A DNA stretch of 34,442 nt from an uncultured Methylophilaceae bacterium. GTDB lineage: Bacteria > Pseudomonadota > Gammaproteobacteria > Burkholderiales > Methylophilaceae. Of the stretch, positions 1-34,442 are shown one piece after another (the first letter of the stretch is position 1; each line of letters begins with the position of its first letter). The stretch covers positions 1 through 34,442 of the forward strand of contig CAJBIA010000038.1 of NCBI GenBank assembly GCA_903953055.1, given 5' to 3'. Both the position numbers and the translations under genes were made by a program. The notes beneath the pieces are model-generated. The model worked only from the letters and a program-made list of their open reading frames with translations, searched no databases and was not told the DNA's origin.

Positions 1-303
1 CCGTCGATTGAAATCGAGATTGCACGAGCCAAAGTACAAATCCATTACATATTGAATGAATGTTTTGTGGGCGAGCGCGATTTAATTGCGGAATCCAAAA
101 CCTTATCAAGTATTCCTACAACCATCATTCAAGGACGTTACGATATGGTTTGCCCTCCAATAACTGCTTGGGAGTTAAAAAATGCGATCCCCCATGCTAA
201 ATTTGAAATGATTCCAGATGCGGGACATTCCGCTATGGAAGTTGGCGTTACTTCAGCGTTAATAGAAGCAACTGAGGCTTTTAAAAATATTATTAGCGCA
301 TAA
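1..303 (+). CDS. pip: Proline iminopeptidase, C-terminal part (5' end outside window)
   Basis: This is the last 100 residues of an alpha/beta-hydrolase read in frame from base 1 to the TAA at 301-303. The motif IQGRYDMVCPP carries the acid of the catalytic triad, and DAGHSA near the end carries the catalytic histidine. Both are spaced as in S33 prolyl aminopeptidases, which remove N-terminal proline from peptides in the cytoplasm. The nucleophile serine region lies outside the window. The segment ARAKVQIHYILNECF matches the cap-domain exit typical of this family. The next gene begins 18 bases downstream on the same strand and in the same reading frame, separated by this stop. Another S33 hydrolase is possible, but the RYDMVCPP context favours Pip. 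Confidence 0.85.
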   Translation, partial: PSIEIEIARAKVQIHYILNECFVGERDLIAESKTLSSIPTTIIQGRYDMVCPPITAWELKNAIPHAKFEMIPDAGHSAMEVGVTSALIEATEAFKNIISA

Positions 304-321
304 ACATATAGAGCATTCATT

Positions 322-1605
322 TTGACGACTCATTTTAAAACGCCCAATCACTTTAGCGATCATCCAGCAATCGCTAAACCAAAAGCACATATTGCAAAAC
401 ATTTATATGCAACGCCGCTATTTGTATTGCGTGAAACATTCAGCGCTTTCAAGCTACATAACGGCTGGGGAATTTCAGCCTCTCTTTCTTTTTATGCAAT
501 GTTTGCCATGATTCCAATGGCCTTGCTCATGTTCTTCTTTTTATCGCATTTAGTTTTCTCTTCAAATACTGCCGTGGTTAATCTCGCCAGCATCACGAGT
601 AGCCTAGAACCTAAACTAAGCCGAAGGATCATGCTGGAAATTCACAAAGTAGCGGACCACAAAACTGCATGGAGTACCTTAAGTATGATTGCACTGTTTT
701 GGTTTGCGATTCCGCTCGCAGGTACTTTAAGGTCAGCCTTCCAAACCATCTTTGCGATTACAGAACATCCTTCATTCATTCGCAATTCCATTAAGGACAT
801 TTTGTCTGTGATTGGGATTTTGCTAATGTTTTTCATGTTTACTTTTTTTGATCTATTGCTTGAAAAGGCTACACAAGTTTTAAATTTATCGATTACCCAC
901 TCTAGTTTTTTTGATACCTCAGGCTCATTAATTACCATCACAGCATTACTTACCCTGTTTTATCGAGCATTTTTACCCACCAATGCTTCATTAAAAACCA
1001 TTCTGACCGGGTCCGTTATTACTACAATCTTATGGACAGCAATGCATCCCTTGTTCAGTGAAGTGCTTTCAATCAATCACACCTACGGCGCAGTCTTCGG
1101 GGGAATGAAGAATATATTCATCTCGTTGGCTTGGCTTTATTACACATTTGCAATCTTCTTGTTAGGGACTGAGTTAATTTCCACACTAAAAAAACGCGAT
1201 GTACTTCTATTAAGAGGACTGTTCGATGAATCTGTCAGAAAAAATCCTAACTTCGTTTCTAAAGTGATGTCTCGACATGGCTGCATCTATCGCAAAGACG
1301 ATGTGGTTTTTAGTATTGGCGATGAAGGCCGAGATTTGTATTACGTAGCAGAAGGCCAAATTAGACTTATCTACGAAAATCATTTAATTAGGCACTTAAG
1401 CACCGGAGATTTCTTCGGGGAAATGGCAATACTTGGAGATAGCGTGCGTATTGCCGATGCAATTGTTGATTCTGATTTCTGCGATATTATTGTTATCAAT
1501 TCGAACAACATACAAACACTTGTCTTGAACGAGCCTAAAGTCGCCATGAATTTTTTAAAACATATGGCCTTACAATTAAAAAATAGCCAGAAAACTCAAC
1601 CATAA
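322..1605 (+). CDS. YihY/BrkB-family inner-membrane protein fused to a C-terminal cyclic-nucleotide-binding domain
   Basis: The 427-residue product has two parts. Residues about 35-290 form the multi-span YihY/BrkB domain, beginning with the signature NGWGISASLSFYAMFAMIP and continuing through about six hydrophobic helices. Residues about 310-425 look like a CAP/cyclic-nucleotide-binding fold, with a GDEGRDLYYVAEG turn and a phosphate-cassette-like segment FGEMAILGDSVRIADA at about 365-380. YihY proteins were once called RNase BN, but that activity belongs to another protein and their function is unsettled. The fusion suggests a membrane protein gated or tuned by a cytoplasmic ligand; this is inference. 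The start is TTG at 322: the upstream frame is closed by the pip stop at 301-303 and no in-frame ATG occurs until within the first helix. It is probably co-transcribed with its neighbours (gaps of 18 and 20 bases). Confidence 0.8.
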   Translation: MTTHFKTPNHFSDHPAIAKPKAHIAKHLYATPLFVLRETFSAFKLHNGWGISASLSFYAMFAMIPMALLMFFFLSHLVFSSNTAVVNLASITSSLEPKLSRRIMLEIHKVADHKTAWSTLSMIALFWFAIPLAGTLRSAFQTIFAITEHPSFIRNSIKDILSVIGILLMFFMFTFFDLLLEKATQVLNLSITHSSFFDTSGSLITITALLTLFYRAFLPTNASLKTILTGSVITTILWTAMHPLFSEVLSINHTYGAVFGGMKNIFISLAWLYYTFAIFLLGTELISTLKKRDVLLLRGLFDESVRKNPNFVSKVMSRHGCIYRKDDVVFSIGDEGRDLYYVAEGQIRLIYENHLIRHLSTGDFFGEMAILGDSVRIADAIVDSDFCDIIVINSNNIQTLVLNEPKVAMNFLKHMALQLKNSQKTQP

Positions 1606-1625
1606 CTTTTAAGTCACTCTACATC

Positions 1626-3146
1626 ATGGCCAATCAATCTAACAAACAACCTAGCCAACAAGAAGTGCAACCGCTGCTTAATTTGCTCAACGCCGGCCAA
1701 CTAGCTAATGCGGCAAGCATGGCGAAATCTTTGCTAGCGAATTATCCAAATACTTTCATTCTACATAATGTGCTCGGTATCGCTTTGGATGGACTTGGGC
1801 AATATGGTGAAGCGATCAACAGTTACCGGAACGCGCTTAAATTACAACCAAACATGCCTGATTTGCACTACAACCTTGGAATTGTACAAGCCAATGTTGG
1901 GCAATTTAATGAAGCTGCTGCCAGTTACCGTAAAGCCATTGCCTTACAACCTCGCTTCTTTGAAGCTTATGGCAACCTAGGCACCTTATTACAAAAACAA
2001 GGTAAATTAGAAGAAGCTGTGGCAAGTTATCGTAAGGGACTTTCAATTAATGCAGATGCTCGAGGCCACTTTAATCTAGGCACGGCATTGCGGGATCAAG
2101 GTAAATTAGATGACGCTATTAAGAGTTATCGTCAAGCAATTCACTTATTTCCCAATTACTCAGATGCTCATAGCAATTTGGGAGAAACCTTGCGTGACCA
2201 AGGTAATATGCAAGAAGCGATTGAAAGTTACCAAAATGCTTTAGCGCTTAACCCCAATCATCCCAGCGCCAATTACAACATGGCTGAATTCTTATACCTT
2301 GCTAAACGCTTTGACGAAGCAATTCCTCACTTTGAGCGAAGCCAAATCGATGATTGGCTAGAACGAAGTATGTATTGCTTATATAAAGCGGAACGCTTTG
2401 ATGAATTTAAAACCAAACTCGATCAAATAGTAAGCGCCGGAAAACATACGGCGCCATTTCTTGCTACGCTTGCAACTCACTATGCAGTTAATTTTGGGGT
2501 AAAAGATACTTATAACTTTTGTAAAAATGGCTTTGACTTTGTTTATAACGCCAAAATTCCTGAACTCTCGGAACCCAACAGTCCACTTTTAAAGTCACTG
2601 CTAAGCGACATCAACAATGCTGAGATTGCGGAGCGCGTGCAAGGGATGTTGCATAATGGAAAACAATCTGCAGGCAATTTATTTAAACGCCCAGAGGCTT
2701 CATTTAGAACGTTAGGTGAATTGGTAAAAAAAGAATTTTTAAATTACAAAACCAAGTTTTCTGGAGCGGACTGCGAACTCATTAAATCTTTTCCTGAAGA
2801 ACTTGAATTCACCAGTTCGTGGTATGTAAAAATGCGCCAGGGGGGACATCTAGATGCCCATATTCATGAAATTGGTTGGATTAGCGGTGCCGTCTATCTA
2901 GCGATGCCTTCTGACAAAAAAACGCCTGAAGAAGGCGCTTTTGAATACGGGATACATGGCGATGCCTATCCTCAAAAACACAAAGACTTCCCAGTGGGCA
3001 GGGTGATTCCAAATGTGGGTGAGATTGTGCTTTTCCCTTCCTCACTATTTCACAGAACCATCCCATTTACCTCTAGCGAAGAACGCATTTGTATTGCCTT
3101 TGATCTCAAACCAACCAACGCATCAACGGCTCGAAGTAACTACTAA
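1626..3146 (+). CDS. TPR-repeat protein with C-terminal putative 2OG-Fe(II) oxygenase domain
   Basis: The product is 506 residues. Residues about 15-245 are six or so tandem tetratricopeptide repeats of 34 residues, each with the W/Y-LG-(10)-A-(3)-Y-A pattern, for example YNLGIVQANVGQFNEAAASY. Residues about 395-497 resemble the small 2OG-Fe(II) oxygenase domain found behind TPR arrays: MRQGGHLDAHIHEIGWISGA holds candidate iron ligands His412/His414, and FPSSLFHRTIPF holds the distal His476 with Arg477. The conserved acidic ligand of the HxD motif is not obvious, so activity is uncertain. The family may hydroxylate a protein or peptide presented by the repeats; this is inference. No signal peptide is seen. 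The gene lies 20 bases after the YihY gene, and its stop interlocks with the convergent CDF gene (3143-3146). Confidence 0.8.
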   Translation: MANQSNKQPSQQEVQPLLNLLNAGQLANAASMAKSLLANYPNTFILHNVLGIALDGLGQYGEAINSYRNALKLQPNMPDLHYNLGIVQANVGQFNEAAASYRKAIALQPRFFEAYGNLGTLLQKQGKLEEAVASYRKGLSINADARGHFNLGTALRDQGKLDDAIKSYRQAIHLFPNYSDAHSNLGETLRDQGNMQEAIESYQNALALNPNHPSANYNMAEFLYLAKRFDEAIPHFERSQIDDWLERSMYCLYKAERFDEFKTKLDQIVSAGKHTAPFLATLATHYAVNFGVKDTYNFCKNGFDFVYNAKIPELSEPNSPLLKSLLSDINNAEIAERVQGMLHNGKQSAGNLFKRPEASFRTLGELVKKEFLNYKTKFSGADCELIKSFPEELEFTSSWYVKMRQGGHLDAHIHEIGWISGAVYLAMPSDKKTPEEGAFEYGIHGDAYPQKHKDFPVGRVIPNVGEIVLFPSSLFHRTIPFTSSEERICIAFDLKPTNASTARSNY

Positions 3147-4333
3147 TATAGTTTAGCGGCAAGCCTAATGACACTAAAGTAAGGATGGCCAACCAACCTT
3201 TCCATAATTAACTGATTTGCTTTTGTGATAGCGGCTTTTGTTTTCAGTGCATCGGACGAAATCAAAACATCTGCTTCGACTTTGCCAGCAAGATAATGAA
3301 ACGTTACTTGCTCTGGCTCCGTCAAACCATTAAGCACCTCTGATAAAGCTTCTAATAGCTCTTCACGACTAGGAAATATCGGTGGGATTTCTTCACCGTA
3401 ACCCGCATCATCTTCGGTATCAACGTGCACTAATACATTGTTGACGGACTCATGAGTCTCAATTACACGTTTACGTGCCCTTTCAGCAATACTATGACCC
3501 TCAGACACACTAATTTTTGAATCTACAAGAATATGGGCATCCACTAATACGCGATGTGCCATTTTTCTTGTTCTTAAATCATGAACATTTTGTACACCTT
3601 GCGTGTCCATTAGGGTCTGGCGGATGCTAGAAACTTCTTCAAAAGACAAACCAGCATCGATTAATTCTTGAAAAGCTTCCCAGGCAAACATTAGTCCCAT
3701 TCTTACAATCATGAAGCCCACTAAAATTGCAGCAACAGAATCTGCATAAATAAAGCCCAACATATTAGCCGCAATACCAACGGCTACTACAAGTGATGAA
3801 GCGGCATCTGATCTCGCGTGCCATGCGTTGGCGATCAACATAGGAGATCTTAAATGCTCTCCCACTTTAAGCATGTAGCGAAATAAGCCCTCTTTGGCAA
3901 GGAGCGCTAATCCTGCCGTCCATAAGGCTAAAGAGGTCACCGGCGGCATGTTGCCAAGATTCTCTAATTTCATGGCAGCACCATACATAATCCCGAGCCC
4001 TGTCAGGACAAGAATTGCCCCTAAAATCAAAGAGGCAGCAGTTTCTATGCGGCCATGGCCATAAGGGTGAGTATCATCAGCAGGAGACTTACTATGGTAA
4101 CTAGCAATCAATACCAAAAAGTCTGAAATTAAATCCGAAAGAGAGTGGACTCCATCCGCAATTAATGATTGTGAGTGCGCAAATATACCAGCCAAGACCT
4201 GGACGATGGTTAATCCAATATTCACAAACACACTAATCCAAGTACAACGATTCGAAAGCGCGTATCGCCTTGGATCATTAAAAGACAAAGCATCTGCGTG
4301 CGAATGTGAGTGTGAATGTTTGTGTTGGATCAT
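3143..4333 (-). CDS. Cation diffusion facilitator (CDF) metal exporter
   Basis: The 396-residue protein has six predicted membrane spans (about residues 30-220) and a cytoplasmic C-terminal dimer domain extended to about 390. The transport site looks like His63-x3-Asp67 in helix 2 and His172-x3-Asp176 in helix 5, an HD-HD arrangement usually linked with zinc preference rather than the DD-HD of FieF. The motif DDTHPYGHGRIE at about 86-97 is diagnostic of the MMT1/FieF-like branch. A His-rich N-terminus (HKHSHSHSHAD) may act as a metal-binding tail. CDF proteins export Zn(II), Fe(II), Cd(II) or similar ions by proton antiport. The ATG at 4333 is followed directly by the His-rich stretch. The 3' end overlaps the TPR gene by four bases. 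Confidence 0.9.
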   Translation of the reverse strand: MIQHKHSHSHSHADALSFNDPRRYALSNRCTWISVFVNIGLTIVQVLAGIFAHSQSLIADGVHSLSDLISDFLVLIASYHSKSPADDTHPYGHGRIETAASLILGAILVLTGLGIMYGAAMKLENLGNMPPVTSLALWTAGLALLAKEGLFRYMLKVGEHLRSPMLIANAWHARSDAASSLVVAVGIAANMLGFIYADSVAAILVGFMIVRMGLMFAWEAFQELIDAGLSFEEVSSIRQTLMDTQGVQNVHDLRTRKMAHRVLVDAHILVDSKISVSEGHSIAERARKRVIETHESVNNVLVHVDTEDDAGYGEEIPPIFPSREELLEALSEVLNGLTEPEQVTFHYLAGKVEADVLISSDALKTKAAITKANQLIMERLVGHPYFSVIRLAAKLY

Positions 4334-4414
4334 TAGTCAAATACCTTAATGTAAAAAACTGCTGACAGTCTATAACAAAATTAAGCCCTTATTCATGCAT
4401 TACTTTATATCAAC

Positions 4415-4420
4415 TATACT
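4415..4420 (+). promoter_or_regulatory. Possible -10 box for the AI-2E family permease gene
   Basis: TATACT lies about 60 bases before the TTG start at 4481, with a weak TTCATG -35 candidate at 4392-4397 and a 17-base spacer. It sits in the 147-base divergent gap between the CDF gene and the permease gene. Only the -10 is a good match, so this is tentative. Confidence 0.35.
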
Positions 4421-4480
4421 GCTAAAAACAATTAAGCTTTTTAAGCGAACGATCACTGAATAAAATCTTGGGGAAACGCA

Positions 4481-5545
4481 TTGCAAAAACTCACCACCAA
4501 TACCGTTAGACAGATTCTATTTGCACTTTTTGTTGTCAGCCTTTGTATCGGCGTATGGGTGGTTCTTTCACCATTTTTTACTTCTCTAGTGTGGGCTTGT
4601 ACTCTTGCCTATGTAAGTTGGCCTGCATACGTTTGGTTATTAAATAAATTAGGTGGAAGGGCGTCGCTTGCGGCACTTTTGATGACTATTCTGATTGCTA
4701 CTGCCGTCATTACCCCTTTAGTTTGGTTATTTACTGCATTAAAGGACGAGCTCGCTGTTGCTTCAGCGCTTTTTACTAGCAAACTTGCCAATGGCAGCAT
4801 CGTGCCGCCAAAATTCTTTACCGAATTACCAATCATTGGGCCCGACATTTCAATGTGGTTCTCAAAATCATTAGCCAATCCAACAGAGTTCAGGACTGAA
4901 GTTCATAACCTATTAATCAATGCAGATCAGAAATTGATAACCATCATTGGCGGCGTTGGACGCAATCTTGCCAACATGTCATTTGCTTTGCTAGCGCTAT
5001 TTTTTACATTTAAAGATGGATTTAGTTTTATGGTGCAATCTGAACGCATCCTCGAATCCATGTTGGGCATTCGTGCACGCAGCTATTTTCAAGCTGCAGG
5101 AGATGCAACGCGCGGGGTCGTTTACGGAATTGTTTTAACCGCCATTGCTCAAGGCGCGGTAGCGGGCCTTGGCTATTGGATGATTGGTTTAGAAGCGCCT
5201 TTAATGCTTGCTGGAATTACTGGGCTATTTGCACTGGTTCCATTTGCAACTCCTTTATTTTGGGGGAGTATCGGTGTATGGTTATTATTAACTGGCAATA
5301 CCGTTGGTGGCATTGAACTTCTGCTCTGGGGAGCATTAGTGGTTTCTTGGGTTGATAATATTGTGCGGCCTGTCATCCTCGCCAAGAATGTAAAAATTCC
5401 ATTTATTCTGGCATTCTTTGGTGTGCTAGGTGGGCTATCAGCATTTGGCTTCATCGGATTATTCCTTGGCCCGGTGATTTTAGCGGTGGCTTTTGCAGTT
5501 TGGCAGGAATGGTTAGAAACTCACCCCGATAGAAACTCACATTAA
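4481..5545 (+). CDS. AI-2E/PerM-family inner-membrane transporter
   Basis: The 354-residue protein has about eight hydrophobic spans, with the long mid-protein cytoplasmic segment and conserved C-terminal helices (GLFALVPFATPLFWGSIGVW, SWVDNIVRPVILAKN, FGFIGLFLGPVILAVAFAVW) typical of the AI-2E transporter family (formerly UPF0118, PerM/YdiK/TqsA). Substrates vary; some members export autoinducer-2 and others act in Na+/H+ exchange, so no substrate is assigned. The start is TTG at 4481, preceded by a GGGGA ribosome-binding site at 4470-4474 with six-base spacing, which supports this choice. The TAA stop interlocks by four bases with the convergent gene at 5542. The gene appears monocistronic. 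Confidence 0.85.
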   Translation: MQKLTTNTVRQILFALFVVSLCIGVWVVLSPFFTSLVWACTLAYVSWPAYVWLLNKLGGRASLAALLMTILIATAVITPLVWLFTALKDELAVASALFTSKLANGSIVPPKFFTELPIIGPDISMWFSKSLANPTEFRTEVHNLLINADQKLITIIGGVGRNLANMSFALLALFFTFKDGFSFMVQSERILESMLGIRARSYFQAAGDATRGVVYGIVLTAIAQGAVAGLGYWMIGLEAPLMLAGITGLFALVPFATPLFWGSIGVWLLLTGNTVGGIELLLWGALVVSWVDNIVRPVILAKNVKIPFILAFFGVLGGLSAFGFIGLFLGPVILAVAFAVWQEWLETHPDRNSH

Positions 5546-6300
5546 CTTGAGACAGTCGCGAGCCAGAGTGAATCAATTTCACTCAGCTTTACTGCATCGA
5601 GCTCTTCTAAAACCTCCCAGTATCGTCCTGAGGAGACCATATATCCCAGTTTTTCTTCTGCTTGTAATGCAATTTCAGCCGACTCTAAATCCAGTCGTAT
5701 AACTTGCTCATTTAAAAAGTCTGGTCGATTTTTTTGATCTAAAAATTGCGTTACAGGGACTCGTGGAAATACTAACCTGGAGTCTGGCAACTCAGATAAA
5801 TTAACTACTTTGCAATTATTCATCTGCGCAATCGCCATAAAACGAGCGGATTTGGCCTCTAAAGACTGCAAGGTAATATCTGGGCGCAAAGGATCCGATT
5901 GACCATTGCCATAAAAGTGACTGGGATTCCCATCTTGTTTTGGATAAATCATATCGCAGCCTAGGTAGGCAATGACATCAGGTTTTAAATAGCCCAAGGC
6001 CCAATATCCTGCAGTAAAGGCCATGGTGCCCCCCGCATAAACAAAACCGCCAAAACTATTTTGCTCTGGAACAAATTCATTCGCAGTAATTAAGCTTTTA
6101 TTAGTTTGAGCCAAATCAGGGGGTAAACGGTCTGCTGGAAAATCTTCAGGATAAATTAAATAGTCCCAATCCCCAGTAAGTTGCCAAGCATTATTAATAA
6201 CGACGCAACTTGAAAAAACTGATAAGTCCCAAGCTTTAACCCTTACTGCATCTGGCGCACTGCCAACTATCAATACTGCATTTAATTGCCGCTCGATCAT
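5542..6300 (-). CDS. Hypothetical protein, Rossmann-like
   Basis: I do not recognise this 252-residue protein. Its N-terminus (NAVLIVGSAPDAVRVKAW) looks like the first strand and glycine loop of a Rossmann-like fold. There follow DWDYLIYPEDFP, a Gly-rich segment FVYAGGTMAFTAGYWAL, and DVIAYLGCDMIY, a pattern seen in some DUF115-like or sialyltransferase-like nucleotide-sugar proteins; this resemblance is loose. No signal peptide or membrane span is seen. The ATG at 6300 is preferred because the frame extension to 6348 runs across a perfect palindrome (6320-6342) that looks regulatory, and the Rossmann strand starts soon after this Met. It follows the tRNA-Ile terminator on the same strand, so it probably has its own promoter. 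It ends in a four-base overlap with the permease gene. Confidence 0.6.
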   Translation of the reverse strand: MIERQLNAVLIVGSAPDAVRVKAWDLSVFSSCVVINNAWQLTGDWDYLIYPEDFPADRLPPDLAQTNKSLITANEFVPEQNSFGGFVYAGGTMAFTAGYWALGYLKPDVIAYLGCDMIYPKQDGNPSHFYGNGQSDPLRPDITLQSLEAKSARFMAIAQMNNCKVVNLSELPDSRLVFPRVPVTQFLDQKNRPDFLNEQVIRLDLESAEIALQAEEKLGYMVSSGRYWEVLEELDAVKLSEIDSLWLATVSS

Positions 6301-6319
6301 AACTTGATCCCATTTTAGA

Positions 6320-6342
6320 TTGTTCTTTATAACAAAGAACAA
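6320..6342. promoter_or_regulatory. Perfect 9-bp inverted repeat upstream of the hypothetical gene
   Basis: The arms TTGTTCTTT (6320-6328) and AAAGAACAA (6334-6342) are perfect complements separated by five bases, ATAAC. The site lies 20-42 bases before the ATG at 6300. Its dyad form suits a dimeric repressor or activator operator, or a weak AT-rich hairpin in the leader RNA. There is no T-run after it, so a terminator is unlikely. Operator function is inference. Confidence 0.4.
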
Positions 6343-6393
6343 TGCCATCCATAATTATTAACAATAGGCTTGCATACCTAAGGTCACAGATAC

Positions 6394-6426
6394 AAAAATG
6401 GCTTAGGAATTTCTTCCTAAGCCATT
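6394..6426 (-). terminator. Rho-independent terminator after tRNA-Ile
   Basis: On the minus strand a perfect 13-bp stem (arms 6414-6426 and 6397-6409) encloses a GAAA tetraloop and continues into a run of five T (6398-6394). It begins eight bases after the tRNA CCA end. It would end the rpoD-tRNA transcript and separate it from the hypothetical gene downstream. Confidence 0.85.
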
Positions 6427-6433
6427 CATTTTA

Positions 6434-6712
6434 TGGTGGCCCCTCTGTGAGTCGAACACAGCACCAACGGATTCTGGTTTGTGTGGCTTTCACCACTCCC
6501 TGGACTATGCCTTCACCGTGGCTTACGCTTTAGGTGGGTGCCGTCTAGTCTCTACACGTTCCTAATATTTCTATTAGGCTTCGCTCGGCATTGCCTTGTG
6601 CATTGCTGCCGTCAGGTTTCACCGAATTTGACACCATCCCATACGCAGTTTCCAAACGTATGGCACAATTTTTATGAGTCCGCTGCTCTAACCAAGCATG
6701 AGCTAAGGGGCC
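6434..6712 (-). tRNA. tRNA-Ile(CAU), split by a group I intron in the anticodon loop
   Basis: The 5' exon is 6712-6674 (39 nt) and the 3' exon is 6473-6434 (40 nt); joined they give a 79-nt tRNA with encoded CCA. Acceptor GGCCCCT pairs with AGGGGCC. The D-stem is GCTC/GAGC, the anticodon stem GCGGA/TCCGT and the T-stem CTGTG/CACAG. The joined loop reads CTCATAA, so the anticodon is CAU. The body matches tRNA-Ile2, whose C34 is converted to lysidine by TilS so that it reads AUA codons, rather than a methionine tRNA. The D-loop is three bases longer than in E. coli. The 5' end lies 17 bases after the rpoD stop and no separate promoter is evident, so it is probably processed from the rpoD transcript by RNase P. 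Without splicing the tRNA cannot function. Confidence 0.93.
6474..6673 (-). ncRNA. Group I self-splicing intron (IC3-like, Azoarcus type) inside tRNA-Ile(CAU)
   Basis: This 200-nt insertion begins right after the anticodon CAU and ends with the expected terminal G (complement of 6474). All hallmark elements are visible on the minus strand. The guide GTG at 6666-6664 pairs with exon CAU to give P1 with the conserved U-G wobble. P2 is a 7-bp stem (6657-6663 with 6639-6645) capped by a GGAAAC loop. The P3 strand GGTGTC pairs with GGCACC. The R element GTAGAGACTAGACGGCACC (6555-6537) holds the guanosine-binding P7 strand, and the S partner is GGCATAGTCC. An arm CCTAATA-GAAA-TATTAGG lies at 6561-6578, and P9 (GTGGT-GAAA-GCCAC) at 6483-6496. 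The core closely resembles the Azoarcus tRNA-Ile intron of about 205 nt. No homing endonuclease gene is present. Confidence 0.93.
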
Positions 6713-6729
6713 GAAAACTTAAATGGAAC

Positions 6730-8640
6730 TTAATCTTGTCCTGTTTCTAAAAAGCTACGTAAACGTTCTGAGCGAGTGGGGTGACGTAACTTGCGTAACG
6801 CCTTAGCTTCTATTTGACGAATACGCTCACGCGTCACATCAAACTGCTTACCCACTTCTTCTAATGTATGGTCAGTATTCATTTCAATACCAAATCGCAT
6901 ACGCAAAACTTTAGCTTCACGAGCAGTCAATGATTCCAAAACTTCTTTGGTCGCATCACGCAAGCTTGCATAAACGGCTGCATCAACCGGCGCAAGCGTT
7001 GCATTATCTTCAATGAAATCACCTAAATGTGAGTCATCATCATCACCGATTGGCGTTTCCATAGAAATCGGCTCTTTGCTGATTTTAAGAATCTTACGAA
7101 TCTTATCTTCTGGCATTTCCATTTTCTCAGCAAGCGTTGCTGGATCTGGCTCCAACCCAGTTTCTTGCAAGATCTGACGGCTGATACGATTCATCTTATT
7201 GATGGTTTCGATCATATGCACAGGAATACGAATCGTACGGGCTTGGTCAGCAATAGAACGAGTAATTGCCTGACGAATCCACCAAGTCGCGTAAGTAGAG
7301 AACTTGTATCCACGACGATATTCAAATTTATCAACCGCTTTCATCAAGCCAATATTACCTTCTTGAATTAAATCCAAGAATTGCAAACCACGGTTGGTAT
7401 ATTTTTTAGCAATTGAAATGACTAAACGCAAGTTAGCCTCAATCATTTCACGTTTAGCCCGACGAGCACGGGCTTCGCCAGTGGTCATTTGCTTGTTAAT
7501 GTCTTTTAGTTCTTTAATTGGAATGCCAACATCATCTTGTAAATCTAACAAACGTTGTTGTTGATCCACAATCGAGTGTTTAAAACGTTCTAGTTTTTGC
7601 ACATATGGCTTATCAACAGCCAACTCAGAAGGAAGCCAGGCAAGTTCGCATTCATTGCCTGGAAATGATTTGATAAAGTGCGTACGTGGCATACCAGATT
7701 TATCAACACAGAATTCCATGATTTTACGTTCATGACCGCGTACTTTTTCAACCATGTCCCGAACTTGGCCACATAACGCTTCAACTTGTTTAGCTGAAAA
7801 ACGGAAAACTGTGAGCTCTTCTAAAATTGAGGCTTGTAATGCTTGATATTCTGGGTCTTGGGAGCCTTTGCTCTCCAAAATCACCGTCATTTTCTTATTG
7901 GATTCGCGGATAACAGCAAAACGCTTCAGCACTTCTTCTTTTAGCTTAGCTAAGGCTTCAGCAGAGATGGCAGCCGCTTTTGCACCGTCATCGTCCTCTT
8001 CTTCCTCATCATCTATATCTTCTTCCTCAGTGTCGTCTGCAACAGCAGACATGACTTCATCCATGTTGACATCTGAATCAATCAAACCATCCACTAAATC
8101 ATCAACACTCAGTTCATCTGCTTCCACCTTATCCACCATTGCCAACAGTTCAGCAATGGTTGTTGGACAAGCAGCAATGGCTTGTACCATGTGCTTTAAG
8201 CCATCTTCGATACGTTTAGCGATTTCAATTTCGCCTTCACGGGTCAGCAAATCTACTGTGCCCATTTCACGCATATACATACGGACTGGATCAGTGGTTC
8301 GCCCAAACTCAGAATCAACAGTCGCTAAAGCTTGTTCGGCCTCTTCAACCGCATCTTCGTCAGCCACAGCTGGCGGTGCATCTGACATCAATAAGACTTC
8401 TGCATCAGGCGCCTCTTCATACACCTGAATACCCATGTCATTGATCATGCCAATGATGCCGTCTATTTGTTCAGAGTCTTGAACATCATCTGGTAAATGG
8501 TCGTTGATTTCGGCGAATGTCAAATAGCCGCGCTCTTTACCTAAAACAATAAGTAACTTAAGGCGTGTACGTCCGTCAACGGCTTGCACGTCGCTTTTAT
8601 CGAAATTCTGTTCGTTTTGTTGATCTTTATCTTTTGCCAT
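6730..8640 (-). CDS. rpoD: RNA polymerase primary sigma factor sigma-70
   Basis: The 636-residue protein has the full primary sigma architecture. It has a short region 1.1 and region 1.2 ([21 protein letters not shown]). A non-conserved insert carries a strongly acidic run (about [20 protein letters not shown]). Region 2 contains [19 protein letters not shown] for -10 recognition and melting, followed by region 3. Region 4 contains [20 protein letters not shown], the -35 helix-turn-helix. It directs RNA polymerase to housekeeping promoters. The N-terminus retains the region 1.1 domain that occludes DNA in free sigma. It lies 68 bases downstream of dnaG in the rpsU-yqeY-dnaG-rpoD block, and tRNA-Ile follows the stop by only 17 bases. 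The length is close to E. coli RpoD (613). Confidence 0.99.
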
Positions 8641-8708
8641 GCTTGCCCTCTATCCTATAACCATGAACCGGTGATGGAAAACCCGATATTATACCTTAAA
8701 ATTACCTA

Positions 8709-10442
8709 CTATTTCTGCTGTGAATTGCCCAAACTTCTTAGCAATGTTTTTTCTTCATCTGTCAGCTCACTTAAATTTTTTTCTTTAATTTTATCGAATA
8801 AATTTGAATGCGAGCGCTGGTGCGAGATTTCAGTTAACTGTTTCCTTGCTCCCGACATTTCAAGCGCGATATCTAAACTGTCATCCAAAAGTTGCAGTTC
8901 CCGTTCTATTTCACGCATTAACTTAGCGTCCACTTTATCTTGCATATGATGCAAGATGGCGGCAGGCTTGGAACTTGGATATAAAATGGCTGCATTAATT
9001 CCCGCAATCAATAAATGATCTTCCTCATTCCCGCCCTTAACCAAACTCAAATCTTCCCCATTCACCAAATCTGGTCTCATTAACAGCATTAACAAAAAAC
9101 GACGCTGAATGGAAACTGGAGTGCGGACTTGTTTTGGCATCGCTTGTTTTTGACGTTGAATGCTAGGCATTTTTATCAACGTTTGAATTTCATCTTGTGA
9201 GACACCCGCTAATTCAGCAATACGCTTACTCAATAATAAGCGCAAACGTGGCGCATGGATTTGCTGCAAAATAGGTTCAGCATCATTCAAGAATCTCACT
9301 TTATCTTCTTGAGACTGCAATGAGTTTTCTGCGCTCAAATACTGAATAATGTATTGAGAAAGAGGCAACGCTGTTTTCATTTTGGCTTCAAACGCTTCCT
9401 TACCGAACTCGCGCACGAAGCTATCAGGATCGTGCTCTGAGGGCAAAAATAGAAAACTCAACTTCAGCCCATCTGTTAATGCAGACAGTGCATTCATTGC
9501 TGCGCGCCATGCCGCTTTCAAGCCAGCATTGTCTCCATCAAAACAAAATACAATTTCATCTGTTTGACGCATTAGTTTAGCAATATGAAAGGGGGTCGTT
9601 GCCGTTCCCAAAGATGCCACGGCATATTCAATACCAAATTGCGCCAATGCCACCACATCCATATACCCTTCAACAACTAAGGCACGGCCAGCATCTCGCA
9701 TCGCGCGCCTTGCCATAAAGAGTCCATAGAGCTCGTGGCCTTTTTGAAATAAAGGCGTTTCAGGAGAGTTGTAATATTTGGGAGTATCTTCAGGGTTAAT
9801 CACACGACCACCGAAACCAATCACCTGCCCTTTTTGATCATGAATCGGAAACATAATCCGATCACGAAAACGGTCATAACGCTTACCCTGCTCGTTCTTC
9901 ACCACCAATCCAATAGTCTCTAAAACATCACTATCATATTGAGGAAAAACTGACTGTAAATTCTGCCAACCAGCGGGCGCATAACCGACTTGAAAATTCG
10001 CAGCTACTTGACCACTTAATCCGCGCCCTTTTAAATACTCAATGGCTCGAGGTGATTTTTTTAATTCCGCGCGATAATAATTCAAGGCTGCTTGAAGGGC
10101 TTCTTGCATCCCAGGAATGATTTTTTTTTGCGGAGTATCAAGCTCGCGTGTTTCTTGCGGAACGATCATGCCGGCAATTTTGGCCAGTTCATGGACAGCC
10201 TCTACAAAACTTAAGCCTTGGTATTCCATTAAAAAACCAATAGACGTCCCATGCGCCCCACAACCAAAGCAATGATAAAACTGCTTAGTTGGACTTACAG
10301 TAAAGGATGGAGACTTTTCATTATGAAAGGGACAGCAAGCAGAATAATTTGCGCCAGCTTTTTTCAGCGGCACACTTTTGTTAATCACGTCATAGATATC
10401 AACGCGATTGATCAGTTCTTGGATAAAGCTTTCTGGAATCAT
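8709..10442 (-). CDS. dnaG: DNA primase
   Basis: The 577-residue protein makes RNA primers at the replication fork. Zinc ligands Cys37, His40, Cys58 and Cys61 (CPFHNEKSPSF and YHCFGCG) form the N-terminal CHC2 finger. The Toprim core is visible as ALVVEGYMDVVAL with the catalytic glutamate and FCFDGDNAG with metal-binding aspartates. A C-terminal region of about 150 residues would contact the DnaB helicase. Length and order match E. coli DnaG (581). The ATG at 10442 begins MIPESFIQELINRVDIYDVI, a standard primase N-terminus. A terminator at 10533-10559 separates it from yqeY, so part of its transcription probably starts in the 90 bases before the gene, but I saw no clear promoter there. Confidence 0.99.
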   Translation of the reverse strand: MIPESFIQELINRVDIYDVINKSVPLKKAGANYSACCPFHNEKSPSFTVSPTKQFYHCFGCGAHGTSIGFLMEYQGLSFVEAVHELAKIAGMIVPQETRELDTPQKKIIPGMQEALQAALNYYRAELKKSPRAIEYLKGRGLSGQVAANFQVGYAPAGWQNLQSVFPQYDSDVLETIGLVVKNEQGKRYDRFRDRIMFPIHDQKGQVIGFGGRVINPEDTPKYYNSPETPLFQKGHELYGLFMARRAMRDAGRALVVEGYMDVVALAQFGIEYAVASLGTATTPFHIAKLMRQTDEIVFCFDGDNAGLKAAWRAAMNALSALTDGLKLSFLFLPSEHDPDSFVREFGKEAFEAKMKTALPLSQYIIQYLSAENSLQSQEDKVRFLNDAEPILQQIHAPRLRLLLSKRIAELAGVSQDEIQTLIKMPSIQRQKQAMPKQVRTPVSIQRRFLLMLLMRPDLVNGEDLSLVKGGNEEDHLLIAGINAAILYPSSKPAAILHHMQDKVDAKLMREIERELQLLDDSLDIALEMSGARKQLTEISHQRSHSNLFDKIKEKNLSELTDEEKTLLRSLGNSQQK

Positions 10443-10532
10443 ATTCTTAGGCTTATCGTATCAAAATCATTTCGGGTTTACGGCCTTCACACTGCCGCAC
10501 GTAGTCAATCATAACGGATTGTTAAACAAAAC

Positions 10533-10559
10533 AAAAAAGGAGCTTGCAGCTCCTTTTTT
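10533..10559. terminator. Bidirectional-looking terminator between yqeY and dnaG
   Basis: A stem AAAAAAGGAGCT / AGCTCCTTTTTT (12 bp) with a three-base TGC loop is flanked by A and T runs, so it can act on either strand. On the minus strand it ends the rpsU-yqeY message or attenuates read-through into dnaG. In E. coli a terminator also lies between rpsU and dnaG, which fits this arrangement. Confidence 0.8.
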
Positions 10560-10591
10560 TATTTATTGGCTTAGCGAGATATCTTTAAAAA

Positions 10592-11038
10592 TTATGCGCT
10601 AAGCCTAGTTTTAATTAATCCGGATATCTTACCCATATCGGCACGCCCAACCACAAGCGGTTTAACGGCTGCCATTACTTTACTCATATCTTTAACGCCT
10701 GCTGCACCAGTATCAGATATCACCTGATCTAAAATTGCAGATACTTCTTCATCCGTCAGGGCCTGAGGTAAGTACTCTTGCAAAACCGTCACTTCAAATT
10801 TTTCAACATCGGCCAAATCATGACGATTAGCAGCCTCATATTGAGAAATCGAATCACGACGTTGTTTTAACATTTTCTCAATAGCTTCGATTACTTGCAT
10901 ATCATCAAGCTCAATACGCTCATCCACTTCGCGTTGCTTGATCGCTGATTGCAATAAACGAATAGCACCTAGACGCGCACTATCTTTAGCGCGCATTGCA
11001 TTTTTCATATCTTCAAAGATGCGCGCTTTTAATAACAC
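10592..11038 (-). CDS. yqeY: GatB/YqeY domain-containing protein
   Basis: This 148-residue protein consists of the YqeY domain alone. The family resembles the tail domain of the GatB amidotransferase subunit, but its function in bacteria without that pathway is unclear. Typical motifs are KARIFEDMKNAMRAKDSARLGAIRLL at the start and the helical tail ending in the KISGLIKTRL region. I prefer a GTG start at 11038 over the TTG at 11044. A GAGG ribosome-binding site lies six bases upstream of the GTG, and family members begin close to xLLKARI. It sits between rpsU and dnaG, as often seen in betaproteobacteria, and is probably co-transcribed with rpsU across the 63-base gap. Confidence 0.9.
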   Translation of the reverse strand: MLLKARIFEDMKNAMRAKDSARLGAIRLLQSAIKQREVDERIELDDMQVIEAIEKMLKQRRDSISQYEAANRHDLADVEKFEVTVLQEYLPQALTDEEVSAILDQVISDTGAAGVKDMSKVMAAVKPLVVGRADMGKISGLIKTRLSA

Positions 11039-11101
11039 TACCAACCTCGAAATTCTTAATTAACTTAACAAGCCACTTAAAACAGCAAAACTAAACAAAT
11101 T

Positions 11102-11314
11102 TTAGTAAAGTTTTGGTGCCAAAGTTTGGTTACGAATGCGGCGATAGTGACGTTTAACCGCTGCTGCAGCTTTACGTTTACGTTCCCATGTTGGTTTTTC
11201 ATAGAATTCGCGAGCACGCAAATCTGTCAACAAACCAGTTTTTTCAATAATACGTTTGAAACGGCGAAGCGCAACGTCAAACGGCTCATTCTCTTTTACA
11301 CGTACACTAGACAT
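11102..11314 (-). CDS. rpsU: 30S ribosomal protein S21
   Basis: The 70-residue product is very basic and matches S21: [21 protein letters not shown] at the start and [15 protein letters not shown] near the end. S21 binds the 30S platform near the 16S rRNA 3' end and helps start translation. The frame is open upstream to 11395, but the real start is the ATG at 11314, which fits the family length exactly and has an AAGAGAG ribosome-binding stretch just upstream. A strong sigma-70 promoter lies 50-80 bases upstream. It is the first gene of the macromolecular-synthesis block, divergent from tsaD. Confidence 0.98.
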
Positions 11315-11363
11315 AGAACTCTCTTTGCTTAAATTTTTGGTCGAAATTGCGGAAAAGTTTGCT

Positions 11364-11392
11364 ATTCTATCGGGTAAACTACAATTTATCAA
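11364..11392 (-). promoter_or_regulatory. Sigma-70 promoter for rpsU
   Basis: On the minus strand a -35 TTGATA (11392-11387) and a -10 TAGAAT (11369-11364) are spaced 17 bases apart. Each matches the consensus in four to five of six positions. The distance to the rpsU ATG (50 bases) leaves a short leader. This is the best-looking promoter in the window and probably drives the rpsU-yqeY message. Confidence 0.7.
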
Positions 11393-11437
11393 CACTTTGC
11401 GTTCAAAAACGCATCATCTTCTAGATAGCACTCAAAT

Positions 11438-12457
11438 ATGCTTGTTTTAGGAATTGAATCCTCTTGCGATGAAACCGGTATCGCACTTTATGACACTGAA
11501 CGCGGTTTGCTTTCTCATGCACTTCATTCTCAAATTGAAATGCATTCGGAATATGGCGGCGTTGTACCAGAACTTGCCTCGCGCGATCATATTCGGCGAG
11601 TTTTGCCACTGATCGAAAAAGTGTTAGATGAGGCAAAGCTTAAACTGTCAGATATCGATGGCATCGCATACACACAAGGGCCAGGGCTTTCTGGTGCGTT
11701 ATTAGTCGGCGCGTCGATTGCAGAATCTTTAGCATTCACATTGAAGGTGCCGACAATTGGCATACATCATCTTGAGGGGCATTTACTTGCCCCACTTTTA
11801 GAAGAGAACCCACCCCAATTTCCATTTGTCGCACTCCTCGTCTCTGGTGGGCACACCCAACTTATGAAAGTCACGGGCATAGGCCAATACGAGTTACTGG
11901 GTGATACCTTGGATGATGCTGCTGGAGAGGCTTTCGACAAAACAGCGAAATTATTGGGGCTTGATTATCCTGGCGGACCAGCAGTATCCAAACTGGCCAT
12001 CAAAGGAAAGAAAGGTAGATTTAAATTACCGCGACCCATGCTCAATAGCGGCGATCTTAATTTTAGCTTCAGTGGCCTAAAAACAGCAGTGCTTACCTTG
12101 GCCAATCAAAATGACAGCGACTTACAAACTAAGGCTGATATCGCTTATGAATTCCAAGAAGCTGTCACTGAAATTCTAACAACAAAATGCATGTCAGCAT
12201 TACGCCAAACTGGCCTCGACAATCTTATTGTATCAGGGGGCGTTGGCGCCAATAAAAGGCTTCGCGAACAACTCAACTTCGCAACTAAGCGTAAACTCTG
12301 CCATGTACATTATCCACGTTTAGAGTTTTGCACTGATAACGGAGCAATGATTGCATTCGCTGGGGCGATGAGATTAAAGACGCTTATTGATCACAAACCA
12401 AAACTGAGCTTTACTGTAAGACCTCGCTGGGATTTAGCGGAATTACAGAAGCCTTAA
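11438..12457 (+). CDS. tsaD: tRNA N6-threonylcarbamoyladenosine transferase TsaD
   Basis: The 339-residue ASKHA-fold protein transfers threonylcarbamoyl from the TsaC product to A37 of ANN-decoding tRNAs, together with TsaB and TsaE. Metal-binding His111 and His115 are visible in [12 protein letters not shown], and the nucleotide loops are visible in LVSGGHTQL and [10 protein letters not shown]. It begins [14 protein letters not shown], the standard TsaD N-terminus, at the ATG at 11438. tRNA-Ile(CAU), encoded in this window, is an ANN-decoding substrate class. It is divergent from rpsU and ends in a four-base stop overlap with plsY. Confidence 0.98.
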
Positions 12458-13089
12458 TGTTTTTTCTTACCGAAGCCATCCTCAGTACCATTCAGTAATT
12501 TTTGGATATTACTTCTATGCCGCCAAACTAACATGACAGCAAGAAAGATAAAGACCATTTCATAATCACGATAAGCCTCAAACCAATCTAAAGAAGCCGC
12601 GTAAATTGGCAACAACATAGCAGCAACAATTGCCGCCAAGGATGAGTATTTTGTAATGGCAAATACAAGAACCCAAGTGCCTATCACCAACAGACCTAGC
12701 CATGGTGAAATGGCCAGCAAAACGCCCAGTGCTGTGGCAACGCCCTTGCCGCCTTTGAACTTATAAAAAACAGGGTATAAATGCCCAATAAATACGGAGA
12801 TTGCGACGGCGCTAGTTACCCACATCAAACCGCCATCCGGTTGCATCACAAACCATACAGGGAACCAGCCTTTACAGGCATCTCCAAGCAAGGTCAACGC
12901 AGCTGCTGACTTTTTCCCACTTCTAAGTACATTGGTTGCACCCGGATTTCCAGAACCAATGGTGCGAGGATCCGGCAATCCAAACATCTTGCTAATCAGA
13001 ATGCCAAAGGCAATTGAGCCAAGGATATAAGCGGCGAGAATCTGTATCACCGCAATTGGGCTAACGTCAATAAAACCTAACTCATTCAT
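12454..13089 (-). CDS. plsY: Glycerol-3-phosphate acyltransferase PlsY
   Basis: The 211-residue inner-membrane protein transfers acyl groups from acyl-phosphate to glycerol-3-phosphate, the first step in phospholipid synthesis. Three conserved loops are visible: [13 protein letters not shown], the glycine-rich [12 protein letters not shown], and the C-terminal [11 protein letters not shown]-type motif. There are about five membrane spans. It is divergent from folB (a 56-base gap) and overlaps the tsaD stop by four bases at its 3' end. Confidence 0.96.
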
Positions 13090-13145
13090 AGCGAGATGCT
13101 CTAAAATTCAAATGACTTATTCTAAACCATATAGGCATGATCGGC

Positions 13146-13505
13146 ATGGACATCATTTTCTTAAGCGAGGTCAAGATTCAGACAAAATTAGGCGTTCCAG
13201 ATTGGGAGCGCTTAGTGCCTCAAACCGTCGTCCTGGATATTGAAATCGCCATGCCAAAAAGCGACAGCTGTAAGACTGATGAAATTCACGACACCATTGA
13301 TTACGGCGCCGTTGTTTCTCGGATACGTGAGACTTTGTCAGAACAAAATTTTAAGTTGGTTGAAGCGCTCGCAGAGCATATTTGCCAACTATTGATCAAA
13401 GAATTTAAAACACCTTGGGTAAAAATAAAAGTATCCAAGCCTGGCATCTTGCCAGGTGTAAAAGCTTTAGGTGTCGTCATCGAACGAGGGCAAAAACCAA
13501 CTTAA
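13146..13505 (+). CDS. folB: Dihydroneopterin aldolase
   Basis: The 119-residue enzyme splits 7,8-dihydroneopterin to 6-hydroxymethyl-dihydropterin in folate synthesis. Family marks are GVPDWERLVPQTVVLDIEI near the start, DTIDYGAVVSRI in the middle, ALAEHICQLLI, and the C-terminal KVSKPGILPG. I chose the ATG at 13146 (MDIIFLSEV), which matches where FolB proteins begin. An AGG at 13133-13135 lies ten bases before it, whereas an ATG at 13137 would sit almost on that site. Its stop interlocks with convergent xerD (13502-13505). Confidence 0.93.
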   Translation: MDIIFLSEVKIQTKLGVPDWERLVPQTVVLDIEIAMPKSDSCKTDEIHDTIDYGAVVSRIRETLSEQNFKLVEALAEHICQLLIKEFKTPWVKIKVSKPGILPGVKALGVVIERGQKPT

Positions 13506-14398
13506 CCTCGAGGGTGATGCGCAGTATGCAATTGTTTCAAACGCTCTCTAGCAACATGCGTATAGATTTGGGTTGTTGAAATATCAGAATGTCCGAGCAA
13601 CATCTGCACGACGCGCAAATCTGCCCCATGATTCAATAAGTGTGTCGCAAAAGCATGTCTTAATACGTGGGGTGACATCGGTTTGTGAATGCCCGCCATC
13701 AAAGCGTAGCGCTTAATCAAATACCAAAAAGCCTGCCGTGTCATGGCGCTGCCACGCTGGGTTACAAACAAACTCTCGCTTAATCGCTTTTCTAAAATTG
13801 CTGGACGTCCCTCTTTTAAATATCGTGAAATCCAATCAACGGCCACCTCACCCATTGGTACCAACCGAGTCTTACTTCCCTTACCCGTCACTCTTACGAC
13901 ACCTTCAGACAGACTCACTTCGGTCACTCTCAATGTGACCAATTCAGACACCCGCAATCCGCTCGCATACAAAATTTCTAGCATTGCTCTATCGCGCAAA
14001 CCTATAGAATCCTCTAAATTAGGCGCAGCCAATAACGACTCAACCTCTTCTTCACTCAGGCTTTTTGGGAGGGAGCGTGGAAGTTTAGGAGATTCAATTT
14101 GCAAGCTAGGATCGATTGCAATTTTACTTTCACGTAAACAGAACCGATAAAAACGTCGCAAGCTGGCAATCAGTCGACCGATACTTCGGGGTTTACTTAC
14201 TGGGAATTTAAAAGCAAGGTAACGCTGAATATCAAACTGCTCCACCTGCAATAAATCTTTGGCAGCATCTTTTTCCAGCCATAGGGCAAACTGGGTTAGG
14301 TCTTGACGATAACTATCTAGCGTATTACGAGCTAGGCCCTCTTCAAGCCATATCCTATCTATAAACTCATCAAGTATTTGTAGATTATTTTGATTCAT
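13502..14398 (-). CDS. xerD: Site-specific tyrosine recombinase XerD
   Basis: The 298-residue recombinase works with XerC at dif to resolve chromosome dimers at the septum, under FtsK control. All catalytic residues are visible: Arg149 (ASGLRVSEL), Lys173 (GKGSKTR), His244 and Arg247 (HVLRHAFATHLL), His270 (LLGHSD) and the nucleophile Tyr279 (TQIYTHV). The length and almost every position match E. coli XerD. The N-terminal SAM-like DNA-binding domain spans about 1-100. It overlaps ogt upstream by 14 bases, so the two are translationally linked, and it ends in a four-base overlap with folB. No integron or phage genes are nearby, so this is the housekeeping enzyme. Confidence 0.97.
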   Translation of the reverse strand: MNQNNLQILDEFIDRIWLEEGLARNTLDSYRQDLTQFALWLEKDAAKDLLQVEQFDIQRYLAFKFPVSKPRSIGRLIASLRRFYRFCLRESKIAIDPSLQIESPKLPRSLPKSLSEEEVESLLAAPNLEDSIGLRDRAMLEILYASGLRVSELVTLRVTEVSLSEGVVRVTGKGSKTRLVPMGEVAVDWISRYLKEGRPAILEKRLSESLFVTQRGSAMTRQAFWYLIKRYALMAGIHKPMSPHVLRHAFATHLLNHGADLRVVQMLLGHSDISTTQIYTHVARERLKQLHTAHHPRG

Positions 14399-14861
14399 GC
14401 GCCAATAACCATTCTTTAATTTTTAACCCACCCTCTTTGCCCTGCATAAATCCACCCAAACCATTTTTTGCAACGACTCTGTGGCAAGGAATTAACAAGG
14501 GGAACCTGTTGGCACCACAAGCATTTGCAACTGCCCGAGGACCTGAACCTAAAGTATTGGCTAAATCAGCATAAGTCCTAACTTCGCCAACTGGTATCTG
14601 AGCAATCTCTTTCCAAACACGTTGTTGAAAAGGCGTGCCCGAGGTGACATAAGAAGCTTCTATTTTAAACTTAGGATCAGCAAGATACTGCTTTACCTGA
14701 CCCGCAACAAGCTCAGCACAATCGCCAGGGAATGCACACGCAGGCTGACCAAACGGCAACAACACTATCCCATGGAGATTATTATTCTGAATATTGAAAC
14801 CTACTGCTCCGAATGGAGCATCAATGATGAAACCATGTGATTCAGATTTAAGCTGGAGCAT
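14385..14861 (-). CDS. ogt: Methylated-DNA--protein-cysteine methyltransferase
   Basis: The 158-residue suicide repair protein takes methyl or alkyl groups from O6-alkylguanine onto its own cysteine. The active site is IPCHRVV with Cys126. The helix-turn-helix segment TPFQQRVWKEIAQIPVGEV precedes it, and the N-terminal domain is short as in Ogt. An ATG at 14861 starts the protein. It lies 87 bases past the rplS stop, beyond that operon's terminator, and overlaps xerD by 14 bases. Confidence 0.95.
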   Translation of the reverse strand: MLQLKSESHGFIIDAPFGAVGFNIQNNNLHGIVLLPFGQPACAFPGDCAELVAGQVKQYLADPKFKIEASYVTSGTPFQQRVWKEIAQIPVGEVRTYADLANTLGSGPRAVANACGANRFPLLIPCHRVVAKNGLGGFMQGKEGGLKIKEWLLAHESK

Positions 14862-14901
14862 GCGCTTTATATTAGCCCAAATTCAAAACAACAGATAATA
14901 A

Positions 14902-14931
14902 AAAAGCCCCAGACTGACGTCTGAGGCTTTT
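14902..14931 (-). terminator. Rho-independent terminator after rplS
   Basis: On the minus strand a 13-bp stem (14919-14931 with 14902-14914) with a single A-C mismatch encloses a four-base loop and runs into T residues. It lies 17 bases beyond the rplS stop and would end the rpsP-rimM-trmD-rplS message. Confidence 0.8.
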
Positions 14932-14947
14932 CATTGAGAAGCTACAA

Positions 14948-15343
14948 TTATTCTGCAGCTTCTGGCGCCATGACCTCACGGTCACGTGCCTGTAATTTCT
15001 CTTTAATACGTGCTGATTTACCTGAACGCTCACGCAAGTAGTAAAGCTTGCTGCGGCGAACATCGCCACGACGCTTAACTTCAATACTTGCAATCAAAGG
15101 TGAATATGTTTGGAATGTACGTTCCACGCCTTCACCTGATGAAATTTTACGTACAATGAATGAAGAATTAAGACCACGATTGCGAATAGCAATCACAACA
15201 CCTTCGTAAGCCTGCACACGTTTACGTGTACCTTCAACCACATTCACACCAACAACCACTGTGTCGCCTGGTGCAAAATTAGGAATTGTTTTGCCTAAAC
15301 GCGCAATCTCTTCCTTTTCTAACATTTCAATAATATTTGCCAC
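14948..15343 (-). CDS. rplS: 50S ribosomal protein L19
   Basis: The 131-residue protein carries the L19 signature [22 protein letters not shown] and [23 protein letters not shown] near the C-terminus. L19 sits at the 30S-50S interface. The start is GTG at 15343, seven bases after a strong AGAAGGAG ribosome-binding site. It is 13 bases after trmD and is the last gene of the operon, with a terminator downstream. Confidence 0.98.
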
Positions 15344-15356
15344 TTTCGTGCTCCTT

Positions 15357-16127
15357 CTAGTTATACGAATCTTGTTCCTGCTCTAATTCTTGTAGCAGCC
15401 GAGATTCCTCTTTTGACAACGACCTTACGGCCAATAAATCGGGACGTTGATCCCGAGTTCTTTTCAATGACATTTTTAAGCGCCACTGCTTAATCTTTGC
15501 ATGATTTCCAGAGGTCAATACCTCAGGCACCTTCGCATCTTTATACTCTTCAGGTCTCGTGTAATGCGGGCAATCTAACAATCCATCTACGAAAGAATCT
15601 TCTACCGCAGAATCCGCATCCCCTAAAGCCCCTGGCAATTGTCTGACAATTGCATCCATTAAAACCATGGCGGGTATTTCACCCCCAGACAGCACATAAT
15701 CACCAATCGAATATTCTGCATCTACCATCTGATCTAACAGCCGCTGGTCAACACCTTCATACCGACTCGCCAATAACACCAGTCCTTGCTCTGCCAACAA
15801 ATCCATCACAATTTGATGGGTGAGTGGCTTACCGCTTGGTGACAGATGAATCACCTTTGGATTTAATACCCCAGCGGCTATCTGACTTGCTTTTGCAGCC
15901 GTTATTGCTTGTTCTAGTGGCTCAGCTAGCATCACCATGCCAGGGCCTCCACCATAAGGCCTATCATCCACCGTACGATGATTGTCGGTTGTGTAATCTC
16001 GTGGATTCCACAATGACAAGCTATATAAATTGTTTTCTAATGCTCTTGCCGTAATCCCATGTTGACTAATCGCATCAAACATTGGTGGGAAAAGCGTGAC
16101 CACATCAAACCGAATCGCTTGACTCAA
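15357..16127 (-). CDS. trmD: tRNA (guanine-N1-)-methyltransferase
   Basis: The 256-residue SPOUT enzyme methylates G37 next to the anticodon in tRNAs reading leucine, proline and arginine codons, which prevents +1 frameshifts. The trefoil-knot S-adenosylmethionine site appears as [12 protein letters not shown] and [17 protein letters not shown]. The start is TTG at 16127, directly after the TAA of rimM (16130-16128). There is no ATG near the N-terminus, and [17 protein letters not shown] aligns with other TrmD N-termini. GGGATG just upstream could serve as the ribosome-binding site. Confidence 0.97.
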
Positions 16128-16670
16128 TTATTCATCCCACTCAATTGGCCATTCTACCAACATCGTTTTTTGAACAAGATCAACATCTAAAATCGTTTGC
16201 TCAACAAAAGGCAATAAGCGCTCTTTATTAAGGACTAACTCTTTAACAACAATGACATCGTTAGCGCCCGTCTCAAAAACATCACTCACTAGACCTAAAA
16301 CAACACCTTGCTGATTGGTCACATTTAATCCAATCAGATCTGACCAGTAATACTCGCCTTCTTCAGCTTCGGGAAATTCCTCACGCGGCACTGCCACATG
16401 TTTACTCTTTAAAGCTAAAGCAGCGTCTCTATCATTTACGCCTTTAAGTTTCACCAACAAAGTATCGTTGTGCACCTTAATCGTTTCAACCAAGTATTTT
16501 TGCCATGGCGAATTTTTAATGCCTGGCTGCGAAGAATTATCATCTCTTCCCAACCACCAATCAGGGTAATCCAACAGGCTATCGATAGACTCTGTGCTTG
16601 TTTGCACTTTCAGCCATCCAAAAATGCCATATGGGGCGACAATGCGCCCCATCACTACCATATTACTCAC
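16128..16670 (-). CDS. rimM: 16S rRNA processing protein RimM
   Basis: The 180-residue protein helps mature the 30S head, binding S19 through its PRC-barrel domain. The N-terminal barrel begins VVMGRIVAPYGIFGWLKV, and YYWSDLIGLNV opens the PRC barrel. The reading frame opens at a GTG at 16670; an ATG at 16661 is also possible, and neither has a convincing ribosome-binding site. Its stop abuts the trmD start. It lies 51 bases after rpsP in the classic rpsP-rimM-trmD-rplS order. Confidence 0.96.
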   Translation of the reverse strand: MSNMVVMGRIVAPYGIFGWLKVQTSTESIDSLLDYPDWWLGRDDNSSQPGIKNSPWQKYLVETIKVHNDTLLVKLKGVNDRDAALALKSKHVAVPREEFPEAEEGEYYWSDLIGLNVTNQQGVVLGLVSDVFETGANDVIVVKELVLNKERLLPFVEQTILDVDLVQKTMLVEWPIEWDE

Positions 16671-16721
16671 TGAGTGTTTTGCAACAACGCTTCATTAAGG
16701 CTGCGCATGCAGCCTTAATAA

Positions 16722-17294
16722 TTATTCAGCGTCAGTTGCCTCTGGAGCAGCAGTTTCAGCCGGAGCTTCTTCAACAGCGACCACTTCTTCAACTGGAGCA
16801 GCAGCAACTTCAGCTGGTGCCTCTTCAATCGCAGCCACTTCCTCAACTTCAGCTGGAGCTTCTTCAACAGCAGCCACTTCTTCTGCTTGAGCAGCAGCTT
16901 CAGCCGCGGCTTCTTTAGCAGCTGCTTCTTCTTCAGCTTTCTTGGCCGCAGCAGCTTCTTTAGCCGCCGCAACTATTTTCGCTTCAGCAGCAGCTTTAGC
17001 ATTTGCAACCTTAGCTGCGTCTTTAGCTTTTTTAGCTGCGATGAATTCTGGACCTTTAGCATTATCTTTAACCAAGCGAGCTACGCAATCAGATAATTGC
17101 GCGCCATTGCTTTGCCAATGACTGATACGTGCTGTATCTAAACGAAGGCCTTCTTGGCCTTCTTTAGCTGATGGGTTGTAGAAGCCAACACGCTCAATAA
17201 AGCGGCCGTCGCGACGATTACGTGAATCTGCAACTACTACGCTGTAGAAAGGGGTCTTCTTCGCGCCACCGCGGGCTAGTCGAATGATTACCAT
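16722..17294 (-). CDS. rpsP: 30S ribosomal protein S16 with long Ala/Glu/Pro-rich C-terminal extension
   Basis: Residues 1-85 are ordinary S16 ([20 protein letters not shown] through the [12 protein letters not shown] motif). S16 usually ends near 80-90 residues, but here another 100 follow. Residues about 86-135 are Ala/Lys/Glu-rich and likely form a charged helix. Residues 138-180 hold three near-copies of a 12-residue unit, [12 protein letters not shown], at 138-149, 151-162 and 169-180, ending in an acidic tail. Base composition over the tail is repetitive, consistent with slippage growth. A stop directly after the S16 core is absent, and no frameshift is needed. A good promoter lies just upstream. 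It is the first gene of the operon with rimM, trmD and rplS. Confidence 0.95.
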
Positions 17295-17332
17295 AATATT
17301 TGTTCTCTAATCGTTTTTACAGAAAGGGGCGG

Positions 17333-17362
17333 ATTTTACGTTATTTTTGAACACTTTGGCAA
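17333..17362 (-). promoter_or_regulatory. Sigma-70 promoter for the rpsP operon
   Basis: On the minus strand a -35 TTGCCA (17362-17357) and a -10 TAAAAT (17338-17333) are spaced 18 bases apart. They lie 40-70 bases before the rpsP ATG, in the gap after queC. Confidence 0.6.
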
Positions 17363-17399
17363 GGTAAATATGCGCTATTTGAAAATATATTGGATTTCT

Positions 17400-18080
17400 C
17401 TATCCAACAAGAGATTGATAATGAGTGGGATCGGGCAATCCTGCTCCTATAAAGCCTTCTTTACGGAATCGGCACGAGTCACACAGGCCACATGCAAGGC
17501 CGTCAGCATCCGCCTGATAGCAAGAAACTGTCATACCGTAATCAAAGCCTAAAGCATCTCCACATTGGATAATTTCCGACTTGCTCATGTCAATGAGTGG
17601 AGCATGCACTGTAATCGTTTTCCCTTCAACCGCACTTTTAGTGGCGAGATTTGCCATTCGTTGAAAGGCATCGACATACTCTTCACGGCAATCAGGATAG
17701 CCCGAGTAATCAAGGGCATTGACCCCAATAAATATATCTTGCGCTCCCAAAGTTTCAGCCCAAGCCAATGCTAGAGATAACATAATCGTGTTACGTGCTG
17801 GCACATATGTCACCGGTATTCCAATACTTGGAGATTCTGGGACATCAATATTGTTATCGGTCAGGGCCGACCCGCCAAACATCGAAAGATCCAACTGAAC
17901 GGTTTTATGTGCGACTGCACCCAATACATGTGCGACTCGGGTTGCGGCCTTCAATTCAGCCACATGACGCTGATGATAATCAAGACTTAAGCAATAAGAC
18001 TGATAACCTTTACTCTTGGCTATGGCAAGCACGGTGGCTGAATCTAATCCCCCTGAAAGTAGAACAACTGCTTTTTTCAT
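17400..18080 (-). CDS. queC: 7-cyano-7-deazaguanine synthase
   Basis: The 226-residue ATP-dependent enzyme converts 7-carboxy-7-deazaguanine to preQ0, the precursor of queuosine in tRNA. The PP-loop SGGLDSATV at residues 9-17 binds ATP. Zinc ligands Cys187, Cys197, Cys200 and Cys203 lie in [18 protein letters not shown]. It follows queE by three bases, so the two steps are co-expressed. The 5' end of the ribosomal operon with its own promoter lies downstream. Confidence 0.97.
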
Positions 18081-18083
18081 TGA

Positions 18084-18722
18084 TTAAACTCCCGACTTCT
18101 CGCCCCAAAGTATTTTATGTAATTGAACCTGCATCCGCACTGGCAAACAATCTTCCAAGACCCAGCTCGCTAGATCTGTTGGGATAAGCGTTTTATAAAC
18201 AGGCGAAAATAAGACCGGGCATTTGCTCGTTAAGTGATTTTTGATGATCACTTCTTTAGCCCAATCGTAATCTGCTCTGTCGACCAAGACAAACTTCACT
18301 TCATCCTTAGCCGATAAATGTCCAATATTATCCCACAGATTTTTGCTCTCTTCCCCGGACCCAGGCGTCTTGATGTCCATAATAATAGAGACGCGTTTGT
18401 CTACTTTGCTGATATCAATCGCTCCACTGGTTTCAAGAGAAACTTTATACCCAGCATCGCTCAACATCTCTAGCAATTGATTACATCCTTTTTGCGCTAA
18501 AGGCTCCCCGCCGGTCACGCAAACATATTGCGCCCCGTAGCTAGAAACTTTAGCCAAAATCTCTTCAAAAGTTTGGTTTGCGCCGCCATTAAACGCATAT
18601 TCAGTATCGCAATAACCGCAGCGTAATGGACAGCCAGTGAGTCGAATAAAAACTGTTGGCAAGCCAACTCTAGAAGACTCGCCTTGCAGGGAATGGAAAA
18701 TTTCGAAAATACGTAGCGACAT
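18084..18722 (-). CDS. queE: 7-carboxy-7-deazaguanine synthase
   Basis: The 212-residue radical SAM enzyme rearranges 6-carboxytetrahydropterin to 7-carboxy-7-deazaguanine. The 4Fe-4S cysteines are Cys31, Cys35 and Cys38 (CPLRCGYC, a CX3CX2C spacing), and VTGGEPLAQ is the SAM-binding GGE motif. The start MSLRIFEIFHSLQGE is standard. It is 32 bases after cpoB and three before queC. No preQ1 riboswitch fits in the short gap upstream. Confidence 0.96.
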   Translation of the reverse strand: MSLRIFEIFHSLQGESSRVGLPTVFIRLTGCPLRCGYCDTEYAFNGGANQTFEEILAKVSSYGAQYVCVTGGEPLAQKGCNQLLEMLSDAGYKVSLETSGAIDISKVDKRVSIIMDIKTPGSGEESKNLWDNIGHLSAKDEVKFVLVDRADYDWAKEVIIKNHLTSKCPVLFSPVYKTLIPTDLASWVLEDCLPVRMQVQLHKILWGEKSGV

Positions 18723-18754
18723 AATATTGAAGGCTTAATCAAAAGCCTTTTAAC

Positions 18755-19609
18755 TTATTTTTTAATGGATTCCAATACGGCCAAACGGCGCTTCGCATTT
18801 GGAATCAAATCACTTGTAGGAAACTGAGTGATTAAATCACGTAGAGTCTTTTTAGCGCCCTCAATATCTGAGAGCTGAATCTGAGAATTCGCAATATTAA
18901 ATATTGATTCAGGGACTTTTGGATGATCAGGAAACTGAGCAATCAATTTTTGTTGCGTTGCAATTGCTGCTTTGTAATTCTTTAGAGAAAACTGAGAAAA
19001 TCCTAAGGCATATTGGGCATTTGGCACTAGTTTACTATTCGAATAAACTTGCAAAAACTTATCAAATGCATCAAATGCATCTTTGTACTTACCGTCTTTA
19101 AAAAGTGCTTGCGCGCTATCATAGGCTTTAGATTCTGCATTAGCCTCAGCAGAACTAGTTGGGGGTGTTGCGGGAGATTGAGCGGCCTGCTCTTTATTTT
19201 CCTGTGCAGGAACAGCCGCACCATTACCAGTCTCCAACTTACGCAAACGGCCATCCGTATCTGCATATAAATCTTTTTGACGTTGTTGCGACACATCAAT
19301 ACTGTGTTGAGCTAACTCCAAGTCACCTTTTAGTTTACTTAACTCACCATTGAGTCGATCAATTTGACTTAATAGATCCATTAGGCCTTGGCTTTTAATG
19401 ACATTTTCAACTGAGAAAATGCGTTGCTCCAAAGCCTGCTGGGATTTTTTTAACGCCTCTAGCGTGGCTTGTATAGACTGGTTCTGAGCATCTGTTTTTT
19501 GTTGTAGGTCTACAATTTGCTGACGTGCTTCTTTGTCGTCAAACAAAGCCGCGTTCGCAAATTGCGACACACTTAACAAACAAAAACTAATCAGAACCAG
19601 TTTACGCAT
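18755..19609 (-). CDS. cpoB: Cell-division coordinator CpoB (YbgF), Tol-Pal system periplasmic protein
   Basis: The 284-residue protein has a signal peptide cut after about residue 20 (SQFANA), a coiled-coil trimerisation stretch at about 25-110, a low-complexity Ala/Pro/Gln linker, and TPR repeats from about 160 to the end (for example LFKDGKYKDAFDAFDKFLQVY). CpoB links PBP1B-driven septal peptidoglycan synthesis to Tol-driven outer-membrane constriction. It is five bases after pal, the last gene of the Tol-Pal cluster, with queE next. Confidence 0.93.
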   Translation of the reverse strand: MRKLVLISFCLLSVSQFANAALFDDKEARQQIVDLQQKTDAQNQSIQATLEALKKSQQALEQRIFSVENVIKSQGLMDLLSQIDRLNGELSKLKGDLELAQHSIDVSQQRQKDLYADTDGRLRKLETGNGAAVPAQENKEQAAQSPATPPTSSAEANAESKAYDSAQALFKDGKYKDAFDAFDKFLQVYSNSKLVPNAQYALGFSQFSLKNYKAAIATQQKLIAQFPDHPKVPESIFNIANSQIQLSDIEGAKKTLRDLITQFPTSDLIPNAKRRLAVLESIKK

Positions 19610-19614
19610 CTTGT

Positions 19615-20169
19615 TTATTCGTTTTCGTAAACAATATCAACACGACGATCTTGTTGATAACATGTTTCATCTTTACAAGATTTAGCTTTTTCTTCGCCGT
19701 AGCTAATGGTTTCAATTTGCTTATCTTGCACACCTAAAACATTCACAGCTTTCTTAACGGCAACTGAACGACGTTGACCAAGTGACAAGTTATATTCACG
19801 TGAACCGCGATTATCAGCATTGCCTTGCAAAATCACTTTAGCGTTTGGATTAGCCGTTAAGTACTTAGCATGGGCTTCCACCAATGGACGGAATTCAGCT
19901 TTGACTTCATCTTTATCAAAATCAAAATAAATGCTACGTTTTGAAAGAATGTTATTAGGATCTTTCAAAGGATTAACTGCAATTTCTGGTTGAGCCGGTG
20001 CAGGAGTTGCAGCAGCCTCCTCTTTTATTGCAGGCGCTGCAGGTTGTGTTACTTGTGTTGATTTGCTGTTATCAACGACAGGCGCTGCTGGCTTTTCTTT
20101 CACCGCATTATTTGAACATGCTACCAACGTCGTAGCCAATAACAGACTCATTAATAAACTTTTCTTCAT
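19615..20169 (-). CDS. pal: Peptidoglycan-associated lipoprotein Pal
   Basis: The 184-residue lipoprotein anchors the outer membrane to peptidoglycan and interacts with TolB. The signal peptide ends in the lipobox LVAC with Cys18. A Pro/Ala linker precedes the OmpA-like domain, where GNADNRGSREYN holds the residues that bind the peptide of peptidoglycan. The frame is open to 20196, but the ATG at 20169 gives a proper signal peptide and has an AGGAG ribosome-binding site eight bases before it. It is 62 bases after tolB and five before cpoB. Confidence 0.96.
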   Translation of the reverse strand: MKKSLLMSLLLATTLVACSNNAVKEKPAAPVVDNSKSTQVTQPAAPAIKEEAAATPAPAQPEIAVNPLKDPNNILSKRSIYFDFDKDEVKAEFRPLVEAHAKYLTANPNAKVILQGNADNRGSREYNLSLGQRRSVAVKKAVNVLGVQDKQIETISYGEEKAKSCKDETCYQQDRRVDIVYENE

Positions 20170-20231
20170 CCTAATTTCTCCTAAATAAACTTCCAAAAAT
20201 AAACTAACAAAAAAATCTTTTTACACATCAC

Positions 20232-21515
20232 TTAATTCAGCCATGACCCCCATGCAGGTTCACGAACATCACCACCTGTATCCCTTAATCGTTGCTTAAC
20301 CCGGCCATCCACCGAAGCTGCTGCCAACGTCCCTCTGCCGCCAATACTTGTCGCATAAAGAATCATACGCCCATTTGGGGCAAAGCTTGGTGACTCATCT
20401 TCTGTGGTATCACTTAATGTTTGGACCTGTCCTGACGTCAAGTCTTGCACCGCAACCTTAAAGCCATTAGGACCTTGTTTAATAAACGTTAACAACTTGC
20501 CATCCGGTGAGAGATGCGGGCTCACATTATATGCCCCCTCAAAGGTCACTCGCTTTGCTTCACCGCCGATTGCTGGCATACGATAGATTTGTGGTCCGCC
20601 GCCACGATTAGACGTGAAGTAAATCGTTGATCCATCTGGCGACCATTCAGGCTCCGTATCAATCCCATTACTAAATGAAATTTGTTTTAACCCTGTTCCA
20701 TCAGCATTAATAACAAAAATTTGTGAATTTGCACTATAAGTCAAGACGATGGCCAGTTTAGTTCCATCAGGAGACCAGCATGGCGCACTGTTATTCCCTT
20801 TAAAATTTGCTAAAACAATCCGCTGCCCTGAAACCAATGACTGAACAAAAACAACAGGCTTCTTCTTTTCAAAAGAAACATAGGCGAGCTTAGTGCCATC
20901 AGGTGACCATGAAGGAGAAATTAAAGGTTCTTTTGAAGAAACAACCGTTTGTGGATTAAATCCATCAGCATCCGCCACTTGCAATGAATAACGACCATTT
21001 TCTTTATTCACGTAAGTAATCCGTGTTGCAAATACGCCTTTTTCACCAATCAGTTTTTCATAGATCATGTCTGCAATACGATGGGCTGTCGCACGTTGCT
21101 GAGAAGCGCTGATGTTAAATTCCATTGCCAATAATTGATTTTGTTTCAATACATCGATCAGCCTAAATGAAATTTTAAGACGATTGCCTGGCAAACTTTC
21201 TACCGTGCCAATCGTCAAGGCTTGCGTTTGTATTCCCAACCAATCACTATATTTTACTTCCGAAAGCAAATGCGGATGATTGGTAACACCTCGTGTTTCA
21301 AGGACGCGAAAGAGCCCACTCAAGCGCAAATCTGCACCTATCACATTAGAAAGGTTATCTTGTTGCGCTGGTTCCGCTTGCGTTTGTGCAGAAAAAGGGA
21401 CAATGGCAATTGGAATCTGCTGTGCAGCACCTCCTACTACCTCAACCGTTAGCTCTGCATGACTAATCAGAGGAAGGAGCAGAAGAAATATCAAAAACAA
21501 ACGGTTTTTAAACAT
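20232..21515 (-). CDS. tolB: Tol-Pal system beta-propeller protein TolB
   Basis: The 427-residue periplasmic protein has a signal peptide ending about residue 20 (LISHA), an N-terminal alpha/beta domain, and a six-bladed propeller made of repeated SPDGTKLAYVS, SPDGTKLAIV, SPDGSTIYFTS, SPDGKLLTFI and APNGRMILYAT blades. It shuttles between Pal and TolA during division. It is 17 bases after tolA. Confidence 0.97.
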   Translation of the reverse strand: MFKNRLFLIFLLLLPLISHAELTVEVVGGAAQQIPIAIVPFSAQTQAEPAQQDNLSNVIGADLRLSGLFRVLETRGVTNHPHLLSEVKYSDWLGIQTQALTIGTVESLPGNRLKISFRLIDVLKQNQLLAMEFNISASQQRATAHRIADMIYEKLIGEKGVFATRITYVNKENGRYSLQVADADGFNPQTVVSSKEPLISPSWSPDGTKLAYVSFEKKKPVVFVQSLVSGQRIVLANFKGNNSAPCWSPDGTKLAIVLTYSANSQIFVINADGTGLKQISFSNGIDTEPEWSPDGSTIYFTSNRGGGPQIYRMPAIGGEAKRVTFEGAYNVSPHLSPDGKLLTFIKQGPNGFKVAVQDLTSGQVQTLSDTTEDESPSFAPNGRMILYATSIGGRGTLAAASVDGRVKQRLRDTGGDVREPAWGSWLN

Positions 21516-21532
21516 GATTCAATTCTATCAAA

Positions 21533-22345
21533 TTAGTTAGTGTCATTAGGCCGAAAATTTAAATTTAACTCGCGAAATTGGCTAAACAAATCTGCCGAAC
21601 TCGGAACGGGTAACGGTTGTGACTCCAAAATGGCACGCTCAACTGCATCGTCACAAGAGGACATCCCACTTTCCTTGACTAATTTAGGTCGGCCCATCAC
21701 TTCTCCAGTTGGCATTAGCGCAATCATAAAAGTGACTTTGATAGATTTATCTGTTCCACACAATTGCTTATTGACGTGCTGTTTGATTTTATTACTTATC
21801 AGGCCTTTATATTTGTCCACTTCCCCAGCATTGGGTGAACCAGATTGTGACACTTGGGCAGATTTTGAATTCGTGGCGCTCGCGTCTGACTTGGCTTCAT
21901 GCTTTTGAGATTGCGCATCCTCCGTTAACAGGGCTTGCTGCAATTTCTTAAGCGCGTCTAAATCTGGTTTAGGCTGCTCTTTTGGCACCTCTTTAGGCTT
22001 CACTGGTTTCGGTTCTGGCTTTTCCAATTTCGGTGGCAAAAGGGGTGTTTTTTTAGTTTGAATTTCTGCTTTCGGCTCTGGTTCCGGCTCTACTTTTGGT
22101 TCCAATTTTACCGGCTCAATCACTTTAGCTTTTTCTGGCTCGGGTGTTGGCTCTGGTGGAGGTGGGGGACTTGGTTCAGCGGTAGGATTAGGTATGTTAT
22201 CCCACAACTCCACTTGCGCAATATTCATCGGTTGCACAATCTTCCACTGAAATGAAACCAAAAAAAGTGCCATCAACAGGGCATGTACAACGACGGTGAA
22301 TGCCCCTGCTTGCCAGACTACATTTTTTTCATGCTGTCGAATCAT
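21533..22345 (-). CDS. tolA: Tol-Pal system protein TolA
   Basis: The 270-residue protein spans the periplasm, driven by TolQR. One N-terminal membrane helix (about 12-35) is followed by a Pro/Glu/Lys-rich stalk (about 50-165) and a C-terminal domain (about 175-270) with a conserved cysteine pair (QLCGTD, SSCDDAV). The stalk is shorter and more proline-rich than in E. coli TolA (421 residues), so the reach is likely less or the stalk more extended. It lies between tolR and tolB. Confidence 0.94.
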   Translation of the reverse strand: MIRQHEKNVVWQAGAFTVVVHALLMALFLVSFQWKIVQPMNIAQVELWDNIPNPTAEPSPPPPPEPTPEPEKAKVIEPVKLEPKVEPEPEPKAEIQTKKTPLLPPKLEKPEPKPVKPKEVPKEQPKPDLDALKKLQQALLTEDAQSQKHEAKSDASATNSKSAQVSQSGSPNAGEVDKYKGLISNKIKQHVNKQLCGTDKSIKVTFMIALMPTGEVMGRPKLVKESGMSSCDDAVERAILESQPLPVPSSADLFSQFRELNLNFRPNDTN

Positions 22346-22352
22346 GCGTATT

Positions 22353-22748
22353 TTAATTAGCTGGGTTCAACAATAAACCTGCCTTAGCCCCTGTTTTTTT
22401 AAGCAAGGCTAAGACATCAACCACATGTTCATAACCCACTTTTTTGTCCGCACTGATCACAAACGCGCGATCAGGCTCTTTGGCGACTTGTTTTTTAATT
22501 TCAAATAACAATTGATCATGACTCATTTGCTTTTCTTGGAACTGTACCTTGCCGTCTGCCATCACCGTGATCACCACCGGAGCAGTTTGCTGCTTGAGGA
22601 CCTCAGCACCGACTTTAGGCAGTTCAACCACGCCTGGGTTAGTCATGGGCGCAGTGACCATAAAAATCACTAGCAATACCAAAGTGACATCGATATAAGG
22701 AACGACGTTAATTTGATTCATCGCTCTACGTTTACGAAGGCGCGCCAT
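22353..22748 (-). CDS. tolR: Tol-Pal system protein TolR
   Basis: The 131-residue inner-membrane protein has a single N-terminal helix containing the proton-path aspartate in INVVPYIDVTLVLLVIFMV, followed by a periplasmic domain with the ExbD/TolR fold. With TolQ it converts the proton gradient into TolA movement. Only two bases separate it from tolQ, and seven from tolA, consistent with strict co-translation. Confidence 0.97.
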   Translation of the reverse strand: MARLRKRRAMNQINVVPYIDVTLVLLVIFMVTAPMTNPGVVELPKVGAEVLKQQTAPVVITVMADGKVQFQEKQMSHDQLLFEIKKQVAKEPDRAFVISADKKVGYEHVVDVLALLKKTGAKAGLLLNPAN

Positions 22749-22750
22749 TT

Positions 22751-23440
22751 TTAGCTCTTACGTTGCAGAATGTTAGTGAACTCTTCAATAAAACTCTCGT
22801 AGCGAACCGCTAAACGATCCACAGAAGATGCAAAACGGTTATAAGCAATCACCGCAGGAATCGCTGCAAAAAGACCAATCGCTGTCGCAATGAGGGCTTC
22901 TGCAATCCCAGGTGCCACATGTGCTAATGTTGCTTGCGCCATATTTGCCAGGCCGCGAAAAGCGTTCATGATGCCCCATACGGTTCCAAATAAACCAATA
23001 TAAGGACTCACAGAACCAACAGAGGCCAGATAAGGTAAATGAGAATCCAAGTCATCCATTTCACGATTGTAAGCAGCGCGCATCGCACGACGTGAACCTT
23101 CCATCAAGTCACTAACTTCAAGCCCTGGCTGGCGTTTTAGGCGTGCGAATTCTTTAAAGCCTGCTTCAAAAATACTCGACATGCCTTGCGGCTTATTTCG
23201 ACCTGCGGTCAAGCCTTCATAAAGTTGATTTAAATCGCCCCCAGTCCAAAAAGTATGCTCAAAAGTTTCAGCCTCTTTTTCTGCTCGGCCAATCGTCATG
23301 ACTTTAATAAAAATGTACCACCATGAAACGATTGAGACGATCAGTAAAATCACCATCACCAATTGGACAGGCAAACTAGCTCCAGTGAGTAGCGTCATTA
23401 AAGACATATCGGCGGCGGCATTCATTGGCAAGTCAGTCAT
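22751..23440 (-). CDS. tolQ: Tol-Pal system protein TolQ
   Basis: The 229-residue inner-membrane protein has three helices, the first at about 20-45, and the conserved LIATAIGLFAAIPAVIAYN near the C-terminus of the MotA/TolQ/ExbB family. It is the proton-channel scaffold around TolR. It follows ybgC by 28 bases. Confidence 0.97.
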   Translation of the reverse strand: MTDLPMNAAADMSLMTLLTGASLPVQLVMVILLIVSIVSWWYIFIKVMTIGRAEKEAETFEHTFWTGGDLNQLYEGLTAGRNKPQGMSSIFEAGFKEFARLKRQPGLEVSDLMEGSRRAMRAAYNREMDDLDSHLPYLASVGSVSPYIGLFGTVWGIMNAFRGLANMAQATLAHVAPGIAEALIATAIGLFAAIPAVIAYNRFASSVDRLAVRYESFIEEFTNILQRKS

Positions 23441-23468
23441 TATTTCTCCATTGTTTCTAATATTAGAT

Positions 23469-23873
23469 CTAGGTTGAAAGCGTCAATAAACGCATCATTG
23501 GTTCTGGAATACTGACCGGTTTAAAACTATCAGCCCCAATACAAACTACATCGACTTTAGCGGTAATTAAATGTTCAGTACTGCGATAAATATTTTGCTC
23601 GAATTGAAGCAAACTACGTCCGACCTGCACAAGCTTGGTATTTACATTCAGCACATCATCAAACTTAGCGGGCTTTTTAAACCGAATTTGAATGTCACGA
23701 ACGACAAATAAAATGCCTATCTCTTCTTTCAACTTGGTCTGCATCAAGCCAAGACTTCGCAAAAACTCAGTCCGTGCCCGTTCCATGAAATTAAGATATT
23801 GACTGTGATACACGACCCCACCTGCGTCCGTATCCTCATAGTAAACCTGTACTGGCCAATCAAATTCCATCAT
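23469..23873 (-). CDS. ybgC: Tol-Pal-associated acyl-CoA thioesterase YbgC
   Basis: The 134-residue hotdog-fold thioesterase has the active-site motif YYEDTDAGGVVYHSQYLNFMERART, where the aspartate is catalytic. It acts on short-chain acyl-CoA or acyl-ACP, and its role in Tol-Pal function is not settled. The frame extends to 23900 inside ruvB, but the ATG at 23873 (MMEFDWPVQ) matches the family start and lies five bases past the ruvB stop. It links the ruv genes with tolQ. Confidence 0.93.
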   Translation of the reverse strand: MMEFDWPVQVYYEDTDAGGVVYHSQYLNFMERARTEFLRSLGLMQTKLKEEIGILFVVRDIQIRFKKPAKFDDVLNVNTKLVQVGRSLLQFEQNIYRSTEHLITAKVDVVCIGADSFKPVSIPEPMMRLLTLST

Positions 23874-23878
23874 ATCGC

Positions 23879-24925
23879 TTAAACGTCTTCTGAAGCCCAA
23901 AGTTCGCCGGTAGCCAAGGCTTTAGGAATAGGTAAGCCAAAATGCTGATAGGCTTGTTGTGTGGCCACCCGACCACGAGGCGTGCGCATTAAATAGCCTT
24001 GCTGGATCAAGTAGGGCTCAAGCACATCCTCAATCGTGTCACGCTCTTCCCCAATCGCAGCGGCAAGGTTGTCTAAGCCCACCGGGCCCCCAGCAAATTT
24101 TTCAAGGACAGCAAGCAATAGCTTTCTATCCATCACATCAAAACCAAGATGGTCGACATCAAGCATCTTCAAAGCTGCATCTGCAATCTCAGAAGTCACA
24201 ATGCCATCGGATTTCACTTGTGCATAATCTCGCACACGACGTAATAGTCGGTTGGCAATTCGAGGGGTTCCTCTTGAACGTTTTGCAATCTCCAAAGCGC
24301 CATCACCCTGCATAGAAACTTCTAATAAACCCGCTGAACGATGAACGATCCGTGACAATTCTTCTGATGTATAAAATTCCAAACGAGAAACAATACCAAA
24401 ACGATCCCGCAACGGATTAGTTAACATCCCGGCGCGAGTAGTTGCGCCGACTAAAGTGAAAGGGGGTAAATCCAAACGAACAGAACGTGCCGCAGGGCCT
24501 TCGCCTATCATAATGTCCAGGCGATAGTCTTCCATCGCTGGATATAGAATTTCTTCAACCACTGGGGATAAGCGATGAATTTCATCAATAAACAAAACAT
24601 CGTTGGGTTCAAGATTGGTCAGCAAAGCCGCCAAATCTCCTGCACGCTCAAGCACGGGACCTGAGGTCTGGCGCATATTCACACCCATTTCTTTTGCAAT
24701 AATATGGGCCAAGGTGGTCTTACCCAAGCCAGGGGGTCCGAATAAAAGGACATGATCCAAGGCCTCACTTCGCCCTCTTGCCGCATTAATAAAAATCTCT
24801 AACTGCCCGCGTGCTTTTTCTTGCCCAACATACTCATCCAGCACCTTGGGTCGAAGCGCTCTTTCCAGGGTTTCCTCTTGCTGAGTCAATGGCTCAGAAG
24901 CGATCAGGCGATCTGTCTCAATCAT
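23879..24925 (-). CDS. ruvB: Holliday junction branch-migration helicase RuvB
   Basis: The 348-residue AAA+ motor has Walker [16 protein letters not shown], Walker [11 protein letters not shown], sensor-1 VGATTRAG and the arginine-finger region DRFGI. It drives branch migration with RuvA. A C-terminal winged-helix domain ends the protein. It is ten bases after ruvA and precedes ybgC. Confidence 0.99.
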
Positions 24926-24935
24926 TTAAGTCCCA

Positions 24936-25511
24936 TCAGTTAGACAACGCTTTCAACGCCATACGAATGCCGTCTGCAACGCCCACATCTGCCGCTAATT
25001 GTTTCACGGCCATTAAGGCTTCTTTTTCGTTATATCCTAGCGAAACCAGGGCATTTAAAATATCACTGGCCGCTGACTTAGGGGCATTCGCTTGACCAGT
25101 AAATCCCTCTATTGAAAACTTATCTTTAAGCTCTAATAACAAACGCTCGGCTGTTTTTTTACCCACGCCAGGGACGCGCGTTAACAAACCCGTTTCCTGA
25201 AGCGCAATGGCTTGAATTAAATCTTCAACCGATAAACCACTCAGGATAGAAAGTGCCGATTTCGCACCAATTCCATTGACTTTGAGTAGCTGTCTAAAGG
25301 TTGCGCGTTCACGTTCCGTGCCAAATCCATATAATAATTGTGCGTCTTCTCGAACGACAAAATGGATCAATAACACGAGCATCTCACCAATGGCGGGTAG
25401 GTTATAAAAAGTGCTCATGGGCACTTCGCATTCATAACCAACCCCACTGCAATCGATGACCACATGCGGCGGTGTTTTTTCAAGGAGCGTGCCTTTTAAT
25501 CGAGCGATCAT
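24936..25511 (-). CDS. ruvA: Holliday junction DNA-binding protein RuvA
   Basis: The 191-residue protein has the OB-fold N-terminus [27 protein letters not shown], two helix-hairpin-helix motifs ([26 protein letters not shown]) and the small C-terminal RuvB-binding domain ([14 protein letters not shown]). It tetramerises on four-way junctions. The ATG at 25511 overlaps the ruvC stop in ATGA. Confidence 0.98.
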
Positions 25512-26074
25512 ATTAGCCTACCTCCCTTGACTCTAAAACCAGCGGTAGCAAGCTTTCCCATCCCCTGACCCCCATTCGCATGACAAATTGCACAGGCAAG
25601 TGCATCTGCAGAATCTGGCTTAGGGGCAACAGGTAATTTAAGCAATCGTTTGACCATCTCTTGCACTTGCTCCTTCGCGGCGTGACCGTTGCCAACGACC
25701 GCCTGTTTAACTTGCAACGCAGTATATTCAGCCACCACCAAATTTCTAATCACTGCAGCGCTAATGGCAGCACCGCGGGCCTGCCCTAAAAGCAGCGTGG
25801 ATTGGGGGTTAACGTTAACAAATACTTTCTCTATCGCAACTTCATTGGGATGGTAGGTATCAATGACCTCAAACAACCCCTCTAGGATAATTTTTAATCT
25901 TGCTGGAAGATCTTCCCTATCCACCGATTTTGCACTGGCCGTTTTAATTGTGCCACTTGCAATATAGCTGCTTTTTTGACCCACTTTTTCAATCACACCA
26001 AATCCAGTGAGCCTTAAACCCGGGTCTATTCCCAATATTCTAACCGCATTCACTGGGGTGTTGATTTGACTCAC
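25508..26074 (-). CDS. ruvC: Crossover-junction endodeoxyribonuclease RuvC
   Basis: The 188-residue resolvase has the expected acidic active-site motifs: [22 protein letters not shown] and [13 protein letters not shown]. It cuts Holliday junctions after RuvAB processing. The start is GTG at 26074, overlapping the yebC stop in GTGA, which couples their translation. All three ruv genes are contiguous here. Confidence 0.97.
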
Positions 26075-26796
26075 TCTTCGATCACTGCAGAAGTATAAAC
26101 CTCCTGCACATCATCCAAATCATCAAGTGCATCAAGCAATTTCTGCATTTTAACTGCATCATCACCAGTAAACACAGCCTCGTTATCCGCCTTCATCGTG
26201 ACTTCAGCGAGCACTGGTTTTAAACTAGCTGCTTCCAAAGCTTCTTTCACCGCAGAGAAGTCTGCTGGGGTTGTGATGACTTCAATGCTGCCATCGTCAT
26301 TATTAATGATGTCTTCAGCGCCAGCTTCTAAAGCCACTTCCATGACTTGATCTTCATTAGTCCCTGGAGCAAACAATAGACTTCCGCAGTGCTTAAACAT
26401 AAATGCTACAGAACCGTCCGTCCCTAAATTCCCACCGAATTTAGTAAATGCATGCCGGACATCCGCGACCGCGCGATTTCGATTATCGGTCAGACAATCC
26501 ACAATCACTGCAGCACCGCCAATCCCGTAACCTTCATAACGAATTTCTTCGTAGTTAACACCCTCAAGGGTGCCGGCACCGCGTTTAATGGCATTTTCAA
26601 TATTGTCTTTTGGCATAGACTCGCTTTTAGCCTTATCCACTGCCATACGCAAACGTGGATTAGTCCCCACGTCCGGGCCGCCCATTCGAGCTGCGACGGT
26701 AATTTCTTTAATTAAACGAGTGAATATCTTGCCGCGCTTAGCATCTTGACGACCTTTACGATGCTGTATATTGGCCCACTTGGAATGCCCTGCCAT
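26071..26796 (-). CDS. yebC: YebC/PmpR-family protein (TACO1 type)
   Basis: The 241-residue protein starts [23 protein letters not shown], the unmistakable family N-terminus. Members were called transcription regulators, and more recent work links the family to easing ribosome stalling on proline stretches. It has a likely extended -10 promoter upstream and leads into ruvC through a GTGA overlap. Confidence 0.97.
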
Positions 26797-26828
26797 GACC
26801 TAATCCTCAATTGCTGAAAAATAATGCA

Positions 26829-26837
26829 ATTTTAGCA
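26829..26837 (-). promoter_or_regulatory. Possible extended -10 promoter for yebC
   Basis: TGC followed by TAAAAT on the minus strand (26837-26829) makes an extended -10 element 32 bases before the yebC ATG. The -35 region is poor, as is often so with extended -10 promoters. The gap between the transporter gene and yebC is only 58 bases. Confidence 0.4.
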
Positions 26838-26854
26838 TAAAGCCGAATGGCTTT

Positions 26855-27772
26855 TTAATCTTGCCCCATCGCCGGCTCTATTTCTTCATGCGCTTTCATG
26901 GCATGAAAGGAAATCAATACCAAGGCTAGACCAATCAACAACATGCCAACAATCTCAAGTACTGAGGGCTCTTCTCCGAGGTGGACCCACGCCGCTAAAA
27001 CACCGATCAGGGGTGCTAGCATGGATGTCATGCTAGCCACGCCTGCAGCCAGTCTTTGCAAGGCATAGAGCCACAGTAGCCAAGCGAGCGCGTTACATAA
27101 AATGGCATTGAATCCAATGGCTGCAAACAGTCTGGGAGACCAATGTATAGGGGGAGCATCCACGATCAATGCCACAGCCACCAAGGGAAGGGAACCAAAA
27201 AACATCTGCCAGGCAGTGAGGGAGATTAAATCTAAATGTGGCGCCCGATGGTGTAATTTTTTTGCGACGATGACGGCTAGCGCCCAAAATACTCCGCCCA
27301 TCACCGCCAGAGACATACTAAAAAAATCGCCCCCTAAATGCAGGGGATCAAAAATAATGATCAACCCAAGCAAGGATGAAAAAACTGCCAACCATTGAAT
27401 GCCACGAATTTTTTCACCAAGCAAAGGCCACGCTAGCACCATGACCCAAAATGGCATGGTGTAAGTCAATACGGCCGTTTTACCTGCACCGCCATGCACC
27501 AGCGCCCAAATAATCAGCCCTGTGAAACCACACGTTTGTAGAACGCCAAGCACAATGAGCATGGGTAACTCTTTAGGCTTGAGTGGTTTTTTCATCGCCC
27601 ACATCACCAACATTAAGCAAAGGGCGCCGAGAAAAGTTCGCATGGCCCCAAACTGAAAAGCACCCGCATCAAGTAGCGCGTATTTCATGACGACCCAGTT
27701 ATAGCCCCAGAGCACGGATAACAAGATTAATGCGCCAAAGGCCTTGAGTTTTGTGGATTGCGTAATTGCCAT
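26855..27772 (-). CDS. EamA/DMT-family inner-membrane transporter
   Basis: The 305-residue protein has ten hydrophobic spans arranged as two EamA repeats, starting FGALILLSVLWGYNWVVMKYAL and repeated in the C-terminal half around LAVMGGVFWALAVIV. Members export amino acids or other small metabolites, but the substrate cannot be read from sequence. A short 6-bp hairpin (26839-26854) follows the stop. It is divergent from the CBS gene and may start its own message before yebC. Confidence 0.9.
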   Translation of the reverse strand: MAITQSTKLKAFGALILLSVLWGYNWVVMKYALLDAGAFQFGAMRTFLGALCLMLVMWAMKKPLKPKELPMLIVLGVLQTCGFTGLIIWALVHGGAGKTAVLTYTMPFWVMVLAWPLLGEKIRGIQWLAVFSSLLGLIIIFDPLHLGGDFFSMSLAVMGGVFWALAVIVAKKLHHRAPHLDLISLTAWQMFFGSLPLVAVALIVDAPPIHWSPRLFAAIGFNAILCNALAWLLWLYALQRLAAGVASMTSMLAPLIGVLAAWVHLGEEPSVLEIVGMLLIGLALVLISFHAMKAHEEIEPAMGQD

Positions 27773-27925
27773 GAACTTAATATCTTTATAAGAATGCCAT
27801 CAAAAAATGATGAACGATTGTTTACTAATTATGGTGTAGGCCATGTTATTTTCAAACAGAAAGTGTATATTTATTGATGTAGGCAACATAAAAATAAAAA
27901 GCCTTAATTAGCAGGAGGAATTGCC

Positions 27926-28354
27926 ATGAAAACAGCAGCTCAACTATTAGCCCTCAAAGGCAATCAAATACTTTCCATCCCCCCAAGCAGTGATGTTTAT
28001 GAAGCACTTTTGATCATGGAAAAACACCATGTGGGCGCTTTATTGGTTTTAGAGGCTGGGAAATTAGTTGGTATTTTTTCTGAGCGTGATTATGCACGTA
28101 ATGTCGCGCTGAAGGGGAAAACTGCCAAAACCACACGCATTTCGGAGGTGATGTCCTCTCATGTAATTACCGTCAGCCCAGATAAAACGGTGGAGGACTG
28201 TATGAGCGTCATGTCAGACAAACGGATTCGCCATTTACCCGTCCTTGAAAATAACAATGTCATCGGTGTCCTGTCGATTGGCGACTTGGTGAAAGAGACA
28301 ATTACCTACCAACAATTTTTGATTAAACAACTGGAAAGCTATATTCAAGGCTAA
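27926..28354 (+). CDS. Stand-alone CBS-pair protein
   Basis: The 142-residue protein is nothing but two CBS motifs (VYEALLIMEKHHVGALLVLE...GIFSERDYARNV and VEDCMSVMSDKRIRHLPVLE...GVLSIGDLVKETI). Such Bateman modules bind adenosine nucleotides or S-adenosylmethionine and regulate partners, but no partner is evident here. A perfect AGGAGG ribosome-binding site (27913-27918) lies seven bases before the ATG, so high expression is likely. It is a single-gene unit ended by the bidirectional terminator. Confidence 0.93.
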   Translation: MKTAAQLLALKGNQILSIPPSSDVYEALLIMEKHHVGALLVLEAGKLVGIFSERDYARNVALKGKTAKTTRISEVMSSHVITVSPDKTVEDCMSVMSDKRIRHLPVLENNNVIGVLSIGDLVKETITYQQFLIKQLESYIQG

Positions 28355-28364
28355 AGATTGATTT

Positions 28365-28414
28365 AAGCAATAAAAAAGGCGCGGAATAATCAATCCGCGC
28401 CTTTTTTATTGCTT
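28365..28414. terminator. Perfect 21-bp bidirectional terminator
   Basis: The arms 28365-28385 and 28394-28414 are perfect complements over 21 bp around an eight-base loop, ATAATCAA. The GC-rich upper stem GGCGCGGA is followed by six T on either strand. It ends the CBS gene from the left and trhP from the right. Confidence 0.92.
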
Positions 28415-28422
28415 AACAGTTG

Positions 28423-29769
28423 CTACAAATAACGCGCTAACATCGCGTTATTTAAATCGGCGGCTGGTAGGGGTAACTTCACAAAAATGCCGCTACCTGC
28501 CGCTTCTGTGACGGGCTCACCCTTTTTATTAAGCATGGTTTCTACCACAATTTCCCGATTGCCACTTGGATGCACAATTTCTAAGCGATCGCCCACCGCA
28601 AAACGATTTTTAACGGCAACATCTGCCAATCCTTTGACATCGTCATAGCCTGTAATGTCGCCGACATACAAACTGCGATTAGACTTTGAATAGCCTTGCA
28701 TATAATTTTGATGATCTTCCGTGTGATGACGCTCATAGAAACCATCCGTATATCCGCGATTTGCTAGGCTTTCCAATTCTCCCAGCAAACTCATATCAAA
28801 GGGACGTCCTGCTACCGCATCATCCACCGCACGTCGATAGGCCTGGCAAGTCCTTGCGACGTAATAGCGTGACTTTGTTCGACCTTCAATCTTAAGGGAA
28901 TCCACCCCAATCTTGGTGAGACGCTCGACATGCTCAATTGCACGTAGATCCTTACTATTCATGATGTAAGTGCCGTGCTCATCTTCCATGATGGGTAATA
29001 GCTCACCGGGACGATCTTTTTCCTCAATCAAATAAACCTTATCCGCTTCCGGATGACGTTGCATACTGCCGCAACTCGATAGGTTTGATTTCTCCATTTC
29101 CGCTTTAAAGTCAAAATCTTGCAAGCGAATCACACCGGCAGCATCCTCAGCTGCATCATGCACTTTGTAGTCCCAGCGGCAACTATTGGTACAGGTGCCT
29201 TGGTTAGGGTCGCGGTGATTGAAATAGCCAGATAATAAACAGCGGCCTGAATAAGCAATACACAAGGCGCCATGCACAAATACTTCTAATTCCATGTCTG
29301 GGCACAGTTGACGAATTTCTTCTATTTCATCAATCGACAGTTCACGTGACAAGATCACGCGGGTTAGCCCCAAGGCTTTCCAGAATTTCACGGCGGCATA
29401 ATTCACTGTGTTCGCTTGGACAGAAAGGTGCACATCCACTTCAGGCCACTTTTCACGCACCATCATAATTAAACCGGGATCCGCCATAATTAATGCGTCT
29501 GGATTCATGGCAATCACTGGCTCCATGTCTGCCATGTAAGTTTTGATCTTTGCGTTATGTGGCAGAATATTACTCGCAACAAAAAATTTCTTGCCACGAG
29601 CATGTGCTTCATTAATGCCTATTTCAATGTTGGCCATTGAAAAATCATTATTTCTTGCACGTAAACTGTAACGTGGCTGACCTGCATAAACCGCGTCTGC
29701 GCCAAAATCAAATGCAGTACGCATGCGATCTAAGTCGCCAGCGGGCGCGAGGAGTTCTGGAACTTTCAT
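28423..29769 (-). CDS. trhP: Peptidase U32-family tRNA hydroxylation protein TrhP (YegQ)
   Basis: The 448-residue protein matches E. coli YegQ/TrhP (about 453), which acts in prephenate-dependent 5-hydroxyuridine formation at U34 of certain tRNAs. It starts MKVPELLAPAGDLDRMRTAFDFGADAVYAG, and the U32 motif EVFVHGALCIAYSGRCLLSGY precedes further cysteines (GTCTNSCRW) that could hold an iron-sulfur cluster. It follows yjbQ by 18 bases, and the bidirectional terminator lies just beyond its stop. U32 proteins were first annotated as collagenase-like proteases, but this subgroup is an RNA-modification factor. Confidence 0.9.
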   Translation of the reverse strand: MKVPELLAPAGDLDRMRTAFDFGADAVYAGQPRYSLRARNNDFSMANIEIGINEAHARGKKFFVASNILPHNAKIKTYMADMEPVIAMNPDALIMADPGLIMMVREKWPEVDVHLSVQANTVNYAAVKFWKALGLTRVILSRELSIDEIEEIRQLCPDMELEVFVHGALCIAYSGRCLLSGYFNHRDPNQGTCTNSCRWDYKVHDAAEDAAGVIRLQDFDFKAEMEKSNLSSCGSMQRHPEADKVYLIEEKDRPGELLPIMEDEHGTYIMNSKDLRAIEHVERLTKIGVDSLKIEGRTKSRYYVARTCQAYRRAVDDAVAGRPFDMSLLGELESLANRGYTDGFYERHHTEDHQNYMQGYSKSNRSLYVGDITGYDDVKGLADVAVKNRFAVGDRLEIVHPSGNREIVVETMLNKKGEPVTEAAGSGIFVKLPLPAADLNNAMLARYL

Positions 29770-29787
29770 TCAATTAAAACCTTAAAC

Positions 29788-30207
29788 TTATTCACCAATA
29801 ATTTTGACTAATACCCGTTTCTTACGACGGCCATCAAACTCACCATAAAAGATTTGTTCCCAAGGACCAAAATCTAATCGACCTTCAGTGATGGCGACCA
29901 CCACTTCACGCCCCATAATTTGACGCTTCATGTGCGCGTCCGCATTATCTTCGCCCGTATCATTATGACGATAATTACGAATGGGCTCGTGTGGCGCCAA
30001 GCGCTCTAACCACTCTTTATAATCATGATGCAGACCAGACTCATCATCATTGATGAATACGCTGGCCGTAATATGCATCGCATTGACTAGCACGAGACCT
30101 TCACGCACACCACTTTCACGTAAGCACTCATCAATTTGATTGGTGATGTTAATCAGGGCAACACGGGTCGGCGGATTAAACCAAAGTTCTTTTCGATAAC
30201 TCTTCAT
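29788..30207 (-). CDS. YjbQ-family protein (UPF0047)
   Basis: The 139-residue protein has the conserved [20 protein letters not shown] and [22 protein letters not shown] motifs with metal-binding histidines. Family members have weak thiamine-phosphate synthase activity, and their true role is uncertain. It lies between a lipoprotein gene and trhP with gaps of 22 and 18 bases. Confidence 0.93.
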
Positions 30208-30229
30208 GATGACTCCCTCAATCGTATGT

Positions 30230-30616
30230 TTATTTGGCTAATGGTTCTGGCTTGCAGCCGGTGAAGGTCGCTGAAGCACTCACCACTAAGACCGCTTCCT
30301 CCGCGCTCAAATCCAACTTACTGATGCCATTAGAGTAAATCTTCGTGGTGCCTACTTGGGGTAGTGATACTTCACGGTCAGGAAGAATCAACCAAGCATC
30401 CGCCCCCTTGTCCAACATCCGAACAAAGAATTTTTTATTCCCCTCGCAAGTATAGGCAACTGAATTTGCCGGGTGATAAACCCGCGGCGCATCCGCTTTA
30501 CTTCCAAATGGCCACACGTTCACGTTGCCCAAGTCTTTCATGGTGCTGCATGCTGTCAGCGCAGCGATGAATAGAAAAAGTACCGAACGGAGTCCTATAT
30601 TCACAACCTGTTTCAT
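30230..30616 (-). CDS. Small outer-membrane lipoprotein, MliC-like lysozyme-inhibitor fold
   Basis: The 128-residue protein has a signal peptide ending in the lipobox LTAC with Cys23. The mature part resembles MliC-type C-lysozyme inhibitors: [13 protein letters not shown], a [11 protein letters not shown] strand, IYSNG, and a closing TFTGCKP whose cysteine could pair with the one in YTCEG. The similarity is by eye, so inhibitor activity is only a suggestion. A TATAAT box is upstream. Confidence 0.7.
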
Positions 30617-30662
30617 TTCAACCTCTCAGACTTAATAAAAGCCAGTGTAATTTTCATATGCA

Positions 30663-30668
30663 ATTATA
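30663..30668 (-). promoter_or_regulatory. Possible -10 box for the lipoprotein-yjbQ-trhP unit
   Basis: A perfect TATAAT on the minus strand (30668-30663) lies 47 bases before the lipoprotein ATG, in the 86-base gap after the cardiolipin synthase gene. No good -35 is seen at 16-18 bases upstream, so this is tentative. Confidence 0.35.
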
Positions 30669-30702
30669 TCGAAAAGCATCACCGTTGCATGCTTAGAAAC
30701 AC

Positions 30703-31860
30703 TTACTGCTCTTTAGCGTAACCAATCAATCCTAAAAAAATCCGCATCAAACCATACGAACACCATGAAGCAAGACGCGTTCTTAAACTTCTATGCTGCC
30801 AAGCTTCATGCGCAATTTTTACACTTCCGTCCTCTATCGTTTTAAGAATGTCCGCTTTTAGTTCAGTCGAGAATTGTTTATCCATGACGATCACATTGGC
30901 TTCTCTTGCCAATAACAAGCTAAATGGGTCTATATTTGAAGACCCCACCGTCGCCCACTCATCGTCAATGACCGCCACTTTACTGTGCATAAAGCTTTTT
31001 TGATATTCAAAAATCTCAATTTTATTTTGTAAAAAAAGACTATAAAAGGCATGCGTCGCAAACATCGCAAAATACTCCACACGCCCCTGTAATAACAATT
31101 TAATTCGCACGCCCCGAAGGGAAGCCTCTAAGAGTGCTTTACGGAAGTCCCTACCAGGCAGAAAATAAGCGTTCGCGATAATAATTTCATTTTTAGCGTT
31201 AGTGATGGCCTCTAAATAAGCTTGCTCGATGTCCCGACGGTGCAAGATATTGTCCCGCAACACTAATGCTGCCTGCATGCCCTGATGGCCTGAAATTTGA
31301 CGGTCATGCGGCATCATTGACTCCATCGGCAGGCGGCGCATTTGCGACCAAGCAATGCGCCGCCAAAATTTGGCAACACTTGCATGGAGCATCGGAAGCA
31401 ATGCCCCTTCCAATCGAACCGCATAATCCACACGCGGGGTAGCACCAGCAGGCACATCATAATCATCAATGATGTTGATGCCTCCCACAAAACCAATTTT
31501 TTGGTCAATCACAACCACTTTACGATGCAGTCGGCGCAGTCGGCTACGTTTAAGGCTCCAGGGTGAAATTCTAGCTCGATAGAACAATACCTGCACACCG
31601 GCAAGACTTAAGCTTTGAAGGTAACTGATGGGTAAGTCTTTACTGCCAAAACCATCCAACAACAAATACACTGAAACCCCACGTTGCGCCGCACGAGTGA
31701 GTGATTGTCCGATTTGCACACCCACCTTATCGGCTTGGTAGATATAGGTCTCTAGGTAAATTTCATGCTGAGCGGCCTCTATCGCAGTTTCTAGTGCAGG
31801 AAAATATTCCTCACCACTGCGTAGCAGTTTGATTTGATTGCCATGAAGAAATTGCGTCAT
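30703..31860 (-). CDS. clsB: Cardiolipin synthase B-like phospholipase D protein
   Basis: The 385-residue protein has two HKD motifs (LHRKVVVIDQKIGFVGGINI and MHSKVAVIDDEWATVGSSNID), the phospholipase D active-site halves. It lacks the two N-terminal membrane helices of ClsA, matching the ClsB (YbhO) type, which makes cardiolipin or phosphatidylglycerol from phospholipids and an alcohol. It overlaps the EEP-family gene before it in ATGA, the same pair as E. coli ybhP-ybhO. Confidence 0.88.
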   Translation of the reverse strand: MTQFLHGNQIKLLRSGEEYFPALETAIEAAQHEIYLETYIYQADKVGVQIGQSLTRAAQRGVSVYLLLDGFGSKDLPISYLQSLSLAGVQVLFYRARISPWSLKRSRLRRLHRKVVVIDQKIGFVGGINIIDDYDVPAGATPRVDYAVRLEGALLPMLHASVAKFWRRIAWSQMRRLPMESMMPHDRQISGHQGMQAALVLRDNILHRRDIEQAYLEAITNAKNEIIIANAYFLPGRDFRKALLEASLRGVRIKLLLQGRVEYFAMFATHAFYSLFLQNKIEIFEYQKSFMHSKVAVIDDEWATVGSSNIDPFSLLLAREANVIVMDKQFSTELKADILKTIEDGSVKIAHEAWQHRSLRTRLASWCSYGLMRIFLGLIGYAKEQ

Positions 31861-32609
31861 TTTTTTATGAGCGTCGCACTAAGAACAGCGTGATCCGACA
31901 TTCTAATCAACCGAGTTCCTGCGTGCACCTCTGCATGCTGAATCTCAAATCCGCGCACGTAAACTCGGTCCAAGCGCAACATCGGCAAAAGGGAAGGAAA
32001 GCTCCTCGCATGCCGACCCGTATGCCGCTCAAACACCTCATGCAAGCCCATTCTGCTGGCGAATACACTCCCCGCCCGTGTGGTCCAATCATTAAAATCA
32101 CCAGCAATCAGTAAAGGTTCATCCATCGGGACATGGGCATCAATATAATCGGAAACCATTTTTAATTGGCTATGCCGCCAACGAGCAAATAAGCCAAGAT
32201 GGACACAGATCGCATGCAAGGGTTTTCCCCAATGAGGAATTTGGATGGTGCAATGCAACATCCCCCGATCCTCGGTGAGATGCGCTGAGATATCCGCATT
32301 TTTTTCAGCAACAATCGGAAATTTTGAAAGAATGGCATTGCCGTGATGACCGGCAGGATAAACCGAATTTTTACCATAAGAAAAATTCGGCCAGATGGCC
32401 TCTGCTAAAAAAGCGGCCTGCCCTTGTGCAGGCCATTCTGCGAAGCGCTTACTATGTGGGGCATGTTGATCACGGACTTCTTGAAGAAAAACAATCTCAG
32501 GCCGCAATGTTCGCAATAATTCACGCTGTTCATGCAAAGAAAATCGAGCGTTAAAATGCGTGACCCCCTTGTGGATATTGAAGGTGGCAATACGAAGCGT
32601 ATTGTGCAT
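31857..32609 (-). CDS. ybhP: Endonuclease/exonuclease/phosphatase (EEP) family protein, YbhP-like
   Basis: The 250-residue protein carries EEP metal and catalytic residues in order: TFNIHKGV, VFLQEVRD, CVHLGLFARWRH, LIAGDFNDW and the closing MSDHAVLSA. EEP enzymes cut phosphodiester bonds in nucleic acids or lipids. Its place directly before clsB with an ATGA overlap favours a lipid-related role, as for YbhP, but this is inference. No membrane span is seen. Confidence 0.85.
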   Translation of the reverse strand: MHNTLRIATFNIHKGVTHFNARFSLHEQRELLRTLRPEIVFLQEVRDQHAPHSKRFAEWPAQGQAAFLAEAIWPNFSYGKNSVYPAGHHGNAILSKFPIVAEKNADISAHLTEDRGMLHCTIQIPHWGKPLHAICVHLGLFARWRHSQLKMVSDYIDAHVPMDEPLLIAGDFNDWTTRAGSVFASRMGLHEVFERHTGRHARSFPSLLPMLRLDRVYVRGFEIQHAEVHAGTRLIRMSDHAVLSATLIKK

Positions 32610-32641
32610 TCCTCGCCCTTTTTAAAAGGATGACACGCGGT

Positions 32642-33739
32642 TTACGACGCCGCCAACATACGGTCTAAAGTTAACTTTGCTAATTTAGCTTCACTTAATG
32701 GCACTTTAATTTGATTCACCACATTGCCTTCAACCAAATTCTCTAAAGTCCAGGCAAGATGCTGCGGATCAATCCGCGCCATGGTGGAACACTCACAGAC
32801 TACATGTGACATGAACTGAACGGTTTTACCTTGCGGCTTCATCTGCTCAGCTAAACGATTGACTAAATTAAGCTCGGTGCCCACTAACCATTTTGTCCCT
32901 GTCGGGGCGTCACTCACCGTTTTTAATATGTACTCCGTCGAACCCACATAATCAGAGTTTAAACAGACTTCAAACGGGGATTCTGGGTGAGAAATGACGA
33001 GTCCCTCAGGATGCTCGGCACGGAATTTAGTAATATTTTGCTCACGGAACATTTGATGGACGGCGCAGTGCCCTTTCCATAGCAAAATCTTAGCATTTTT
33101 AATTTGCGCTTCAGTCAATCCGCCCATCGGCTGATCAGGATCCCAGACAGGCATTTCATCTAATGGGATTCCCATTTTGTAACCGCTCCAACGTCCTAAG
33201 TTTTGGTCAGGAAAGAATAAGACTTTTTCACGTTGTTTGAAGGCCCACTCTAAAATTTTAGGTGCGTTCGTTGACGTACATACAATCCCGCCATGTTCAC
33301 CACAAAAGGCTTTGAGATCAGCGGCGGAATTAATGTAGGTTACTGGCGTGATTTCTTCATCAAAATCTAACACTTTAGCGAGCTCACGTCGTGAACGCTC
33401 AACTTTTGCCAAGTTAGCCATGTCGGCCATCGAGCAGCCAGCAGACAGGTCAGGCAAGATTGAAATTTGATCTGGGCGTGACAAAATATCAGCCACTTCG
33501 GCCATAAAATGTACACCTAAAAATACGATGTATTGGGCATCAGTCTCAGCAGCAAAGCGAGAAAGTTTAAGTGAATCTCCGGTAAAGTCCGCATGACGAT
33601 ACACGCCCTCTTGCTGATAATGATGGCCAAGGATGACTAGTTTTTTACCGAGCTTGGCTTTTGCAGACACAATTCGCGCCTGCAAGTCTTCATCATCGCT
33701 CGCTTGATATCGTTCAAATTTAATCGGGGAAATCTGCAT
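32642..33739 (-). CDS. nadA: Quinolinate synthase A
   Basis: The 365-residue enzyme condenses iminoaspartate with dihydroxyacetone phosphate to quinolinate, in NAD synthesis. Its three repeated domains carry the 4Fe-4S cysteines seen in GCSMADMANL, GIVCTSTNAPK and VVCECSTMARI, and LGHHYQQEGVYRHADFTGDS is the characteristic N-terminal motif. It starts nine bases after nudB and 32 before the EEP gene. nadB is not in the window. Confidence 0.97.
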   Translation of the reverse strand: MQISPIKFERYQASDDEDLQARIVSAKAKLGKKLVILGHHYQQEGVYRHADFTGDSLKLSRFAAETDAQYIVFLGVHFMAEVADILSRPDQISILPDLSAGCSMADMANLAKVERSRRELAKVLDFDEEITPVTYINSAADLKAFCGEHGGIVCTSTNAPKILEWAFKQREKVLFFPDQNLGRWSGYKMGIPLDEMPVWDPDQPMGGLTEAQIKNAKILLWKGHCAVHQMFREQNITKFRAEHPEGLVISHPESPFEVCLNSDYVGSTEYILKTVSDAPTGTKWLVGTELNLVNRLAEQMKPQGKTVQFMSHVVCECSTMARIDPQHLAWTLENLVEGNVVNQIKVPLSEAKLAKLTLDRMLAAS

Positions 33740-33748
33740 AAAAGTCCG

Positions 33749-34210
33749 TTAAAGTATTAATTGGTGACGTTCGCCGAGGAGGCGAAGCGCTTCCACATTT
33801 GTCCATGAGAATACACGTTTGGCCGCTTCACGCCAATCCACCCATTCGAAAGCCACATGTTCATTAGGTGACAACTTCACATCCAAGATCGATGGCAATT
33901 CTAGACCAAACACATGCTCTTCATTTTGCTTCACACCAGGCGCATATCGATAACGCCAGTGCTCGTAGATTTCATACGTTTGCGAGAAATGCCAATCAGT
34001 CAAGGCAAACTGATGGGCATCTAAGCCAGTTTCTTCCATCACTTCGCGAATGGCTGTGTCACGCAATGTCGCATCTTCTGTTTCAATACTTCCAGTCACG
34101 GACTGCCAAAATCCCGGCTTATCTGCACGCTCGATTAGCAGGACCCTTAAGTCAGCGGTGTGAATAAGGACTAAAACAGAAATAGGGGTTTTAAATTTTT
34201 TTTCGGTCAT
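33749..34210 (-). CDS. nudB: Dihydroneopterin triphosphate diphosphatase
   Basis: The 153-residue Nudix protein removes pyrophosphate from dihydroneopterin triphosphate in folate synthesis, two steps before FolB. The Nudix box reads GSIETEDATLRDTAIREVMEETGL, with the catalytic REVMEE core intact but one residue more than the standard spacing between the glycine and REx2EE. The segment RYRYAPGVKQNEEHVFGL is typical of NudB. The start is the ATG at 34210; a TTG at 34213 is also in frame but less likely. It is next to aspS, as in many proteobacteria. Confidence 0.9.
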   Translation of the reverse strand: MTEKKFKTPISVLVLIHTADLRVLLIERADKPGFWQSVTGSIETEDATLRDTAIREVMEETGLDAHQFALTDWHFSQTYEIYEHWRYRYAPGVKQNEEHVFGLELPSILDVKLSPNEHVAFEWVDWREAAKRVFSWTNVEALRLLGERHQLIL

Positions 34211-34222
34211 CAACTAGATACT

Positions 34223-34249
34223 AAAAAGGCGCTTTTAAAGCGCCTTTTT
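34223..34249 (-). terminator. Rho-independent terminator after aspS
   Basis: An 11-bp stem AAAAAGGCGCT / AGCGCCTTTTT with a five-base loop lies 11 bases past the aspS stop and ends in a T-run on either strand. It would end the aspS message before nudB. Confidence 0.85.
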
Positions 34250-34260
34250 ATCTCACTTAA

Positions 34261-34442
34261 TTAAGCGCCGGCCACATTGGGTGTACGCACACGAATATGC
34301 AGTTCACGAAGCTGCTTTTCATCCACTTCATTTGGCGCATTCGTCATTAGGCATTGAGCGCGCTGCGTTTTCGGGAACGCAATCACGTCACGAATAGACT
34401 CAGCACCCGCCATCAAGGTTACCAAACGGTCTAGGCCGAAGG
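34261..34442 (-). CDS. aspS: Aspartate--tRNA ligase, C-terminal end (5' part outside window)
   Basis: The last 60 residues are read from the right edge to the TAA at 34263-34261. The class II motif 3 ([24 protein letters not shown]) is at the edge, and the sequence ends with the usual [11 protein letters not shown] tail. This matches a bacterial AspRS. It lies upstream of nudB on the minus strand. Confidence 0.95.

Follow-up and report, generated by a model that had tools for sequence, protein, structure and literature searches.

A group I intron breaks an att-type core in a bacterial tRNA-Ile2(CAU) gene and belongs to a lineage found in putative tRNA-dependent integrative elements

Results and discussion

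The tRNA-Ile2(CAU) gene and its surroundings

The window, by which we mean the whole 34,442-nt stretch of DNA analysed here from an uncultured Methylophilaceae bacterium, carries on its minus strand a tRNA-Ile2(CAU) gene (positions 6434-6712) that is recognized both by reading of the sequence and by ARAGORN. Its 39-nt 5' exon (6674-6712) has CTCAT as its last letters and comprises the 5' strand of the acceptor stem, the D arm, the 5' strand of the anticodon stem, U33 and the anticodon CAU, and its 40-nt 3' exon (6434-6473) ends with an encoded CCA. Between them lies a 200-nt group I intron that starts at 6673 and finishes with a terminal G at 6474. A first-pass annotation, made from the letters of the sequence, had described a 200-nt insertion splitting the tRNA exactly after CAU, and the borders indeed agree in the sequence and in ARAGORN: with its intron option the program reports one gene at the locus, with anticodon cat and intron i(40,200), and without that option it calls no tRNA in the window. 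Once the exons are joined, ARAGORN calls an ordinary cat tRNA; the acceptor stem is paired at 7 of 7 positions. In comparison with the att junctions of relatives, which are described below, the CTCAT of the 5' exon (6674-6678) corresponds to the left part of a core CTCATAA(TC) and the beginning of the 3' exon (6470-6473; AA or AATC) to its right part, such that in the window's gene an att-type core is broken by the intron.

The tRNA gene lies about 20 bp downstream of an rpoD-like gene of 636 residues (6730-8640, minus strand; named from a reading of the sequence), and the intronless tRNA of relatives has the same neighbour. Directly after the tRNA, a hairpin followed by a run of T residues (6394-6425, minus strand) looks terminator-like by eye. 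A 268-residue open reading frame just downstream (5542-6348) has no match in Pfam or NCBIfam, and in a tblastn search among the compared loci it matched the window's own locus only.

This gene appears to be the bacterium's sole AUA-reading tRNA gene. A search of the genome with RF00005 returned 32 matches, 29 of them above the cut-off, and ARAGORN applied to these stretches and to the window gene distinguished three CAU genes: the window's, an elongator Met and an initiator Met, the latter two types (L012, L027) being assigned by reading, as ARAGORN labels every CAU gene Met. The window gene is thus a CAU tRNA distinct from both Met genes. No tRNA-Ile(UAU) was seen by ARAGORN on the genome's RF00005 stretches, and with up to 3 mismatches allowed the 3' half matched nowhere in the genome but in the window gene; an intact second tRNA-Ile2, whose presence the first-pass annotation had said would mark this copy as a dead pseudogene, was not found in the 89.56%-complete assembly (159 contigs). 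That absence is weak evidence, because the genome is incomplete and tRNA-Ile(GAU), which is expected to exist, was likewise not seen in the tRNA survey. The earlier statement that this is the only AUA-reading type accordingly holds as far as the assembled genome goes and is weakened by its incompleteness. The genome encodes tilS (TIGR02432, 189.3 bits against a cut-off of 93.6; TIGR02433, 48.3 bits against 20.2), and AUA occurs 52 times among the 8282 codons of 24 window open reading frames.

Structure of the intron

Using Infernal, positions 6481-6686 match the full length of the group I intron model RF00028 (model positions 1-253) with 49.5 bits and an E value of 9e-12. This score is 0.5 bit below the gathering score of 50 bits, which is why a search of the whole window against Rfam at the gathering threshold listed nothing. 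Two further matches, to RF02820 (E 0.82) and to one microRNA family (E 0.6), were taken as chance.

The assignment as a group I intron, already made in the first-pass annotation, is upheld by this match together with covariation, which was assessed after writing the expected group I helices onto 33 aligned introns that include the window's and comprise 32 distinct sequences. In these helices 94.0% of cells are paired as compared to 86.9% in shuffles, and 108 cells are changed on both sides as compared to 29.0, a value reached by 0 of 500 shuffles; at the level of pairs, 19 show changes on both sides as compared to 13.6 in shuffles, and when the pairing partners are slid against each other a mere 28.9-39.0% are paired. 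Changes on both sides are seen in P7, P9.0, P2 and P9. The last pair of P7, beside the guanosine site, is A-U in 26 of 32 introns and U-A in the other 6, and P9.0 at the 3' splice site is G-C, A-U or C-G. P3 is invariant and therefore carries no covariation information, and the distal part of P6 as drawn is paired in just 65.4% of cells. In the window the two strands of P7, the guanosine-binding helix, are assigned from covariation to GACTA at 6546-6550 and TAGTC at 6503-6507, both on the minus strand.

The internal guide GTG (6664-6666, minus strand), which is invariant in the alignment, would pair with the CAU of the 5' exon to form P1 with a U-G pair at the splice site. The window intron carries the expected splice-site signs, namely a U at the 5' site facing the guide G and a terminal G at 6474, and the guide and terminal G that had been pointed out earlier can both be read in the sequence. 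Group I introns splice themselves with guanosine, and the covariation over 32 distinct introns supports the view that this family is presumably a working ribozyme, from which normal tRNA would be released. The intron has no room for a homing gene: the only listed open reading frame of at least 80 residues over it (6481-6750) encodes 89 residues on the opposite strand, in agreement with the earlier remark that a homing gene is absent.

Distribution among relatives

Matches to RF00028 occur in 8 of 61 genomes, comprising the window's own and 60 relatives. Six of the eight lie in tRNA-Ile2 after CAU, and ARAGORN places the other two (G045, G058) in tRNA-Leu(UAA); the latter are group I introns at L007 and L008 (same order). 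Across the family, 12 of 150 genomes have a group I match under stricter filters that lose some weak matches, and a pattern of the intronless type, at up to 3 mismatches, is matched in 129 of 150, a count that includes some tRNA-Lys genes. A pattern combining exon and intron core identified 39 stretches in a genome collection, in many betaproteobacterial groups and one Methylococcaceae MAG, and 6 stretches in viral contigs; as named in the records, the spread includes Methylophilaceae, Comamonadaceae, Oxalobacteraceae, Rhodocyclaceae, Neisseriaceae and others. None of the 11 matching records in a phage collection, and none of the 9 in a plasmid collection, covers 80% of the gene. Patchy distribution alone was dropped as proof of lateral transfer, the split host genes described below being better evidence.

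Several individual occurrences deserve mention. Plasmid pB1A of Comamonas aquatica (L219) partially matches, at 8001-8107, the 3' end of the intron together with the 3' exon (82%), and this stretch lies between a transposase gene and type I restriction genes. A phage-like viral contig (L088) encodes a UvsX-like recombinase and a single-stranded DNA-binding protein, and has a TilS-like gene (3132-3776, TIGR02432) directly upstream of its intron-bearing tRNA-Ile2; because the two adjoin, the lysidine enzyme travels there with its tRNA. Another viral contig (L085) has a terminase large subunit gene, a RuvC-like gene and an intron-bearing tRNA-Ile2 whose intron groups with that of Sterolibacterium in the intron tree. 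Genome G104 (L128 / L152) has a degenerate second intron-bearing tRNA-Ile2 copy approximately 37 kb from the main one.

Host tRNA genes split at a short core

Upstream of the intron-bearing tRNA, many loci contain the 5' half of a further tRNA-Ile2; it breaks off in the anticodon loop and gives way to about 120-215 bp of other DNA (306 in L066, with Ns). To count such cases we tabulated 49 rows (the window, L009, L046-L090, L006 and L194) and set aside the six viral rows together with L071 (which continues L056) and L009 (on one contig with L051), leaving 41 chromosomal rows, to which three genomes contribute two rows each; L063, which ends 59 nt upstream of the tRNA, was excluded from the assessable rows. 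Element marks, defined as an orphan 5' half of the host tRNA-Ile2, a tandem att junction or both halves, lie beside the intron-bearing tRNA-Ile2 in 29 of the 40 assessable rows. A script found the orphan 5' half in 24 rows: 18 continue as CTCATAATC, five continue only as CTCATAA (L046, L060, L075, L079, L194) and L066 has Ns there. Five more marked rows came from reading the printed upstream sequence: L048, L051 and L082 show a tandem att junction, L080 has a half that is truncated, and in L050 the flanking halves have the other orientation (seen in L164). No mark was found in the remaining 11 of 40 (the window, L049, L052, L059, L062, L064, L070, L078, L081, L083 and L084), of which L081 is a degenerate copy. 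By comparison, a control on the upstream side of 43 intact tRNA-Ile2 genes without intron, all from relatives, detected neither an orphan half nor CTCATAATC at any of them (at least 300 nt available for 41 of the 43). Degenerate stretches resembling the 3' half lie near the intronless genes L112, L133 and L138, with one more elsewhere in G138 (L141), and elements lacking this intron therefore exist there too.

Both orphan halves were recovered in 11 loci, nine with this intron, one with another intron (G229) and one with an intronless replacement (G427, in which the halves lie on two contigs). In these loci the host tRNA is split at the core and left unrebuilt. Rejoining the halves gives a cat tRNA by ARAGORN in 11 of 11 loci, and halves from the same locus pair at 11-12 of 12 acceptor and anticodon-stem positions, whereas cross-paired halves reach a mean of 9.4 of 12, with the full 12 in 11 of 110 combinations. 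When the orphan 5' half is instead combined with the 3' exon of the replacement, in three loci, 5, 5 and 6 of 7 acceptor positions and 4 of 5 stem positions in each are paired. The core in the att junctions is 7-9 bp long, reading CTCATAA and often CTCATAATC (9 bp), and the element-borne tRNA is of the same isotype as the split host tRNA.

Whole elements and their integrases

In the Comamonas sp. lk MAG an orphan 5' half and the matching orphan 3' half are approximately 24 kb apart and enclose a foreign-type replacement tRNA-Ile2 with intron, a trypsin-like gene, a 478-residue integrase and a 194-residue second recombinase, as well as restriction genes (a type III enzyme with its methylase and a DrmD-like helicase). 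Limnohabitans parvus has two tandem elements, and the hybrid junction with CTCATAATC that was predicted between them was found. Tyrosine integrases need a core and flanking sites; by eye, repeats of the CTACACAC / GCTTACACAC type flank the core on both sides in an arm-like manner in Limnohabitans, G218 and G427, and in Comamonas the right-hand copies are less clear. The Limnohabitans integrase P0006 matches PF00589, and P0005 matches SAM-like phage-integrase domains only. A second, small tyrosine recombinase of 190-196 residues is also present in these elements (L211, L159, L157/L158), and its L159 copy matches PF00589.

An integrase was seen in only 14 loci, six found via the integrase and eight via the intron. 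The eight all carry this intron and, having been found through it, are a biased part of the 14; they include four loci with a long integrase (L046, L069, L071, L076), two in which the contig end truncates it (L058, L074) and two that retain a short remnant (L055, L075). Four integrases from intron-linked elements were aligned (A3) and used to search 399 genomes of the order; 13 had a match at an E value of 1e-20 or better, these hits not being selected for introns. The six closest (L192, L193, L194, L195, L196 and L197) all adjoin tRNA-Ile2. One has the same intron, and two have a different group I intron (L192, 6259-6584; L195, 11908-12231) that lies between U33 and C34, 3 nt upstream of the usual site, and matches RF00028 with 30.3 and 34 bits (E 5e-6 and 4e-7), both below the gathering score. 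Two more have intronless replacements in which the anticodon stem is altered (GCGACTCATAATCGC, GTCGACTCATAATCGAT) and the 9-bp CTCATAATC is kept. At L197 (G256) the tRNA next to the integrase is intact, lacks an intron and has the full core; we read it as one probably rebuilt at the junction, and a search at up to 3 mismatches recovered no orphan 3' half, either from the stretches that follow or from other parts of G256. The other seven matching genomes have more distant integrases, and the loci fetched from six of them contain a gene for tRNA-Lys or tRNA-Phe, either whole or as an orphan 5' half.

Orphan 5' halves resembling tRNA-Lys(CUU) and tRNA-Phe lie beside such distant integrase relatives at L172 and L179. 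In G368 an intact native tRNA is present on another contig besides the element. In G444, a contig (L198) other than the one with its intron-bearing element has an orphan 3' half of tRNA-Ile2 at 5394, just before a cut-off integrase gene. G016 has an integrase that reads as P4-like (L043, 4088-5425) approximately 100 bp past its intron-bearing tRNA. We initially regarded this integrase as part of the element, but it has one other match among the loci compared (L077) and seems to belong to a separate island at the 3' end of the tRNA.

Origin of the window's intron

We built an intron tree of 44 rows and 205 retained columns (midpoint root; bootstrap not quite settled), for which the duplicate L009 and four rows with an incomplete intron were omitted; L063 was counted as element-type solely because of its arm motif, and L071 because of its identity with L056. 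The window intron falls in a clade with the element-type L051 and L063 (support 99/93), and the enclosing clade (97/94) comprises 16 rows, 15 of them element-type. By intron phylogeny only, the window intron may thus be said to derive from the element lineage. In the tree as drawn, the unmarked rows of Rhodocyclaceae, Pseudoduganella and Uliginosibacterium branch at the base, as they would if intron-bearing tRNAs had at first been plain and were captured by elements later.

Among the compared loci the nearest relative by rpoD is G007, whose rpoD is 98% identical to the window's. At its rpoD locus (L002 / L040) it has a different group I intron after CAU in tRNA-Ile2 (86.3 bits, 245 nt) with an orphan 5' half upstream of the intron-bearing tRNA, and another intron, resembling the window's, follows a tandem junction at a different place in this genome. 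The orphan 5' half in G001 matches that of the replacement gene at all 39 nt and is 179 bp away from it, and a single deletion between such repeats would give the layout of the window. The window's exons are identical to the intronless tRNA of G005, a member of the same genus, and gain of the intron in place therefore fits too. Nothing else in the 34-kb window matches the 3' half (up to 14 substitutions) or the 5' half (up to 12), no att junction was found there, and the A3 integrase was not found in the window's genome.

A proposed role in tRNA-dependent integration

In our main reading, to which we assign a probability of approximately 0.65, this intron lineage is carried by tRNA-dependent elements, the intron shields the replacement gene, and the window holds a leftover replacement gene or intron. 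A lambda-like tyrosine integrase would recombine attP with the host tRNA-Ile2 gene in its anticodon loop, at the core CTCATAA (often CTCATAATC), and integration would split this essential gene. The element would bring a complete replacement tRNA-Ile2 some 120-215 bp inside its left end, and in many elements the group I intron would break the core within that gene. The DNA of the replacement would then no longer be an att site, so that it could neither recombine with its own element nor be re-targeted by relatives, and splicing would give back a normal tRNA from it. At the window, the element would have been lost, as would the broken host copy, and the replacement gene, or at least the intron, would remain, which makes the locus a likely domesticated relic of an element. 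More tentatively, and at slightly less than even odds in our estimate, the intron serves as camouflage of the att site against own and rival integrases and is kept by selection on DNA recombination. Such a role would explain both the spread without a homing gene and the exact nucleotide position of the intron. An obligatory loss of the core in all replacements is made less likely by the two intronless replacements that keep CTCATAATC with the flanking stem alone altered, and by the short shared core, which is just CTCATAA in 5 of the 24 orphan halves.

Relation to known systems

Parts of this picture have precedents. A group I intron in the pre-tRNA-Ile(CAU) of Azoarcus was reportedly described by Reinhold-Hurek and Shub in 1992 and by Tanner and Cech in 1996. 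It lies in the same tRNA as the window intron, which we take to be alike in size, site after the anticodon and core motifs. To our knowledge, no mobile element has been linked to the Azoarcus intron. That intron is named in the section of PMC4033280 available to us, and the accessible text of the tRNAscan-SE 2.0 paper (PMC8450103) gives the group I introns that interrupt tRNA-Ile2 in Acidovorax and Burkholderia as a reason for missed gene predictions. The latter are in the same gene and probably of the same intron family as the window's, and att sites are not mentioned for them in that text.

On the side of integration, the portions of Guerrero-Bustamante and Hatfull 2024 (PMC10865867) available to us describe tRNA-dependent lysogeny, in which integration destroys a tRNA and supplies another; they list tRNA-Ile2-CAT among the targets, note that close relatives differ in whether the tRNA gets rebuilt, and deal with phages of Actinobacteria, prophage Lj965 of Lactobacillus johnsonii being cited as a possible case. 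As far as those portions go, the elements described here are alike in destroying a target tRNA and supplying another, with tRNA-Ile2 as a target common to both, and L197 is comparable to the rebuilding relatives. They differ in belonging to Betaproteobacteria, and the Comamonas element, the only one searched for cargo, has restriction genes. Moreover, the replacement tRNA here often has a group I intron in the core, whereas those portions describe none for the complementing tRNAs. The excerpted Islander paper (PMC4383910) reports that genomic islands split tRNA genes, with a displaced fragment marking the end; by that excerpt, islands and elements share the split gene and the displaced fragment, and the elements here bring in addition a separate full tRNA gene as replacement. 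Group I introns in tRNA-Ile2 and tRNA-destroying, tRNA-supplying integration are therefore both already known. The window gene belongs to the tRNA-Ile2 intron family, and what is new in its relatives is tRNA-dependent integration with an intron added, a system that resembles the published tRNA-dependent lysogeny. No paper joining group I introns with tRNA-dependent integration was found in a search that left subscription literature mostly outside, which is weak evidence of absence.

Alternative explanations

The reading that competes most seriously with a protective role, and which we consider possible though rather doubtful, is that introns and tyrosine integrases both favour anticodon loops and met there by coincidence, the elements having captured intron-bearing tRNAs by chance. 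It would account for the basal position of intron-bearing tRNAs lacking marks, for the one integrase-linked tRNA with an intact core and the two that keep the 9-bp core, and it agrees with the complementing tRNAs of published tRNA-dependent phages, which are not described as intron-bearing in the portions of that work available to us. Coincidence does not readily explain, however, why different introns at two positions interrupt the same core within one integrase clade, why the two intronless replacements differ in the anticodon stem, or why element marks lie upstream of 0 of 43 ordinary tRNA-Ile2 genes. The history of the window's own gene may also have been simpler. An intron could have entered the native tRNA-Ile2 by reverse splicing or by homologous recombination with an element-borne copy and stayed as a neutral passenger, no element ever having been at the locus; the exons shared with the intronless tRNA of G005, the native-like spacing of about 20 bp to rpoD, the lack of an att remnant and the unmarked basal rows of Rhodocyclaceae, Pseudoduganella and Uliginosibacterium all agree with this. 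We nevertheless regard it as unlikely, as the window intron nests among element-borne introns and one deletion between 39-nt repeats would turn a G001-like locus into the arrangement of the window.

Two further explanations carry far less weight. If a betaproteobacterial ancestor already had the intron and most lineages lost it, the wide spread across betaproteobacterial families would fit, but such old vertical descent is very improbable: a group I match is present in only 12 of 150 family genomes, the intron-bearing tRNA of Comamonas is of foreign type and stands beside a split native one, and G007, the nearest relative by rpoD, has a different intron at the rpoD locus. The first-pass annotation had reasoned that an intron hardly able to move by itself must be an old vertical inheritance or a lateral relic. 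The lack of a homing gene on which this rested is correct, but it overlooked a vehicle, namely the replacement tRNA genes of integrative elements, and a plain old vertical history is made unlikely by the nesting within an element-borne clade and by the many family genomes that have no match. Least probable of all, to the point of being nearly negligible, is that the split gene is an unexpressed pseudogene and that an intact, unsequenced tRNA-Ile2 does the work. This draws on the 89.56% completeness of the genome and on the other needed tRNAs that are also missing from it, and is opposed by the 7 of 7 acceptor pairs, the conserved ribozyme core, the genome searches, which found no other tRNA-Ile2, and the 52 AUA codons in the 24 window open reading frames.

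Implications

The persistence of bacterial tRNA introns lacking homing genes is often left as a "vertical or lateral relic", and the main reading supplies both a concrete means of travel for them and a selective pressure that may maintain them. Under it, tRNA-dependent integration, described for actinobacterial phages, would also be used by betaproteobacterial elements, one of which carries restriction genes. It further predicts that an intron can confer immunity at the DNA level. An essential tRNA could be exchanged sideways and come to depend on a ribozyme; if camouflage is indeed its role, the host would be left with an essential tRNA that is att-proof and intron-dependent. A related arrangement may exist in the phage Fionnbharth, in whose record the tRNA-Lys reads GGCTTTTAACCGG and the presumed attP before int reads AACTTTTAATCAGCC; with attP placed by our analysis of the phage record, the spare tRNA would likewise lack the extended site.
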